Translations under genes and position numbers: made by a program
Assembly (NCBI RefSeq): GCF_022096995.1
Contig: NZ_JACXGQ010000003.1
Coordinates: 124,001 to 188,000 of the forward strand
DNA from: Yoonia sp. I 8.24
Lineage (GTDB): Bacteria > Pseudomonadota > Alphaproteobacteria > Rhodobacterales > Rhodobacteraceae
Direction: 5' to 3'
DNA length: 64,000 nucleotides
The notes under the pieces: generated by a model
The model's database searches: none
The model's input: the letters and a program-made list of their open reading frames with translations, nothing else
What the model was told of the DNA's origin: nothing
In this document: piece after piece, positions 1 to 64,000 of the stretch
Numbering within the stretch: position 1 is the stretch's first letter
How the letters are laid out: the number at the start of each line of letters is the position of its first letter

Positions 1-174
1 CACTTTGTCCCAAAGATCACGCGGCAGGTCAGGTTCTCGAACCTGAGACTTGCCTGACTTCGAAATCAGATTGAACGTCGGAACACCTTCGAGGATTGAG
101 AAATGGCCTAGCTCGATATGGGCGCGTTCGTGAAGGGTTAGCGAACCGCGCTGGCGCCGCGTTCTGAATACACG
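1..174 (-). pseudogene. possible tyrosine-recombinase fragment, cut by the left edge
   Basis: A 58-codon frame is open on the minus strand from a TGA at 175-177 to the window edge, and it contains no in-frame ATG, GTG or TTG. Its translation includes SKSGKSQVREPDLPRDLW, which resembles the basic Gly-Lys loop followed by a 'proline-leucine-proline' segment seen just after the first catalytic Arg region of phage-type integrases. No Arg-His-Arg-Tyr catalytic residue can be confirmed in so short a piece. If correct, it would be an N-terminally truncated integrase bordering the defence island on its right. It could also be unrelated coding debris. Sequence on the left of the window would decide. 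Confidence 0.22.
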
Positions 175-363
175 TCATGAAATCCGACTGGTACCTACGG
201 GGATCACAGCGCATAATGCCAAGCGCACAGAAATGACCAATATCCACTTGAGGGCCACCTAAAGATTGAATTCAAGTGTATGCACTCGCGCTTTAGGTTT
301 GCCCGACTTGACGATTTGTGCAAGGGTCTCAGGTAGTTTTTAACTTGCAGAAATTGACTACAG

Positions 364-1575
364 ATGTCTACCACTCAACACGTTGATAAGACTAGCGCCG
401 AAGACAAGTCTATTGGATTTGATTTCCAGTATTATTATTTTCTCAATAGGTTGCTTCAACTAAAGAAGGGCGAGACACTTGGACTTGAGGTGATGGATGA
501 TGTGCATTGCGATCTATCCAATGATCGTCAAATTCTAGTCCAACTCAAGTTCACGACCCAAACTAAAAAAGATGGTGATGCGAAGAATCTAACCTCTCTT
601 GACAAGGATTTTTGGAAAACAACTTCAAATTGGGTCGAGGTGATAACAGATAAAAATGCTGGTAGAAAAGGCGAGGCAGAACAGCTTAAGTTCGCACAAA
701 AGTCCGATTTCCTCCTATGCAGCAACAAATCCGATAATTCTGGAAATGTGGTTCTAAGCAGCATACGTGCGTTTCAAAAAAATGAGTGTACCCATAATGA
801 ACTCCAAACATCGCTGAATGATCTTAAGGGCGCAACAAAGGACAAAGACGTTATCAACTACATCAAAAACGTTTTGGCTTTGAGCAAAGAGGTTTCCAAG
901 GCATTCTTCACCAACATCGCTTTTGACTTAGGGTGCTCAACCATAATTGAGGACTGTAAAGAAAATATATTAGGTTTCATGGTTCCAAGCGATCGCGTTG
1001 ACGACGTCTTCCATTCATTGGACTCACAGCTAAGGGCTGATAATTTTGATCTCGTAGCATCAAAGCAAAAAATCATTATTAGCTACGATGACTTTTTGAA
1101 GAAGTATCAGGTCCATTTCGATAAAGCCAGAAACGGAAAATTGGTCGTCCGAACAAATTTCTCTGAACCAAAAGAAATTGGAGAGCAGCTATTCATAAAA
1201 CAGCTGATTGAGATTGGAGATGTGTCGGTGGGAGATACCGACTTCATTTTGAAGATGCTCTACAATCAACTTTTGGCAAAAACTAATTTGCACGAATGGG
1301 TTAACGAAGGAGTTGTCTCGAGCATCGATGCTGATGATCTTGAAGAAAATGCTCTGGCAACTTGGGAAAATATCCACCGCAAAAAGTTCAGACACTTAGG
1401 CGATGGAGATGACATCAATCAATTGGCACAGTGTGTTCTGGACGAAATCAGGAGTGAGAAACTGTCAATAGCAGATCAAGAAATGAACATCCGCTTTAGC
1501 AACGGTGAATACTATGACCTGTGCGAAGATAAAAAAATCGGTTGGCGAAATGACTGGAAGGAAAAATATACGTGA
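364..1575 (+). CDS. ABC-3C system effector: Cap4/DUF4297-like nuclease with ABC-3C C-terminal domain
   Basis: First gene of a three-gene operon. The N-terminal part shows the layout of DUF4297/Cap4-type PD-(D/E)xK nucleases: a Gly-Phe-Asp-Phe-Gln start near residue 18, then E42 and D45-D46 (LEVMDDV) and Q60-L-K62 (VQLKF) as the probable metal-binding and catalytic residues. The last 130 or so residues, ending in NGEYYDLCEDKKIGW, resemble the C-terminal domain that docks effectors of ABC-three-component systems. Expected role: DNA cleavage unleashed by the partner ATPase during phage attack. That role is inferred from the family and is untested here. The stop overlaps the next gene's GTG by 4 nt (GTGA). 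Base composition is clearly more AT-rich than the genes from 5.9 kb onward, suggesting horizontal transfer. The ribosome site before ATG 364 is weak. Confidence 0.72.
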   Translation: MSTTQHVDKTSAEDKSIGFDFQYYYFLNRLLQLKKGETLGLEVMDDVHCDLSNDRQILVQLKFTTQTKKDGDAKNLTSLDKDFWKTTSNWVEVITDKNAGRKGEAEQLKFAQKSDFLLCSNKSDNSGNVVLSSIRAFQKNECTHNELQTSLNDLKGATKDKDVINYIKNVLALSKEVSKAFFTNIAFDLGCSTIIEDCKENILGFMVPSDRVDDVFHSLDSQLRADNFDLVASKQKIIISYDDFLKKYQVHFDKARNGKLVVRTNFSEPKEIGEQLFIKQLIEIGDVSVGDTDFILKMLYNQLLAKTNLHEWVNEGVVSSIDADDLEENALATWENIHRKKFRHLGDGDDINQLAQCVLDEIRSEKLSIADQEMNIRFSNGEYYDLCEDKKIGWRNDWKEKYT

Positions 1576-2018
1576 ATCCAAACAGTCTATTCAACAACAT
1601 TGCGATTGAAGCGCTTAGCTTAGCTTTTGTTTTGGAGCAGGCAGAGCAATTATCTATGTCTAAGGTGCTACTCATTTCGCCTATTATTTCCCACGAAAAA
1701 CTCCTCGGTCATTTAGCTAGAAGTTCCACGAGTATCCTAAGTTTTGAAAAATATTTCATTGAGCACTTATCCAATTTCTCCAACTTTAATCGACGTTTTT
1801 ATTCAGAGATTGTTACATCTGTTAACGCAATCCAATTGTTGTGGAAACTAGACATCGTTGCGTTGGAGAACGGGAATTTGCAACTTCTAACCCCTATCAA
1901 CTACGACAAGAAGATGGGTAAGCGGGCTGAAAAAATCTATAAGGCGGCCCCCAATATTTCGGCGCTGATAGATGAAAAAATTGAAACACTCTACTTGAAC
2001 CTAAGGATTGAACTGTGA
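1572..2018 (+). CDS. ABC-3C system middle component
   Basis: A 148-residue soluble protein between the nuclease-like effector and the DUF3732 ATPase, matching in size and position the 'middle component' of ABC-three-component systems. These are small, rapidly diverging, probably winged-helix adaptors linking ATPase and effector. No catalytic motif is visible. The sequence is largely helical and hydrophobic (NNIAIEALSLAFVLEQAEQL at the start), with a basic patch near residues 115-121 (KKMGKRA). It starts with GTG inside the upstream stop (GTGA) and its own stop overlaps the ATPase GTG in the same way, so translation of all three genes is probably coupled. The identification rests mainly on gene order, because this family has little sequence signal of its own. 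Confidence 0.68.
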   Translation: MNPNSLFNNIAIEALSLAFVLEQAEQLSMSKVLLISPIISHEKLLGHLARSSTSILSFEKYFIEHLSNFSNFNRRFYSEIVTSVNAIQLLWKLDIVALENGNLQLLTPINYDKKMGKRAEKIYKAAPNISALIDEKIETLYLNLRIEL

Positions 2019-3868
2019 ACTTCCATTTTACGAATATTTGCATCTGGCTCGAAAATGGGAAACGCAGAACACTCGAATTCCTTCCCAATAAAGTCAACGT
2101 TATCACTGGAGATAGCTTGACTGGTAAAACCGCAGTTCTCGATATCGTTGACTACTGTTTTTTTGCGAGTAAGCACTCAATATCTGAGGCTGATATCAAC
2201 GAGCATGCAGCGTGGTATGGAATAACTTTCACGATAAATGGAAAGAGCTACACAATCGCAAGGCAGGCACCTGATAAAAACGCTGTGTCAGGTGATTATT
2301 TCTTTTCTTCAATTGGCGAAATCCCAGATAAATTTCCAGTGGTTAACAATACAGAGGCCGCGCTAAAACGCACACTCTCCGCTGAGTTTCAGATCGATCA
2401 GGACACTAAAATCTCCTACGGCGGGAAAATGTTGAAGGCAGGATCAAAGATTTCCCTTCGTTACTTCCTTCTTTTCAACACGATATCAGGCGACATAATT
2501 GAGCACACCACTAACTTTTTTGATAAGCAAAACGAGTCAAGATACCGAGAGGCACTTCCTCGAACCTTCGATCTCGCGGTTGGAATTGATACTGTTTCAA
2601 ACATTCTCAAGCGAGAAAAAAGAACGGACTTAGAAAAGCAACTCAAAAAACTCGAGAGAGAAAGCGACACAAAGTCAAAAAAACAAGAGCTATTTTTGAA
2701 GCAAGCTTCGGAATTAGAACGCAAAGCAAGAGAGTTTGGTCTAGTCGAAGATGACGTAAGCTCAGAAGATAGCATGGCGCTTCTCAAAGAAATGGTCGAG
2801 AGCATCTCTCCAAAAGTGAAGGAAGTGCAGGCCGGCAGGCATGGAGAAATTTCGTCTGAGATCAGTAAAATTTCATTGAAAATTGGTGGTCTCAAGAGGT
2901 TTTCTAGCGAGTATTCCAGATACAAGAATTCGCTACGTGCCACAGACGATAGCCTCAAGGCCGTTGAATTCATTTCTGACAAGCACACGTCTCTTGTTCA
3001 AACGTCAATTTTTTCTGAAATCCTTGATGCGTTGAAAATGGATCAAGCTGCGATCAAAAATGCAGTTAAGGTGAAGAACCCCATCGACAGTAATATTTCT
3101 GATTTGATAAAAAATTTGGAACACGAAAAACGTCAGTTGCAGCAAGAACTCTCACATCTCCCAGAAAATACAAAACCAGCGGCGAACGAAAATGAGAAAT
3201 TCTTTTTCTTGGGAGAGATTAAAGCCAAGCTAGATTTGTATGCACCGCAGCCTGATCAGGACGGCGCTACATCAAATGACAAGCAAGATGATCTACAAAG
3301 CCAAATTGATACACTGGATGTGATGTCTGTGGAAGAACGAAAGAGCATTTTCGTCTCCACCATGAATGACATCACTCATTCATATCTTCAAGCATCAGCA
3401 GCTGCTCTGGGCAAATATGCCAAGTATAAAACGTACTTTGATTATAGAGAGAAGCGCCTATACCTGAAGAGGTCGACATCCCTCTCAACCGAGAATATTG
3501 GGGGCAGTTCAAATGATATGTTCTTGCATTTGTTTTTCTTTTTAGGACTTCACAGAATTATACAATCAAACGATGTTCCACACGTTGCACCCTTCCTGAT
3601 TATCGACCAGTTCAGCCGCCCCTATTGGGGAGATAAAAACGACAAAAAAGATGAGATAGACAGCCCCGATGTTGCCAAGGTCAAGATCGCGCTCGACCTT
3701 CTGAACGAATTCATCAATGAGTCGATTGAAGACGAAAAATCGTTCCAAATGATAGTGCTCGAGCACATTCCAGAAACATACTGGGAGGGGAAAGAAAACA
3801 TTCATTTGGTAGATAGCTTCACCGATGGAAATGCGCTTGTTCCTCACCCAGAACAACCAAATGAGTAA
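2015..3868 (+). CDS. ABC-3C system ATPase (DUF3732, SMC/RecN-like)
   Basis: A 617-residue SMC-type ABC ATPase. It has a Walker A ITGDSLTGKT around residues 30-39, followed by the helix AVLDIVDYCF. A long charged coiled-coil middle spans roughly residues 190-420. The signature-like segment ENIGGSSNDMFLHLFFFLGL is followed by a Walker B FLIIDQFSRPYW with the Asp at about residue 531. The 'IDQ-S-PYW' form of Walker B is typical of the DUF3732 branch of rad50/RecN-like ATPases that define ABC-three-component systems. It is probably the DNA- or invader-sensing motor that controls the effector. The start codon is GTG, overlapping the middle component stop by 4 nt. It is AT-rich like its two partners and ends the operon. 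Confidence 0.8.
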   Translation: MNFHFTNICIWLENGKRRTLEFLPNKVNVITGDSLTGKTAVLDIVDYCFFASKHSISEADINEHAAWYGITFTINGKSYTIARQAPDKNAVSGDYFFSSIGEIPDKFPVVNNTEAALKRTLSAEFQIDQDTKISYGGKMLKAGSKISLRYFLLFNTISGDIIEHTTNFFDKQNESRYREALPRTFDLAVGIDTVSNILKREKRTDLEKQLKKLERESDTKSKKQELFLKQASELERKAREFGLVEDDVSSEDSMALLKEMVESISPKVKEVQAGRHGEISSEISKISLKIGGLKRFSSEYSRYKNSLRATDDSLKAVEFISDKHTSLVQTSIFSEILDALKMDQAAIKNAVKVKNPIDSNISDLIKNLEHEKRQLQQELSHLPENTKPAANENEKFFFLGEIKAKLDLYAPQPDQDGATSNDKQDDLQSQIDTLDVMSVEERKSIFVSTMNDITHSYLQASAAALGKYAKYKTYFDYREKRLYLKRSTSLSTENIGGSSNDMFLHLFFFLGLHRIIQSNDVPHVAPFLIIDQFSRPYWGDKNDKKDEIDSPDVAKVKIALDLLNEFINESIEDEKSFQMIVLEHIPETYWEGKENIHLVDSFTDGNALVPHPEQPNE

Positions 3869-4016
3869 TTTTATGTTGGATTGCGATGTGGCATGTCTCT
3901 GATCAGTGACCACATCTCTAAACACTGGATAAAGCTGAGCGGATTGGTTGCTATTGGACCGACGAGGAAACGTAAGCGTTTGGTGAACCCGCTCTGCCTG
4001 AACGTTTTGGGATGAT

Positions 4017-4048
4017 CTAAGTGTCCACCATTGATAGTGGACACTTAG
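4017..4048. repeat. perfect 12-bp inverted repeat, 8-nt spacer
   Basis: CTAAGTGTCCAC at 4017-4028 is the exact reverse complement of GTGGACACTTAG at 4037-4048. There is no T-tract after either arm, so it is a poor intrinsic terminator. It stands between the end of the ABC-3C operon and the convergent outer-membrane gene. The arms could be abutted ends of a lost IS element, a scar of the island boundary, or a bidirectional transcription barrier. No transposase gene is recognisable beside it. Confidence 0.6.
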
Positions 4049-4081
4049 GCGAGCATTTGGACCTTTGGAGGTTGTCGGATG

Positions 4082-4109
4082 GTTTGGCGCGCATGAACGC
4101 GCACCAAAC
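4082..4109 (-). terminator. stem-loop downstream of the beta-barrel gene
   Basis: GTTTGGCGCGC (4082-4092) pairs with GCGCACCAAAC (4099-4109) with one mismatch around a 6-nt loop. It lies 17 nt after the stop of the minus-strand outer-membrane gene, the position expected of its terminator. There is no run of T, so termination may be weak or Rho-assisted. Confidence 0.4.
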
Positions 4110-4126
4110 TGCTTTCGTTCCGCGGT

Positions 4127-4867
4127 TTAGAAACCGTAGCGCACGCCAATTGCAATTTCGTGGCTATCCAGCGGGCTGAATATTTGCTCAACATCTCCTA
4201 AGCCGTCATTATACCCGTCGAACTCGGTTTCTGTTACATACAAATACGTGTAATCTGCGAATACGCGCATACCGTTGGCCAATTCACGCTCCGCACCAAG
4301 GCGCAACTGCGCTGCAGGCGCTGTGAAGGAACCCTCGATCAACTGAAAGCCCGGAGGCAAACCATCTGGTCCGCGCCTAAAATCGACGTCAACACTTGCC
4401 ATGCCAAGCCCACCGCCCACGTAAAGATCGAAAGTGGATGTTGGTAGATCAATATCATACAAGCCGTTAAGCATGAACGTTGTTGTCGCTGCTTCGCCAT
4501 CGCTATCCAATAAAAAACCAGCAGAAACTCTTTCAAACTCGTCTCCAATCGCAAGTCTCCGGTAAGACACTTCAACTTCGACCCGAAACAGCTCGGATAT
4601 GTTATAACCTGCACCTAGACGCACAAGGGCGGACGGATCAAAAGTACCCTCAACATCGAAAGAACCTAAATAACCTTCAAAATTACCACCAACAGACGAA
4701 CCAATTGCACCTGTAAAATAGTAATCTGATCCGGCTGCAGCCATTGGTGCCATCGGCTCTGGCTCGACGATTTCATTGCTTAGGCCGCCAGCGAAAGCAG
4801 GCGCGCTACTGATCAGCAAAGCTGCACAAGCGGCAATGCTCACTTTTGTTGGTGTGAACTGAGTCAT
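4127..4867 (-). CDS. outer-membrane beta-barrel protein
   Basis: A 246-residue protein with a Sec signal peptide (hydrophobic stretch ending SSAPAFAGG) and a short proline-rich linker (EPEPMAPM). Eight or so alternating amphipathic strands follow, and it ends in GVRYGF. The terminal phenylalanine is the usual recognition signal for BAM insertion into the outer membrane. It belongs to the small OmpW/OmpA-barrel or 'porin family' group common in Rhodobacteraceae, and its function cannot be told from sequence. The ATG at 4867 is preferred over the TTG two codons upstream because GAAGG lies 8 nt before the ATG but directly against the TTG. It stands alone, convergent with the ABC-3C operon. Confidence 0.8.
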   Translation of the reverse strand: MTQFTPTKVSIAACAALLISSAPAFAGGLSNEIVEPEPMAPMAAAGSDYYFTGAIGSSVGGNFEGYLGSFDVEGTFDPSALVRLGAGYNISELFRVEVEVSYRRLAIGDEFERVSAGFLLDSDGEAATTTFMLNGLYDIDLPTSTFDLYVGGGLGMASVDVDFRRGPDGLPPGFQLIEGSFTAPAAQLRLGAERELANGMRVFADYTYLYVTETEFDGYNDGLGDVEQIFSPLDSHEIAIGVRYGF

Positions 4868-5035
4868 TATCAACCTTCATTAATAATAGGCTATTAGGTA
4901 AAGAAATATACCTCATTTTTGACCGAGAATAGCAAGATATGTTGAGTGAACCTTGGCTTGCAGTTCTTTTTTTGCAACACCTTCCGCCTTCCTTGAGCGG
5001 AATGACAGAATTTGACGATTTATAGTGCCCGTCCG

Positions 5036-5362
5036 GTAAAGGCGCTCTAGCGTGACGTTTACTGCCGCTGTTATGCTGCTTGAGCGGCATAACGCCAGGG
5101 TGTCAGCTCGTCGAGGCGTGTGATTTTGTGGTCAGCAATTTGGGCGAGGACCCATGTTAGCCACGCCTGCGGATCGACGTTGTTGAGCTTGGCGGTTTCG
5201 ATCAGGGTGTAGGCTATTGCCGCGGCTTTACCTCCGCCTTCGGAGCCCACGAAGAGATAATTTTTCCTGCCCAAGGCTACACAACGAATTGATCGTTCCG
5301 CACAATTATTGTCGAGTTCCAGAAAGCCGTTTTCCAGATATCCGCGCATTTTCTTCATGCGG
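5036..5362 (-). mobile_element. IS66-family element, terminal remnant
   Basis: The 3' end of an IS66-type insertion sequence. It carries the last 90 or so codons of the transposase and an inverted-repeat end beginning GTAAAGGCGCTCTAGCGTGA at 5036. The 5'-GTAA terminus is typical of IS66 ends. Homology stops near 5362, where phage-like sequence begins, so most of the element (tnpA, tnpB and the rest of tnpC) is missing and no second end is present. It cannot transpose by itself. Confidence 0.72.
5071..5358 (-). pseudogene. IS66 transposase (TnpC), C-terminal fragment
   Basis: Ninety-five codons beginning [18 protein letters not shown] and running through [18 protein letters not shown]. This is the classic IS66 TnpC segment with the last catalytic region (DNN-AER), followed by the conserved tail [16 protein letters not shown] and a final TPWRY. 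The intact protein is about 500 residues, so about four fifths is lost. The frame is interrupted at the junction with unrelated sequence around 5359. Confidence 0.8.
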
Positions 5363-5409
5363 CCATTGCCATGCGCACCCCCCCTACATCTTGAACTGGA
5401 GTTTTCTCA

Positions 5410-5658
5410 ATGTCTGCATCGGTCATCGGCGCGCTGCGCGTTAATTTGGGGTTGGACAGCGCGCAGTTTGAGCGCGGTGCGAAGCGTCTGGATCCGATCA
5501 TGGTGTCCGATGACGCAGCAGGCTTCTGTGAGATCGAAGAACCGCGACGGTTCACGCAAGAAGAGCTCGACTGGCGCGCGGCCAACGCGCCCTGGAACCT
5601 GCGGCGGGATTTTAAGACAAACATCAGCTGGGACCGGGAATGCGAGAGGGAAGGGTGA
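5410..5658 (+). pseudogene. phage remnant: tape-measure N-terminus joined to another phage gene end
   Basis: The 82-codon frame begins MSASVIGALRVNLGLDSAQF, the usual start of tail tape-measure proteins of lambdoid or GTA-like phages in Rhodobacteraceae. After about 30 codons the sequence changes to an acidic, tryptophan-containing tail (FTQEELDWRAANAPWNLRRD) that does not resemble a tape-measure protein and looks like the end of another small tail-module gene. A short frame reading MGLFGFGRQPDF follows at 5658. The simplest reading is a deletion that fused two gene ends of a decaying prophage. Family assignment of the second half is uncertain. Confidence 0.5.
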
Positions 5659-5898
5659 TGGGGCTGTTCGGATTTGGGCGGCAACCAGACTTTCGCTGCT
5701 GTAAGGGTTGAACTTTCAAACATTCATAAAGCAGACACTGGAGCAACGTTTTGCTGGCTCACTATATGAAACACAAGCATACCGGTATTTACGGCTGTGT
5801 TATGGCTGCCGCAAAACACAAATGAATGACACCTTGATCAATTTCTTAGTGCTGCATACTAATCACAGCCATTCACACAATGGCGATCGGATAATTGC
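5659..5898. other. intergenic, no recognisable gene
   Basis: Contains only short frames without a convincing start or composition, after the phage scraps. The 64-codon frame at 5708-5902 has no ribosome site and no family resemblance. It probably includes the promoter for the gene at 5899. Confidence 0.5.
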
Positions 5899-6366
5899 AT
5901 GACATCCCCCCCAAAAAACGACAGCGGCGGTAGTGTCGTTTCTCTTTCATCGACCTATGAAGCGTACGGAATGGTCATGGATTTTCTGGCCGAGTCAGAT
6001 GTGTTTGGCAATTTTGAACTGTCGTCGATTGCCGGCGTCATCCGCACACAATTGCGGGACGGACACAACTTGGCCGGGTTGCGCGACAATACTGTCGTTG
6101 GCTATGTGGGTTGGCTGCACACCACGGTTGAGACGGGGACCGAATGGATGGACGGGCGCGCTGTTCTCAAACCGTTATACGACGAAAATATTGATGCCGC
6201 TGCACTTACGGTTTTTGCGACGTCGGATACAGCTATGACACCCCGGCTTATTCGCGGTGCGCGCGAGCTTAACAAAGGCAAACGTGTATTTTTCAAACGT
6301 GGATATGACGGTGTCGTTCGACCTGGGCGCAAGAATACAGTGTTAAATATTGGAAGTGCGAATTAG
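5899..6366 (+). CDS. HlyC/RTX-activator-like acyltransferase (tentative)
   Basis: A 155-residue protein with the general outline of toxin-activating lysine acyltransferases: an N-terminal helix, a central Trp-containing strand (VVGYVGWLHTTVE, comparable to the 'G-x-x-x-W-A' strand), a turn with W-M-D-G, then a late segment RGARELNKGKRVFFKRGYDG ending RPGRKNTVLN. HlyC proteins transfer a fatty acyl group from acyl-ACP to lysines of an RTX toxin. The expected N-terminal catalytic His is not obvious here, and no RTX structural gene lies in the window. It may act on a distant substrate or be a different GNAT-fold enzyme. It is followed 92 nt later by an outer-membrane gene on the same strand. Confidence 0.45.
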   Translation: MTSPPKNDSGGSVVSLSSTYEAYGMVMDFLAESDVFGNFELSSIAGVIRTQLRDGHNLAGLRDNTVVGYVGWLHTTVETGTEWMDGRAVLKPLYDENIDAAALTVFATSDTAMTPRLIRGARELNKGKRVFFKRGYDGVVRPGRKNTVLNIGSAN

Positions 6367-6458
6367 ACGCACATTTTCCCAAACAATACAATTTTGTACT
6401 TACGTAAGGGCAGCACTCAGTATAGGCTGATTTCAGCTCAGTATAAAGGTTAACGGTT

Positions 6459-7376
6459 ATGAATAATAAACTAATGATGACGTCTGCATCGACTGTCGCC
6501 CTCATAGCAGGCGGCGCGCAGCAAGGTTTGGCACAAGACGGTGCTTTTCCTGCGGGCTATACGCTGAACGTGCAAGGCGCTTACGGGTCACTCAATAATC
6601 CATACGTCGATAAATATTCAGGCGCGCCCGATGAATTCGAAGAAAAGATCGGCGACTCCAATTCTGACGCAGGATATCTTGCAAGCCTATCTCTCGGGCG
6701 CCAGTTGGCACCGGGTAAAGACATGTCATTTGGGCTTACACTCGGGGGCGTTCCGGATAATGATATTACAGTAACTGACGGGTCAGATACCTTCGTACGG
6801 TCAAATGATTTTAGCTTCGCGGCTTTGGATTTTGAAATGGGTCGCTCATTGCCCATGCAAGGTGCAGACGTCCGGCTGTTTTATGGAGCGCGCGCACTCT
6901 ACAGTAACTCTGAGCAAGAAAAATTGGGCCGTGAAGACGTTAGCGGTGGTTATGAAGCATCGTATAAGACCGAGAGTGAGTATCTCGGGGTCGGCCCGCG
7001 TGTTGGCATTGGGTTTGCAACGAACCCAACGCCGCTTGGTGCAACGGGTCAGATTGGCTTTTCCGGGGAACTCGGTGCCTCGGTGCTGTTCGGTGAGCGG
7101 AAAGATACTTTTTCCTACGAGGCTAGCGAGAGCGGCTTTAGCAGCGGCTTTAGCAGTGGATTTACGGAAAGCAAAACTGCGGCAAGTTTGGACGCACAAC
7201 TTGGTGTGGATTACTATTTCTCCCCGGCTACAAAAGTTTCAGTGGGCTATCAACTGCAGCAACTTTGGAATATCGACGTCACCTCAGATGAAGATGGTGA
7301 ATCTGATTTGGGGTATGAAGACACAAGTCCACGTTTGATCCACGGTGCTTTTGTCGGGTTTACAACAACGTTTTGA
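6459..7376 (+). CDS. outer-membrane beta-barrel protein
   Basis: A 305-residue exported protein. The signal peptide is MNNKLMMTSASTVALIAGGA followed by a QGLAQDG cleavage region. The rest is rich in Gly, Ser and aromatic residues in alternating strands and ends FVGFTTTF, with the terminal Phe expected of a BAM substrate. A small internal repeat, SGFSSGFSSGF, occurs near residue 225 in a predicted loop. No specific family is recognised. It resembles generic outer-membrane or porin-like barrels of 10-14 strands. AAAGG lies 9 nt before the ATG. A strong intrinsic terminator follows 30 nt after the stop. Confidence 0.72.
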   Translation: MNNKLMMTSASTVALIAGGAQQGLAQDGAFPAGYTLNVQGAYGSLNNPYVDKYSGAPDEFEEKIGDSNSDAGYLASLSLGRQLAPGKDMSFGLTLGGVPDNDITVTDGSDTFVRSNDFSFAALDFEMGRSLPMQGADVRLFYGARALYSNSEQEKLGREDVSGGYEASYKTESEYLGVGPRVGIGFATNPTPLGATGQIGFSGELGASVLFGERKDTFSYEASESGFSSGFSSGFTESKTAASLDAQLGVDYYFSPATKVSVGYQLQQLWNIDVTSDEDGESDLGYEDTSPRLIHGAFVGFTTTF

Positions 7377-7405
7377 CCACGTTGATCTGACGTTTTGAAA
7401 CGTTC

Positions 7406-7436
7406 AAATGCGCCCTTTTGATAGGGCGCATTTTTT
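7406..7436 (+). terminator. intrinsic terminator after the beta-barrel gene
   Basis: AAATGCGCCC (7406-7415) pairs perfectly with GGGCGCATTT (7424-7433) around an 8-nt loop and runs into six T (7431-7436). It separates the outer-membrane gene from the P450 cluster. Because it contains the ATG at 7408, that ATG is unlikely to start the P450. Confidence 0.85.
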
Positions 7437-7449
7437 CACAGGAATAGAC

Positions 7450-8751
7450 TTGATAGAACTGATCCGTACTAAAGGCACACCACTGCTAGAGACATGGCTG
7501 CAAAGCCCGTGTAACGTGCTGTATTATCTGGCCAAGAACAGACCGGGCAAGAACCTCGATATCGAAATCGGGGGCGCAACCTTCCACCTTGTTCAAGACG
7601 CGGATACGGCACGTGAGATCCTGCGCAACCGAACCGAAATATATTGCAAGTACTTCGGCAGTTACTCCCGGCTTTTTGGTGAAAGTCGGCTCACGGTCAA
7701 CGGCGATAAATGGCGAAAGCTTCGTGGGTATTCGCAATCCTACATCACCGAAACAGATGCCAATGCAGTGCTTAAAGCTACAAAACATTTTTTCCGTGAG
7801 GCCTGCGACAATTTACTAACCCAAAGCAATGGCGTTGAATATGCCGTTGATGAGGCACTTGATTTCGCGGCCGCTGCGACCGTCAGTAAAATGGTTTTAG
7901 GATTTCCAATCGAAGATTGGGGGCCCGAGGCAATTAGTGATATTCGCAAAATCTTGCGGCTGGCCTCGTGGGAAAACTTTCCACAGCCGACGCGTTCCGG
8001 AGTCGACGAAGCGTTCCTTACACTTGATGCGGAAGATGCGAAACTAGATCTTCAAGCACGTTTCGCGAAACTTTTAACTGAACGGGATAAAAGCAATAGC
8101 CGCGGCTTAGTGAATGACTTGGCCAAGGCCGACCCCGCCGATGTTGATATCTTCGGTGAATTGGCGACATTACTCTTTGCTGGTTTTGATACGACAGCCA
8201 GCTCTTTGGCATGGTCAATGTTTCTATTAGCCAAGGACCCAGCCCTTCAATCCAAACTGCGTGCATCTGTGCGCGGCATGTCCACGGACGAAGGGTTGGA
8301 GGCCGCTGATGTTTTGGCACTGCAGGACCTGAACGCATTCTTTCTCGAAGCGATGCGGATATTCCCACCCATTCCAGTGCTCAGCAGGACCCTCGCCGAA
8401 AATGATCAAATTGGTGATTGGGCATTGGTTAAGGGTCGGCGGGTTTTGATCTCGATTATTGGTGTCCAGCAAGACAGTTCCGTATTTCCGAACCCATTGG
8501 ACGTGCGACTTGAACGGCATCCAAAGGGGAGTTTAGCAAAGGAAACCGCTGGCAATTTCGTCCCCTTTGGCGATGGAAAACGGGTTTGCCCCGGCGCGCG
8601 GTTTGCCAATCTTGAGGCACTTGTCGCCCTTGTTGTTATACTTGATACGATGCAGCTTGAACCCGTGCCTGACCAATCTCTCAAGCTGCGGTGGGACGCG
8701 AGCATGCGCCAGGTCGACGGAACCAAGATCATCATGACCCCGCTGCGGTAA
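7450..8751 (+). CDS. cytochrome P450
   Basis: Haem-thiolate monooxygenase of about 433 residues with all hallmark motifs: the I-helix AGFDTTASS for oxygen activation, the K-helix E-x-x-R in EAMRIFPP, and the haem loop FVPFGDGKRVCPGARF with the cysteine ligand. It is soluble, with no membrane anchor. The likely start is TTG 7450, preceded by ACAGGA with 6-nt spacing; the ATG at 7408 lies inside the terminator stem. Its stop is 17 nt before the glycosyltransferase start, so the two are surely co-transcribed. The substrate is unknown. Neighbouring GT4 and hydrolase-fold proteins suggest tailoring of a lipid, terpenoid or other secondary product. No ferredoxin partner is nearby. Confidence 0.92.
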   Translation: MIELIRTKGTPLLETWLQSPCNVLYYLAKNRPGKNLDIEIGGATFHLVQDADTAREILRNRTEIYCKYFGSYSRLFGESRLTVNGDKWRKLRGYSQSYITETDANAVLKATKHFFREACDNLLTQSNGVEYAVDEALDFAAAATVSKMVLGFPIEDWGPEAISDIRKILRLASWENFPQPTRSGVDEAFLTLDAEDAKLDLQARFAKLLTERDKSNSRGLVNDLAKADPADVDIFGELATLLFAGFDTTASSLAWSMFLLAKDPALQSKLRASVRGMSTDEGLEAADVLALQDLNAFFLEAMRIFPPIPVLSRTLAENDQIGDWALVKGRRVLISIIGVQQDSSVFPNPLDVRLERHPKGSLAKETAGNFVPFGDGKRVCPGARFANLEALVALVVILDTMQLEPVPDQSLKLRWDASMRQVDGTKIIMTPLR

Positions 8752-8768
8752 AGCCAAGAGGACCTAAT

Positions 8769-9947
8769 TTGCGCATTCTCTTTACCTCTTTGTCTTGCTT
8801 GATCGATCCCAGCAGCGGCGCCGCGATCTCTGTGCGCACTATTTTGCGTGCACTCGCTGATCGTGGGCACGACGTTATGTCGGTGTCAGGGGCATGTTTT
8901 GACAAAGCACAGAAACCATCTGTGGTCGAGATGTTGAAATGGAGCGGTTTCCAAAAAGACGCAGACAGCCTATTTTGGCGATATCAAGACGGTCCTGTCA
9001 CCCATCTCGCACGGCCCTTTAGATCACATCGCGCGGCTGATGCGACCCTCGAGATGATCAACGACCTGACCGAAACATGCAGCAATGTAATCGGTTCATT
9101 CTTACCTGATACTATTATCTCTTACGGTTCTACGCCCTATGAAAAAAGCATTCGTAGGCTGGCACAAGAAAAGAAAATAGGAAGCGTTTTTTATCTTGCC
9201 AACCCCGGCTACAAGTCGCGTGAAACGTTTAGAGATGCAGACCTAGTTTTCACCGACTCTATCGCAACGCATGATCTCTACAAAGACCGGCTAAACCTCG
9301 ACAGTACGGTTATCGGGAAATTCATCGCACAGCTGGATGCGGCCCGCCCCTCAAAATCGGCGCGTCACGTAACATTCATCAACCCGTCTTTCCACAAAGG
9401 CGTTACACTCTTTTATCGCATTGCAGAAATGATGAATGCGACGCTCCCTTCAATGAAGTTTCTTGTCGTTGAAAGTCGCAGCAATCTAACCGACGTCGAA
9501 GACCAAACAGGGCTTCCGTTCTCACAGATGCGCAATATCCGCAGGATCGGTTTGCAAACTGATATGACGGATGTGTTTTCGCGTACGTGTGTTCTACTAA
9601 TGCCGTCTGTTTGGCACGAAAGTGGTGGACGAACGGCGATTGAGGCACTTTCACTTGGCATTCCTGTGGTGAGCGCAAATCACGGAGGGCTGCCCGAACA
9701 CTTGGGCGACGGGGCGTTGCGGTTTGATGTGCCAAACGTAATGCGAGAGAATCCGCAGCTTATTCCGCCGCCCAGCGTCGCTTTGCCGTGGGTTAGCGCG
9801 CTTGCACAATTATGGACCGATCACGACTATTGGGTAGAACGCAGTCACGCTGCAAGCCAGCAATGGACCCAACATGAACCGTCCGAACGCATCAAAATGA
9901 TTGAAACAGACTTGCTAGACATGACAAATGCCAAACGCTCAGCTTGA
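8769..9947 (+). CDS. glycosyltransferase, GT4-like (GT-B fold)
   Basis: A 392-residue GT-B enzyme. The N-terminal Rossmann half begins LRILFTSLSCLIDPSSGAAI, with the Gly-Ala-rich loop where acceptors enter. The C-terminal half carries the GT4 donor motif WHESGGRTAIEALSLGIPVV (E-x6-E type) followed by HGGLPEHLGDGALRF. It probably transfers a sugar from a nucleotide sugar to a small molecule or lipid. TTG at 8769, with AAGAGGA 6-13 nt upstream, is chosen because it starts exactly at the conserved first strand; an earlier in-frame ATG at 8691 would overlap the P450 by 61 nt. It overlaps the next gene by 20 nt. Confidence 0.82.
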   Translation: MRILFTSLSCLIDPSSGAAISVRTILRALADRGHDVMSVSGACFDKAQKPSVVEMLKWSGFQKDADSLFWRYQDGPVTHLARPFRSHRAADATLEMINDLTETCSNVIGSFLPDTIISYGSTPYEKSIRRLAQEKKIGSVFYLANPGYKSRETFRDADLVFTDSIATHDLYKDRLNLDSTVIGKFIAQLDAARPSKSARHVTFINPSFHKGVTLFYRIAEMMNATLPSMKFLVVESRSNLTDVEDQTGLPFSQMRNIRRIGLQTDMTDVFSRTCVLLMPSVWHESGGRTAIEALSLGIPVVSANHGGLPEHLGDGALRFDVPNVMRENPQLIPPPSVALPWVSALAQLWTDHDYWVERSHAASQQWTQHEPSERIKMIETDLLDMTNAKRSA

Positions 9948-10797
9948 ATACTACGCCGAACCTTTGATGGTCGAAATTAGTGGCAACTACAGCTACTTAA
10001 ACGTCTCGGTTGTCGCGCCCCCAAAGCCCACGAAAGCAATCTTTCTCTTCCATGATTTAGCAGGGCGTGCTGACGATTTTATACCACTGGCCCCGCATTT
10101 GGCGCATTTGGGCTATCGTGTCGTCATGATAGATTTTCCCGGGCGCGGCAAAAGCGCGTGGTTGAACGATGCTGACTATACGCTGCGTATGTATGTCGAC
10201 GTATTTTTGTCATTGATCAAAGCTCATGGACTGCAGCAAAATGCTGCCCTTGGCCAAGGTTGGGGAGCAATGATGACGCTTTTGTTCGAAAGCGTCATCG
10301 GGCAACCTTTTCAGCAGATGTATTTGTGTGACCTCCCGATGCAGTGGTCATATGGTTCAGACAACACCTCAAAACTGTGGGCCAAGCTAACGGCAGTTCA
10401 CGCCGACACGGCCGAGAATTTTAACATCCAAGCGGACAAGATCCTGCCTCCAGATCTCGTAGGTCGGAGTGATTTTCTTTCACTTGCTGGTGAACGGATG
10501 AGATTAATTGATGGCAAATACGGCCTTTCCTTGGACCCTGCAATCTTCGAAAACATTCAAAAAACAAACGAAAAAGTTTACGATTTAGCCTCTGCTCTTA
10601 AAAAATGCCGTTCACCAATTTGGTTACTACAAGGTACGCACTCGGCTATGACACTGAATGAAGGGCGGCATACCTTCGATCCGACCAAAATTCGCCAAAC
10701 CGAAATCTTACGAGGCAGCAACGCCTCGTGGCAACGAGAATATCTACTTCTTTTAGCCTTGGGTGTGGTTGTGATTGGCATGCAAGATGGTCTCTAA
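9928..10797 (+). CDS. alpha/beta-hydrolase-fold protein lacking the nucleophile Ser
   Basis: A 289-residue alpha/beta-hydrolase-fold protein: oxyanion-loop region FLFHDLAGRADDF, strand and turn VVMIDFPGRGKS, and the nucleophile elbow at ALGQGWGAMM. The elbow should read G-x-S-x-G but reads G-Q-G-W-G, with glycine at the nucleophile position, so ordinary Ser-hydrolase chemistry is excluded. It may be a lyase-like, cofactor-free enzyme or a non-catalytic binding partner. It is the third gene of the P450-GT4-hydrolase cluster, overlapping the GT by 20 nt, which implies a shared pathway. A sequence error at that codon is possible but the surrounding frame is intact. Confidence 0.72.
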   Translation: MPNAQLEYYAEPLMVEISGNYSYLNVSVVAPPKPTKAIFLFHDLAGRADDFIPLAPHLAHLGYRVVMIDFPGRGKSAWLNDADYTLRMYVDVFLSLIKAHGLQQNAALGQGWGAMMTLLFESVIGQPFQQMYLCDLPMQWSYGSDNTSKLWAKLTAVHADTAENFNIQADKILPPDLVGRSDFLSLAGERMRLIDGKYGLSLDPAIFENIQKTNEKVYDLASALKKCRSPIWLLQGTHSAMTLNEGRHTFDPTKIRQTEILRGSNASWQREYLLLLALGVVVIGMQDGL

Positions 10798-10912
10798 GGA
10801 CTAAGAAAAATCAGCTTTTTATGTTGCGGTCCTTAATGATCACGACAAATGGCTGGTTTGAAGACGCTGCGCCGCAGCTGCTAATGAGCGATTCAATGTC
10901 CGCAATGGGCCG

Positions 10913-11248
10913 TTATGACCCAATCAAATCGCTCCAAGACAGCTTGTATTTCGCGAGATATTTACGTAGTCGATCAGCATCGTTGCGACTTGCCCGCTCT
11001 TCACGAGATACCGCGAACAGCTTTCGCCCCGCTTCACTGATTGATTGTGATGCTTGGCAGGTCCGAATAACCTGTGCCAGTTGACTGATATCAAAAGGAT
11101 CCAACCGTCGATCTACAAAATCGGCGACAAGCTTGGTGTCCAAATTGCTTTCGGCTGCGCGCCAACGACCTTGCAAAGTCGCGATCTCTTCCTCAACTTG
11201 AGGTCTTGTGATACGGCCGCGCGGCGCAAGGGTGCAAACGCCATATGA
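10913..11248 (-). pseudogene. rtcR-like sigma-54 activator, C-terminal remnant
   Basis: A minus-strand frame bounded upstream by a TGA reads ...VCTLAPRGRITRPQVEEEIA... and ends NDADRLRKYLAKYKLSWSDL. The 'TLAPxGRIT' piece matches the end of the AAA+ domain of RtcR, and the SISEAGRKLFAVSRE / NDADRLRKYL tail matches its C-terminal DNA-binding part. RtcR normally has more than 500 residues (CARF-like sensor plus AAA+ plus HTH) and activates RNA-repair genes rtcBA. Here only about 110 codons remain, and no rtcA or rtcB is in the window. Further degraded, coding-looking sequence extends to 11438 on the same strand but cannot be assigned. Confidence 0.6.
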
Positions 11249-11438
11249 TCAAGTCGCTGCATAATTATGGAGCTAAATGGTGGCGGGGCAACCGCCTCTT
11301 CTCCATATTCAATCGCTACAACGTCTGCGGGGAACGGGACATAAGCTGCGTTTGAAAACCATCAGCGGGCGCCATTTGTTTCTTGGCACCCTCAAGGATG
11401 CTACGTGAGACCGCCGCTCGTGCAACAGGGTTGCGTGG

Positions 11439-12638
11439 CTATGTCTCTAACGCAGCCATGATACCTCTAAGTTCTGCCAGCCCACGCATCCGCCCGATCA
11501 ACGGGTAGCCGGGCATCATCGGACGATCCAGGTCCCCCAAGAGAGCCTGACCGTGGTCGGGTCGCATCGGAATTTCTGCGTCTGCGCGACCCGCGGCGCG
11601 TCGCCGCGCCTCTTCTGCAAGAAGCGCATCGAGTGTCGCCACCATATCCGTGTCGCCTGCGAGATGCTCGGATTCGTGGAAACTGACCCGTTTGCCGTCG
11701 AAGGGGCCGGCACGGTGGGTGTTGCGCAGATGGGCGAAATGAATGCGCGGGCCCAGACGGGCGATAAATTCGACCGGGTTGAACCCATCAGCTACGCCAA
11801 GCGAACCTGTGCAAAACGTGGCGCCGCTCGCGGGCAGATTTACCGCATCAAGGATTGTAGCATAATCGTCAGTGGTCGACATGACGCGCGGCAGGCCAAG
11901 CAGGGGAAACGGCGGGTCGTCAGGGTGACAACAAAGCCTTACACCCAGTTCTTGGGCCAGCGGTGCGACTTCGGACAGGAAATCTATTAGGTTTTGCCGC
12001 AGCAGTGCAGGTGACATCTTGGAATAGGTACCAAGGTTTACGCGCACGTCATCCAACGTCCAACGGTCGTTAGACCCCGGTAACCCCGCAACGATATTAG
12101 ACGCCAAGGCCGCTTTAGCGCCGTCGCTCATCTGCGATAACCGTTCCATAGCCGCGTCTTGGATCGCAGCAGAATGCTCCCCGGCAGCTTCTTTGCGCTG
12201 CAAAATGTGCAGGTCGAAAATGGCGAAGTCGATCAGATCAAAGGCCATTGCTGTGCCGCCATTGGGCATGCGAGCGGCCAAATCAGTCCGTGTCCAATCA
12301 AGGATTGGCATAAAGTTGTAGCAGATCACCTTCTGGCCTGCCGCCGCGAGATTGCGAAGGCTCGTACGCCACGCATCGATGTGCGCGACGCAGTCTTCAC
12401 TTTGGATCTTGATCGCTTCTGAGACTGGCAAGCTTTCTACAACATCCCACGTCAACCCGCTTGGCGCGTCGGGCGGCCCCTCAATCTCACGCTGGCGCTT
12501 GGCGATCTCTTCTGGCGTCCACACTGAACCCGTCGGAACATGGTGCAGCGCTGATACGATACCTACGGCGCCGGTTTGGCGAATTTCGTCGATCGTTATT
12601 TCGTCCGAAGGGCCGAACCAGCGCCACGTCTGCCTCAT
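11439..12638 (-). CDS. uxuA: mannonate dehydratase
   Basis: D-mannonate dehydratase of 399 residues, converting D-mannonate to 2-keto-3-deoxygluconate in glucuronate breakdown. It starts MRQTWRWFGPSDEITIDEIR and continues with the family-typical GAVGIVSALHHVPTG. Other UxuA landmarks are VICYNFMPILDWTRTDL, LCCHPDDPPFPLLGLPR (metal-binding Cys/His region) and HFAHLRNTHRAG. Its ATG overlaps the stop of the upstream ATPase gene by 4 nt, so the dehydratase is the last gene of the transporter operon. This ties import directly to catabolism. The isomerase and reductase of the same pathway are encoded divergently at 18132-20813. Confidence 0.95.
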   Translation of the reverse strand: MRQTWRWFGPSDEITIDEIRQTGAVGIVSALHHVPTGSVWTPEEIAKRQREIEGPPDAPSGLTWDVVESLPVSEAIKIQSEDCVAHIDAWRTSLRNLAAAGQKVICYNFMPILDWTRTDLAARMPNGGTAMAFDLIDFAIFDLHILQRKEAAGEHSAAIQDAAMERLSQMSDGAKAALASNIVAGLPGSNDRWTLDDVRVNLGTYSKMSPALLRQNLIDFLSEVAPLAQELGVRLCCHPDDPPFPLLGLPRVMSTTDDYATILDAVNLPASGATFCTGSLGVADGFNPVEFIARLGPRIHFAHLRNTHRAGPFDGKRVSFHESEHLAGDTDMVATLDALLAEEARRRAAGRADAEIPMRPDHGQALLGDLDRPMMPGYPLIGRMRGLAELRGIMAALET

Positions 12639-13735
12639 GTTTGGTCCCGAAGGGTCAGGGTTGTTTCGGTGTCGAAGAGATGCACAGCCTCGGCTGCAAA
12701 GTTCAGAGGTACCTGCTCACCTTCACGAACCACTGTTTGGCCGGGATTGTGGACGGTCAAACGCGTGCCATCGCTGAGCGCACCGTACAGGTAGCTGTCA
12801 GAGCCGAGTTGTTCGACTGCGCGGACTTCGAGGTGAAGTGCGCCGTCCGCTGCCGGTTGAAGTTCATTGGGGCGAATACCAAGGGTCACGGACTGGCCGG
12901 CCTGCTGGCCGAAACCACTGTCTGGCAAGCGCACTTGTTCGCCGGTTTCAAGGGTCAGCAGCGTCCGATCAGACGTGTCTACCTTGCCCTTAAGGAAGTT
13001 CATCTTAGGTGATCCGATGAAACCTGCAACGAACAGGTTGTGCGGGTTGTTGAACAACTCAAGCGGCGCGCCAAATTGCTCTAGCTCACCAAGACGCAGC
13101 ACCGCGATCTTATCGGCCATTGTCATGGCTTCGACTTGATCGTGCGTGACGTAGATCATCGTGTTGCCCAGACGTTTGTGCAGGGCTGAAATTTCCCCGC
13201 GCATGTCGACGCGCAATTCAGCGTCAAGGTTCGACAGCGGCTCATCAAACAAGAAAACACGAGGTTCACGCACCACAGCGCGGCCAATGGCGACACGTTG
13301 GCGTTGACCGCCTGACAAATCTTTGGGGCGTCGTCCCAACAGTTGATCAATTTGAAGCATCGCAGAGACGGCGTTGATCTTTTCTTTAATCTCGGCTCGT
13401 GGCGTGTTGATATTTTCCAATCCGAAGCTGAGGTTTTGTTCTACGGTCATATGCGGATAGAGCGCATAGGATTGAAACACCATCGCAAGGCCTCGGTCGG
13501 CGGCGGGGATGTCGTTGACAACCTCATCCCCAATCACGATATCACCGCCCGAAATTGGCTCAAGCCCCGAGATCATCCGCAACAGGGTGGATTTGCCGCA
13601 ACCCGACGGCCCGACAAACACGCAAAATTCGCCATGCTTGATATCGAGATTGATACCTTTAATCACCTCGACGTCGCCGTAAGATTTGCGCGCATTTTTA
13701 AGCTGCACACCCACGCTTGGTAAGTTCAGGTCCAT
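12635..13735 (-). CDS. sugar ABC transporter ATP-binding protein (UgpC/MalK type)
   Basis: A 366-residue ATPase of a CUT1 carbohydrate importer. It has Walker A GPSGCGKST, Q-loop FQSYALYPHMTV, signature LSGGQRQRVAIGRA, Walker B VFLFDEPLSNLD and the switch His in YVTHD. The C-terminal third is the MalK-like OB/TOBE regulatory domain (TLGIRPNEL). It energises the two permeases encoded just upstream. The start ATG shares one base with the permease stop (TAATG), and the gene overlaps uxuA by 4 nt, so it sits within one tight operon. Such ATPases often serve several importers. Confidence 0.95.
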   Translation of the reverse strand: MDLNLPSVGVQLKNARKSYGDVEVIKGINLDIKHGEFCVFVGPSGCGKSTLLRMISGLEPISGGDIVIGDEVVNDIPAADRGLAMVFQSYALYPHMTVEQNLSFGLENINTPRAEIKEKINAVSAMLQIDQLLGRRPKDLSGGQRQRVAIGRAVVREPRVFLFDEPLSNLDAELRVDMRGEISALHKRLGNTMIYVTHDQVEAMTMADKIAVLRLGELEQFGAPLELFNNPHNLFVAGFIGSPKMNFLKGKVDTSDRTLLTLETGEQVRLPDSGFGQQAGQSVTLGIRPNELQPAADGALHLEVRAVEQLGSDSYLYGALSDGTRLTVHNPGQTVVREGEQVPLNFAAEAVHLFDTETTLTLRDQT

Positions 13736-14796
13736 TATTTGCCTCCCGTCGAAGCGATGCCAGTGGCAATGTATTTCTGTAAAAACATGAAGACCGCAGC
13801 GATAGGCAACAACGTCAACACAGTCATCGCCAAAAGAGAGGCCCAGTCGGTTTGCAGCTCGCCCTGGAAGGAATTCAGCGCCAGTTGCAGGGTGAAGTTT
13901 TCTGTCCGTGTCAGCACGATCAACGGCCAGAGGAAGTCATTCCAACGCCACATAATGGCGAGGATCGCCAGCACAGCGATCGCAGGTGCCGAAAGCGGCA
14001 CGATGATGCGCCAGAAGATTTTCCATTCGGAGGCTTTGTCCATCCGCGCGGCGTCCAAAATCTCATCCGGGATGGTGATCATGTATTGCCGCAGAAGGAA
14101 CACGCCCGTGGGCGTTGCCGCACCGGGAATGATCACCCCCCAAAGCGAGTTAAACATGCCCAGTTCGGTCACGATCAGGAACAGCGGCACCAGCACCACC
14201 GTTTGCGGGATCATCAATGTGCCAATGACCAGTAGCAGTACCGTGGTTCGGCCCCGAAATTCGTATTTCGACAAGGCGAAAGCAGCCATCGAGTTGACCA
14301 GCAGCATCAAAAGCGTCGCCGTGACGGTGATGAATGTGGAGTTCCATAAGAAACGAAGGAAATTGAATCGCTCAAACAACTGCGTGTAGTTTTCAGTCGC
14401 GAATGACACGGACTCTATCGCCTGCAAATCAACAGCGGGTAGACGGACGCGCGTGTCCGGGTCATCCAGACGCACAACCTCTGCGCGGCCTGCGGCGCGG
14501 CGGGTTTGTGCGACGGTCTCTCCGGCCAATTCGGATTCTGATGCCTCGGAAACAGTGAAGACGATCAGCGGATCGTCAAATCCATCAAGTTCCACGGTTT
14601 CCTGCGCGTAGGGCAGGAAACGCGGCGGGAACCGGTCCAATTCATTCTGTGTCTTGAAGCTGGAAAGGACAAGCCAGATTACCGGACCAAACATCAGGAA
14701 GATGCCAACCGCCAGATAGGTGTAGGACACCCAGTCGGTCCAATGTAGGCGGCCTTTGCCGCGTGTTGCGGTCAGAAAGGAGATGACTTTAGCCAT
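13735..14796 (-). CDS. carbohydrate ABC transporter permease (MalG type)
   Basis: Inner-membrane permease of the CUT1 importer, 353 residues. It has a first transmembrane helix near residue 28 and, later, five more with the EAA loop DAARMDKASEWKIFWRIIVPL that contacts the ATPase. MalG proteins are usually near 280 residues. The extra length is a charged, hydrophilic insertion of about 70 residues (region around residues 60-125) after the first helix, predicted to be periplasmic, where it could touch the binding protein. It overlaps the other permease by 8 nt. Confidence 0.92.
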   Translation of the reverse strand: MAKVISFLTATRGKGRLHWTDWVSYTYLAVGIFLMFGPVIWLVLSSFKTQNELDRFPPRFLPYAQETVELDGFDDPLIVFTVSEASESELAGETVAQTRRAAGRAEVVRLDDPDTRVRLPAVDLQAIESVSFATENYTQLFERFNFLRFLWNSTFITVTATLLMLLVNSMAAFALSKYEFRGRTTVLLLVIGTLMIPQTVVLVPLFLIVTELGMFNSLWGVIIPGAATPTGVFLLRQYMITIPDEILDAARMDKASEWKIFWRIIVPLSAPAIAVLAILAIMWRWNDFLWPLIVLTRTENFTLQLALNSFQGELQTDWASLLAMTVLTLLPIAAVFMFLQKYIATGIASTGGK

Positions 14797-15757
14797 TTGC
14801 GTTCTTCCTGTTTGCCCAGAGTTGCACCAGTGTCAGAAGGATAAGCACCAAGGCCACCAGAAGCGATGCAGCCGCGGCGAGACCGAACAGGCGTGGTGCC
14901 CCGGCAAAGCCTTCTTCGTAGATGTATTGAATGATGAATGTCGTCGCCGTGCCCGGACCACCGCCCGTAAAGGCGTAGATTTCGTCGAAGGTTTGGACGC
15001 CCTTAATGAGCGCCAACACCAGAACGACCAGCATGGTCGGCGCCAAAAGCGGCAGTGTGATGCGTCGGAAAGTCCGCCAAGGCGACGCACGGTCCATCGT
15101 CGCCGCGTCGTAGACGTCGCGGGGGATCGCTTGCAATCCAGCCAACAAGATCAAGGTGTAAAACCCCATATGGGCCCAGACTGAGATAAAGACCGACCAT
15201 CCGAACGCCCATTGAGCATCCACCAGCCAATTGAAACCGCCGATTCCTGTCCAGTCGAGGAAGGCGTTAAGTACCCCCTCGCGCTGTAAAATCCACTTCC
15301 AGATCAGGGCGACAACAACAGGGGACAGCAGGACGGGAAAGAAAAACACAGAGCGGAAAAAACCGCGGGCACGAATTTCGCCGTTCAGGATCACCGCCGT
15401 CAGCAGCGAAAAGGCGACCATCATGCCGACCTGCAAGGTGACGAACCAACTGGTGTTCCACACAGCGCGCCAGAATTTGTCCTCGCGGCAAGAATTCGGA
15501 TCAAGGTAGTTCGAGCAATCGATCAAGGTGGCGAAGTTGCGCGGCCCTACATAAGGGCGGTCAGCCAGTAGCACGTTGTCGCCGCCTGTCGTTGCATAGA
15601 CCACGTTCAGGATGACCGGAAGGAACGCGAACAGACCGAACAGGAGCAAATTTGGGAATAAGAAGACCCATGCGAGTTTGTTGATCCCCAGCATCCGCTG
15701 AAGCGCAAGCATCGGGATTTCGATCACGCGCATGATCGGAGAGATAACTTGTAACAT
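14789..15757 (-). CDS. carbohydrate ABC transporter permease (MalF type)
   Basis: A 322-residue inner-membrane permease, partner of the MalG-type protein. It has six predicted helices, the first being LAWVFLFPNLLLFGLFAFLP. The EAA loop is DAATMDRASPWRTFRRITLPLL. A periplasmic loop after helix 1 holds two cysteines (DCSNYLDPNSC) that could form a disulfide. It lies 60 nt downstream of the binding-protein gene, separated by a strong stem-loop, so it is probably expressed at a lower level than that gene. Confidence 0.92.
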   Translation of the reverse strand: MLQVISPIMRVIEIPMLALQRMLGINKLAWVFLFPNLLLFGLFAFLPVILNVVYATTGGDNVLLADRPYVGPRNFATLIDCSNYLDPNSCREDKFWRAVWNTSWFVTLQVGMMVAFSLLTAVILNGEIRARGFFRSVFFFPVLLSPVVVALIWKWILQREGVLNAFLDWTGIGGFNWLVDAQWAFGWSVFISVWAHMGFYTLILLAGLQAIPRDVYDAATMDRASPWRTFRRITLPLLAPTMLVVLVLALIKGVQTFDEIYAFTGGGPGTATTFIIQYIYEEGFAGAPRLFGLAAAASLLVALVLILLTLVQLWANRKNANG

Positions 15758-15780
15758 GAGGCCCCCCCACAGGTGTTAGA

Positions 15781-15807
15781 CCCCCCGCGCCAAACCAGCG
15801 CGAGGGG
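15781..15807 (-). terminator. stem-loop between binding protein and permease genes
   Basis: CCCCCCGCGC (15781-15790) pairs with GCGCGAGGGG (15798-15807), with one mismatch, around a 7-nt loop. There is no T-run. In this position in ABC operons such GC-rich hairpins commonly act as partial attenuators or as mRNA 3'-end stabilisers, keeping the binding protein in excess over the permeases. That role is inferred here. Confidence 0.55.
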
Positions 15808-15817
15808 CTTGAGTGGT

Positions 15818-17080
15818 TTACTGGGTTTCGGCCAATGCCGCTTCCAGATCAGATGCCGCGCGTTCCATCGCGTCAGCGACCGAAAGCTCTCCAACAATCG
15901 CTTGGCTCAGACGCTCAACCGTGATGCCGAACATGGCGCGGTTGCCAGCATAGCCCTGATACGCGAATGCGATTGGGGAGACGTCAGGCAGAGCGCCCGC
16001 AAAACCGTTTAGCGCGGCTTGCGCTGCTGGGCTAGCGTCTTGGAATTCAACGCCAGCAGAGGCAACACCAAGGTGTGCAGGAAGGTTTTTGGTACGTGCG
16101 GCAGCTTCGGCGTAGTTTTCCTCGGCAGCAAGGAAATCGATGATTGCAGCAACGATTTCAGGATGCTCAGTTCCTTCAAAACCAACAATCCCTGCACCGC
16201 CCGGCATGCCGGAACATGCGCCAGCTGGACCACAAGGTGAGCCTACGACCTGCCAGTCAAAGAAATCGCCAACCTGTTCGTCCATGCGGCCAACCTGCCA
16301 AGAACCGGAATAGTAGAAAGCTACCTCGCCATTGATAAATTCCTGTGCGGCATCCGCATAGGTGGATCCACCTTGGCTGGCCCAGACGTCGCGCGCCATT
16401 GTGCCATCTTCGTTCCAGCCGACAAAGGCTTCTGCAAAGGCTTCGAAGCCATCAAAGGACCCTACGCCGTCTGCATCAAAGTAGGCTGCGCCATAGGAAA
16501 TCGCCGGACCCGCAACACGGTGACCGGAGCGATCCATCGCCATTGGGAAATCCGCGTCAGTCGCTTCAACAACGGCCTTGGATGCAGCCGCCCAGTCATC
16601 CCAAGTTGCGCCGGCACCCGGCATGTCCACGCCTGCTTGTTCAAACAGTGTCGCATTCACGAATGGGCCAGTGATGGTCAGCTGAGAGTGCATGCCGTAG
16701 ATGCCCTGACGGTCACCAACGCGGTACCAGTTCAGCGTTTCGCCAAACGAGTCTTCCCAATAGGTCGCATCAACATGTGGCGTCAGATCAAGATAATACT
16801 CGTTCAGACCACCCAGATCGGTGACCTTGGCAAGATCAGGGCCAGTGCCCGCTGCCAGCTGCACCGGCAGGTTTTCCAGAATCGCCTGATAAGGCACGAT
16901 GTCAACAATGACATCGACACCGTCATTTTCGGCCTCAAATCGGCTCAGCAGATCGTCGTAGACCTCGCATTCGTTGCCATCTGAATAGCACTGAAAGCGA
17001 ATTTCTTGGGCTGAAACGGCCGAGGCCGTCATACCTAGACCTGCCAGAATGGCGGTGGTTTTCAAAAGGGTCTTTTTCAC
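15818..17080 (-). CDS. extracellular sugar-binding protein of the ABC importer
   Basis: Family 1 periplasmic solute-binding protein, about 420 residues. The signal peptide is KKTLLKTTAILAGLGMTASA with cleavage at SAVSAQE. The mature start EIRFQCYSDGNECEVYDDLL is followed by VQLAAGTGPDLAKVTDLGG, typical of MalE/UgpB-like proteins. The GTG at 17080 is chosen because AGGAGG lies 9-10 nt upstream and the signal peptide begins there; the frame extends 50 codons further upstream without meaning. First gene of the operon (binding protein, two permeases, ATPase, uxuA), read divergently from the GntR regulator. The ligand is likely a glucuronate or a glucuronic-acid oligosaccharide, inferred from the catabolic neighbours. 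Confidence 0.93.
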   Translation of the reverse strand: MKKTLLKTTAILAGLGMTASAVSAQEIRFQCYSDGNECEVYDDLLSRFEAENDGVDVIVDIVPYQAILENLPVQLAAGTGPDLAKVTDLGGLNEYYLDLTPHVDATYWEDSFGETLNWYRVGDRQGIYGMHSQLTITGPFVNATLFEQAGVDMPGAGATWDDWAAASKAVVEATDADFPMAMDRSGHRVAGPAISYGAAYFDADGVGSFDGFEAFAEAFVGWNEDGTMARDVWASQGGSTYADAAQEFINGEVAFYYSGSWQVGRMDEQVGDFFDWQVVGSPCGPAGACSGMPGGAGIVGFEGTEHPEIVAAIIDFLAAEENYAEAAARTKNLPAHLGVASAGVEFQDASPAAQAALNGFAGALPDVSPIAFAYQGYAGNRAMFGITVERLSQAIVGELSVADAMERAASDLEAALAETQ

Positions 17081-17301
17081 TTGACTAACTCCTCCTAAGT
17101 TAAGCGATATCGTTCTTCGTTCAGGTATCATAACGGTGACCGCGTCGATAGAAACTTGCAATGATTTTAGGCTAGTTTCTGGATGCACCCGACGCAAAAA
17201 ACGTAAGCAGCCGACGCAGTTCCGCGTCAAGCTAGATTGCGATTTATGGTGCGCACCACCTATCTTCGCTAACGCCTCCCCCGCAGCTGTTCAGGAACTT
17301 T

Positions 17302-17347
17302 GCATGCCGGTATACTGGTTGTCAAGTTACCGGAATACCGGTATACA
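17302..17347. promoter_or_regulatory. divergent promoter with two GGTATAC operators
   Basis: For the plus strand, TTGTCA (17319-17324) and TATACA (17342-17347) are spaced 17 nt, a good sigma-70 promoter for the GntR gene and the isomerase genes behind it. On the minus strand TTGACA (17325-17320) overlaps it and could drive the transporter operon, though the matching -10 is weak. Two near-palindromes lie over these elements: CCGGTATACTGG (17307-17318) and ATACCGGTAT (17335-17344). Their GGTATAC core recalls the UxuR/ExuR-type FadR-subfamily operators of other bacteria, so the regulator encoded at 17394 is the likely binder and autorepressor. Confidence 0.68.
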
Positions 17348-17393
17348 ACACATCAGGCACGACCCGTGAACCCATAGAGTGAAAGAGTAATTC

Positions 17394-18122
17394 GTGAACC
17401 GACACTCGAACGGCATTGAATCAACAGGCGATGATGTCCCAGCGTTGGACTTGTCGCGACCGGTGAACGATCAAATCGCCGCAGCGCTCAAGGATGCTAT
17501 ATTCTCAATGCGGCTCACTCCGGGCCAAATGATCTCTGAAACGGAGATTGGTCAGGTTTTCGGGGCCAGTCGGACGCCCGTGCGCGAAGCCTTCGCGATG
17601 CTGCGAGAAGAGAACCTGATTATTACGCGGCCCAGCCGCGGCACGTTCGTAACGAAGCTTTCGGTGCACCAGATCACAAGTGCGCAGTTCTTGCGTGAGT
17701 CGATAGAAGTGGCTGTGGTTGAAAACCTATGCGAGGGCGGTCTTTCCAAGGCCGCACAAGCAGAGCTTTTTGACAATCTTGAAAAGCAACGCCGCGCTGT
17801 TGAAGAAGGTGACAAGGCGACGTTCCAAGTCCTCGATGACCAATTTCATCTCGCCCTCGCCAAGGCGACTGGGCTTGGCAGAATACAGCGTGCATTGGTC
17901 CGCGAAAAGACAGTGCTTGATCGGTTGAGAGTCTTTTCACTCGACAAAATAGACAACATGGCCAGCCTTTATAAAGAACATGATCAAATCCTAAGAGCGG
18001 TGCAGGCGCGGCACGCAGAAGACGCCACGCGACAGTTGCGCGAACACCTTCGATTGGTACTGGGTACGCTGTCAGACACCGTGTCAGCGAACAGCGCGTT
18101 CTTTGATCTCGAAGAAACTTGA
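17394..18122 (+). CDS. GntR-family (FadR/FCD) transcriptional regulator
   Basis: A 242-residue regulator. The N-terminal winged helix contains ALKDAIFSMRLTPGQMISET and GASRTPVREAFAMLREENLI, and the C-terminal all-helical FCD ligand-binding domain has metal-site residues in the D-x3-H pattern (LDDQFHLAL) and later histidines. The family commonly senses uronates or their derivatives; placement between the importer operon and uxaC/uxuB argues that it represses both. It probably acts through the two GGTATAC palindromes 50-90 nt upstream. The start codon is GTG with GAAAGAG upstream. The gene ends 9 nt before uxaC. Confidence 0.9.
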   Translation: MNRHSNGIESTGDDVPALDLSRPVNDQIAAALKDAIFSMRLTPGQMISETEIGQVFGASRTPVREAFAMLREENLIITRPSRGTFVTKLSVHQITSAQFLRESIEVAVVENLCEGGLSKAAQAELFDNLEKQRRAVEEGDKATFQVLDDQFHLALAKATGLGRIQRALVREKTVLDRLRVFSLDKIDNMASLYKEHDQILRAVQARHAEDATRQLREHLRLVLGTLSDTVSANSAFFDLEET

Positions 18123-18131
18123 AAGAGCACC

Positions 18132-19517
18132 ATGATCGGTACCCGTACTTCTGAGCTACCACCTGTAGCGATGTCCATTTACGAGGGCATACGCGATCTC
18201 CCAATCGTTTCGCCCCACGGGCATTGCGACCCTGCCTGGTGGGCCGATGACGCCAGGTTTCCCGATCCAGCGGCTCTTTTGATACAGCCCGATCACTACG
18301 TCTTCCGGATGCTGTATTCGCAAGGCGTTTCGCTTGGTGATCTTGGCATCGGACCCGACGGTCGTGGTCGTGACTCGCGTGATGTATTTGGCCTGTTCAT
18401 GCAACACTGGGATCTGTTCCTCGGAACCCCCAGCCGGCAGTGGCTAGAATATACGTTTCATCATACCTTGGAGATTGAAGCCCCTCTTAGCCCCGAAACC
18501 GCAGACGCAATCTACGACCAGATCGAGGCAAAGCTGGTTAGCCCCGATTTCCGCCCACGCGCGCTGTTTGATCGGTTCGACATTTCGCTGCTGGCGACGA
18601 CCGATCCGGCGACATCGGCTCTTTCCGAACACGCGGCAATTGCGGCGTCTGGTTGGTCGGGGCGGATCGTGCCGACATTCCGTCCTGACGACCTGCTCAA
18701 TCCTCAGCGATCGGGTTACAGCGTAGCGCTTTTTGAATTGGCCGAGATGACGGGGCGTGACACGGGCAATTATCAAGAATTTCTTGCCGCACTGCGTGAC
18801 CGCCGTGCGGCATTTCGTAATGCGGGCGCGACGGCGACGGACCACGACGTGCCCGAGCTAGTTACCTGCTGGCTCGACCGCGACCAGATCGCCGCGCTGC
18901 ATCAGGGCGCCGTTGCGGGCACATTGAGCCAAGACGAAGCGCGTGCCTATTATGGCCACATGCTGGTCGAGATGGCGCAAATGTCAGCGGATGATGGCCT
19001 TGTCATGCAAATCCACGCGGGTAGTCGCCGTAATACGAACCAAGCGCTGTTTGACGCAGTCGGCCCAGATATGGGTGCCGATATCCCGGGCGCAATCAAC
19101 TGGGTCGGCGGCATGGCCGCCTTGCTAAACCGGGTTGGCAATGATCCGCGTTTCCGCGTGCTCGTGTTCACTCTGGATGAAAGCACATATGCACGCGAAC
19201 TCGCACCGATGGCCGGACATTGGCCATGCCTGCGGATCGGGCCGCCGTGGTGGTTCCACGATAGCTTGAACGGCATCCGGCGCTATTTCGACAACGTGGT
19301 CGAAACGGCGGGGTACTATAACCTTGCAGGATTCAACGATGACACGCGCGCCTTCCTGTCGATCCCCGCGCGCCATGATTTATGGCGGCGCGGTGTCGCG
19401 TTGCACCTTGCCGATCAGATTGAGCGTGGTTTCTTCAACCAGAGCGAAGCAACAGGTCTTGGCCAATGGCTGGCCCATGACGCTGCGGTGGACTCTTACA
19501 GATTGGAAAGCAATTAG
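18132..19517 (+). CDS. uxaC: glucuronate (uronate) isomerase
   Basis: A 461-residue uronate isomerase of the amidohydrolase superfamily, interconverting D-glucuronate and D-fructuronate. The metal-binding motif SPHGHCDPAWWADD lies near residue 30. Further conserved parts are DRFDISLLATTDPATSAL, VMQIHAGSRRNTN and RIGPPWWFHDSLNGIRRY. GAAAGAG precedes the ATG, 9 nt after the regulator stop, so the regulator, isomerase and reductase form one operon. First intracellular step for glucuronate brought in by the divergently encoded ABC importer. Confidence 0.95.
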   Translation: MIGTRTSELPPVAMSIYEGIRDLPIVSPHGHCDPAWWADDARFPDPAALLIQPDHYVFRMLYSQGVSLGDLGIGPDGRGRDSRDVFGLFMQHWDLFLGTPSRQWLEYTFHHTLEIEAPLSPETADAIYDQIEAKLVSPDFRPRALFDRFDISLLATTDPATSALSEHAAIAASGWSGRIVPTFRPDDLLNPQRSGYSVALFELAEMTGRDTGNYQEFLAALRDRRAAFRNAGATATDHDVPELVTCWLDRDQIAALHQGAVAGTLSQDEARAYYGHMLVEMAQMSADDGLVMQIHAGSRRNTNQALFDAVGPDMGADIPGAINWVGGMAALLNRVGNDPRFRVLVFTLDESTYARELAPMAGHWPCLRIGPPWWFHDSLNGIRRYFDNVVETAGYYNLAGFNDDTRAFLSIPARHDLWRRGVALHLADQIERGFFNQSEATGLGQWLAHDAAVDSYRLESN

Positions 19518-19520
19518 ATC

Positions 19521-20813
19521 ATGCCACGTATGGTTCACCTCGGGGTTGGCAATTTTCATAGGGCCCATCAGGCTTGGTATACGTCACAGGCCGAAGGCGA
19601 CTGGCGGATCACGGGTATCGTCATGCGCAATGAGGCGCTGTTTGATGCGCTGCGAGACGGGTGCGAATATAGCCTTGGCATCCGCGGGATTGACGGGCTG
19701 CGCGTCGAACAGATTGCGGTCCACGACAAGGTCCTTCTGGCAAGCCACGACAGTGCGGCGGTGGTGAATACCTTTGCTGATCCAGACGTCCAAGTCGTGA
19801 CCCTCACGATCACCGAAAAAGGGTATTGTCTTGATCCCGCGACAGGGCGGTTGGATATGACGCATCCCGCTATCGCCGCCGACCTTGCGGGGGCGCCGAG
19901 TGGCGCCATTGGCTTGCTAGCACACGGTCTTGCGCGGCGTATGGATGCTGGTCTTAGTCCGGTGACCGTGTTGAGTTGCGACAACCTGTCTGGCAACGGC
20001 CGAAAGCTCGCCGCAGCGGTTAACGATTTCGCTAGGAGCGCAAACATCGTCATCGATTCTGGCAATCGGTTTCCCGACACCATGGTCGATCGGATCACCC
20101 CTGCAACAACCGAGACCCTAAGTGACGAGATCGCCGCCACCGCCGGTCAAACTGCGGTGGCGTCAGTGATGACAGAGGCCTTCACGGAATGGGTCATCGA
20201 GGACGATTTCGCCGGGGTGCGACCGGATTGGGAGAGCGTAGGCGCCGAACTGGTGCCCGATGTTGCACCGTTTGAAAAGCGCAAACTCAGGTTACTCAAT
20301 GCTGCGCATTCGTGGCTGGCCTATGCTGGTCTGCTCGCCGGGCATCGATATGTGCATGAAGCCATGGGTGATCCGATTCTGTTCGCTGGTGTGGAACGGC
20401 TTTGGGATGAGGCAGAGGTGACCCTGTCGCCAGCCGTTGCAGACACAGTACCAGCCTACCGCGCTGCCTTGATGGATCGTTTTGCCGTGGCCGAAATGCG
20501 CCATGAACTGATCCAGATCGCGGCGGACGGCAGTCTGAAGCTGCGCGAACGTATCGTGCCATTGATGGTAAATGGGGGCGATGGTTCCCAGGCATTGCAC
20601 GCAATTGCGGCCTGGATCGCCTTCGCACTGCGGGCACATCGCGGTGACATGGCCATTAATGATCCTAACGCCAAACAGATTACCAAGCTGTTTGATGAGG
20701 CAAAGGACCTCCGCGATGCCGCAGCCCAAATGGCCGATCTGATTGGCGTGCCCGATGTTTCGCCCGAGGGGCTGGATATGCTCGCTACGACTGTAGCATC
20801 GTTAGTCGATTAG
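19521..20813 (+). CDS. uxuB: fructuronate reductase (mannitol dehydrogenase family)
   Basis: A 430-residue long-chain polyol dehydrogenase reducing D-fructuronate to D-mannonate with NADH, the substrate of UxuA. The Rossmann start is MVHLGVGNFHRAHQAWY. The family signature and catalytic residues are in RKLRLLNAAHSWLAYAGLLA (Lys, Asn and His of the K-x-x-L-L-N-x-x-H pattern). It starts 3 nt after uxaC. At its 3' end it overlaps the convergent esterase gene by 12 nt. Mannitol or tagaturonate dehydrogenases share the fold, but the operon partners favour fructuronate. Confidence 0.9.
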   Translation: MPRMVHLGVGNFHRAHQAWYTSQAEGDWRITGIVMRNEALFDALRDGCEYSLGIRGIDGLRVEQIAVHDKVLLASHDSAAVVNTFADPDVQVVTLTITEKGYCLDPATGRLDMTHPAIAADLAGAPSGAIGLLAHGLARRMDAGLSPVTVLSCDNLSGNGRKLAAAVNDFARSANIVIDSGNRFPDTMVDRITPATTETLSDEIAATAGQTAVASVMTEAFTEWVIEDDFAGVRPDWESVGAELVPDVAPFEKRKLRLLNAAHSWLAYAGLLAGHRYVHEAMGDPILFAGVERLWDEAEVTLSPAVADTVPAYRAALMDRFAVAEMRHELIQIAADGSLKLRERIVPLMVNGGDGSQALHAIAAWIAFALRAHRGDMAINDPNAKQITKLFDEAKDLRDAAAQMADLIGVPDVSPEGLDMLATTVASLVD

Positions 20814-21719
20814 CGCGCCCATGAGAAACTCCAACACGGCCGCCCGCATCTCTGTCGTCACTACATGGCCCGACGTGGGCTCAACATGAAACTGCAGCTG
20901 CTCGACAGTACTCACAGTTTGATAGGCCCGTTCAAGGTCGACGCGGGCAAGGTCAAAGGCTGCCTTGGGTGTCGACCAATCTTGAAGGCCGACACAAATC
21001 TGCAAGGCCCGAGGAGCGGCCAGCCCAGCGATCTGTCCGCTGCGGGCCAGTGGCAAAAGCCCAGGCACTGTCATGTAGATGCCGTGCCTGTCATGTTCTC
21101 CGGTCGCAACCAAGCTGGCGAGGTCCGCGAAAGAACACGACGCCGAGGTCGCGCGGATACGAGTGTCCAGTGCTGCAAGCCACCACGCCAGCGTGCTGCC
21201 CATAGAAAAACCGAGCGCCCCAATTCGATCAGCGGCAACAGCAGGATGGGCCCCAAGGAAGTCGACCGCAGTCATCAGTTCGGCAAGCATTTGCCCAAAC
21301 AACGTCTGACCCTGCCACAAATGCGCCTTTGCCCGCGCGGCTTCGGTCGGGTGCTGGCGCGCACCGAATGCAGGCAAATCAAAGCTGAGTGCAGCAATTC
21401 CCGCGCGCACCAAATCAGGCGCATAGGGGCCCTGCAGCGCGGGTCGTCCGGCCGTCAGTTCAACGCCACCGATCTGATAATTGTTTCCATGGGCGTGGAC
21501 GTAAACCAGCGCGGGCACCGGCCTATGGCCCGTTTGGGGGCGCAGGAAGTAGGCCGGGATGTCTTCGCCGGTTCCATTCCCGGCTCGAAAGATCAGATGT
21601 TCGATCTGCCAGCCAAGATAATCTTCAACTTCCACGATACGCGGTGCCGCGAAACCCATGTTTCGAGAGTCCAGTCCAAGCCGTTGGATAAGGTGATTGC
21701 GCAAAGTGCTGTTTGGCAT
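20802..21719 (-). CDS. alpha/beta hydrolase, dienelactone-hydrolase/esterase type
   Basis: A roughly 305-residue serine hydrolase: oxyanion region ALVYVHAHGNNYQIGG, nucleophile elbow GALGFSMGSTLAWWLAALD, late acid on the LQICVGLQDWSTP strand and His in PTSGHVVT. It is similar to the acetyl-xylan esterase/dienelactone hydrolase group. No signal peptide, so it is cytoplasmic. It probably removes acyl groups or methyl esters from imported uronate oligosaccharides; this is inferred from its place between uxuB and a GH31 gene. The start is ATG 21719 (MPNSTLR) or the GTG four codons upstream at 21731, which has GGGGGG 6 nt before it. Confidence 0.75.
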   Translation of the reverse strand: MPNSTLRNHLIQRLGLDSRNMGFAAPRIVEVEDYLGWQIEHLIFRAGNGTGEDIPAYFLRPQTGHRPVPALVYVHAHGNNYQIGGVELTAGRPALQGPYAPDLVRAGIAALSFDLPAFGARQHPTEAARAKAHLWQGQTLFGQMLAELMTAVDFLGAHPAVAADRIGALGFSMGSTLAWWLAALDTRIRATSASCSFADLASLVATGEHDRHGIYMTVPGLLPLARSGQIAGLAAPRALQICVGLQDWSTPKAAFDLARVDLERAYQTVSTVEQLQFHVEPTSGHVVTTEMRAAVLEFLMGALID

Positions 21720-21844
21720 GTCACTTCGCACGATAGGCCCCCCTTAGATGTGCCGCCAGTGTTGTTTTTTCTCACGGTTTCATTTTCACAGCCACTCACC
21801 GATACTCTCCAAAAAGGCACTGAGACCTTGAAAGGATACCTTGT

Positions 21845-24214
21845 ATGAAGACCCTGAAGTCTTGGACACTGGACCGCCAAATGGAAAACGGCGTAGAACT
21901 GTTGATCGAAGACCGCCACATATTGCGAGTCGTTGCACTTGAAGATCGGCTGTTTCGCGTGTCTCTCAAAAAGGACGGTGCGTGGCGATTGCCGCGAACG
22001 TGGAGCATTGCTCCAGCGACCGACGTTCCTTGGGAGGGACGTAACCGGGATGAGATGTCGGGTTTTGAAAGCCCTGAGGTGACAATTGAAAATGACGATG
22101 TGCTGAGTCTGACAACAGGCACGCTCAGGCTCACAATCTCGCACCCGCTGCACCTGTCATGGGCCGCCAATGTCGATGGGGCTTGGCAAGCTTTTGTAGA
22201 AGAACGTCCGACAGGGGGCATGCTTCTTGGTCTGCGGGACCATCAACACAGCCATTTCTTACGTCGCTACGCCGATGAACCCGTTCACGGTCTTGGCGAA
22301 AAAACCGGGGCGTTAGATCGAAGCGGGCGACATTTTGAGATGCGCAACCTTGATGCCATGGGATACGACTCGGAAACCACCGATCCGCTTTATAAACACA
22401 TCCCGTTCTCGATGACGAAGACTGCAACTACTGGTGTCTGGTCGATCTTCTACGACAATCTTGCAAGCTGCCGGTTCGACCTTGGTCAAGAACTTGATAA
22501 TTACCATTTACCCTACCGCGCCTATCGCGCCGAAGATGGCGACCTTGATTACTACCTGCGATGGGCGCCCGAAATGCTTGACCTCGTAAAATCCCAGGTG
22601 CGCCTCACGGGGGGAACCTGCTTTCCGCCGCGCTGGTCGCTTGGCTATTCCGGCTCAACGATGTCGTACACGGATGCAGACGATGCGCAGGTGCAACTTG
22701 AAGGCTTCGTCGACAAGGTCATGGAACACGACATCCCCTGCGACAGCTTTCAGATGTCGTCGGGCTATACATCAATCGGGACCAAGCGCTACGTGTTCAA
22801 CTGGAACCAAGAAAAAGTGCCTGAGGTCGAAGGTCTGGTCAAGAAATATAGCGAAGCCAACGTGCACTTGATTGCAAACATCAAGCCATGCCTATTGCAC
22901 GACCACCCACGGTACCAGGAGGTTACGGCGGCTGGTCTGTTTATCAAAGACAGCGAAACTGACGAACCAGAGCAGTCGATCTTTTGGGATGATACGGGGT
23001 CACACCTCGATTTCACCAACCCCGACGCAATTGACTGGTGGAAGGATGGCGTGACGACGCAGTTGCTTGAGAAGGGCATCGAATCCACTTGGAACGACAA
23101 CAACGAATACGAAATTTGGGACCGTCACGCTCAGTGCACCGGCTTCGGTGATCCTATTGACATCGCATTGATCCGACCCCTGCAATCGGTGTTGATGACC
23201 CGCGCGTCCGAGGAAGCACAACGCGCTCATGCGCCAAATAAGCGACCTTATCTTATCTGTCGCTCTGGTGCGCCCGGCATTCAGCGATATGCGCAAACGT
23301 GGTCGGGCGACAATCGCACCGAATGGAAGACGCTGCGCTATAATATCCGTACCGGCCTTGGGATGAGCCTGTCTGGCTTGTTCAATGTCGGGCATGATGT
23401 GGGCGGCTTTTCTGGTCCAAAGCCCGACCCGGAATTATTCGTGCGCTGGGTCCAAAACGGCATCTTCCATCCACGCTTTACGATCCACTCGTGGAACGAC
23501 GATCAAAGCGCGAACGAAGCATGGATGTACCCTGAGGTGACCGGTCACATCCGCGATGCCATCAACCTGCGTTATCGACTGTTGCCTTATCTCTACACGT
23601 TGCTGCGGCAGGCTGTGCAAGACGACGAACCTATGTTGCGTCCGGTGTTTCTTGACCACCCGAACGATCCGGCGGCTTGGGAGGAGACTGATGATTTCAT
23701 GTTGGGGCGCGATCTTTTGGTGGCAAATGTCGTCGAACAGGGGGCTAAGACACGCCGTGTTCGTCTGCCAATCAACACGACGGGTTGGTGGGATTTTCAC
23801 AGTGGCCAGTGGCATGCTCCAGGCGAGGTGGTCGAGAAAGACGTCGACCTCGCATCGATGCCGCTATTTGTCCGAGCAGGCACAGTTCTCCCGCTGTCCG
23901 CTGGGGCAGACCGGGCGAATCCCGCCGCCGAAACGGTCCGGGTCTTAGCGCTGTTCCCTGCACCTGAAAACGAGATCGGAAGAGGCGCTCTCTTCGAAGA
24001 CGACGGTGTAAGTGTTGATGCACCTTACTCGTTCCTGAATTTCTCGTTGGCTGGCAGCAGCGACACTCTTGACCTTGATTGGCAACAAGGGGGAACGACG
24101 GCACCGATTCTGGACAGGGCGATTGTCACCTTGCCAAAGGGCGAAAGCCGCTCTCTAACAGTGCGAGGGATGCCCGTTGCACCGGGCAAGGAGTTTATCT
24201 CTAGTTTGGTTTAA
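21845..24214 (+). CDS. GH31 alpha-glycosidase (alpha-glucosidase / alpha-xylosidase)
   Basis: A 789-residue family 31 glycoside hydrolase. N-terminal beta-sandwich, then the (beta/alpha)8 barrel with the nucleophile in STWNDNNEYEIWD (equivalent to W-x-D-M-N-E) and the acid/base region TWSGDNRTEWKTLRYNIRTG. Then FNVGHDVGGFSG and C-terminal beta domains. No signal peptide is seen, so it acts in the cytoplasm on imported oligosaccharides. Its substrate is not determined by sequence; the glucuronate context suggests an alpha-linked disaccharide or a xylo-/gluco-oligosaccharide decorated with glucuronate. GAAAGGAT precedes the ATG. It is divergent from the esterase gene. Confidence 0.9.
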   Translation: MKTLKSWTLDRQMENGVELLIEDRHILRVVALEDRLFRVSLKKDGAWRLPRTWSIAPATDVPWEGRNRDEMSGFESPEVTIENDDVLSLTTGTLRLTISHPLHLSWAANVDGAWQAFVEERPTGGMLLGLRDHQHSHFLRRYADEPVHGLGEKTGALDRSGRHFEMRNLDAMGYDSETTDPLYKHIPFSMTKTATTGVWSIFYDNLASCRFDLGQELDNYHLPYRAYRAEDGDLDYYLRWAPEMLDLVKSQVRLTGGTCFPPRWSLGYSGSTMSYTDADDAQVQLEGFVDKVMEHDIPCDSFQMSSGYTSIGTKRYVFNWNQEKVPEVEGLVKKYSEANVHLIANIKPCLLHDHPRYQEVTAAGLFIKDSETDEPEQSIFWDDTGSHLDFTNPDAIDWWKDGVTTQLLEKGIESTWNDNNEYEIWDRHAQCTGFGDPIDIALIRPLQSVLMTRASEEAQRAHAPNKRPYLICRSGAPGIQRYAQTWSGDNRTEWKTLRYNIRTGLGMSLSGLFNVGHDVGGFSGPKPDPELFVRWVQNGIFHPRFTIHSWNDDQSANEAWMYPEVTGHIRDAINLRYRLLPYLYTLLRQAVQDDEPMLRPVFLDHPNDPAAWEETDDFMLGRDLLVANVVEQGAKTRRVRLPINTTGWWDFHSGQWHAPGEVVEKDVDLASMPLFVRAGTVLPLSAGADRANPAAETVRVLALFPAPENEIGRGALFEDDGVSVDAPYSFLNFSLAGSSDTLDLDWQQGGTTAPILDRAIVTLPKGESRSLTVRGMPVAPGKEFISSLV

Positions 24215-24253
24215 GCTGATTTCGACGAACGCACTGCAACTCATAAACGTCAG

Positions 24254-25543
24254 CTATTTGGCTTCCAAGGCCTGTCGTTTGATCAACAGCAAGGCCAGTA
24301 CCGCCGCGAAGACAAGAAACAAGGCACCAACAATCCATGCGATAGGTGTGGAATATATTTCGGTGACGGCACCGGAAAATACGAGACCGAATGCGGCCCC
24401 TAACTGTTGTATCAACGATCTCAGCGACAGCATGGTCGACCGCTGACGGTCCTCGACACAGCGGTGCAGAATGCTGCTGGCAGGTGTCTCACTCACCCCA
24501 AGCAGCACAGAATATAGGATGAAAACCGCCACAAAGCTGACGATACCGCCTTGCAACGCCAATGCAATCTGAACGCCAGCTAAACAAGCAAACGTCGCTG
24601 CCAGCGTAAGCGCGTGCTGTCGATTGAATAAACGGCTGATGTGCGGGGACAGAGATGCGCCGAAAGCGATGGCGAAAAAATAGGTGGCAGTGACGATACC
24701 AATGACAGTGTTTGCGTAACCCGCATCCAACATGGGTTTTGCATGGGTCGGCCAGATCACTTCGACCGGGTTTGTCGCCATCAGAAAGAACGCGAGCGAT
24801 GCCATTAGGACCGAAAGTGTGGGATGCCTGAGAGCGAGAAGGCCTGCGTCTTTGAGCACCGTTGGAACGTTTGCGAACCCCTGTTTGAGTGCGACGAAAT
24901 TCACCGGAGGCGGCGTCTCCACAATGGCGAACTTTGTAAAAGCAAACACGCATAGCATCACAGCAAAGCTTGCCGCGTAGGAGACATCATAGATACTAAA
25001 ACCGAGATCCCTTGCGACCGGGCCCCAAATATCGGGCAGAAGCCCCCCTAGGATTGCGCCAATGGCCAACCCCACGGCATTGGCCCATTGCGCTTTGGCC
25101 AATGCGGGCTGCACATCCACATTTGGCGCGGCGGCTTTAAAGGTTTCGACAAACCAAGCATCAAGCGTGCCCGACCGCAGCGCCCGCCCAAAGCCAATGA
25201 ATGCAAATGAAAGCGCCAGAACGTTGAAATCGGTCGTCGAAAGAAAAAGGGCTAGCGATATCAGGCTCGCCAGGACCGCTGTCAGAAAAACCGGCTTGCG
25301 GCCAATGCTATCGGCGAGACCGCCAAACGGGAGCTCCATCGTCATTGTTGTAAGAGAATAGACCCCGAAAAGCAGCGAGATTTGAAAAACGCCCATGCCT
25401 CTGTCAGTCAAGGCTAGAGCAACAACGGCCACTGTAAGCCCCATCGCGAACCGGTCGAGAAACTGGTGAATTTGAAACACACGAATGTGCCGTCGCGCTG
25501 TCCCATTCAGTGCTGCAAAAGAGAACTCTGTTTCGGCTTCCAT
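24254..25543 (-). CDS. major facilitator superfamily transporter
   Basis: A roughly 430-residue, 12-helix MFS protein. After a short cytosolic N-terminus come FQIHQFLDRFAMGLTVAVVA and the loop 2-3 signature ELPFGGLADSIGRKPVFLTA (G-x-L-A-D-x-x-G-R-[RK]). Helices continue to FLVFAAVLALLLIKRQA. It belongs to the drug- or metabolite-exporter type rather than known sugar importers. The start is uncertain: ATG 25543 (MEAETEF) is used, with in-frame alternatives at 25555 and 25579, none with a strong ribosome site. It is convergent with the GH31 gene, 39 nt apart. Confidence 0.85.
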   Translation of the reverse strand: MEAETEFSFAALNGTARRHIRVFQIHQFLDRFAMGLTVAVVALALTDRGMGVFQISLLFGVYSLTTMTMELPFGGLADSIGRKPVFLTAVLASLISLALFLSTTDFNVLALSFAFIGFGRALRSGTLDAWFVETFKAAAPNVDVQPALAKAQWANAVGLAIGAILGGLLPDIWGPVARDLGFSIYDVSYAASFAVMLCVFAFTKFAIVETPPPVNFVALKQGFANVPTVLKDAGLLALRHPTLSVLMASLAFFLMATNPVEVIWPTHAKPMLDAGYANTVIGIVTATYFFAIAFGASLSPHISRLFNRQHALTLAATFACLAGVQIALALQGGIVSFVAVFILYSVLLGVSETPASSILHRCVEDRQRSTMLSLRSLIQQLGAAFGLVFSGAVTEIYSTPIAWIVGALFLVFAAVLALLLIKRQALEAK

Positions 25544-25620
25544 GCTTCGCAGCATCAACGTTACTGTCGCTGTGCACAATAGTCGCGATAGTATTCTTGA
25601 GCAATGTGGCTGTGAACATC

Positions 25621-26168
25621 AATAGGTTGCGTGGTCTCACTATGCTTCTCAGGGGCCTAAAACGCTTGCATATTTCTGTAAGCCCAGCAAGCCCAGCGCA
25701 ATGTCTGATGGCGCAAAGGCGGCTACGCAGTAACGGTCTGGGCGGATCATTCACATGAAGAGACGCCTCAATTGAGGATTTGGAAGTTCCTGTGTTCAGC
25801 ACCAGCTTGCATAAAGGCAGTCCAGCAAGCTGGGTATCCTTGACGGGTTACGAAAATCCGGACGCCTTAAGGCTGGCTATTTGCAAAGTGCGCCGAACTT
25901 CGACTTCATGCTTGGGCAAGTTCGCGCATTAGGGCTTGGATTTCGCCGCGAGGGATTTCGCAGCCACACCATGAGCCTTTCCGCCCTTGTTTGGGCCGGT
26001 GATCAAGTGATTGCCTGCCTTACAGTCATTGTAATCGCCTCCGCAATGTCATTTGAGAAAATGCTGAAAGAATACGCGGCTGACTTGAAAGAAACGGCCG
26101 CGAAAATCTCTGCTGGCATCGCCGCGCTCCCCGATGATCGGGACGCGCGGGGTCTTCCCGAGACTTAA
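25621..26168 (+). pseudogene. IclR-family regulator remnant (MhpR-like), broken
   Basis: From 25881 the frame reads ...GFRREGFRSHTMSLSALVWA... then CLTVIVIASAMSFEKMLKEY. This matches the end of the IclR effector domain, which has an arginine/glycine turn, an SxSxLV strand, a 'N/T-V-V-I-A-S-A-M-S' strand and a final helix. Upstream, pieces resembling the N-terminal helix-turn-helix (RGLTMLLRGLKRLHISVS around 25640) lie in another frame with stops between. It is therefore probably a decayed regulator of the neighbouring GST/BKACE genes. Confidence is moderate for the C-terminal piece and low for the upstream part. Confidence 0.45.
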
Positions 26169-26767
26169 CCAAATAAACGCTGCACCGCAGGCCTTTCCTG
26201 CATTCTCGCCAGGAAATCCTGTAGGTTCTCCGGGACGTCAAACCCTTCTTGCGTCGCCCAACGCAGCACATAAAATATCGCTGCATCTGCGATCCCGAAT
26301 GTTCCGAGCAAATAAAGAGCATCTCCCAACATCCGCGACAACTGGATCAACCCCTTTTCAACTTCGCTGCGCCCGTATGCGCGCAAGTCTTCGGTGCCTT
26401 TTGCATCAAGTTGAAATTTTTGCGGCACTTTGACGAGTGTAAACCCGCGCATATGAACGGAGCCTACGATGAAGTCCAACGCCTCTAATGTGCGAGATTG
26501 GGATTCAAGTTGTTCCGGCCACACCCCCGCCTGATCAAAGTGGTTCGCCAGCCAGTACGCAATGGTCTGAAACTCGGTCAGAACCGATCCGTCTTCGCGC
26601 ATCAAGGACGGCACCTTGCCTTTGGGATTGCGCGCCAAGAAAGCAGGATCGCGCTGCCCACCGGTTTTTAAGTCAATAACCTCGACCTCGTATTCAGCGC
26701 CAACTTCTTCGAGGAGCAGAAAAATCCCATCCGAACAGCTACCGGGAGAGTGAAAAAGGGTAAGCAT
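26165..26767 (-). CDS. glutathione S-transferase
   Basis: A 200-residue GST. The thioredoxin-like N-terminal domain begins MLTLFHSPGSCSDGIFLLLE, with Ser or Cys near residues 8-12 as the candidate catalytic residue. Then come the glutathione-binding cis-Pro segment NPKGKVPSLMREDGSVLTE and the helical C-terminal domain (TFGIADAAIFYVLRWA, with the conserved Asp). It resembles the beta/nu-like bacterial GSTs used in detoxification. It lies immediately downstream (8 nt) of the broken BKACE gene on the same strand, so it was probably part of the same catabolic operon. It overlaps the IclR remnant by 4 nt, convergently. Confidence 0.88.
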   Translation of the reverse strand: MLTLFHSPGSCSDGIFLLLEEVGAEYEVEVIDLKTGGQRDPAFLARNPKGKVPSLMREDGSVLTEFQTIAYWLANHFDQAGVWPEQLESQSRTLEALDFIVGSVHMRGFTLVKVPQKFQLDAKGTEDLRAYGRSEVEKGLIQLSRMLGDALYLLGTFGIADAAIFYVLRWATQEGFDVPENLQDFLARMQERPAVQRLFG

Positions 26768-26774
26768 AATGACG

Positions 26775-27477
26775 TCAACTTTCTGATGATTTCTGAAGGT
26801 TCAGGTTTTCGCGTGTCTGCGCTGCTGTCAACAGCTCAACGCCCAAGTCCTTTGCCATCCGCGCGGCTTTTGACACCATCGCAGCATTTGAAGGGGCTTT
26901 GACACCACGGTTCATGTACGCGGCGTCCTCCATCCCGATCCGCAGATTGCCGCCAGCGATTGCCGATTGGGCAACCATGGGAAAGGCCCATTTGCCGGTC
27001 GCAAATCCCGTCCACGTGGCAGCCGTAGGCAACTGACTGCGTGCGTAAAGCAATGTTTCGGGTGATGGGCGAAAGCCATAGTTCACCCCCATAACGATGG
27101 AACACAACGGATCAGCGGGCACCACACCTTCGCTAATCAGGTGATGAAGGATTGCAATGTCACCACTGTCAAACAACTCGATCTCTGGGCGCACTCCGAC
27201 GCTCTGCATCAGTCCCGCCATTTCCGGTTGTCAGGTTAATGATCAAGTCCGAGGATTGCGCGCGAACGTGCTCGACAACTTCGCGATAAAGCTGCGTGTC
27301 CATGGACGGCTGTTCGCTTTGAGGATCGCGCACATGAAAATGAACAATCGCAGCGTTTTCATCCTCCGCCGCAAGACAGTCATCTGCGATCTCTTCCGGC
27401 GTGATGGGCAGGTTTTCATTCTGCGCACGCGTCGTGAAATTCCCCACGATGGCGCAAGTCAAAAAGGCTGGTCCCAT
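26775..27477 (-). pseudogene. BKACE (DUF849) beta-keto-acid cleavage enzyme, deleted and frameshifted
   Basis: The N-terminal part reads MGPAFLTCAIVGNFTTRAQN then HFHVRDPQ and LIINLTTGNGG, the typical BKACE start with the metal-binding H-x-H. The C-terminal part, in another frame, begins near MQSVGVRPEIELFDSGDIAI and includes GVNYGF and GLRIGMED-like (NLRIGMEDAAYM) motifs. About 50 residues that normally join the two halves are absent, and the reading frame shifts at about 27230, so the roughly 300-residue enzyme cannot be made. ATG 27477 has AAGGAG upstream, showing this was once a proper gene. BKACE enzymes cleave beta-keto acids with acetyl-CoA. Confidence 0.85.
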
Positions 27478-27620
27478 TTGTTGGCTCCTTGAAACTGTCA
27501 TTAATGGCCAAGGATTGGGTGAAGGGCGCGCGTACGCGTTCCGCGGGGTAGACTTCGCCGTGTGGAACATAGAAGCTGATTAAGGGGGCAGTACAGTTTT
27601 AGCGCAATTAAGGATGTCTG

Positions 27621-28679
27621 GTGAAAAAGGCGGAGGAGCTTCTGCTCCATATAGGGCAAGAAAAGACAGGCACGACATCTCTTCAATGGGCATTGAAGCA
27701 GAAGGCACATGTTTTGCGAGAGCGCGGTATTTTATTACCTGACATGCCTCCTGAAACCGGAAATGCTGTGTTGCTTGCGCATTCTCTTTTCGGCCACACT
27801 GAAGTTTCGAAGGGGCGTGAAATTTGGCTAAAAATGGACCGCACCGAAATCTTGCGCGCGGCCGACCGCGCTTGGCAAGATATCTTGGAAACGGTCGCCT
27901 CTGATACGCCGAAATCAATTCTTATCAGCAGTGAGGTTCTGTTTAGGCCAATGAGCAAGGCCGTGATCACCTCCGCCAATCAACAGATTGATCAAGTCGC
28001 CGAAACATCGCGTATCATTGCCTATCTGCGTGCGCCGGACTCCCATTACTTGTCGAATTTGCAGCAAGCGCTTAAGGGACTTTCAACTGCGTCTCAACCA
28101 TCGCGAACGTCTGCTCGTGATACGCTATTGCCCCTGATAAAGAATTGGAATGGGCCGGTTTCTCTCAATGTATTTGATCGCAAGACATTGAATGGTGGCG
28201 ATATCATTTCCGACTTTGTGAAAAAGTATTTGCCTGCCCTTGACCCAGCAGAGATCAATCACCGCAACTTCGAAATAAACACGACCCACTCCACCGAGGC
28301 CATGGCAATTCTACATGATTTGACAACGCATACTCTCGAATGGCGGTTTGATCCGCGTGCCCTAGCCGTAGAAGTTTTCAAGGCAGACCGGCGGTTAGAA
28401 CAGCCAACGCCTCCTAAGTTGCGCGATGCGACAAATGCAGCGCTCCTGAATTGGCGGGCACCCGATCTGTTCTGGATGCGAGACACGCAGGGCATAACAT
28501 TCCCAGGGATTGACTATGGCGCCATTGATGAGAACGATTTTGACGGAGCACATTTGGAATTCGACAGGATTGAAACGATTTGCACGGTCAATCCCGCGCG
28601 AAAAGCCGAACTTTTCAGGCGCGCAGCCCGACGCGCAAGGCTTCCCCAAAAGCTACGCCAACTGCTCTACAAATACTGA
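27621..28679 (+). CDS. sulfotransferase-like P-loop protein
   Basis: A 352-residue protein whose N-terminus LLLHIGQEKTGTTSLQWAL matches the 5'-phosphosulfate-binding loop of sulfotransferase-fold proteins (K-T-G-T-T near residue 16). A later ILISSEVLF and IIAYLRAPDSHYLS strand (the R-D/A-P 3'-phosphate-binding region) agrees. It would move sulfate from PAPS to a glycan or other hydroxyl. Many members in polysaccharide loci are known only by similarity. GTG 27621 has AAGGA about 9 nt upstream. First of three such proteins in the glycan region (also within 35682-37742 and at 43868). Confidence 0.68.
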   Translation: MKKAEELLLHIGQEKTGTTSLQWALKQKAHVLRERGILLPDMPPETGNAVLLAHSLFGHTEVSKGREIWLKMDRTEILRAADRAWQDILETVASDTPKSILISSEVLFRPMSKAVITSANQQIDQVAETSRIIAYLRAPDSHYLSNLQQALKGLSTASQPSRTSARDTLLPLIKNWNGPVSLNVFDRKTLNGGDIISDFVKKYLPALDPAEINHRNFEINTTHSTEAMAILHDLTTHTLEWRFDPRALAVEVFKADRRLEQPTPPKLRDATNAALLNWRAPDLFWMRDTQGITFPGIDYGAIDENDFDGAHLEFDRIETICTVNPARKAELFRRAARRARLPQKLRQLLYKY

Positions 28680-28787
28680 TGCCTCCATCTGTTGGCCGAC
28701 GAGCAACATTGTCATTTTGGCGCTTTGTTGGCCTAGTAATGTCCCTTGGACCGAAGCGCGCATGGCGAAATGATTGAAAGGCAGACT

Positions 28788-29762
28788 ATGACAAAAACGG
28801 CGTTGGTATGTGGTGCAGGCGGCTTCATTGGCAATCATCTGGTGTCTGCATTAAAGGCAGAAGGGCTCCACGTCCGTGGCGTTGACCTGAAGCGCCCGGA
28901 ATTTGGCGACACGCAAGCAGATGAATTCATGGTTGGAGATTTACGCGATCAAAACTTTGTAGCCGAAGCCGTTGAGGCCAGATTTGACGAGATTTACCAA
29001 CTTGCTGCGGACATGGGCGGCGCGGGATTTGTGTTCACCGGTGACAATGATGCCGACATCATGCACAATTCCATGTCCATCAACATCAATGTTCTGGATG
29101 CCTGCAAGCGATCTGGCAGCAAACGGATTTTTTACTCTTCTTCTGCCTGTATTTACCCAGAAGAGAACCAAATGGATCCCGAAAACCCCAATTGCGAGGA
29201 GAGTAGCGCCTATCCTGCAAACCCCGACAGTGACTATGGTTGGGAAAAGCTAATTTCAGAACGACTTTATCAAGCGTTTGCGCGTAACTACGGGATGGAA
29301 TGCCGCATTGCGCGATATCACAACATCTTTGGGCCACTCGGGACTTGGCATGGTGGTCGTGAAAAGGCGCCGGCCGCTCTTTGCCGCAAGGTAGCTGAAG
29401 CCGAAGACGGTGACACAATCGAAATTTGGGGCGATGGCAAACAGACACGGACGTTTCTTTTTGTGGATGAATGTGTCGAAGGGACGCTTAAGCTCATGCG
29501 CTCTGATGTCGCGGAACCTGTTAATATCGGGTCAGATGAGCTTATCTCGATCAATGCTTTGGCTGACCTGATAGCCCAGATTGCAGGCAAGACCGTGCAG
29601 CTACAAAACATCCCTGGACCCGTCGGTGTGCGTGGGCGCTCATCGGACAATAGACTTATCGCTGACCGACTTGGCTGGTCTCCAAATGCCAAACTCGCGG
29701 ATGGGCTGCAACAGACCTACGCATGGATCGCCCGACAAGTGGCGGACACGCAGCATGGCTGA
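28788..29762 (+). CDS. GDP-mannose 3,5-epimerase-like SDR epimerase
   Basis: A 324-residue extended SDR enzyme. The NAD-binding GAGGFIGNHL comes first, then QLAADMGGAGFVFTGDNDAD. YSSSACIYPEENQ and the catalytic Y-x-x-x-K in DYGWEKLISERLY follow, then RYHNIFGPLGTWHGGREKAP. These are the diagnostic segments of GDP-mannose 3',5'-epimerases, which make GDP-L-galactose and GDP-L-gulose. That activity would supply an unusual L-sugar for the polysaccharide made in this region. ATG 28788 is chosen at the first strand; 14 earlier in-frame codons carry nothing. It overlaps the next gene by 8 nt, so the two are translationally coupled. Confidence 0.82.
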   Translation: MTKTALVCGAGGFIGNHLVSALKAEGLHVRGVDLKRPEFGDTQADEFMVGDLRDQNFVAEAVEARFDEIYQLAADMGGAGFVFTGDNDADIMHNSMSININVLDACKRSGSKRIFYSSSACIYPEENQMDPENPNCEESSAYPANPDSDYGWEKLISERLYQAFARNYGMECRIARYHNIFGPLGTWHGGREKAPAALCRKVAEAEDGDTIEIWGDGKQTRTFLFVDECVEGTLKLMRSDVAEPVNIGSDELISINALADLIAQIAGKTVQLQNIPGPVGVRGRSSDNRLIADRLGWSPNAKLADGLQQTYAWIARQVADTQHG

Positions 29763-30879
29763 CTTTAAGCTTGATCTGAACAGGACCTATCTGCTGTGCC
29801 GTCCGCGCGGTGGCTTCAACGATGTTATGGTCCAAATCGAGAAATGCCGCTTATACGCTATTAAGTTCAATCGTGTATTGATCATCGACACAACGCGCTC
29901 CGGCATGAAACTGCCGTTTCAGGATGTGTTCACAGCCCAAGATAGTTTTGGTTGCGAGGTGTTGGGGTGGACCTCCGAGATGATACCGGCATTTGATGAA
30001 GCCACGTCCGTTTACCCATCGGAAATTTGTCACCGCGTGTCTTCTTATGCCACGAATTGGGTGCCGCAACACAAATATTTTGTTGATACTGAGACTGGCC
30101 GTGAGCTTAATTTTGACGCGGCGATTGATCACAGCGAGCAAGTAATCGTCTATGAGCAAGCAGGCGGTGGACCCGCGTCCTTCGCGGCGCTGGATCGGTT
30201 AAGCTTTGTGCCGAAATTTGCCCGACTGATTACGAACAACTTGCGTCACCTGAACGCAAACTTTGACGCAGTCCACATTCGCCACTCGGACTACAAGACA
30301 GATTTCGCGACCTTTTTGACGCGGCTGCGTCCAGTGTTGCGGGGGCGACAGGTGTTAATCTGCTCTGACAGTGCGGATGCCATATCTAGCGCTTCAAAAA
30401 TTCTGCACCCGACGACAACCTTGCTAAGCGTCACAGAAACCCCGGACCTCGGTGGCGTTCCGTTGCATAGTACAGACGAACTTGATGCGACCGAAGCGCT
30501 CGTCGACCTGCTAAGCGATCTGATTGCTTTGTCGTTGTCGCGCAGGCTATTTTTCACATCGCTGTCGGGGGGGCATACGGATGACTTGCGTATTTCTGGG
30601 TTCTCATTGCTTGCCTTCATTTTGAACAAGAACCCAGATACGGTAAGGCGGCTCTTAGCTGCTGGTGACCCAGCTGAAATTGATTGGCAGTTTGCGAAGG
30701 CAACGCGAGATTCTAGTGTTACCCGCAGGTTCCATTTAATAAACTATTTTCGCTGGAACAGACGTGTAATCACGCAAGCATACAGCCGAAATCGACGGGC
30801 CAAACGGCAGAGTGCTCCTCCAGAACAGGTAGGAGCACGTTACGTTGGAAATACATCGAACACCGCGCCAACAAACTAG
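29755..30879 (+). CDS. possible fucosyltransferase-like (GT-B) protein
   Basis: A 374-residue protein from ATG 29755. The beginning, LLCRPRGGFNDVMVQIEKC then RVLIIDTTRSGMKLPF, resembles the 'R-x-G-G-x-N' loop and adjoining strand of NodZ and O-fucosyltransferase-like enzymes. A later VHIRHSDYKTDF resembles the basic 'H-x-R-x-x-D' donor motif, and VLICSDSADAISS the following Rossmann strand. Such enzymes use GDP-linked sugars, which fits the coupled GDP-mannose epimerase. The family match is by eye only; it may be an uncharacterised GT. The basic C-terminus (RNRRAKRQ) could touch the membrane. Confidence 0.45.
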   Translation: MADFKLDLNRTYLLCRPRGGFNDVMVQIEKCRLYAIKFNRVLIIDTTRSGMKLPFQDVFTAQDSFGCEVLGWTSEMIPAFDEATSVYPSEICHRVSSYATNWVPQHKYFVDTETGRELNFDAAIDHSEQVIVYEQAGGGPASFAALDRLSFVPKFARLITNNLRHLNANFDAVHIRHSDYKTDFATFLTRLRPVLRGRQVLICSDSADAISSASKILHPTTTLLSVTETPDLGGVPLHSTDELDATEALVDLLSDLIALSLSRRLFFTSLSGGHTDDLRISGFSLLAFILNKNPDTVRRLLAAGDPAEIDWQFAKATRDSSVTRRFHLINYFRWNRRVITQAYSRNRRAKRQSAPPEQVGARYVGNTSNTAPTN

Positions 30880-30905
30880 AGTTTTTTGACACGGGGTTAG
30901 GTAAC

Positions 30906-30933
30906 AAAGCCAGTCTTGTCTTTTCGGCTTTTT
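30906..30933 (+). terminator. possible terminator before the PqqD operon
   Basis: AAAGCC (30906-30911) pairs with GGCTTT (30926-30931), followed by TT. The 14-nt loop is long and the T-run short, so it is only a weak candidate for ending the epimerase/GT unit. Confidence 0.33.
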
Positions 30934-31039
30934 GTCACCAATATCTTTGGTATTGTGGGCCAAATTGTAGATATTTTTGATTAAGCCATTTGGCTAAGAA
31001 CTGTCGCCGGCGTACAATCTAAGTAATTGAGGGGGCTTC

Positions 31040-31411
31040 ATGGCTCGTTACAAGTTAGTAGGTCCCGACGTGGTCCACGAAGAATTTGACGGCGAGATTG
31101 TCGTGTTGAATCTGCAGACTGGCCAGTATTTTGGGCTCAACGAGGCCGGGGCGGCTTTGTGGATGGCGGTTGAAACAGGTCACGATCCTGTTGAAGTTTC
31201 AACAAAGCATGGCGCTGCATTTGCGACACGATTAGTTGCGCTGGGTCTGATTGTTGAAAGCGATGAAGTGGCTCTGCCTGCGCAAGTCCAAGACTTTGCA
31301 ACCGCTCCACTAATTGAAGTCTATGATGATCTGTCCGATCTCATACTTGCAGACCCCATTCATGATGTTGACGAAGAACGAGGGTGGCCCAAGGTGCCCG
31401 AAGACACATAA
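31040..31411 (+). CDS. PqqD-family protein with acidic C-terminal tail
   Basis: A 123-residue PqqD-like protein. The winged-helix RiPP-recognition core (residues 1-80) begins VVHEEFDGEIVVLNLQTGQY and has FGLNEAGAALWMAVETG, as in PqqD. PqqD domains bind leader peptides and present them to modifying enzymes. The protein continues past the core into a tail containing DLILADPIHDVDEERGWP, which looks like a separate peptide segment and could be a leader-like or substrate region. GAGGGGG precedes the ATG. It opens a tightly coupled operon with an HprK-like kinase, two GT2s and an NTP_transf_5 protein. No radical-SAM enzyme, cyclase or protease is present. Confidence 0.8.
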   Translation: MARYKLVGPDVVHEEFDGEIVVLNLQTGQYFGLNEAGAALWMAVETGHDPVEVSTKHGAAFATRLVALGLIVESDEVALPAQVQDFATAPLIEVYDDLSDLILADPIHDVDEERGWPKVPEDT

Positions 31412-31418
31412 CAATCCA

Positions 31419-32480
31419 ATGAGTGAAGCCGTTCTTCAGACACCTCTTATATCGTTCTGCGAACGGAGTGTTGTCACATCAATTGAGTCCCTTCTTGCGG
31501 GGTTTGATGATGCCTTTGCATCTGTCGCATACAAACGATCGCTGAATGTTGCAGGGTCAACATTCCATGTCGGCTCCAACGATCCAGCCTATTTGGATCA
31601 AGCAGAACGGGCATTAGCCACGCGCGACGTTCCAAGCGTGAGCCAATGTCGCATAGCTGTGATCAACGCTGATGATCGGCTTTGCCCTACGCTCTTCTGG
31701 CCACCCAATCGATTTCGTGAACGTGAAATTGAGGCGGTTCTTTCAACGACGCCCTACCGCATTCATTTTTATGATGATTTGAATTTCTGGCAAGTCTTTG
31801 ACGTAGACCGTGCCGTCGGAATCCAGTGGATGGCGACGCGCGACGGGTTTCCTGCGTGGGATGCTGGGTCGCCACTGCGCAACTTCGTGCAGTGGCATCT
31901 GGGCGCTAACGATACGTCTCTGTTACACGGCGGTACCTTGGCACTGGGCGGTACAGGTGTTTTGCTTGCGGGCAAAGGTGGGGCAGGGAAATCATCAACT
32001 GTGCTTGCCGGTATTTTCGCTGAGCTGCAAAGCGTTGGGGATGACTACGTGCTCGTTGATGCTACCAAACGAACGGCCCGCCCTGTTTTCGATACTTTGA
32101 AACAAGATGAAGCCGGGTTGCGCCGATTGGGTCAGTGGGGGCAAGCGGCAATCCCGAATAGGGCCAACTGGCAGGGCAAACACCAATTCTATTTGCCGGA
32201 CGTAACAAGGGGCGTTTTGTCGCCGCAAATCGATCTGAAAGCCATACTATTGCCGCACCTAGCGTTCGGCGACCAAACGAGTGTCACAGAAATTGATGCT
32301 AAGTCTGCGTTCATTGCTCTGGCGCCATCGGGGGTCACGCAAATTTACTGTGATCGTCCACGTCTATTTTCCGTCGCAGGTCGGATTGCGCGACAGCTGC
32401 CTGCCTATCGTCTAGATTTAGGCACTGATCCGGACGAAATCGTCGCAGTCTTGCGCCAGTTCATAAGGAAAATGCATTGA
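31419..32480 (+). CDS. HprK-related kinase
   Basis: A 353-residue protein related to HPr kinase/phosphorylase-like kinases found beside PqqD proteins. The P-loop is VLLAGKGGAGKSSTVLAGI near residue 190, followed by GDDYVLVDATKRTARP, which matches the acidic nucleotide-handling strand of HprK. The N-terminal half is family-specific. In lasso-peptide clusters related kinases phosphorylate peptide side chains; in others the substrate is unknown. ATG 31419 follows the PqqD stop by 7 nt; a longer frame from 31314 overlaps PqqD and is not credible. Its TGA overlaps the next gene's TTG by 4 nt. Confidence 0.8.
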   Translation: MSEAVLQTPLISFCERSVVTSIESLLAGFDDAFASVAYKRSLNVAGSTFHVGSNDPAYLDQAERALATRDVPSVSQCRIAVINADDRLCPTLFWPPNRFREREIEAVLSTTPYRIHFYDDLNFWQVFDVDRAVGIQWMATRDGFPAWDAGSPLRNFVQWHLGANDTSLLHGGTLALGGTGVLLAGKGGAGKSSTVLAGIFAELQSVGDDYVLVDATKRTARPVFDTLKQDEAGLRRLGQWGQAAIPNRANWQGKHQFYLPDVTRGVLSPQIDLKAILLPHLAFGDQTSVTEIDAKSAFIALAPSGVTQIYCDRPRLFSVAGRIARQLPAYRLDLGTDPDEIVAVLRQFIRKMH

Positions 32481-33229
32481 CCATCACCGTGATCATTCCC
32501 GTGTTCAATCGTGCAGAACATATCCGTCCCGCGATAGAATCCGTCTTAAGGCAAGACGCTACCCTGCCGCTTGATGTTTTGGTCGTCGATGACGGATCAA
32601 CCGATGATACGCCGCAAATCCTGTCCGACCTCGCCGCAGAAGATCCGCGCGTCAGAATTGTTCGTCGTGAAAACGGCGGTGTAACCCGCGCGCGCAATAC
32701 TGGCCTAGAGAATCTGTTACCAGAGACAGCGTTCGTAACGTTCCTAGACTCCGACGATATTATGGCACCCGATCGGTTTACGACCGATCTGCAAATCCTG
32801 CTTGATGAGCCTGATGTAGCAATCACCTACGGCGATATGTTGATCACTTTTGAAATTGATCGCGACACTTTCAGCGTACCAACGGATGCGAAGCAAATTG
32901 TACTGACCAGTATTCACTTGGCGTGCTGTCTATACAGACGTCCGCTGATCGAAAAAATTGGCAAGTTTGATGAAGGATTAGAAATGGCGGAAGACACTGA
33001 CTTCATTTTCAGGACCTTCGAGATTGGCGTGAATTTTCGGCAAACGCCGACAATTTGCCACTTCTATCTGCGCCATGAAGGGAATATGTCTTCCAGCTCG
33101 AAAGATAACGTATTGTGGTTTAACCGAGCGCTCGTGCGCAGTGTCGTGCGGCGCAGACGCGAACCTTGGCGCCGCCTCGTAAAGCCGGAGTTCAACGTCG
33201 AACTTCCACGGGACTTTTGGGCGCAATGA
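32477..33229 (+). CDS. glycosyltransferase family 2
   Basis: A 250-residue GT-A enzyme: ITVIIPVFNRAEHIRPAIES then VVDDGSTDDTPQ for nucleotide binding, VTRARNTGLE, the DxD-like FLDSDDIMAPD, and the acceptor-side segment EDTDFIFRTFE. It adds a sugar from a nucleotide donor. It starts at TTG, overlapping the kinase stop (TTGA), with AAGGAA about 8 nt upstream. Third gene of the PqqD operon; coupled by ATGA to a second GT2. No membrane segment, so it acts in the cytoplasm. Confidence 0.88.
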   Translation: MTITVIIPVFNRAEHIRPAIESVLRQDATLPLDVLVVDDGSTDDTPQILSDLAAEDPRVRIVRRENGGVTRARNTGLENLLPETAFVTFLDSDDIMAPDRFTTDLQILLDEPDVAITYGDMLITFEIDRDTFSVPTDAKQIVLTSIHLACCLYRRPLIEKIGKFDEGLEMAEDTDFIFRTFEIGVNFRQTPTICHFYLRHEGNMSSSSKDNVLWFNRALVRSVVRRRREPWRRLVKPEFNVELPRDFWAQ

Positions 33230-33894
33230 GTTACGCAGTCGTCATTCCGGCCTACAATGCCGAGCGTACCATTGTCGAAACCCTGGATTCGATCTTGGCG
33301 CAAACCTGTCAACCATCCGAGATTGTTGTTGTCGATGACGGATCGACTGATAGCACCGTTGAAATTGCCAAAGCCCATCGCGCAGCAACCCGTGTTATCA
33401 GCCAAACAAACACTGGGTGTGGCGGGGCAACGACATATGCGATCAGCCTGACAAGCGCCCCTGTCATCGCCGCGTTGGATGCCGACGACATCTGGTTGCC
33501 GCAGAAAATGGAACAACAATTGGAGCATCTGGCGGCCCTAGGTCCCAGCGCAATCTCGTTCACGAAGTCGCGCCAGTTTCACCATGATGACAATGATCGC
33601 AAGAAGGGTGTCGAACGGGACGCCATCATACGTTCAACGATGGTTCTGCATAGGCCTACATTTGAAAAAGTCGGCCCAATCATTGACCCACCCGGTGGCG
33701 CAGGTGACATGGTGGATTGGCTGGCGCGCGCACGCGTGGCTGGCTTCACCCTGAATATTTTGCCCGAGGTGCTAATGTTGCGCCGTATCATCCCGGGCAG
33801 CATGACCTACAGCGCTGAGGACGAAAGCCATCGCGGGTACTTGTCCGTTGCACGGGCGGCAATCATGCGCCGCCGTCAGGCTGAACAAAAATGA
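33226..33894 (+). CDS. glycosyltransferase family 2
   Basis: A 222-residue GT-A protein beginning MSYAVVIPAYNAERTIVETL, then VVDDGSTDSTVEIAK and the DxD motif AALDADDIW. It is short for the family and lacks a long acceptor domain, ending soon after EVLMLRRIIPGSMTY. It overlaps the preceding GT2 by 4 nt (ATGA) and the following nucleotidyltransferase by 4 nt. Two adjacent, different GT2s imply at least a disaccharide or two modification steps. The specific sugar is not visible. Confidence 0.85.
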   Translation: MSYAVVIPAYNAERTIVETLDSILAQTCQPSEIVVVDDGSTDSTVEIAKAHRAATRVISQTNTGCGGATTYAISLTSAPVIAALDADDIWLPQKMEQQLEHLAALGPSAISFTKSRQFHHDDNDRKKGVERDAIIRSTMVLHRPTFEKVGPIIDPPGGAGDMVDWLARARVAGFTLNILPEVLMLRRIIPGSMTYSAEDESHRGYLSVARAAIMRRRQAEQK

Positions 33895-35351
33895 ACAGTT
33901 TCCCGTCACGCCGATTTCCTAATTTTGCTTGGGCGTGGCCAGACGGCGGGCGTTTGCAATTGCTGCAAGCCGCCTTAAACCCCGACGAAGATATCGCGCT
34001 TCAGGCTTTGTCCACTTGGCTTTCTCAAAATGACCTCGATGATGCTAGCTTTCCTGAACACCGGCTCTTTGCGGCGATCACAACCCGTTTTGGGCGCAAG
34101 CTTGAAGGCTTGGCAGAATACCCGCGACTTGTTGGATTGCTTCGCCTGCACTGGACACAATCACGTCTCGCGGTTTCCGCCAATCTGCCACCTGTACGAA
34201 AATTCGTAGAGATGGGGCTAAAACCCGTCCTTCTTAAGGGCGCGGCGCGGGTTGCTCTTGATCCTACACAGCAAAAGTCACGCAGTGCGTTCGATCTTGA
34301 TCTCGTGATGCCAGATGCGGATTTTGAAACCGCAGTGTGTATGTTGCTTGATGATGGCTGGCAATCAACTCGCGGCGAAAGTGCGCTGGGGCTACGGGCC
34401 AGGTTGTCCAGTGTTCGCGCGCGCAATTTTAAGAAAGGTCGTTTCGGCGATATCGACCTGCACCGTTGCGCCTATCAAAACATTCAGGCGAACGCGCGGT
34501 TTGATGCAGAACTGCTTCGGGACGCGTTACCAGTCACATACTATGATCTGCCTGTATTTGTGCCGTCAGTCGAAGAACGCTTGGTGATGGCGATGGGGCA
34601 TGGCGCGTGGGACGGTCACCACCACAGCGACTGGTTGGTTGATATCGCTGGCATGCTGAACAGCGAAACAGTTGACTGGGACAAGCTATATGCCATCGCG
34701 CGAGGTCGAAATCTGCGCGGGCCAATAGCCATTGCGCTATCTTTCCTCGCAACGGAGATTAACATCCCCTTGCCTGATGACGTACTGCGCCGTTTCGGCG
34801 CACATACATCGCGGGCAAGGCTGCGCGATATCCCGTCTTTGATACTGGCGCGTGATACACAAAACCTGTCGGCCTTTCAGACCCGTGTGCGCGCTATTGT
34901 TCACGGGGCGTCACGTTTAGGAAGATCGGGCCGAGATGCGAAACGTGACACGCGCCAATTGCGGAGGTTTACGCGTCCCGCGCAGGTCAGCGATCCAAGC
35001 CCATCTGTTTTTTCTCACGTGTCTGCCCAACCTCAATCAATCGCGCCCGGAACCTGGACATTGAAAGCAAAACTATTGTTCAAGATGCCGGCTGTACGCA
35101 GGCGCATAGAACTTGAAATCAACGGCCCTGACCGCAACCTTGGTCACGTGCAAGTACTGCATCTTCGCAAGTCGGCAGGAACCTTCGTCGCCCAGTTTTC
35201 GATAAAACTGGAACTGGAAGAGACGGACTTTCCAATATCCTTAGTGTCTCTGAACAGCAAATACGTCGAAGCTGAACCCGACGCGCCCGAGCGTATCAAA
35301 TATGATCGACTGCCGTTTGTCCCGCTCCTCTTGGAGCTTAACCAAGGTTAG
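33891..35351 (+). CDS. NTP_transf_5 nucleotidyltransferase-family protein
   Basis: A 486-residue protein of the uncharacterised nucleotidyltransferase group PF14907. The core KPVLLKGAARVALDPTQQKS then AFDLDLVMPDADFETAVCML contains the LKG and D-x-D elements where nucleotide and metal would bind, followed by GDIDLHRCAYQN and SVEERLVMAMGHGAWDGHHH. Such proteins recur next to HprK-like kinases and PqqD proteins in glycan or peptide clusters, but their reaction is unknown. The last 100 or so residues form a separate domain. It starts at ATG 33891, overlapping the GT2 by 4 nt, and is the last gene of the coupled run. Confidence 0.8.
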   Translation: MNSFPSRRFPNFAWAWPDGGRLQLLQAALNPDEDIALQALSTWLSQNDLDDASFPEHRLFAAITTRFGRKLEGLAEYPRLVGLLRLHWTQSRLAVSANLPPVRKFVEMGLKPVLLKGAARVALDPTQQKSRSAFDLDLVMPDADFETAVCMLLDDGWQSTRGESALGLRARLSSVRARNFKKGRFGDIDLHRCAYQNIQANARFDAELLRDALPVTYYDLPVFVPSVEERLVMAMGHGAWDGHHHSDWLVDIAGMLNSETVDWDKLYAIARGRNLRGPIAIALSFLATEINIPLPDDVLRRFGAHTSRARLRDIPSLILARDTQNLSAFQTRVRAIVHGASRLGRSGRDAKRDTRQLRRFTRPAQVSDPSPSVFSHVSAQPQSIAPGTWTLKAKLLFKMPAVRRRIELEINGPDRNLGHVQVLHLRKSAGTFVAQFSIKLELEETDFPISLVSLNSKYVEAEPDAPERIKYDRLPFVPLLLELNQG

Positions 35352-35681
35352 ATTTAGGGCCGTTCTGATCTGAAGGACATGTAAGCATGAAGAACCAGCG
35401 GTGCGGAAGAAGCGGATCAGATTAGGAACCTGGGCAATGTGAACCAAAAGCAGGCTAGTTTTTGTTCCGCAGCTTTTAGGGGGGCAAACGAACGGCTCAT
35501 GTATGAGTTTTTTGATGAAGCAGCGCCAATGTCTTCTTGCCAGTGCAGTTGCATCTCGCGAAGAGACTTAGATGAACCGGATAGTGCCTGAGGGCGGCAG
35601 CCGCTTTAGTCTTAAGAGCAGCGGTCAGGCGGGTCCCGTAAAATCGTTGACAAACATTTGCTTCTCTGCGCTGTAGTAGCC
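35352..35681. other. gap after the PqqD operon; mostly no gene seen
   Basis: This 330-nt stretch has no convincing gene or terminator. Apart from the 30-codon frame described separately (35499-35591), it holds a direct T-rich patch near 35456-35464 and a possible -35 TTGACA at 35648-35653 shortly before the start of the next gene. It may carry that gene's promoter. Confidence 0.4.
35499..35591 (+). CDS. candidate 30-residue Cys-containing peptide (speculative)
   Basis: ATG 35499 opens a 30-codon frame, MYEFFDEAAPMSSCQCSCIS with ISRRDLDEPDSA at its end, holding three cysteines in C-x-C-x-C. It lies 147 nt downstream of the last gene of the PqqD operon on the same strand. A G-rich patch (AGGGGGG) lies 12-18 nt upstream, farther than a good ribosome site. 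An acidic start followed by a small-residue core is what a RiPP precursor might look like, but a frame of this length also arises by chance. Confidence 0.15.
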   Translation: MYEFFDEAAPMSSCQCSCISRRDLDEPDSA

Positions 35682-37742
35682 ATGCTTCACTACTATTGCT
35701 TTGCCCATGAACCGATCCGATTTGCGCTAGATCCGCGCGTTGTCGTCGTTGAAATGGGACCGCGCGGTGCGAGCAAGGTTGAAGCGACCAATCAGGTTGT
35801 ACACGCCTATGATTTGGTTGAGGATCTTGCGAAGGATCATTGCTGGCTAGGTGGTAGTCTTGGCAGTTTTGCCGTGCTGCGCCATCTCGCGCAGGTCGGT
35901 GCATCGCCTACAGATCGTGTATGCATTTCGCATTACCGTCGCTTTTTGTCGCCTGAACAACATGGGCAAGATGCGGCATCTGAGCCGGGTATCCGCACGA
36001 TTTCTACTGCGGATTGTGCGGTGCTAAACCCCTACAGCCTTGCCGAAAGCCATGCTCTCCCAATTCTCACTTCACAGCCTTGGACGGGCGGTTTTGGTGT
36101 GGGGCTTTCGGTGCGCGATCAATATGCGCGGGCACATTATCTAGAGGATCTCGACCGCTATATCGCGTTGGCGGTTGAGCTTGGTATTGTTGATCAAGGG
36201 AAGGTTGCACAATACCTTGACGCCCCAGTTTTTATTCCCGGCGGCATAGAGTTCAGCATGTGCCCGGTATCAATTTACGTTGATATCATTCAGAAAATCG
36301 AAAAATTGAACCGCGCCTATCTTGCGCGCTTTGAGACAGCTCACCGATCTGACTACCAAGATCGGTTTCTCTGCTACTGCAATGAACGGTTGGGCAGTTT
36401 CTTTTTGTCTGAGGCTGTGTTGGATTTGGATGCGCCTGAGGGGGATTGTGCGGGTTACATGCATATTGTGACCCCAACGCAAGCGATTGAACCGGGGATT
36501 TGGCAACCGCAAAGCGCGGCGCAAAAAACGCAAAGGATACTCACTGGCCGGACCTGTGTGTTGCACGTCGGGATGCCGCAAACAGGCGCGACAAGCCTTC
36601 AGTTCGCATTGCAGGACTACGATGACGGGCAGAGCATATCTGCGGGCCATATGATGCCCAATGGCTACCCAGTGAATAACGCGCTGATTGCGGGCGCGTT
36701 AGAACAACATGAAATCGATGCCTGTTTGGATTTTGTTGACCGGCTGGGGCAGACTGACCTTGATACGCGCTACCATGGTTGCGCGTGGGCGCTAAACGAT
36801 CTGCGCCGTGATCTGGGACATCATCCGCATAGGGATGGCATCCGCGACGGGCTTGTTGCTTGGTTATCGGCACATTCGACTCCGCGTGTGCTGTTTTCGG
36901 CGCCTGCACTGTTCAATATGCCCTCTGTCATGGGTCAGTTGTCGGCCTGGCTCGGCGCATTGTTTGATGATGTGCAGGTTATAGCATATGTTAGCCCCCC
37001 AGAAACACGTTTTGGGTCTGCGCTTGCGGATGCAGTCAGCGCTGTCGAATTTTCACAGTCTCGGTGGCTTTGGAAGCAACCGATTGAGGGGATTTCAATT
37101 GGTGGCGATCGCTTTATTGCTGCCTCCAAAGCGCAGTTTGGCCCTGCAAATGTGCGCGTAGTTCCTTACGATCGTGCAACGCTTATCGGGCATGATATCA
37201 CCCATGATTTTTGCGCGCGTTTTGATTTGGATATTGAAAAAGCGAAAGCGCTGAACGTGCCACATGGTCTCAGTGCCGAAGCGACAGCTATCCTCGCAAC
37301 CTATGTGGCATACGCGCGCGCCGATCCGCTGCCCGCAAGGAGCTTTGGTAACCGGATGGCATTGCACAAAGTTCTCGAAAGCTTTGGGGAAAAGGTTTTC
37401 TTGCTGAATGAGGCAGGCGGAGGTGTTGGCAATGATTATGTGCGCATCACAACGCGACAGGACATTCTCGATTTTGGTGCGGAGCAGATCGAAAGTTTCC
37501 GACAGCATTTGGCTTCACAATGGTCGCTGCAACTGCCTAAATCGGTCAACAGCAGCCGGGTGCTCGGTCAATATTTGGATGAATTGATGCGGTCGAAGCT
37601 GCGGGCAAAGATTACGCCAGTTTTGCCGCAAGGGTTTGATCCCGATCGGTACATTTGGAAGAATCGAGATGTGGCTTTAGCAGGTATTTCGGCAGAGAAA
37701 CATTTCCTAAGGCATGGGTACTTTGAGGGGCGTCAGACCTAG
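35682..37742 (+). CDS. fusion: DUF4422-like GT domain + sulfotransferase-like domain + NPDV/EGR tail
   Basis: A roughly 686-residue fusion. Residues 1-280 resemble DUF4422-type glycosyltransferase domains (CWLGGSLGSFAVLRHL, then ISHYRRFLSPEQ and a late FLCYCNERLGSFFL). From about residue 292 comes a sulfotransferase-like domain, CVLHVGMPQTGATSLQFAL. Its expected Lys in K-T-G-T-T is Gln and the third position of TGT is Ala, so PAPS binding may be impaired. The last 35 residues, GFDPDRYIWKNRDVALAGIS then HFLRHGYFEGRQT, form a tail shared with the 43868 gene. ATG 35682 is chosen over the TTG 24 nt upstream. The domain combination is unusual. Confidence 0.62.
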   Translation: MLHYYCFAHEPIRFALDPRVVVVEMGPRGASKVEATNQVVHAYDLVEDLAKDHCWLGGSLGSFAVLRHLAQVGASPTDRVCISHYRRFLSPEQHGQDAASEPGIRTISTADCAVLNPYSLAESHALPILTSQPWTGGFGVGLSVRDQYARAHYLEDLDRYIALAVELGIVDQGKVAQYLDAPVFIPGGIEFSMCPVSIYVDIIQKIEKLNRAYLARFETAHRSDYQDRFLCYCNERLGSFFLSEAVLDLDAPEGDCAGYMHIVTPTQAIEPGIWQPQSAAQKTQRILTGRTCVLHVGMPQTGATSLQFALQDYDDGQSISAGHMMPNGYPVNNALIAGALEQHEIDACLDFVDRLGQTDLDTRYHGCAWALNDLRRDLGHHPHRDGIRDGLVAWLSAHSTPRVLFSAPALFNMPSVMGQLSAWLGALFDDVQVIAYVSPPETRFGSALADAVSAVEFSQSRWLWKQPIEGISIGGDRFIAASKAQFGPANVRVVPYDRATLIGHDITHDFCARFDLDIEKAKALNVPHGLSAEATAILATYVAYARADPLPARSFGNRMALHKVLESFGEKVFLLNEAGGGVGNDYVRITTRQDILDFGAEQIESFRQHLASQWSLQLPKSVNSSRVLGQYLDELMRSKLRAKITPVLPQGFDPDRYIWKNRDVALAGISAEKHFLRHGYFEGRQT

Positions 37743-37765
37743 ACCACTGCGCGCGGGCTGTCTAA

Positions 37766-37790
37766 AAGCCCAAGTTGTTTTGTTGGGCTT
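37766..37790 (+). terminator. stem-loop after the fusion gene
   Basis: AAGCCCAA (37766-37773) pairs perfectly with TTGGGCTT (37783-37790) around a 9-nt T-rich loop, 24 nt after the stop. The downstream A-T-T-T is short, so termination is plausible but not certain. Confidence 0.5.
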
Positions 37791-37878
37791 ATTTGGCTAT
37801 TTGAACTGGTAGTACCCCAAATACGCGTGCGGCGCGTGCAGTCTTGGGGCAGGCTAATGATTGTTTTGAGGGTGTGCA

Positions 37879-39039
37879 TTGCCACCAGTTTGGAAATTAA
37901 AGCGTGAACTGATCCGGCTTGCGTCACAGACCAGAGACCTGCCGCGTCGGGTTTTGGAATGTCACGCGCGCAAGAAATACGACAGTGTGCGCTGGGACAA
38001 TATCCGTATTTCTGGCGCATCAGAAGCACAGACGTCAAAGTATTGTATCTTGCTCGTATTCCAGCCGGCGGAGCTGCCCGCATCTTTGATCCGGACATGC
38101 GAATTCATGAAAACCAAAGGCTACAATGTCATTGTTGTTGCAAATGGCGGGTTGCGCGTTTCCGCACGCGAACAGGTTTTGACATCGGCTTGGCGGCTCT
38201 TGGAGCGTCCCAATTTCGGCTATGATTTTGGGGGCATGCGCGACGCCATCCACTATCTGCAAGAGCAGCAGGTTTCGCCCACAAAACTGGCGCTAATGAA
38301 TGACAGCATTTGGTTCCCAATGTGGACTGGCAGTGACGTAATTGAACGCTTAGAGTGCTCTGGTTGTGATGTGACAGGGCTACTGCTGCATGTGCCGACG
38401 CGCAACGAATACCCAAATCATATGGCGCAATCGCGCCCCTTAAGCAAACGCGCGGAACATATTGAATCCTATCTGACAATGGTGTCCGCCAAAGCATATG
38501 ATGACCCGGCATTTGCGCAGTTTTGGGCGACGTATGAGCAAACCAATTCCAAGATACTCACGATCAAACGCGGAGAGGTTGGATTTTCGCGCGCTATGGA
38601 GAACGCGGGGCTGACAGTTGGGGCTTTGTCGCGTCGGTGGCTGTTTTTGCAAGAAATAAAGACGCGCTCTGATCGCTTTATTGAACAGACCCTGCGCTAT
38701 GCGGCCTATTCTGACGCCCATTTTGAGCGTGAATCTGTGGCCCTTCTAGCCGCACCGCGTGACGGTACTTGGCGCGACGATGCGTTGGAACATATTGAAG
38801 ATGTGGTGCGCGCACGTCGGTTTAATGTGTCGTTTTGTTGGGCGACCGAGCAGATATTTCAAACGGCATTTCTGAAAAAGAACATCGACCGGTTGTTCCG
38901 TATTGGCCGGATCCGGTTTTTGGAAGGCGTCGATAATGGCGACATACTTTGTGACAATCTGGAAGCGCTTGCCGAGCTTAGAACAATCACAGAAATTGAT
39001 CGCGTGAAAGTTCCAGAAAACACATGGTCCCCACGCTAG
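37879..39039 (+). CDS. RgpF-like rhamnan synthesis protein
   Basis: A 386-residue protein with hallmarks of the rhamnan-synthesis F family: GYNVIVVANGGLRVS, then RPNFGYDFGGMRDAIHYLQE and LALMNDSIWFPMWTGSDVIE with GCDVTGLLLH. RgpF-type proteins take part in building or extending rhamnose-containing polysaccharides. The start is TTG with GAGGGT upstream. The gene converges on rfbA, with which it overlaps by 4 nt at the 3' ends. Together with dTDP-rhamnose genes and the second RgpF-like gene at 42589 it indicates rhamnose in the surface glycan. Confidence 0.8.
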   Translation: MPPVWKLKRELIRLASQTRDLPRRVLECHARKKYDSVRWDNIRISGASEAQTSKYCILLVFQPAELPASLIRTCEFMKTKGYNVIVVANGGLRVSAREQVLTSAWRLLERPNFGYDFGGMRDAIHYLQEQQVSPTKLALMNDSIWFPMWTGSDVIERLECSGCDVTGLLLHVPTRNEYPNHMAQSRPLSKRAEHIESYLTMVSAKAYDDPAFAQFWATYEQTNSKILTIKRGEVGFSRAMENAGLTVGALSRRWLFLQEIKTRSDRFIEQTLRYAAYSDAHFERESVALLAAPRDGTWRDDALEHIEDVVRARRFNVSFCWATEQIFQTAFLKKNIDRLFRIGRIRFLEGVDNGDILCDNLEALAELRTITEIDRVKVPENTWSPR

Positions 39040-39905
39040 TCGAGGATCGATAGAAGGTGGTTTCCATAGGTGCTTTTACGATATATTTCTGCTTGTTGGC
39101 GCAGATCATCGGCGCTGATCCAACCTAGGTGATAGGCAATTTCTTCGGGCGACCCGACCTGTAGCCCCTGTCGTTCAGTCATCGTGCGCACGAAATTTCC
39201 TGCATCAAGCAGGCTACTGTGGGTCCCCGTGTCCAGCCAAGCGAAACCGCGTCCCATGTGCTCGACGCCTAGCGCGCCTTCTGCACGATAAAGTTCAAGA
39301 AGGTCGGTAATCTCAAGTTCCCCTCTCTGGGAAGGGTTTACCTTTGCGGCCAATTCAGGCGCGCGCCCATCAAGGAAATAAAGGCCTGTTACAGCGTAAT
39401 TCGATGGCGCCTTTTGGGGTTTTTCTACAATCTCTGTGACATTGCCGTCGGGATCGAAATCCACGACGCCATACCGTTCAGGATCGTTGACGTGATACCC
39501 AAAGACAGTCCCTCCGTTATGCCGTTCATTCGCGGTGGCAAGCAGGTCACGCAATCCGTGGCCGAAAAAGATATTGTCGCCAAGTATCATGGCCGACGGG
39601 GCACCGGCGAGAAATTCGCTCGCAAGGATATATGCCTGTGCAAGCCCTTCGGGTTCGGGTTGGCTGATCCAAGTGAAGCGTAACCCCCACTGACTGCCGT
39701 CGCCCATCAATCTTTGGAATTGTGACTGATCATCAGGCGTTGTGATGATCGCGATTTCACGTATGCCACTGAGCATCAGAACTGAGAGCGGGTAGTAAAT
39801 CATCGGCTTGTCATAGACCGGCAAAAGTTGTTTTGACGCACCGATGGTTGTTGGCCAAAGACGCGAACCCGTCCCACCAGCTAAGATGATACCCTTGCGT
39901 TTCAT
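39036..39905 (-). CDS. rfbA: glucose-1-phosphate thymidylyltransferase
   Basis: A 289-residue RmlA, first enzyme of dTDP-L-rhamnose synthesis (glucose-1-phosphate + dTTP). It has RKGIILAGGTGSRLWPTT, then SKQLLPVYDKPMIYYPLSVL, ILGDNIFFGHGL and GLYFLDG. The tail WLDTGTHSSLLDAGNFV is typical. ATG 39905 is used because MKRKGIIL is the conserved start and it overlaps the rfbD stop by 4 nt. Last gene of the rfbCBDA operon. Confidence 0.96.
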   Translation of the reverse strand: MKRKGIILAGGTGSRLWPTTIGASKQLLPVYDKPMIYYPLSVLMLSGIREIAIITTPDDQSQFQRLMGDGSQWGLRFTWISQPEPEGLAQAYILASEFLAGAPSAMILGDNIFFGHGLRDLLATANERHNGGTVFGYHVNDPERYGVVDFDPDGNVTEIVEKPQKAPSNYAVTGLYFLDGRAPELAAKVNPSQRGELEITDLLELYRAEGALGVEHMGRGFAWLDTGTHSSLLDAGNFVRTMTERQGLQVGSPEEIAYHLGWISADDLRQQAEIYRKSTYGNHLLSILD

Positions 39906-40768
39906 ATCTTTGCCTCGCTTCTTTGCTCGGCAATGATGTCGCTGAGGCTTTTCCGCCAATCCGGCTGGACGATACTAAACGCCTCGGTCAGTGAAGTGCA
40001 ATCAAGTCGCGAATTTGCGGGGCGTTCTGCAATGGTAGGACAGGCGCTTGATGGAATATCATGGATCGCGCAGTTCAGCCCGCTAGTTTCCATGATTGCG
40101 CGCGCGAAACCGGCCCAGCTGACTGCTGGTTTGCCGCAGAAATGATAGGTGCCACCATCATGCCCGTCCACCATCGCGCGTGCTGCCTGAAAGAGCGCAG
40201 TGGCGATATCACCTGCAGCAGTTGGGCCACCGATTTGATCGGCGACGACATTGATCGTGTCGCGGTCTTTGCCAAGCCGTTGCATGGTCAGAAAAAAATT
40301 CTTCCCGTGATCTGAAAACACCCAGCTTGTGCGCAAAATAAAATGACGCGCGCCGCTTTTTCGAATGGCAATCTCGCCGGCCAATTTCGAACGCCCATAT
40401 GCGGACAACGGCTTTGCTGCCTGATCTGGTGGAATGGAATGGGTTCCCGCGCCGTCAAAGATATAATCTGTTGAGAGATGTAAGAACGGGATATTTTTTT
40501 GCGCGCAAGCCGTGGCCATTGCGCCGGGTGCATCTGCATTGATGACGGTTGCAATTTGTTCTTCGCTTTCGGCTTCATCGACCGCGGTAAAAGCCGCCGC
40601 ATTGATGACGGCATCTACATCAGCCGCCATAATCGCTGCATTGCAGATCTCGGGAGAGAGTAAATCCGCAGCTTCGCGACCGAGAAAGATGCAGGTCACA
40701 TCTGATGGGCAATTGCGCGCAAGCGCGGTGGCGACCTGGCCGGTTTTTCCAAGGACCAAAATCTTCAT
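39902..40768 (-). CDS. rfbD: dTDP-4-dehydrorhamnose reductase
   Basis: A 288-residue RmlD, final step to dTDP-L-rhamnose. NAD(P)-binding start [35 protein letters not shown]; catalytic region [10 protein letters not shown] with Y-x-x-x-K in [23 protein letters not shown]. It overlaps rfbB and rfbA by 4 nt each. Confidence 0.96.
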
Positions 40769-41814
40769 CGCGATACGCCCAACCGCGCGCCAACGCCTTT
40801 GCGATTAAGTAGAGGGCGCCACCACTCTTCGTTATCAAGATACCATTGCACTGTTCGCTCTAACCCTTCTTGGAGAGAGACCGATGGCTCCCAGCAAAGT
40901 GCCTCGCGCATGCGGGTCGCGTCAATTGCATAGCGCGCATCATGGCCAGGGCGGTCAGCGACATGGGTGATCTGATCAGCGTAAGTGCCTCGGGGGCAGG
41001 GGCGTTTCTTATCAAGTATGCCACAGATCATGCGGATCAGATCAATATTGCGCAGTTCATTATTGCCGCCGATATTGTAGCTGCTGCCGATTTTGCCACG
41101 TTGCAAGACTTGCAGTAATGCGTCGGCGTGATCTTCGACAAACAGCCAATCGCGGATGTTTTCGCCAGTGCCGTAAACGGGAATATCTTTCCCGGCCAAA
41201 GCACTCAAAATTACCACCGGAATTAGCTTTTCCGGGAAATGATAGGGGCCATAATTATTGGAACAGTTCGTCAGGACGATTGGCAGCCCATATGTCGCGT
41301 GCCAGGCTCGGACCAAGTGATCTGATGCCGCTTTTGACGCAGCATAGGGAGAGCGCGGATCATAGGCCGTACTTTCGGTGAATTTTTGCCCGGGATCGGC
41401 GGAAAGCGATCCAAAAACTTCATCGGTTGAAACATGAAGGAAACGAAAGCTGTCTGGCTTGCCTGACTTGATCCAATAGGATCTGGCGGCCTCTAACAGG
41501 TTGAACGTGCCCGTCATATTCGTGTCGATAAAGTCCGCAGGTGCATCTATTGAACGGTCGACGTGGGATTCCGCGGCCAAATGCAAAACGGCTTCTGGCC
41601 TGTGTTCGGCAAATATCGGGTCAAGCGCAGCGCGGTTTCGGATGTCCGCGTGTGCAAAGGTGTAGCCGGGCGCATCTTTGACAGACCGCAGGTTTTCGAG
41701 ACACGCCGCATATGTCAGCGCATCAAGATTGATCACATCATGTCCGCGGCCTATCGCAACTCGCACAACGGCTGACCCAATAAATCCGGCGCCGCCTGTG
41801 ACCAGCAGCTTCAT
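40765..41814 (-). CDS. rfbB: dTDP-glucose 4,6-dehydratase
   Basis: A 349-residue RmlB of the extended SDR family. It has [20 protein letters not shown] and [13 protein letters not shown], then [13 protein letters not shown] and [11 protein letters not shown]. The catalytic Y-x-x-x-K is in [14 protein letters not shown], followed by [17 protein letters not shown]. It dehydrates dTDP-glucose to the 4-keto-6-deoxy sugar. Overlaps rfbC and rfbD by 4 nt. Confidence 0.97.
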
Positions 41815-42377
41815 GTGAATTGCTCATAGGTGAAGGGAGAGCTGAATTCTGAAAACGGTGGTGCGGTGGCATCTTTTTCCGAAAGAATTGGTGCGCCTGA
41901 AAGGGACCAGTCAATGCCCATACTGTCCCATCTGACCGATCCATCGCAGTCGGGAGCATAATAATCGCTACACTTGTATTGCACTTCGGTTTGCGGCACG
42001 CGGGTCACAAACCCATGCAAGAACCCTTTGGGGATAAACAGCTGTGCGCCGTTTTGCGCGGTCAAATCAATACCTGCCCAAGTACCAAACGTCGGAGACC
42101 CTTTGCGGATATCAACGGCGACATCGTAGATCGCCCCTTTGGTACAGCGTACAAGCTTGTCTTGGGCCTGCGGCGTTGATTGGAAGTGCAGCCCGCGCAA
42201 AGTGCCGGCGGCTTCGGACCGAGAATGGTTATCTTGCACAAAATCAGCGGAAATTCCGACGGCCTGCAGATCGCGTTTGTTCCATGTTTCTTCAAAGTAG
42301 CCCCGCGTATCGCTAAACCGCTTTGGCTGGACCACGATCAGATCGGGAATTGACAGGCGGTGGGCTGGAATGGGCAT
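41811..42377 (-). CDS. rfbC: dTDP-4-dehydrorhamnose 3,5-epimerase
   Basis: A 188-residue RmlC cupin. [19 protein letters not shown], then [18 protein letters not shown] with the catalytic His, [14 protein letters not shown] and [10 protein letters not shown]. First gene of the rfbCBDA operon, divergent from an RgpF-like gene across a 211-nt intergenic space that must hold both promoters. Confidence 0.97.
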
Positions 42378-42588
42378 AAAGAATTCTACTTAACACGGCG
42401 TGAATAATCTGGCAGCAACGCAGCCAAAGTAATTCAAAGGGTAGAGGTTGTTGCGCAAAGGTGCAATCAATCAGACTTCCGTTTCGCCGACCCACATCCA
42501 AGACCTGGCAATTCGCTCTCGCATAGGCGGCGGTTAAGGTGATACGACATCAAAATAAAATGCTAACACCCTAATCGCGGGCGCATAC

Positions 42589-43860
42589 GTGGATACTAGA
42601 GACCAGACAAATCTGCCGTCGCCGGAAGCCAGCCAACCCCAGAGCGAGAGCATCCCGAAGCAATCATTGAAGCAGGTGGTCGGATTTGGTGCGATTTTGG
42701 CATGGAATTACGTTGGGTATGTTGTGACCTCCGCGCTGTCGTTTATTGCCCTCCCTCTGTCGGCACGTGCATCGCGCCGTTTCGCGCGCAGCGCTGCCAA
42801 GCGCGACCCAAAAATCGCGACTCCCAGAAATATCGCTGCCATCTTATCCTCGCAAAGGTTTCAGCCTGCATTCTGTCTTGGGGCCCATGGGACTGCGATA
42901 ACGCGCGTCGGCGCGGCGCGGTCTTACCTAAGCCAAATCCATTCAGGCGTTGATCCGCGCAAACCAGAGCCCGGATTTCACCCGCTTCTATTCGCGCAAG
43001 ACATGGCGCAGGATATTTCAGAGCGCGACGACCCCTATACAAAATTCCTGCAACTTGATTGCCCTGAAGGGGCATGGCAGTTTCCGGTCATCACAGGTGG
43101 CAACGCCCAGCCAGTAAAAGGTGGTTTGACCGACCTTAAGGTGGCCTTGCATGTGCATGCCTACTACATTGACCAACTGCCGGATATCCTTGCTCGGCTA
43201 TCCATCAACCAGCATCAGCCTGACCTATTTGTCAGTACCCGTAGTGAAGCCGATGCAATGCATGCGGGCGAAACCCTTGCCAATTATGCCGGACAGGTCA
43301 TCGAAATTACGACGTTCCCCAATGTTGGCCGCGATATTGGGCCGATGCTGACGGGATTTGGCCCCCAATTGATCCGCGACTACGACGTGATCGGCCATGT
43401 GCATACGAAGAGAAGCTTGTTTTCGAAAAATGATACATGGGTTGCCAACTGGGTTGAACTCGCGTTTTCTAATATGCTTGGTGGTACGCCGGCCGGACCA
43501 ATGATTGACCGGGTCCTTATGGCAATGGCTGCGGACGCGCAGGTTGGGATGGTCTACCCAGAGGATCCACATATTCCGGGGTGGGGGAAGAATGCGGATG
43601 CGGCCAAAGAAATCGCGGCAAAGCTGAACTGCGGGCCATTGCCCGATGCGTTCAATTTCCCTGTAGGCACGATGTTTTGGGCGCGGTCGGGTGCGCTTGG
43701 GCCTTTTGTTGAACTGGGGCTTTCATGGTCCGATTACCCGGCCGAGCCAATCGCAAATGATGGCACGATGCTACATGCGCTCGAACGGTTGTTCGGCGCG
43801 GTTCCAACGCAAATGGGATGGAAAACGCAGGTGACCCATACGCCCGGTATTTACCGCTAG
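42589..43860 (+). CDS. RgpF-like rhamnan synthesis protein
   Basis: A 423-residue protein with a probable transmembrane helix near residues 32-55 (GFGAILAWNYVGYVVTSALS). The conserved rhamnan-F domain follows: VALHVHAYYIDQLPDILARL, then FPNVGRDIGPMLTGFGPQL and YDVIGHVHTKRSLFSKNDTW. The later FNFPVGTMFWARSGAL fits the same family. It probably assembles or modifies the rhamnose polymer at the membrane, using dTDP-rhamnose from the adjacent divergent rfb operon. GTG 42589 is the furthest start; the ribosome site is not strong. It converges on the sulfotransferase-like gene at 43868. Confidence 0.82.
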   Translation: MDTRDQTNLPSPEASQPQSESIPKQSLKQVVGFGAILAWNYVGYVVTSALSFIALPLSARASRRFARSAAKRDPKIATPRNIAAILSSQRFQPAFCLGAHGTAITRVGAARSYLSQIHSGVDPRKPEPGFHPLLFAQDMAQDISERDDPYTKFLQLDCPEGAWQFPVITGGNAQPVKGGLTDLKVALHVHAYYIDQLPDILARLSINQHQPDLFVSTRSEADAMHAGETLANYAGQVIEITTFPNVGRDIGPMLTGFGPQLIRDYDVIGHVHTKRSLFSKNDTWVANWVELAFSNMLGGTPAGPMIDRVLMAMAADAQVGMVYPEDPHIPGWGKNADAAKEIAAKLNCGPLPDAFNFPVGTMFWARSGALGPFVELGLSWSDYPAEPIANDGTMLHALERLFGAVPTQMGWKTQVTHTPGIYR

Positions 43861-43867
43861 CCTATTC

Positions 43868-45013
43868 TCAAGAATATTTGCGCCCTTCGTAGCGGCCATT
43901 GCTCAGATAGTGTTTCACAGGGTCGACCCCGGCGGCCTCAACATCTGGGTTTAAGAGAAGGTAGACCAATGGATCAAAGCCTGTTGGTAGCGCCTTGTTC
44001 GGCACAAACTTGGGTCTGTTCAGTTCCATCTCCATGGCCTCGCGTATCGTCTCAAAGAGCGGTGTTAAGTCTTCCAGACGATATGTGTCGTCACTTGTTT
44101 GGTCATAATCACGCGGATGATTGCGTAGCTGTTCGTCTGCAGGCAGCTTTCCATTTAATGTCGCGATTGCGCCAGATAAGTAGTCAAGCAGAATGCGGTC
44201 GACCTCTCTGAAATAGGGGTCTTTGATGGGATCAGTTTGCGCACGAAAGCGTTTAATCAACAGCGCCTTAAGCACCGATGATCCAATGTGTTTGTTTGTT
44301 GTGATGATTTGACTGGCTTGGCGATAGGAAACGGATGGGTTGCTAAGGCGATCCTTGGGGTGGACTCGTTGGAATTTTGCCGCATCAATCCCCATTTCAC
44401 GCAACATCGGGGCGAAGATGTCTTTGCGGTGAACGTCGTAGTTGATGATCCGCACGTCGAAGCCTGTCGTGATGTAGCGCGCGACATTCATGGTAACTCT
44501 GTCTGATTGGCCTGAAACGATGAGAGCAATGCGTTCGCTAAGGCTATGGTGCGATTTGCCCGTTTTTACGCGTTGCTTCCATGCAGATATGGCTTGATCA
44601 TAGGGATCACGCACATAGGCGACCAGAGTGACCCTATTTTCGCGTTCAAGCTTGCGAAGGATGTCTGATGCCTTGTCGAAGTCTAGGTTCGAAATGGCTT
44701 CAGAGCTGAAAAGCACTTTGTCGCAATCCGCTTCTGCGAGTCCTTTGCCGATAATTTGCTCAAACCAAACTAGATCAGTGCGGTTGACCCCATTTTGAAA
44801 GGTTGGGACACCTTTCCGTTCTATAATGTGCACCATATTTCCAGTGCACACGCCTGAGGAAATGGTCCCTAAGCTCTCTGGAAACGGATAGGAAATGCCT
44901 TGATCGGCGAGGGCTTTGGCGTTGATCGTCAGGCATTCTTGCAGAGCTGATGACCCCGTCTTGGGAAGTCCAATATGCAGAAAGATATGTCGTTTTTTCA
45001 ACGGCGCCCCCAA
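43868..45013 (-). CDS. sulfotransferase-like protein with NPDV/EGR tail
   Basis: About 381 residues. The N-terminal HIFLHIGLPKTGSSALQECL is the PAPS-loop pattern with the lysine retained, and LVAYVRDPYDQAISAWKQRV carries the R-D-P segment of the 3'-phosphate site. After a helical middle, the last 37 residues contain FDPLVYLLLNPDVEAAGVDP and HYLSNGRYEGRKYS. A closely similar tail ends the fusion protein at 35682. The start is TTG 45013 (or the TTG four codons later); no ATG fits. Likely decorates the rhamnose-containing glycan with sulfate, judged by location. Confidence 0.7.
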   Translation of the reverse strand: MGAPLKKRHIFLHIGLPKTGSSALQECLTINAKALADQGISYPFPESLGTISSGVCTGNMVHIIERKGVPTFQNGVNRTDLVWFEQIIGKGLAEADCDKVLFSSEAISNLDFDKASDILRKLERENRVTLVAYVRDPYDQAISAWKQRVKTGKSHHSLSERIALIVSGQSDRVTMNVARYITTGFDVRIINYDVHRKDIFAPMLREMGIDAAKFQRVHPKDRLSNPSVSYRQASQIITTNKHIGSSVLKALLIKRFRAQTDPIKDPYFREVDRILLDYLSGAIATLNGKLPADEQLRNHPRDYDQTSDDTYRLEDLTPLFETIREAMEMELNRPKFVPNKALPTGFDPLVYLLLNPDVEAAGVDPVKHYLSNGRYEGRKYS

Positions 45014-45235
45014 GTTGATATCGTGCAGGTCACTGGCTTTGCGCCGAATTCCTTAAGCGCGCTTAGTAACTGATAGACTAGTGGCTCGCGTGAAGGCAAA
45101 CCAGTTCTGTTGGCTGCCACTTTTGAGTTCGTGCACGGGGCATTGCGCTCGGCGAGATTTTATAGGCTGTTTCGTCGTTGAACTCAAGCTGCCAGCCCAG
45201 TAGGGTTTTCCTGTCTTGAGGTCGAGGAGAGTGAC

Positions 45236-45901
45236 ATGTGTGGGCGCTTCATTGATCCGGCTGTGCGCGGCACTGACCAAGAGCATAGCGAGACGCTTGT
45301 TGATCCGTTTCCCAATAACCCCGTCATCGTTCCGCCGCAGGGCCCACGGCGGTATAATGTTGCCCCGACACAGGACATTTTGATCATTGCAAAATCGCCG
45401 CTTGTTGCGCTGCGGGCGCGCTGGTGGCTTGTGCCATCATGGCACGACGGCGCGTTAAAGGATTGGAAGGCCACAACATTTAATGCACGTATCGAAGAGG
45501 CCGCGCAAAAGCCTAGCTTTCGCGCAGTCTGGCGGCATGGACGGTGCCTGATCCCCGCCGGTGGGTATTACGAGTGGAAAACGACAGAGGGTCGCAAGAC
45601 GCCGCACGCTGTCTTGTCGCACAGCAATGAGCCGACGCTTTGGTTTGCGGGGTTGGCGTCGCGTTGGCGCGATATGTTAACCTGTACAATGATGACCCGT
45701 GTTGCAAATGCAGATACCAAAGATTTGCATCACCGGATGCCCGTGGTCTTGGATCAAGATGAACGTGCCGCGTGGCTCGCAGGAAGCGACGCGGTGGCAG
45801 GGTTCGGAGAAACGGCGCGGTTGCGACATTATGCCGTGGCGCGCTTTGACAGCCGCCAAGAGGGGGCCGACTTGATCGCGCCAGCATCAATGCAGCAATA
45901 G
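45236..45901 (+). CDS. HMCES/YedK-type SOS response-associated peptidase
   Basis: A 221-residue SRAP protein. The invariant N-terminal Met-Cys-Gly-Arg-Phe (Cys2 becomes the catalytic nucleophile after Met removal) is followed by RRYNVAPTQDILI, FNARIEEA, CLIPAGGYYEWK and HHRMPVVLD. It forms a covalent thiazolidine crosslink with abasic sites in single-stranded DNA, shielding them. No LexA-type box is evident in the 220 nt upstream. It stands alone at the edge of the polysaccharide region. Confidence 0.93.
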   Translation: MCGRFIDPAVRGTDQEHSETLVDPFPNNPVIVPPQGPRRYNVAPTQDILIIAKSPLVALRARWWLVPSWHDGALKDWKATTFNARIEEAAQKPSFRAVWRHGRCLIPAGGYYEWKTTEGRKTPHAVLSHSNEPTLWFAGLASRWRDMLTCTMMTRVANADTKDLHHRMPVVLDQDERAAWLAGSDAVAGFGETARLRHYAVARFDSRQEGADLIAPASMQQ

Positions 45902-45984
45902 GGTGCCGAAATTCCAGCGAAGCGCTCTTGTTTGGTGGGGCGTACCGTGCCAACCTTTGATTGTATTTTAAGAAAGGATATTCC

Positions 45985-48900
45985 ATGGCTCGGTCTTTGA
46001 AGTCGCTTATTTTTGCGATTGCTACCATTTTTGCAGGCGGCGTCGCAGCCCAAGAGCAGGTCCCGGTGGCGCGGACAATATATGAACGCGGTGTTGATCT
46101 TGTCGGAACGGATTTAGCACAAATTTTTGATACAACGGCCGCAGCCTGCGAGGCGGCTTGTTTAAACAATAACGCCTGCACGGCGTTTACGTTCAACCAA
46201 CGCTCAAACGCGTGTTTCCCAAAGACAAATGTCACCGATTTTTTGCCATTTGAGGGGGCGCTGTCAGCGCGGGTCTATGCGACTGACCCTGCGGTTTTGG
46301 CCGGGGCCACTGCGCGCATGGCCGAGCTCAATTTCTTACGGGGCGGCGATTTCGAAGCAGCGGCGAATTTAACCCGCCTGTCGAACCAACCGATCCGCAA
46401 TGCGACGCAGTCCCAGCGCGCGGCGTGGGATCGGGCCTTGGCAACTGATTTGGCGAACGACTGGATTGCTTTTGGTCGGAACGCGGGTGTTTCAAATAGC
46501 CGCGTGACCGGTATGGCTTTGCCGGCCTACGTTAAGGCCTATTTGCGGTCGCTTGATCTGCAAACTCGGCGTGCGGCGGCGATGTCGCTGGCTTATGCGC
46601 TTGAAGATGCAGGGCGTGGTCGTCGGATGATTGACGCGTTGCGGCTTGCGCAAGCGTTGCGCTTTGATCGCGAAACCGAAGTGCAGCTGGACGAAGCGAT
46701 TGGAAAATATGGGTTCCGGGTGGTCGACACCAAGGTTGAAAGTGATAGCGCAACCCCCCGTATTTGCGCCGTTTTTAACGAAGAATTGATAAATGCGGGC
46801 ACTGATTACACGCCGTTTGTGCAATTGCCACAGACACAATTGGTCGTCACGGTTAGCGATGGGCAGCTTTGCGTTGATGGGGTCGAACACGGTGAACGTT
46901 ACCGGATTATTCTGCGCAATGGCTTGCCCGCCGCGAGCGGCGAAACGCTGACTTACCCTGTTGAGATCACGCTTTATGTGCGCGACCGCGCGCCGTCTTT
47001 GCGGTTTGCCAGCAGCGCCTATGTGTTGCCCCGCATGGGCGATATTGCGATCCCGCTGGAAACTGTAAACATGTCGCAAGTGGATCTGAGCCTGAGCCGG
47101 ATCGACGACCGTAACTTAATGCGCACGATCCAATCTGGCCTGATGGACCGGAGCGTGTCGCGGTACGGCGGGGATTTGTCGACTGAAATTGGGACAAGCA
47201 TCTGGTCAGGCACGGCAGATGTGGCCCAAGAATTAAATCGTGATATGCTGACCCGTCTGCCACTTGGGGACGTGTTGATCGACGAACCTGCAGGGCTTTA
47301 TGCGCTCACCGCTCGTAGCAGTAGCGATAGCGATGAAATCGGCACGACGACACAGTGGTTTGTGCTATCGGATATCGGGGTGGCGACCTATTTGGGCAAT
47401 GACGGGCTGACGGTCGCTGCGCGTGGTCTTGGCGACGCATTGTCCATCGCTGATGCGCAGGTGACATTGGTGTCGCGCAGCAATGCCGTCTTGGCCGAGG
47501 CGCAAACAGGGGCCGATGGTGTTGCACAGTTTGCGGCGGGACTGACCCGCGGCACAGGTGGTAATGCGCCCGCATTGGTGACCGTGGCCTTGGGCGACGA
47601 TATGACGTTTTTGTCACTGACAGATGCAGCCTTTGATCTGTCTGATCGCGGCGTCGAAGGGCGTGAACCAAGCCAACCGATTGATGTGTTTATGGCCACG
47701 GATCGCGGTGCATACCGCGCTGGTGATACGATCCACCTGACGGCCTTGACGCGGGATCAAACCGCACTGGGGCTGGATGGCATTCCGCTCACAGCGGTAC
47801 TGATCCGCCCGGACGGGGTGGAATACAGCCGCCAGATTTCGACGGATGATCGCGCTGGCGGGCATGTATTTGCGTTGCCCGTGGCGTCGACCGCACCGCG
47901 CGGCACTTGGCGGATCAGCGTTCAGGCGGGTGCAGATAACGGGTCATTGGCCCAAACCACCGTATTGGTCGAAGATTTCCTGCCTGAGCGTATCGATTTT
48001 GACTTGGCATTGCCGGATGCTATCCGGCTGGGTGATACGCCAAACTTACGTGTCGATGCGCGCTATCTGTTTGGTGCGATCGGGGCTGATTTGGATGTCG
48101 AAGGCGAGGCCTTGTTGTACGCCGCCAATAGCCTGGATGGGTTTCCCGGCTACCGCTTTGGTCAGTATGACGCCCGTTTTGACGGTCAGCTGAATTATCT
48201 TGATGGCGGCGTGACCAATGGCGAAGGGATTGCAAATCTACCCGTTGCTCTGCCCGATGTTGATGCGTCACAGCCGCTCGAATTGCGGGTCACTGCGCGG
48301 GTCAAAGAAGGCTCTGGTCGCCCGGTTGAGCGACAGATTACTGTGCCCGTACTGCCTGATCAGCCGATGATCGGGATCAAACCGCTGTTTGACGGGGTGA
48401 TCAGTGAAGACAGCACCGCCCCATTTGAGTTGATCGCGCTGAACCCCGATATGACGGGTGCCGATATGCGGGTGCAATGGACCGTCAATAAGGTGCGTAC
48501 CCGGTACCAATGGTACCGTCTGCATGATCGCTGGCACTGGGAACCCACGACAACCCGGACACGCATTGCCACGGGTGAAGCCACGCTTGGCACCCTGCCA
48601 ACGCGGGTTGAGGCGAATGTCGAATGGGGCCAGCATGAGATCGTCGTCGAGGCCGTCGGCGGTAGCTACGTCGCGGCATCTGATGAGTTTTACGCAGGTT
48701 GGTATGCGCCAGCATCCGCAGATGACACGCCAGATTTGCTTGAAGCCTCGCTTGACGCGCCCGCATATGCAGTGGGTGACACGGCAACGTTCCGTGTGGT
48801 GCCGCGTTATGCGGGCCAAGCGGTGGTAACGGTGATGTCGGATCGCTTGATTAGCATGAAAACCGTTCCCGTGACTGAAGGCGAAAACTTGATTACTTTG

Positions 48901-51327
48901 CCTGTGACCGAAGAATGGGGCGCAGGCGCCTATGTCAGTGCGTCGGTCATTCGACCGATGTCCGTGGCTGAAAACCGCAACCCAAGCCGCGCGCTTGGGC
49001 TTGGCTATGCGCAGGTTGATCCCGGCGATAAGGCGTTGCACGTGTCCTTGCAGGCACCCACGACAATGCAGCCGCGCGGACCAATGGATATTGCGGTGCA
49101 GGTTGATGGGGTGCGCGCTGGTGAAACAGCATACGTCACCTTGGCCGCCGTTGATTTGGGTATCTTGAATTTGACGGGCTTTGAAACGCCTGATCCGCAA
49201 GGTTACTACTTTGGGCAACGTAAGCTAGGTGTTGAAATTCGCGACGTCTATGGCCGTTTGATTGACGGGTTGAACGGCGCGATGGGCAATGTGCGTTCGG
49301 GCGGGGACGCTGTCTCCGCTGCCGGCATGCAAAGCCCGCCACCGACCGAGGAACTTGTCACCTACTTCACAGGCCCCGTAACTGTCGATGCGAACGGGCA
49401 AGCGCAAGTGCGCTTTGATTTGCCAGCCTTCAACGGCACGATCCGGTTGATGGCAATCGCATGGTCGGACACAGGCGTTGGCCAAGCCGTACAAGACGTG
49501 ATCGTGCGCGACCCAGTTGTTTTAACCGCCAGCGTGCCGCGTTTCTTGGCACCGGGTGACCAAAGCCGGGTGCTGTTGGAAATCGTCCATGCGGACGGGC
49601 CTTCAGGCGACATTGGCTTGCAGATTGCGGCCAATGGGCTTGGGCTTGTCTCTCAAATCCCGTCTTCCTTCTCTTTGGCAGAAGGCGGCAAACAGGTGTT
49701 TGAAATTCCCTTCGCGGCCTTTGACGTCGGTAATCATAGTATCGATATCACGCTCACGACGCCTGATGGGCGCGCACTGGTGAAATCGTTGAATGTACCC
49801 GTTGTCGTCAACGATCCCGAGGTCAGCCGTATCAGCCGGTTTAGCCTTGGGGCAGGGCGCAGCTTTATCTTTGATGATGATGTCTTTGCGGGGTTGGTGA
49901 ATGGTACCGGTAAGGCGACGCTTTCGGCTGGGCCGCTTGCGCGGTTTGATGCGCCGGGGCTGCTCAATACGCTTGATCGCTACCCCTATGGTTGCACCGA
50001 ACAGATCACATCGCGGGCGATGCCGCTGTTGTATCTGGATGGGGTTGCTGCGGCGATGGGGCTTGCAACGCGCGATACGATCCAAGAACGGGTCACGCAA
50101 GCGATTGCTGAAGTGACCTCTAATCAATCGGCAAACGGGGCCTTTGGGCTCTGGCGGCCAAGCTCGGGTGATCTGTGGCTTGATGCCTATGTCACTGACT
50201 TCCTGACCCGCGCGCGGCTTGCGGGCTATGCGGTGCCCGATGTGGCTTATGGCAACGCGGTCGCGAACCTGCGTAACGCGGTCAACTATTACCCTGACTT
50301 TGATGAAGGCGGTACTGATCTGGCCTATGCGCTGTTTGTGCTGGCCCGCGAAGGCGAGGCGGCCGTCGGTGATTTGCGTTATTATGCGGATCAAAAAGCC
50401 GATGCGTTTACATCGCCTTTGGCCATCGCGCAGGTTGGGGCTGCCTTGGCACAATATGGTGATCAGCCACGTGCAGATGCGATGTTTGCCCGTGCTGGGC
50501 GCGTGTTATTTGCGCGAATCGCTGCCGAAGAGCGCCGTTTGTGGCGCAGTGACTATGGCACCTACCGTCGGGATACGGCGGCCGTCCTCGCACTCGCGGT
50601 TGAGGCGGGCAGCAACGCGATTGACCGTGACCAATTGGTGCAGCGCATTGCCACTGATGCCAGCCATGTGTCTACGCAAGAAGCAGCATGGACGTTGCTT
50701 GCAGCCAATGCGCTTGTCGATGATTTGCGCACGACAGGTCTGACCATCGATGGGTTGCTACCTGATGGGCCTGTGGTTCAGTTGCGCGATGCGCAAACGG
50801 GTGCGGCACCGGTGACGATTACCAATACAGGGGTGCTGCCCACTGAAATCACGGTCACAACCTTTGGGGTGCCAAGCGAGCCTGAACCAGCAGGCGGCAA
50901 TGGCTATGCGATTGAACGGACCTATTTCACCACCGAAGGGCGCGAGGTCAATCTTGGGGACGTGGCTGTCGGCACGCGGCTGGTGACTGTGTTGACTGTG
51001 CGCCCGTTCGGGCGACAAGAGGCCCGGTTGATGGTCAACGACCCGCTTCCCGCCGGGTTCGAGATCGACAATCCAAACCTGCTGTCCGGCGGCGATATTC
51101 GTGCGCTTGACTGGATAGAATCGACCTATGCTGAAAACGCTGAATTCCGCAGTGATCGGTTCTTGGCGGCGGTTGATCGGCGCTCGGATGAACCGTTCCG
51201 ATTGGCTTATATCGTGCGGGCCGTTTCACCGGGCGATTTCTATCACCCAGCGGCCTCGGTTGAGGATATGTACCGCCCGCAAATGCGAGCCCGCACTGAT
51301 GCTGGAAAAGTCACGATTACCCCGTGA
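45985..51327 (+). CDS. bacterial alpha-2-macroglobulin with PAN-like N-terminal module
   Basis: A 1780-residue exported protease trap. The signal peptide is SLKSLIFAIATIFAGGVAAQ. A short cysteine-rich PAN/Apple-like segment (CEAACLNNNACTAFTFNQRS) lies near residues 45-75. MG-type beta domains follow, including ATDRGAYRAGDTIHLTALTR. The thioester motif C1337-T-E-Q1340 lies in YPYGCTEQITSRAMPLLYLD, and alpha-helical thioester-domain repeats and a receptor-like C-terminal part close the protein. YfhM/ECAM-type proteins trap proteases that enter the periplasm, and PBP1C repairs peptidoglycan. Its stop overlaps the pbpC start. ATG 45985 is chosen at the signal peptide. No lipobox cysteine is seen, unlike E. 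coli YfhM. Confidence 0.93.
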   Translation: MARSLKSLIFAIATIFAGGVAAQEQVPVARTIYERGVDLVGTDLAQIFDTTAAACEAACLNNNACTAFTFNQRSNACFPKTNVTDFLPFEGALSARVYATDPAVLAGATARMAELNFLRGGDFEAAANLTRLSNQPIRNATQSQRAAWDRALATDLANDWIAFGRNAGVSNSRVTGMALPAYVKAYLRSLDLQTRRAAAMSLAYALEDAGRGRRMIDALRLAQALRFDRETEVQLDEAIGKYGFRVVDTKVESDSATPRICAVFNEELINAGTDYTPFVQLPQTQLVVTVSDGQLCVDGVEHGERYRIILRNGLPAASGETLTYPVEITLYVRDRAPSLRFASSAYVLPRMGDIAIPLETVNMSQVDLSLSRIDDRNLMRTIQSGLMDRSVSRYGGDLSTEIGTSIWSGTADVAQELNRDMLTRLPLGDVLIDEPAGLYALTARSSSDSDEIGTTTQWFVLSDIGVATYLGNDGLTVAARGLGDALSIADAQVTLVSRSNAVLAEAQTGADGVAQFAAGLTRGTGGNAPALVTVALGDDMTFLSLTDAAFDLSDRGVEGREPSQPIDVFMATDRGAYRAGDTIHLTALTRDQTALGLDGIPLTAVLIRPDGVEYSRQISTDDRAGGHVFALPVASTAPRGTWRISVQAGADNGSLAQTTVLVEDFLPERIDFDLALPDAIRLGDTPNLRVDARYLFGAIGADLDVEGEALLYAANSLDGFPGYRFGQYDARFDGQLNYLDGGVTNGEGIANLPVALPDVDASQPLELRVTARVKEGSGRPVERQITVPVLPDQPMIGIKPLFDGVISEDSTAPFELIALNPDMTGADMRVQWTVNKVRTRYQWYRLHDRWHWEPTTTRTRIATGEATLGTLPTRVEANVEWGQHEIVVEAVGGSYVAASDEFYAGWYAPASADDTPDLLEASLDAPAYAVGDTATFRVVPRYAGQAVVTVMSDRLISMKTVPVTEGENLITLPVTEEWGAGAYVSASVIRPMSVAENRNPSRALGLGYAQVDPGDKALHVSLQAPTTMQPRGPMDIAVQVDGVRAGETAYVTLAAVDLGILNLTGFETPDPQGYYFGQRKLGVEIRDVYGRLIDGLNGAMGNVRSGGDAVSAAGMQSPPPTEELVTYFTGPVTVDANGQAQVRFDLPAFNGTIRLMAIAWSDTGVGQAVQDVIVRDPVVLTASVPRFLAPGDQSRVLLEIVHADGPSGDIGLQIAANGLGLVSQIPSSFSLAEGGKQVFEIPFAAFDVGNHSIDITLTTPDGRALVKSLNVPVVVNDPEVSRISRFSLGAGRSFIFDDDVFAGLVNGTGKATLSAGPLARFDAPGLLNTLDRYPYGCTEQITSRAMPLLYLDGVAAAMGLATRDTIQERVTQAIAEVTSNQSANGAFGLWRPSSGDLWLDAYVTDFLTRARLAGYAVPDVAYGNAVANLRNAVNYYPDFDEGGTDLAYALFVLAREGEAAVGDLRYYADQKADAFTSPLAIAQVGAALAQYGDQPRADAMFARAGRVLFARIAAEERRLWRSDYGTYRRDTAAVLALAVEAGSNAIDRDQLVQRIATDASHVSTQEAAWTLLAANALVDDLRTTGLTIDGLLPDGPVVQLRDAQTGAAPVTITNTGVLPTEITVTTFGVPSEPEPAGGNGYAIERTYFTTEGREVNLGDVAVGTRLVTVLTVRPFGRQEARLMVNDPLPAGFEIDNPNLLSGGDIRALDWIESTYAENAEFRSDRFLAAVDRRSDEPFRLAYIVRAVSPGDFYHPAASVEDMYRPQMRARTDAGKVTITP

Positions 51328-53345
51328 TGCGCAGTCTATTTGCCATAGCGATCTGTCTTTGGGTCGCAGCTGCGGCGCGCGACGGGATTGACGATTGGGT
51401 TGACGCGACCGTGTTACCTGCGCTTGCGATGGACGTAAGTACCGAAGTGCGCGACCGCAACGGTGATTTGCTGCGCGTCTATACCAACGCGCAGGGACGC
51501 TGGCGTCTACCTGTCGATCAGACAGAGGTTGATCCGACCTATCTGCGGATGTTGATTCGGTTCGAGGATAAGCGCTTTGCGGACCACAGCGGCGTTGATT
51601 TCATCGCGGCCATGCGCGCCGCCGGGCAAGCTATCTGGCACCGCGAAGTCGTATCTGGTGGGTCGACACTGACAATGCAGGTCGCGCGATTGCTTGAAGA
51701 CGGCAGCACCGGACGCTGGCAAGGAAAACTGCGCCAAACCCGCGTGGCATGGGCGCTAGAGCGTCATCTGAGCAAGGATGAGATCCTGACGCTTTACCTG
51801 AACCACGCGCCCTTTGGTGGCAACATCGAAGGGGTGCGTGCTGCGTCTTACGCCTATTTTGATCGCCCACCACGCAGGTTAACCCCGGCGCAATCGGCAC
51901 TTTTGATCGCCATTCCGCAATCACCCGAAGCGCGCCGCCCTGACCGCGCACCAGATGCGGCGACTTACGCGCGCGATGCGGTCTTGAACAGGCTGCTTGC
52001 CGACGGGTTCCTTGATGCCGCGACATATGAAAGTGCGACACGCCTTGCGGTGCCTGCGACCCGCCATCTGTTGCCCGCATATGCGCCGCATCTTGCAGAT
52101 CGCGCGTTGGCGGCAAACCCAATCCAAACCCGACACGATCTGACACTGGACCGCCGCTTGCAAATCGCGCTCGAAGATTTGGCTGCAAGCGCAGTTGGCG
52201 GGCGCTCTGATGGGGTGCAAATCGCCATCATGGTCGCCGATCACCAAAGCGGGCATATTCTGGCAAGTGTTGGATCGGCCGCCTACAACGCCAATACGCG
52301 CGGCGGGTTTATTGATCTCACGCAGGCTGTACGCTCGCCTGGATCGACGCTGAAACCGATGATCTACGGGCTTGGATTCGACCAAGGGTTGATCCACCCC
52401 GAAACCCTGATTGCTGACCGTCCAACGGATTTTGACGGCTACAAACCGCAGAATTTTGACGGGCTGTTTCGGGGTGAGTTGCGGGTGCGAACCGCTTTGC
52501 AGCATTCACTGAACATCCCTGCTGTCGCGGTGACCCAAGAGCTGGGGCCGCATCATCTGATTGCAGGGTTGCGCCGTGCAGGCACAGCGCCGCAAGTGCC
52601 GGGTGGCGCGCCGGGCTTGGCTGTTGCATTGGGTGGGGTGGGGCTGACGTTGCATGATCTTGTCGCGCTTTACGGGGCAATCGGAAACGGAGGCGTGGCC
52701 ATTGACTTGCGCTCGCACGAAGCACCCACAGCAGGGTTTGTGCCGCAAGTGGTAATGAACCGGGCTGCGGCCTGGCAAATCGGACATGTCCTCGAAGAAG
52801 CCCCCCGCCCGCGAGGCGTGCAGGCCACTGGGATCGCGTTTAAGACCGGCACGTCATATGGGCACCGTGATGCTTGGGCGATTGGGTTCGATGGGCAGCA
52901 TGTGGTGGGTGTATGGATGGGGCGGCCAGATGGCACGCCTGTGCCTGGTGCCTTTGGCGGTGATCTAGCAGCGCCCGTGATGTTTGACGCTTTTGGGCGG
53001 ATCGCGCTGCAGCCGACACCGCTTGGCCCGCCACCCCATGAAACGCTGCTGCTGTCGACCGCGCAACTGCCACAGCATTTGCAGTTTTTCGGGACGCGGA
53101 ATGCCGCAATCGCACACGCGCCGCAGATTGCGTTCCCACCTAATGGGGCCGTTTTGGATGCGACGTTTTCGACAGTAAAAGTGCAAGATGGGCGCGCGCC
53201 CTATATATGGCTGGTCAACGGTCAACCGGTGGCGCGTACGCACCGCAACCAGGTTGATATTGCCGCACTGGGATTCGGGTTTTCGTCGCTCACTGTGATC
53301 GACGCAGACGGGCAATCAGATCAGGCGCAAATTGAAATCCGTTAG
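51327..53345 (+). CDS. pbpC: penicillin-binding protein 1C
   Basis: A bifunctional class A PBP of about 672 residues. After a short N-terminal hydrophobic segment comes the GT51 glycosyltransferase domain (RFEDKRFADHSGVD with the catalytic Glu, then GGSTLTMQVARLL). The transpeptidase domain has S-T-L-K in RSPGSTLKPMIYG, S-L-N in QHSLNIPAVA and K-T-G-T in AFKTGTSYGHRDAW. The C-terminal BiPBP_C domain starts near FPPNGAVLDATF. It starts at ATG 51327 (TGATG with the A2M stop) or GTG 51324 (GTGA). The pairing with alpha-2-macroglobulin is conserved across proteobacteria. Confidence 0.95.
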   Translation: MRSLFAIAICLWVAAAARDGIDDWVDATVLPALAMDVSTEVRDRNGDLLRVYTNAQGRWRLPVDQTEVDPTYLRMLIRFEDKRFADHSGVDFIAAMRAAGQAIWHREVVSGGSTLTMQVARLLEDGSTGRWQGKLRQTRVAWALERHLSKDEILTLYLNHAPFGGNIEGVRAASYAYFDRPPRRLTPAQSALLIAIPQSPEARRPDRAPDAATYARDAVLNRLLADGFLDAATYESATRLAVPATRHLLPAYAPHLADRALAANPIQTRHDLTLDRRLQIALEDLAASAVGGRSDGVQIAIMVADHQSGHILASVGSAAYNANTRGGFIDLTQAVRSPGSTLKPMIYGLGFDQGLIHPETLIADRPTDFDGYKPQNFDGLFRGELRVRTALQHSLNIPAVAVTQELGPHHLIAGLRRAGTAPQVPGGAPGLAVALGGVGLTLHDLVALYGAIGNGGVAIDLRSHEAPTAGFVPQVVMNRAAAWQIGHVLEEAPRPRGVQATGIAFKTGTSYGHRDAWAIGFDGQHVVGVWMGRPDGTPVPGAFGGDLAAPVMFDAFGRIALQPTPLGPPPHETLLLSTAQLPQHLQFFGTRNAAIAHAPQIAFPPNGAVLDATFSTVKVQDGRAPYIWLVNGQPVARTHRNQVDIAALGFGFSSLTVIDADGQSDQAQIEIR

Positions 53346-54298
53346 GCAGTCCAAACGGCAATCTGTTCTGGCGTTAATGTCGCGTCGCGCAACGTCTTGA
53401 ACTGCGCAAGCGCGTCAGCCTCAAGCGTCGCGACCCGGCCAGTACCCCGAAAAACATCAATCTGCGCAAGTGTGGCGTCGAGGTGTTGGCGCGCCTGCGG
53501 TAATTCAATCGCATTCCGATTGTTGCGATTCCAGAATTTTGAGTTCAAGAAATAGCGCCCATCTGCGCGACCCATCGCATCGCCGCGCAGGTTTTTCATC
53601 AAAAACACATCTTGCGACCGTGTGGCATAGTGGTGAATACAGCCGTTTTCCCATGTCATATGCGCGTCTGTAAGCGGGACGTAGCGCGCGCGCTTCGTTT
53701 CAAACATCGCGGTTGGTGACATTTCAAACCCTTTTGCATTCGCGACTGTGACGCTTTCATCGACAGGGCTTTTGGGCATGTGGTCCGTTGCGTTACCAAA
53801 GCGGCTTGGTCGAAACAGCGATTTGTGCATCGTCGCGCCATAGCGCAAACGCGGGGTCGTATGGGTGAACTGCGCAATCACCGACCCGCCGTTCCAGCGT
53901 GTGATCCCCGAGTCCCCAAAGGGCCGCCATGCCAGCGCGATGCAGTCGGCAGGGCCGGCGGCGCTGATCAGATCGCCGACCTTTTTATCGCCCGGATCGA
54001 CATGCAAGAATTCATCAGAATCGCAGTGGAGAAGATAGTCCACCCCCATAAGCCGGTTGTTCTGGAATACGTTGCGCATCCCCGCGATTTGCGGGGCTTC
54101 GCCGGGTTGGATATCATTGCGAATGTGCATGATGCGGGGATCATATGCGGCGATTTCGTCAAGCAGCGTATCTGTGCCATCGGTGCAATCATTGGTCACA
54201 ACCGCAACCGTATCAAAACCAACAACCAACTGATAGGCCAACCATTCAAGCAAAAAGATGGCTTCATTTCGCATGCAAGCGACAACAGCAGTGTTCAT
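53342..54298 (-). CDS. glycosyltransferase family 2/92-like protein
   Basis: A 318-residue GT-A-like protein: [20 protein letters not shown], then [20 protein letters not shown] for nucleotide binding and the DxD-type [33 protein letters not shown] is typical of the Glyco_tranf_2_4 group found in Rhodobacteraceae, whose substrates are mostly unknown. It overlaps pbpC by 4 nt at the 3' end (convergent) and rluE by 4 nt at its start, so it is coupled to rluE. Confidence 0.82.
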
Positions 54299-54843
54299 GT
54301 TTGTATCTTTCGCGCGTGTCCGTTTTCGAGCCCGTCAAGCGTCCAGTCGCCAACCCGCCAGCGCACCAGTCGGAGGGTCGGGAACCCCATATGGGCGGTC
54401 ATGCGGCGCACTTGGCGATTGCGCCCTTCGCTGATTGTAATCTCAACCCATGTATCGGGCACGGATTTGCGGAACCGCACGGGCGGGTCACGTTCCCACA
54501 ATGTCGGCGGATCGATTAACCGCACCTTGGCAGGGCGTGTGGGCCCGTCTTTAAGGGTCACCCCGTCACGGAGCGCTTGCAAATCAGCATCTGTTGGCGC
54601 GCCTTCGACCTGCACGAGATAGGTTTTGGTCAGCTTATGTTTCGGGTCGGCGATGCGGGCCTGCAATTTGCCGTCATCCGTCAGCACCAGTAGGCCTTCG
54701 CTATCGCGATCAAGCCGCCCAGCGGGGTAGACACCCGGCACATCGATATAGGCCGACAGCGTCGGGCGCGGCGACGGGCTGCGCGCATCTGTGAATTGCG
54801 ACAAAACCCCAAAAGGTTTGTTGAAAAGGACGACATTTGCCAT
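54295..54843 (-). CDS. rluE: 23S rRNA pseudouridine synthase E-like
   Basis: A 182-residue RsuA/RluE-family enzyme without an S4 domain. [13 protein letters not shown] at the start, the catalytic aspartate in [20 protein letters not shown], then KTYLVQVEG and [20 protein letters not shown]. RluE pseudouridylates a single uridine in helix 89 of 23S rRNA. ATG 54843 is used; a GTG three codons earlier is possible. Housekeeping gene with the GT2 behind it. Confidence 0.9.
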
Positions 54844-55031
54844 GGCCCACATTTGCCCCAGATATGCGCGTAGGTCTATGCCGTTCTGACATCGATCCTT
54901 TATGTATCGCGTTGCTGACTGGGCGGTATACCGTTGTGTGCATCTAACTGCATGTAAATATTAGGTTTTTTCTTTACGAATGTGTGGCTGCGCGTTAGGC
55001 TGGGGCTAGTTGTCGAACAAATGGTAAGCCT

Positions 55032-56309
55032 ATGGCCCCGATAATAGATCATCCCTTACGGCTCGAAATGGCCAATGAATTGCATGCGCGCCCGTTTCCG
55101 GTTGTGCAAGCGCCGGGCCGCGCGGCGTTTCTTGCGATGAAGCCGGCGCAAAATGCGGCGGGTCGCGATCGCGCGGCTGATATGGCGCATTTGGCGGCGT
55201 TGCTTGACCGTTTTGATGCGCCGCACCCTGCACCGGATGCGACGCATTACTTTGGCCAAATCGGGGCTTATCAGCTGAAATGGGAAAGCCATACGGAATT
55301 TGTGACCTTTACGATTTTGGGCGCTGGCGTCGCACAGACGCCTTTTGACGCAACGACGTTTCAGCTTTTTCCTGAGGATTGGTTGCAAGCGGCCCCTGGC
55401 ACGCGCGTGACATCGGCGTTGATCCGTGTCGAAACGGCTAAAGGCGATGATGAAATCATTGCCGATACCGACGATTGGTTCGCGCCCGAAAGCCTTGCGA
55501 TCAGTCGGGTGCTGGATGGTGAGCTGGTGATCGCGGGTGATTTTTGCATCGATCCTGCTGGGCATATGCGATTTGCGGTGTTTGCGCAGCCAACGGTGGG
55601 AAAGCGGCGCGTTGGGCGGGTTGTGCAGCGATTGTGCGAAATTGAGACCTATAAGGCGATGTCAATGTTAGGCCTTTTGCGTGCACGCAGCCTTGGCCCG
55701 CAGATGGGCGCCATTGATGAGAAACTTGCGCAATTGATCGCCGATATGCGGGCGGGAACGCCGGATGCGGCCGCACAGCTTGACGCATTGCTTGATGTTT
55801 CGGCAGAACTAGAGAGCATTTCTGCGCAGTCATCGTTTCGCTTTGGCGCGACCCAAGCCTATGAGACCATCGTCAATCAGCGCATTCAAATTCTGCGTGA
55901 AGCCCGGTTCGCGGGCAGGCAGACCTTTGGTGAATTCATGATGCGCCGGTATGACCCGGCAATGCGCACGGTCACGTCAACGCAACAGCGGCTGAACGCG
56001 ATGTCAGATCGTGCATTGCGCGCAGGTAATTTGCTGCGGACACGGGTGGATGTCGATAGATCTGCGCAAAATCAGGCATTGCTGACCAGCATGGATCGGC
56101 GTGCAGATTTGCAATTGCGGCTACAGCATACCGTCGAGGGGCTGTCGATTGTTGCGATCAGTTATTATGCTTTGAACCTCGTGCTCTATATGGCGGGGCC
56201 TTTGCAATACGGGTTGGGGATAAGCAAAACGACTTTGGCTGCGGTGGCGACGCCGGTTGTTGTGCTGGGCGTTTGGGTCGCGTTGCGCCGTATTCGCAAA
56301 CATCTGTAA
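55032..56309 (+). CDS. DUF3422 family membrane protein
   Basis: A 425-residue protein of the DUF3422 family, widespread in alphaproteobacteria. It begins HPLRLEMANELHARPFPVVQ and has WESHTEFVTFTILGAG, then DDWFAPESLAISRVLDGELV. A long helical segment precedes two C-terminal transmembrane helices (GLSIVAISYYALNLVLYMAG and AAVATPVVVLGVWVALRRI). The large N-terminal part is probably cytoplasmic. Function is unknown; the layout resembles CorA-like or 'egg-shaped' domain plus two-helix proteins. Single gene with GGTAAG before the ATG. Confidence 0.88.
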   Translation: MAPIIDHPLRLEMANELHARPFPVVQAPGRAAFLAMKPAQNAAGRDRAADMAHLAALLDRFDAPHPAPDATHYFGQIGAYQLKWESHTEFVTFTILGAGVAQTPFDATTFQLFPEDWLQAAPGTRVTSALIRVETAKGDDEIIADTDDWFAPESLAISRVLDGELVIAGDFCIDPAGHMRFAVFAQPTVGKRRVGRVVQRLCEIETYKAMSMLGLLRARSLGPQMGAIDEKLAQLIADMRAGTPDAAAQLDALLDVSAELESISAQSSFRFGATQAYETIVNQRIQILREARFAGRQTFGEFMMRRYDPAMRTVTSTQQRLNAMSDRALRAGNLLRTRVDVDRSAQNQALLTSMDRRADLQLRLQHTVEGLSIVAISYYALNLVLYMAGPLQYGLGISKTTLAAVATPVVVLGVWVALRRIRKHL

Positions 56310-56369
56310 TCGCAGGCACTTGCATGATGCGCCCGGCGTGATACCCATTTGCCCCTTGGGGGGAGCCAA

Positions 56370-57677
56370 ATGAAATACGCTATTTTGATCGTCGGTTTTT
56401 TTTGTGCGCAGGTTGCGCGGGCACAGGAATTGCCACGCCCAATCACCGCAGCGGACTTTGTCGCGGTCAATATGCAAGAGGCCCGTTTGGGCCAACTTTT
56501 GTTCTATGACCCGATTTTGTCAGGCAACCAAGAGGTTGCCTGCGCCACCTGTCATCACCCGGCCTTCGGCACCAGTGATGGGCTGTCATTGGGAATTGGG
56601 GATGGTGGGCGCGGGCTGGGGACAGGGCGTGTTGTCGATCCGCAAAACCTGCCCGAACAACGCATCCCGCGCAATGCGCCGGCGCTGTTTAACCTTGGCG
56701 CATATGAATTCACGCGCCTGTTCCATGATGGGCGGATTGAAGTCGATGCAACGCGCCCGGGTGGTATTCGTACCCCGTTAGACGCGGATATGGCGGTCGG
56801 GTTTGCATCGCTATTGTCGGCGCAAACGATGTTTCCGGTGTTAAGCGGTGATGAGATGGCCGGGCACTATAGCGAAAATGATGTGGCCTCTGCGGTGCGA
56901 CGCGGGGTGCTGACCGGACAGGGTGGTGCGTGGGATATTATCAGTCGCAGGGTTGCGTATTTGCCCGCATATGCTGACAACTTTATCGCGACCTATGACC
57001 ATATCGAGAGCGCCGACCAGATCGCGTTTACGGATATTTCAAATGCGATTGCAGTGTTCATGGCCTTTGAGTGGCGCTCTGACACGGCGCCATTTGATAC
57101 GGTTTTGCGTGGCGATGCCACATTGCCAGAACCTGCCGCTACGGGGATGGCGCTATTTTATGGTGATGCGGGCTGCGTCAGCTGCCATGCGGGTCCTTTT
57201 CTGACGGATCACGATTTTCATCCGATGGGCAGCCCGCAGATTGGACCGGGCAAAGCCGCGCGGTTTGAAAGCCACGCGCGCGACGAAGGTCGTTTCCGGG
57301 TCACAGGCGATGCGGCGGATCTATATGCGTTCCGGACGCCAAGCCTGCGCAATGTCGCGCTGACAGCTCCGTACGGGCATGCTGGTGCTTATGCCGATTT
57401 GCGTGCATTTGTTGAAGCGCATTTGGATCCTTTGTCGGCTTTGGAAACTTATGAACTGGGTCAAGCACGCTTGCCCGCATTTGACGTCGATGATCTGCGC
57501 GAAACATCTGACGCCATTGCGCAGGTGGCGCTGCGCGCAGGTCCGCCGATGGATGATATGCAAATTACTGCGATACTGGCGTTTTTGGACACCTTGACTG
57601 ATCCGGCGGCTTTGACCGGGCGTTTGGGGGTGCCGGACAGCGTGCCAAGCGGACTGGACATACCGAACCCTGACTAG
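56370..57677 (+). CDS. dihaem cytochrome-c peroxidase / MauG-like protein
   Basis: A 435-residue periplasmic protein with signal peptide MKYAILIVGFFCAQVARAQE. Two haem c motifs are present: VACATCHHPAFG and GCVSCHAGPFLTDH. The family segment FRTPSLRNVALTAPYGHAGAYADL, near the C-terminus, carries a likely distal haem ligand region. The first site, C-x-x-C-H, is followed directly by a second His. Members reduce hydrogen peroxide or oxidise protein side chains. It is not clear which here. ATG 56370 is chosen at the signal peptide, with GGGGGGAG upstream. Converges on xylR with a 4-nt overlap. Confidence 0.9.
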   Translation: MKYAILIVGFFCAQVARAQELPRPITAADFVAVNMQEARLGQLLFYDPILSGNQEVACATCHHPAFGTSDGLSLGIGDGGRGLGTGRVVDPQNLPEQRIPRNAPALFNLGAYEFTRLFHDGRIEVDATRPGGIRTPLDADMAVGFASLLSAQTMFPVLSGDEMAGHYSENDVASAVRRGVLTGQGGAWDIISRRVAYLPAYADNFIATYDHIESADQIAFTDISNAIAVFMAFEWRSDTAPFDTVLRGDATLPEPAATGMALFYGDAGCVSCHAGPFLTDHDFHPMGSPQIGPGKAARFESHARDEGRFRVTGDAADLYAFRTPSLRNVALTAPYGHAGAYADLRAFVEAHLDPLSALETYELGQARLPAFDVDDLRETSDAIAQVALRAGPPMDDMQITAILAFLDTLTDPAALTGRLGVPDSVPSGLDIPNPD

Positions 57678-58915
57678 GCCAGGTTTGCAATCGCCTGATC
57701 TGTGACTGCTGACAAGGCCAGTGCGGTGGCCCCGCGCGCCCAGACCAAATCCCCCCATGCGTGGGTTTCGACAGTGCAGGGCGCCCGTCCGTCATTCAAT
57801 GTCAGGCGGTGCATTTCTGACATGACCTCGTCTGCGTACAAATAGTCATATTGCATGCGCTCACCAGAGATGATGATCAATGCAGGATCGAACAGTTGCA
57901 CGATATTGGCCAAACCGACCGCCAAATAGCGGCCCGCGCGGCGAAAGATTGTTTGTGCCGCTTCATCACCTGACTTCGCTTGGGTAAACAGCGCCTCAAG
58001 CAAGGCGTTAGGGCTTTGGCTTTCATGGGGTTGCAGATGCAACGCTGTGGCGGCTTCGCGTGCAAGCGCATAATCGGCGAGATAGGCCTCAAGGCAACCG
58101 CGCCGCCCGCAGCGACACAGGGCACCGTCCAGCTGGACCTTGGTATGGCCCAATTCAAGCCCCATGCCGCGCGCACCCCGATACAAGCGGTTGTCGATCA
58201 CAAGCCCCATACCGACGCCCTGTTCGATGGTGACGACCGCAAAATCAGATTTCGCCCGTCCCGCGCCGAACCAAAGTTCAGCCAAGGTCAGCATATTGGC
58301 GTCATTGTCCAAATGGATTGGTAGGCCAAATTTTTCCCGAAATGCAGTCGCAAAATCACAATTGCGCTGTGCCAGCAGCGGGGACCAAGGCACAGTGCCA
58401 GCCTGATGGTCAACGATACCCGACAGCCCAATCCCCACGGCGGCCACTGCAGATAGTTGCGTGCCCGCAGCGTCAAGCACGTCATGGATCAGTTTTCCGA
58501 CCTCGGCCAGCAAATCATCTAGCTGCTTTGGCCCAGCCAGAGTTTCAAGCACAGCTGTCGCGCGGGTGTTTCCCGCAAAATCGGTCAATACGGCTGAATG
58601 CACCTTTTCGGACAGCTTTATGCCAATCACTGCGTGTGTTTCGGTAACAACCTCAAGCGCGACGGCGGGGCGGCCGCGACCGGTTTCGCGCGGGATACTT
58701 TCTACCTCGCGCAACAGCCCGGCATTGATCATCTCGGCGGTTAAGGCAGTGGCGGAGCCCGCGCTAATGCCAAGGGCTTGTATGACATCGGTGCGTGTTG
58801 CCCGCCCGGCTGCGCGGACGTGTTCAAAAATCTCTTGGCGCATCGGCTTCGTCTGCGCAGCGCCAAGCGGTAAAAGCGGTCCGCAGCCTTTTGGGGGTGA
58901 GTGATTGTCCAACAT
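57674..58915 (-). CDS. xylR: ROK-family xylose regulator
   Basis: A 413-residue ROK repressor. The winged helix-turn-helix is near residues 28-70 (ATRTDVIQALGISAGSATAL). The ROK sugar-kinase-like domain carries AVGIGLSGIVDHQAGTV and the zinc motif C-x-C-G-x-x-G-C in LCRCGRRGCLEAYLADYA. It is divergent from xylBA across 193 nt. It probably represses xylBA until xylose is present, binding the palindrome at 59020-59036. The symbol is assigned from context. Confidence 0.88.
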   Translation of the reverse strand: MLDNHSPPKGCGPLLPLGAAQTKPMRQEIFEHVRAAGRATRTDVIQALGISAGSATALTAEMINAGLLREVESIPRETGRGRPAVALEVVTETHAVIGIKLSEKVHSAVLTDFAGNTRATAVLETLAGPKQLDDLLAEVGKLIHDVLDAAGTQLSAVAAVGIGLSGIVDHQAGTVPWSPLLAQRNCDFATAFREKFGLPIHLDNDANMLTLAELWFGAGRAKSDFAVVTIEQGVGMGLVIDNRLYRGARGMGLELGHTKVQLDGALCRCGRRGCLEAYLADYALAREAATALHLQPHESQSPNALLEALFTQAKSGDEAAQTIFRRAGRYLAVGLANIVQLFDPALIIISGERMQYDYLYADEVMSEMHRLTLNDGRAPCTVETHAWGDLVWARGATALALSAVTDQAIANLA

Positions 58916-59019
58916 ACTTTTGCGCCTGAATTATTATTGGCGATATTGAGCGGAAAACGACAATTACCGCAAGTAGGAATCAATATAACTACCGAAATTC
59001 CGCATTTTTGTGTACCTTT

Positions 59020-59036
59020 AATTCGACTGTTGAATT
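59020..59036. promoter_or_regulatory. candidate XylR operator
   Basis: AATTC-GACTGTT-GAATT is a perfect 5-bp inverted repeat with 7-nt spacing, flanked by further A/T symmetry. It lies 73 nt upstream of the xylB start and 105 nt from the regulator start, and a TTGACA follows at 59040-59045. Position and AT-rich palindromy fit ROK-type operators. Confidence 0.45.
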
Positions 59037-59108
59037 TAATTTGACAAGCACGCCGAGACGGCCCAAAACTTGCGGCCAGAAGCTTGCTGCGATCGGGAGG
59101 AGTGCTGC

Positions 59109-60548
59109 ATGTATATTGGATTGGATCTCGGGACATCGGGGCTCAAGGCGGTCTTGATCGATGATGCGCAGGAGATTGTTGCGGAGGCGACAGCGCCGCT
59201 CGAGGCTGTGCGCCCAGAGCCGGGCTGGTCAGAGCAGGCGCCAGCCACATGGTTAGATGCAGCAGATGCGGCGGTCCGGGCTTTGTCCGCGCAGGCGTCA
59301 TTAGGTGCTGTGCGTGCAATCGGGTTGTCGGGACAGATGCATGGGGCGACGTTGCTTGATGCCGCAGACGAGGTTTTGCGCCCCTGTATATTGTGGAATG
59401 ATACGCGCGCAGCGGCAGAGGCGGCCGAGCTGGACGCAGATCCGCAGTTTCGGGCGCTGACCGGAAATATCGTGTTTCCGGGCTTTACTGCGCCAAAATT
59501 GGTATGGGTCGCCCGCCACGAGCCCGATATTTTCGCACGGATCAAACGCGTGCTTTTACCCAAAGATTATTTACGCCTTTGGCTAACAGGAGAGGCCGTG
59601 GCTGAAATGTCTGATGCCGCAGGTACCAGTTGGCTTGATGTCGCGCAACGCGACTGGTCCGACGATTTGCTTGCTGCGACCGGGATGACCCGCGATCACA
59701 TGCCGCGTCTTGTCGAAGGGTCCGAAGTATCAGGCGAATTGCGCACTGAATTATCCAGCCGCTGGGGATTGCCCAAAGGGGTGGTCGTTGCGGGCGGCGG
59801 CGGCGACAATGCGGCAAGTGCTGTTGGCGTCGGCGTTGTGAACGCTGGCGATGCGTTCGTGTCGCTAGGGACATCGGGCGTTTTATTTGCGGCATCTGAT
59901 GCTTATCAACCCGATGCGGCCAGCGCGGTGCACACGTTTTGCCACGCCTTGCCAAATACTTGGCACCAGATGGGGGTCATTTTGGCGGCGGCTGATGCGC
60001 TCAATTGGTATGCGAAATCTGTTGGCAAACCTGCGGCAGATATCACCAGCGGGTTGGGATCATTGCAAGCCCCCGGACGGCCGATATTCCTGCCTTACTT
60101 AGGTGGTGAACGTACGCCGCACAATGACGCGGCCATTCGTGGCAGTTTCTTACACCTTGATCATACGACGGATCAGCAAGCCATGACGCGCGCGGTGCTT
60201 GAAGGCGTGACACATGCGTTTCGCGATAATTATGATGCGCTCACATCGACGGGCACCCAGATCAAACGGTTGATTGCCGTGGGTGGCGGATCGAAATCGG
60301 ACTATTGGGTGCAGGCGATTGCGACCTCATTGGGGATACCCGTAGAACTGCCCGTTGCGGGTGATTTTGGCGGTGCGTTTGGCGCGGCACGGCTGGGGCT
60401 GATGGCCGCAACAGGGGCCGGGGTTGAAATCGCGACACCGCCCCAAATTGACCGCATCATCGAACCTGATCCTAAACTGGTAGACAGCTTTGCCGCTTCC
60501 CACGCCCGTTATCGCGCCAGCTATGACGCATTGAAAGGACTAATATGA
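59109..60548 (+). CDS. xylB: xylulokinase
   Basis: A 479-residue FGGY kinase phosphorylating D-xylulose. [20 protein letters not shown] holds the first phosphate loop; [25 protein letters not shown] and the ATP-binding [15 protein letters not shown] follow. Late segments are [13 protein letters not shown] and [20 protein letters not shown] 59109 has GGAGGAG 6-12 nt upstream; a longer frame from 59070 includes that ribosome site and is rejected. Overlaps xylA by 4 nt. Confidence 0.96.
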
Positions 60549-61846
60549 CCGACTTTTTCAAAGATATCCCTGCTATCAAATATGAGGGCCAGAATACAGA
60601 TAACGACTACGCGTTCCGGCACTATAACCCGGATGAAGTTGTCATGGGCAAACCTATGAAGGATCACCTGCGGTTCGCTGCGGCCTATTGGCATTCATTT
60701 GCTTGGCCGGGTGGTGATCCATTTGGGGGGCAAACATTTGACCGTCCTTGGTTCGGCGACACGATGGAGGCGGCCAAGCTGAAGGCCGATGTCGCATTCG
60801 AAATGTTCCAAATCCTAAACGTGCCGTATTTTTGTTTCCACGATGCAGACGTGCGCCCCGAAGGCAATAGCTTTGCTGAGAACACAAAGAACCTTGAAGA
60901 GATCGTTGATTACTTTGCACAAAAGATGGACGCGACTGGCGTGAAATTGCTTTGGGGCACGGCCAATCTGTTTTCGCACCGCCGCTTTATGTCGGGGGCA
61001 GCGACCAACCCAGACCCGGATGTCTTTGCGTTTTCTGCGGCCACGATCAAAACTTGCATGGATGCCACCATGAAACTGGGCGGCGAAAACTATGTGCTGT
61101 GGGGTGGGCGTGAAGGCTATGAAACCTTGCTCAACACCGATATGGGCCGTGAACGCCAACAGGCAGGACGCATGTTGCAGATGGTTGTCGATTACAAACA
61201 TAAGATGGGGTTCAAAGGCGCGATCTTGATCGAACCAAAGCCGCAAGAACCCACCAAACACCAGTATGATTACGATGTCGCGACGGTCTATGGGTTCCTT
61301 AAGGAATTCGGCCTTGAGGGCGAAGTGAAGATGAACATCGAACAGGGTCACGCGATCCTTGCAGGGCATTCGTTTGAACATGAATTGGCGGTCGCACGCG
61401 AATTGGGGATTTTCGGGTCCATCGACATGAACCGCAATGATTACCAATCTGGCTGGGACACCGACCAATTCCCGAATAATGTGCCCGAAATGGCGCTGGC
61501 CTATTACGAGGTCCTGCGCGCGGGCGGGTTTACCACGGGGGGGACAAATTTTGACGCGAAACTGCGCCGTCAGTCGCTGGATGCCGAGGACCTGATCCTT
61601 GCACATGTCGGCGGCATGGACGCTTGTGCGGCTGGCCTCAAAGCTGCCGCTGCGATGTTGGAAGATGGAAAGCTAGAGGCCGCTCGCAACGCGCGCTATG
61701 CGGCGTGGGACAGTGACACAGGCAAAACCCTGCTGAATAGCGATCTGGATAGCATTGCGGGTTCGGTTCAGGCCAATAACATCAATCCAGAACCCGTTTC
61801 AGGTCGCCAAGAGCGGCTTGAAAATCTGGTAAACCGTTACCTGTAA
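60545..61846 (+). CDS. xylA: xylose isomerase
   Basis: A 433-residue xylose isomerase, D-xylose to D-xylulose. It has [32 protein letters not shown] with the catalytic His, [53 protein letters not shown] and the metal ligands up to [13 protein letters not shown]. It overlaps xylB (ATGA). A short GC stem-loop follows the stop. Confidence 0.97.
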
Positions 61847-61864
61847 GGCGATAAAAACGGCGCT

Positions 61865-61879
61865 TGCCCCTTTGGGGCA
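61865..61879 (+). terminator. short GC hairpin after xylA
   Basis: TGCCCC-TTT-GGGGCA at 61865-61879, 19 nt after the xylA stop. The 3-nt loop and lack of a T-run make it a weak terminator or an mRNA 3'-end protector. Confidence 0.4.
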
Positions 61880-61919
61880 GGCTGCCTAATCTGTGGGGTA
61901 TAGCCACAGGTTTTCATGC

Positions 61920-62873
61920 GTGATCAGCACCTTATTCAAAACTCTTGGACGTCAATACTTGGATGTGACCCTGCGGTCAGGCCCAGAGATGCGCGTGCGC
62001 ATCATTGAACGCCCCGGTGTTTGGATGGATGAGGCGCAGCTTGCCGCGTTATCAGCAGACTTACGCACTATTGCCGCACGAACCTTGGAAGCAGGCAGCC
62101 TGACCTACGGTGTTTTTTCGGGTGATGCGACCCGCATGAAACAGGTGGTGATTACGCTTGTCACCCGCGCGGATGGCACCCCAATTGCCTTTAACGCGCT
62201 GGCGATTATGGCGGTTGATATGGAACCCGTCGCGAGCGAGGTGCTGCATCTTGGCCTTGTGATGGTGGACCCGGATGAGCGGTCCAAAAACCTGTCTTGG
62301 GTACTATATGGGCTGACGTGTTTTTTGATATTCTTCCGGCGGCAATTTCGACCTGTCTGGATTTCGAACGTTACCCAAGTGCCCGCCGTCGTGGGCATGG
62401 TGTCGCAAATGTTTTCGGGTGTCTGGCCGCAGCCGAATGGGAACAGGCGTACTTTGAACCATTTGCTATTGGCGCGCCAAATCATGGCACAGCACCGCGA
62501 TGTGTTTGGCGTCGGCCCAGAGGCGGGGTTCAATGAAGAAAAATTCATTATCACAGATGCTTATACGGGCGGGTCTGACGATCTAAAGAAAACATGGGAT
62601 GCCGCCCCCAAACATCGTGATGCGCAGTACAATGATTTTTGTGCGGCCACATTGGATTATGCGCGCGGCGATGATGTGATCCAATTGGGACAAATGGATT
62701 TGGCTGCAATGCGGCAATATCTGCGCCGCGAGGTTCCCAAATCCGCTGTGTTTGGACTGCTTTTAGCTGGCGGTCTGGTCGCGCTACGCCGCATTGTTTT
62801 GCCCGCCGTGCATTGGGCCGATAGCACCAAACATTGGAAAACGCTGCGGCCACATAATGGTGCGCAAGAATGA
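61920..62873 (+). CDS. unknown protein, possible acyltransferase-like
   Basis: A roughly 317-residue protein of no family that can be named with confidence. It is soluble, with perhaps one hydrophobic stretch (LYGLTCFLIFFRRQF) near the middle. A central strand, HLGLVMVDPDERSKNLSWVL, recalls the beta4/alpha3 turn of GNAT acetyltransferases (V-x-P-x-x-R followed by helix). Other conserved-looking parts are ISNVTQVPAVVGMVSQMFSG and ALRRIVLPAVHW at the end. GTG 61920 with ACAGG upstream is preferred; GTG 61893 is possible. It overlaps the next gene by 4 nt (ATGA), so the two products probably work together. Confidence 0.55.
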   Translation: MISTLFKTLGRQYLDVTLRSGPEMRVRIIERPGVWMDEAQLAALSADLRTIAARTLEAGSLTYGVFSGDATRMKQVVITLVTRADGTPIAFNALAIMAVDMEPVASEVLHLGLVMVDPDERSKNLSWVLYGLTCFLIFFRRQFRPVWISNVTQVPAVVGMVSQMFSGVWPQPNGNRRTLNHLLLARQIMAQHRDVFGVGPEAGFNEEKFIITDAYTGGSDDLKKTWDAAPKHRDAQYNDFCAATLDYARGDDVIQLGQMDLAAMRQYLRREVPKSAVFGLLLAGGLVALRRIVLPAVHWADSTKHWKTLRPHNGAQE

Positions 62874-64000
62874 CCCAACATGCCGCCGATCTGACGCAAT
62901 TGTGCATGTCGCTTGCTGCCATATTAGGCTTGCTGACGCTGCAGATGGTTTTGCAGCGCCGCGACCGGCGCGATCCGATTAACCGCCGCTTTCTTTTCTG
63001 TCTACGGATTACCATGCTGCTGTTTGCTGGCCGGGTGTTGGTCGCGCTGACAGACCTGCAAGTATTTCGCATTTTTGTGCTTTTAGGCGCAGGGTTTATC
63101 CCGCTTGCCGCGCTTTTGTTGACCGAAGGTTTATTGCGCCGTCACGCGCCGCCCCGCGTTAAAGCTTTGATCGGCGCCGGTACGGTTGCGTTCGTTTGCA
63201 GCGCGTTCTGGTATGGTGAAGGGATCGACCCGCTTAGGCTTTATCTTTTGCTTGGGTTTCAATTGATTGGTTTCTTTACAGCGGGCTGGCTGATTGCGCG
63301 ACGCGATCGCACCACCTTATCGGCAAGCGAAAACACCACGGTAACACGAATATCCTTGTCGCTTTTGCTGTTTATTCCCTTGGCCGTAAGCGATTTCTTG
63401 ATGGTGTCGATGGGGTTGCCGATCCAGTTTTCAGCCCTTGGTGTCTTGATCATGTGTTGGTTGGCGATTGGGCTAGGGCGCTCGCAGATCGGGCACCGCG
63501 TTGTGATCGTGAACTTTGCGGTTATCGCTCTGGCCTCTGTGTTGGTTGCGCTGTTGATTGGCGAGATTGCCCAGCTGGACCGCGACGGCATGTTGCTCAG
63601 CGGGGCGGTTGTGATGACGGCGCTGTTTCTTGTGGTGATTTTGAACGATGCCCGGACATTGCGCTCTGAAGAGCAATCACTGGGGCTCTTGCAATATCTG
63701 GCCAATACGCAAACCCATGATCCAATCGTGTTCTTGCGGGATCTGCGCGGGCACCCGTTGGTCGAAGGCGCCGCGATGATCAGCCGTAAAAGTCTTGCGC
63801 AATTGCAAGATACGATGCTTGATCAAATATTCGAGGCGGCGCCGGTGCTGCGCCGATCTGATCCCCCAAAGCTGGGGGATTTGGCGGATGATCACATCGC
63901 GCATCTTTTTGAACGCTATAGTGCGACCCATATCATCATGGCGTCGGGGGCCCCGCGCGTTTTGATTGCGCTCGCGATGCCATCGCTCAGCGCGTCGCCC
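62870..64000 (+). CDS. multi-pass membrane protein, 3' end outside the window
   Basis: ATG 62870 opens a frame of 377 codons with no stop to the window edge. Seven or so hydrophobic helices lie in the first 270 residues, for example MSLAAILGLLTLQMVLQ, FRIFVLLGAGFIPLAALLLT and VIVNFAVIALASVLVALLIG. A soluble part begins around LNDARTLRSEEQSLGLLQYL, a helical linker like those that connect 7-TM sensors to signalling domains. No output domain is in view, so a sensor role is only a guess. It overlaps the preceding unknown gene by 4 nt. Confidence 0.78.
   Translation, partial: MTQHAADLTQLCMSLAAILGLLTLQMVLQRRDRRDPINRRFLFCLRITMLLFAGRVLVALTDLQVFRIFVLLGAGFIPLAALLLTEGLLRRHAPPRVKALIGAGTVAFVCSAFWYGEGIDPLRLYLLLGFQLIGFFTAGWLIARRDRTTLSASENTTVTRISLSLLLFIPLAVSDFLMVSMGLPIQFSALGVLIMCWLAIGLGRSQIGHRVVIVNFAVIALASVLVALLIGEIAQLDRDGMLLSGAVVMTALFLVVILNDARTLRSEEQSLGLLQYLANTQTHDPIVFLRDLRGHPLVEGAAMISRKSLAQLQDTMLDQIFEAAPVLRRSDPPKLGDLADDHIAHLFERYSATHIIMASGAPRVLIALAMPSLSASP

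Follow-up and report, generated by a model that had tools for sequence, protein, structure and literature searches.

The closest described systems are the tailoring modules of paeninodin-type lasso peptides and the linear polyphosphorylated peptides (LPP) of 2026. According to the available part of PMC9266682, lasso tailoring kinases carry a His-Lys-Asp-Asp motif that is essential by mutation, and in pseudomycoidin the annotated nucleotidyltransferase PsmN reportedly attaches hexoses to phospho-Ser. The available part of PMC13381572 describes that the LPP kinase LppK phosphorylates a Ser multiply, and that discrete lasso recognition elements bind the motif [Y/W]xxPx[L/V/I/F/A].

The window, the whole stretch of 64,000 nucleotides of Yoonia sp. 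I 8.24 DNA that was analysed, contains five genes of related kinds (Table 1). An earlier note made from the sequence alone had described these five genes as linked by 7-nt spacing and then 4-nt overlaps. This layout is correct, and all five are on the plus strand: the stop codon of the PqqD gene is 7 nt from the start of the HprK-like gene, and the genes of GT2a, GT2b and the nucleotidyltransferase (NTase) each overlap the preceding gene by 4 nt.

Table 1. Features of the five-gene operon; positions are those of the window
Feature	Position	Strand	Evidence
PqqD-family protein, 123 aa, recognition domain and C-terminal tail	31040..31411	+	PF05402 27.7 bits
PqqD protein residues 1-77, predicted lasso-type RiPP recognition element (RRE) fold	31040..31270	+	model
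PqqD protein residues 91-117, conserved tail (strand 92-95, short helix 99-102, then DPIHDVDEERGWP)	31310..31390	+	
Core-like invariant block DPIHDVDEERGWP of the PqqD tail	31352..31390	+	D105, P106, H108, G115, W116, P117 = 100% (n=33)
HprK-like kinase, 353 aa; H170, P-loop K191, D208, D209	31419..32480	+	
GT2a, family-2 glycosyltransferase, 250 aa, TTG start	32477..33229	+	PF00535 104.4 bits
GT2b, family-2 glycosyltransferase, 222 aa	33226..33894	+	PF00535 103.5 bits
NTP_transf_5 nucleotidyltransferase-like protein, 486 aa	33891..35351	+	PF14907 71.4 bits
NTase residues ~81-303, nucleotidyltransferase fold	34131..34799	+	
NTase residues ~363-486, beta-sandwich resembling CBM35-type carbohydrate-binding modules	34977..35348	+	

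The kinase matches Hpr_kinase_C with 24 bits and is thus under the cut-off of 33.3, but the profile of its family aligns with the HPr kinase/phosphatase 1ko7 (E 0.0065) across the His, the P-loop Lys and the two Asp residues, so that the kinase label does not hang on the weak Pfam score alone. H170, K191, D208 and D209 are invariant in all 44 kinase homologues (44/44) and, judging from the alignment with 1ko7, probably correspond to the His-Lys-Asp-Asp positions of the lasso tailoring kinases. A strict H-K-D-D pattern is found at 79 of the 81 loci of the survey described below, and the other two carry the residues on reading; when applied to six distant loci, the same pattern fails in one (L120). 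The best start of the HprK-like protein is ATG 31419, matching the homologues, while the mechanical open reading frame starts at TTG 31314. Membership in the HprK-related kinase A and B families was rejected: the similarity to TIGR04352 and TIGR04355 of NCBIfam is remote, at only 19.8 and 14.6 bits, respectively, where each has a curated cut-off of 200 bits. The motifs of the glycosyltransferases (DGS and DxDD in GT2a, DDGS and DxDD in GT2b) are at least 90% conserved across 34 loci. The NTP_transf_5 match of the last protein is well above the cut-off (71.4 versus 31.2 bits), its residues K116, G117, R131, D135, D137, D189 and H191 are invariant in 40/40 aligned sequences and its AlphaFold2 model has a mean pLDDT of 93.1. 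Pfam and the 1ko7 profile alignment together agree with the domain labels given earlier (PqqD, HprK-related, two GT2, NTP_transf_5), with Hpr_kinase_C being sub-threshold.

The PqqD protein has a feature that the earlier note had missed, a C-terminal tail fused to the recognition domain. The PF05402 match (27.7 bits, cut-off 23.4) covers only positions 1-33 of the 67 positions of the model. In the AlphaFold2 model (mean pLDDT 86.6), residues 1-77 have the TbiB1-leader complex as best fold match and are a predicted recognition element of the lasso (B1) type. In alignments of the family, an RRE-like N-terminus is followed by a variable linker and then by the C-terminal block, and DP[IV]H..GWP is present in 83 of 84 PqqD proteins; the exception, from L005, carries DPIHDID..G without WP. 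Among 33 thinned sequences, the mean column entropy is 1.96 bits for residues 1-77, 2.74 bits for the linker (78-90), 1.07 bits for the tail (91-117) and 0.75 bits for the block at 105-117; the tail is thus better conserved than the recognition domain. The same 33 sequences have Ser, Thr, Tyr or Cys in at least 50% of the proteins only at Y4 and Y30, both outside the tail, and no column of the tail reaches 50%. Along the model, pLDDT falls from a mean of 94 (residues 81-90) to 83 (91-100) and then to 55-59 (101-123): strand 92-95 of the tail is modelled against the protein body, with DSSP assigning the strand and not its pairing partner, and the DPIHDVDxxxGWP block is disordered (pLDDT ~58). 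A profile of the tail found no match among solved structures, leader peptides included. Searched in any frame, the tail motif occurs once in the window and once per locus at 79 of 80 loci; the remaining one, L039, is on a contig that starts after PqqD and has none.

To survey the neighbourhood, the alignment of 44 kinase homologues was used to scan one genome per species; 256 stretches matched, 104 of these encoding a relative, and the window plus the best 80 of the 104 relatives make up 81 loci, in which genes were called with profiles built from these same loci. By record title, the loci are mostly from Hyphomicrobiales (above all Mesorhizobium) and Rhodobacterales; a few metagenome-assembled genomes (MAGs) are labelled otherwise (one Deinococcota, one beta proteobacterium), possibly through mis-binning. 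All five genes are on one strand and within 6 kb of the kinase start at 78 of the 81 loci, and 31 of the 34 groups that remain after thinning at 60% kinase identity have all five. The exact order PqqD-HprK-GT2a-GT2b-NTase is found at 70/81 loci (44 plain, 26 with one extra GT2a), and a further eight have the five genes in another arrangement, some of them through overlapping frames that sort differently. The three loci lacking one or more genes on the kinase strand are L039 and L079 (contig end in both) and L111 (PqqD on the opposite strand). Start codons lie within 30 nt of the upstream stop at every junction between HprK and GT2a (79/79), GT2a and GT2b (75/75) and GT2b and NTase (74/74), but at only 47 of 78 junctions between PqqD and HprK; this measure is lenient, as it takes the start nearest to the upstream stop. 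The kinase's most constant partner is the PqqD protein, present with it in 84 of 85 loci (phmmer). Since loci were picked via the kinase, all these counts describe the companions of the kinase and not the frequency of the set. The five genes are a conserved, tightly coupled set and not chance neighbours, and accidental adjacency, which the earlier note had named as an objection, fails on the survey.

As a single query against 198 genomes of its family, the window kinase has matches in 35 at E 0.001; only six of these 35, its own genome included, are below E 1e-7, and the others are short P-loop matches. Each of two profiles finds the tail in at least 6 genomes, one of them the window's own, among 398 from the phylum; this is a lower bound, since many genomes had their first-look candidates scored only in part.

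The absence of a lasso cyclase and protease, claimed earlier for the locus, extends to the genome: the leader protease profile PF13471 has no match at E 0.1, and the four partial matches to the Asn-synthase-like PF00733 (21-26 bits) were rejected as cyclase candidates, being the housekeeping enzymes MnmA, ArgG, NadE and GuaA. The second objection of the earlier note, a cyclase and protease pair encoded elsewhere, thereby fails for this genome as well. A search for a separate precursor next to the operon found none: small open reading frames within 3 kb at 33 loci gave no shared precursor family beyond PqqD and frames overlapping larger genes; by design, this survey could miss a precursor unique to one locus. 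The earlier statement that a clear precursor is absent needs changing, as a candidate substrate may be fused to the C-terminus of PqqD. The archaeal-type signal peptidase SpI has only a sub-threshold match in the genome (21.6 versus 51.85 bits), on a different contig, and the start of the YxxPxVLxHQ-type precursor motif has no match in the six frames of the window. No MsbA-like exporter was recognised among the open reading frames read at 24-44 kb, part of which were scanned. RgpF and epimerase matches around the operon agree with the glycan locus of the earlier note in the window, but not in the Mesorhizobium loci read, where the neighbours resemble, by reading, betaine-oxygenase-type and sugar-ABC-transporter genes; glycan surroundings therefore do not define the system.

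With the LPP system (LppA/K/B/S/D/N), as far as it is described in the available part of PMC13381572, the operon shares a discrete recognition element, an HprK-like kinase and an NTP transferase, the absence of a lasso cyclase and, in the window, the surrounding polysaccharide genes; the two transferases are likened by the name NTP transferase, and the PF14907 match (71.4 bits) is that of the operon. In LPP, according to the same source, the precursors (YxxPxVLxHQxIxFETxxS) are separate, and an SpI peptidase and an MsbA-like exporter belong to the system. The conserved set of the operon, in contrast, includes two GT2 genes and no peptidase, its recognition protein bears a tail and no separate precursor was seen nearby; on the tests for SpI in the genome and for the precursor motif in the window, it was rejected as LPP as defined. 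The candidate new pathway of the earlier note is therefore of a kind that is partly known, as the LPP of Bacillota (May 2026, available part of PMC13381572) already combine kinase, recognition element and NTP transferase without a cyclase. Paeninodin and pseudomycoidin tailoring (PadeK, ThcoK, PsmK, PsmN; available part of PMC9266682) has in common with the operon an HprK-like kinase with H-K-D-D, an NTase and a lasso-type recognition fold. Unlike paeninodin-type clusters, the operon has no cyclase, no B2 protease and no precursor with C-terminal Ser that could be found, and it was rejected as a lasso cluster on the cyclase and protease tests. The SynChlorMet cassette resembles the operon in its pair of a PqqD-like (ScmD) and an HprK-like (ScmC, kinase-like) protein; the matches are weak (17.6 and 15.1 bits, below the cut-offs of 100 and 125), and the GT2-GT2-NTase genes are presumably not part of that cassette.

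A search started from a Magnetaquicoccus relative returned 64 wider relatives of the PqqD protein, 59 with the tail by regular expression. In 55 of the 64, a leader-type motif [FYW]xxPx[LIVFMA] ends exactly 12 residues before DP[IV]H, and one more has it elsewhere; shuffled sequences give any such motif in 5.3 of 64. The alphaproteobacterial set keeps the aromatic residue in only 1 of 33 proteins, and the Pro-x-hydrophobic part before D[LM] in 25 of 33. The gene kinds recur around several relatives: tailed PqqD, HprK and two GT2 in Magnetaquicoccus (L119; of its 15,879 bases, 8,000 were covered and gave no NTase match), tailed PqqD, HprK and one GT2 in L120, with the NTase on the opposite strand, HprK, GT2 and NTase with an ABC exporter in L121, the tailed PqqD of which was seen in L006, and tailed PqqD, HprK, GT2 frames and an ABC exporter in L122. 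L123 has an ABC-type (exporter) gene, HprK, GT2 and NTase, and its PqqD lacks DPIH. A plasmid of Crinalium encodes a tailed PqqD, an NTase, an HPr kinase and FkbM and GT genes, with no cyclase or protease among the 16 annotated features shown. The tailed PqqD family is present in Pseudomonadota and Cyanobacteriota, and in one MAG labelled Lentisphaeria.

We tentatively favour, at less than even odds, a cyclase-free RiPP-type cassette in which the other four proteins phosphorylate, glycosylate and cap the tail of the PqqD protein itself. Strand 92-95 would sit in the leader-peptide-binding groove, and the recognition domain would thus present its own tail; the kinase would phosphorylate either the tail or a sugar carried by the tail, and GT2a, GT2b and the NTase, with its carbohydrate-binding-like domain, may extend the modified tail by analogy with PsmN in pseudomycoidin. 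The product may remain tethered to its carrier protein, since the conserved set contains neither a release protease nor an exporter. This reading is the simplest, because the tail is the only candidate in every complete set, is leader- and core-like in the wider relatives and has no other candidate nearby. Kinase and NTase have a precedent in the available parts of PMC9266682 and PMC13381572, and the Crinalium plasmid carries the same kinds of genes with no annotated cyclase. The weak point of this reading is that Ser, Thr and Tyr are not conserved in the tail, while Ser is what the characterised members of this kinase type modify, as far as the available parts of these sources describe them; phosphate on a sugar added by a GT2 would, speculatively, reconcile the two. 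RiPP cores are usually variable, and a near-invariant block is unlike such a core and suits a docking motif too. The loss of the leader-motif aromatic from the alphaproteobacterial set (1/33), the lack of a match between the tail profile and any solved structure and the untailed PqqD of L123 also speak against a self-modified tail. The fuller version, in which the recognition protein is its own precursor (leader-like strand plus near-invariant core) and kinase, GT2s and NTase build a phospho-glycan on the tail to give a carrier-tethered product or a cofactor-like molecule with a core conserved to the degree seen in PqqA and MftA, we regard as possible but less likely than not.

Nearly as good is the explanation that the tail is a docking motif, with PqqD as an adaptor that would use DPIHDVDxxxGWP to hold the kinase or the NTase and its groove to bind a substrate peptide whose gene lies elsewhere in the genome; we regard it as possible, with about one chance in three. 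Near-invariance across phyla and the missing Ser, Thr and Tyr are what is expected of a docking motif, and in L123 an untailed PqqD accompanies the same enzymes; however, the tail has a leader-type motif in 55/64 wider relatives, is modelled against the protein body, where it would compete with a substrate in trans, and is accompanied by no shared candidate precursor within 3 kb at 33 loci. The two GT2s, the CBM35-like domain of the NTase and the RgpF and epimerase matches around the operon would also fit a glycan or small molecule as substrate, with the GT2s building a saccharide, the kinase phosphorylating it, the NTase decorating it and PqqD being a scaffold. This is improbable, given that the tailed PqqD accompanies the kinase more constantly than any other protein (84/85 loci) and that the Mesorhizobium loci, by reading, are not glycan loci. 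Although paeninodin-type clusters also have a recognition element, a kinase and an NTase, a decayed or split lasso cluster with cyclase and protease lost or elsewhere is very improbable: the genome has no PF13471 match, its PF00733 matches are MnmA, ArgG, NadE and GuaA, and decay would not leave the set whole in 31 of 34 diverse loci.

Genome mining for RiPPs seeks a recognition element beside a short precursor gene. If the recognition protein carries its own substrate, precursor-based mining would pass over such systems, and the chemistry of HprK-type kinase and NTase would extend beyond the lasso and linear peptides of Bacillota to an alphaproteobacterial operon. Even if the tail serves docking, DPIHDVDxxxGWP would be a new interaction motif in a kinase family of which few partners are known. 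The alphaproteobacterial hosts of the operon are free-living and plant-associated.

In 26 loci, mostly from Mesorhizobium (the Mesorhizobium loci among L042-L093), the cassette contains a second copy of GT2a while the gene order is otherwise exact; the spacing between the two GT2a copies is longer, with a median of 46 nt.

Eight loci have a radical SAM protein close to the cassette (protein cluster c26), two of which, L004 and L040, apparently belong to one genome. The copy of L037 matches PF04055 with 36.7 bits, and in several loci the radical SAM gene immediately precedes PqqD. No radical SAM protein is found alongside the cassette of the window.

Radical SAM proteins (four examples; further copies exist) and apparently altered NTP_transf_5 proteins
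Protein	Locus	Position	Cluster	Score (bits)
Radical SAM	L035	8547-9512	c26	
Radical SAM	L036	8559-9548	c26	
Radical SAM	L040	8434-9420	c26	
Radical SAM	L041	5064-6095	c26	
NTP_transf_5	L123	11297-12310		35.7
NTP_transf_5	L126	6367-7431		66

The gene just 5' of the window's cassette (29761-30879) has relatives (cluster c39) near the cassette in four loci (L032, L037, L038 and L083); Pfam and NCBIfam searches with its protein at E 0.1 returned no match. Two further window proteins resemble sulfotransferases: one (35658-37742) has a weak match to PF17784 (E 0.038), the other (43868-45013) none in Pfam at E 0.01. PF27840, the precomputed Pfam accession of many homologues of the window's HprK-like kinase (31419-32480), was not reported for this kinase itself by the Pfam copy used in this analysis.

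On reading the sequences, the D-x-D region is apparently changed in the NTP_transf_5 proteins of L126 and of the distant cassette variant L123; both are possibly inactive partners of another nucleotidyltransferase at the same locus.
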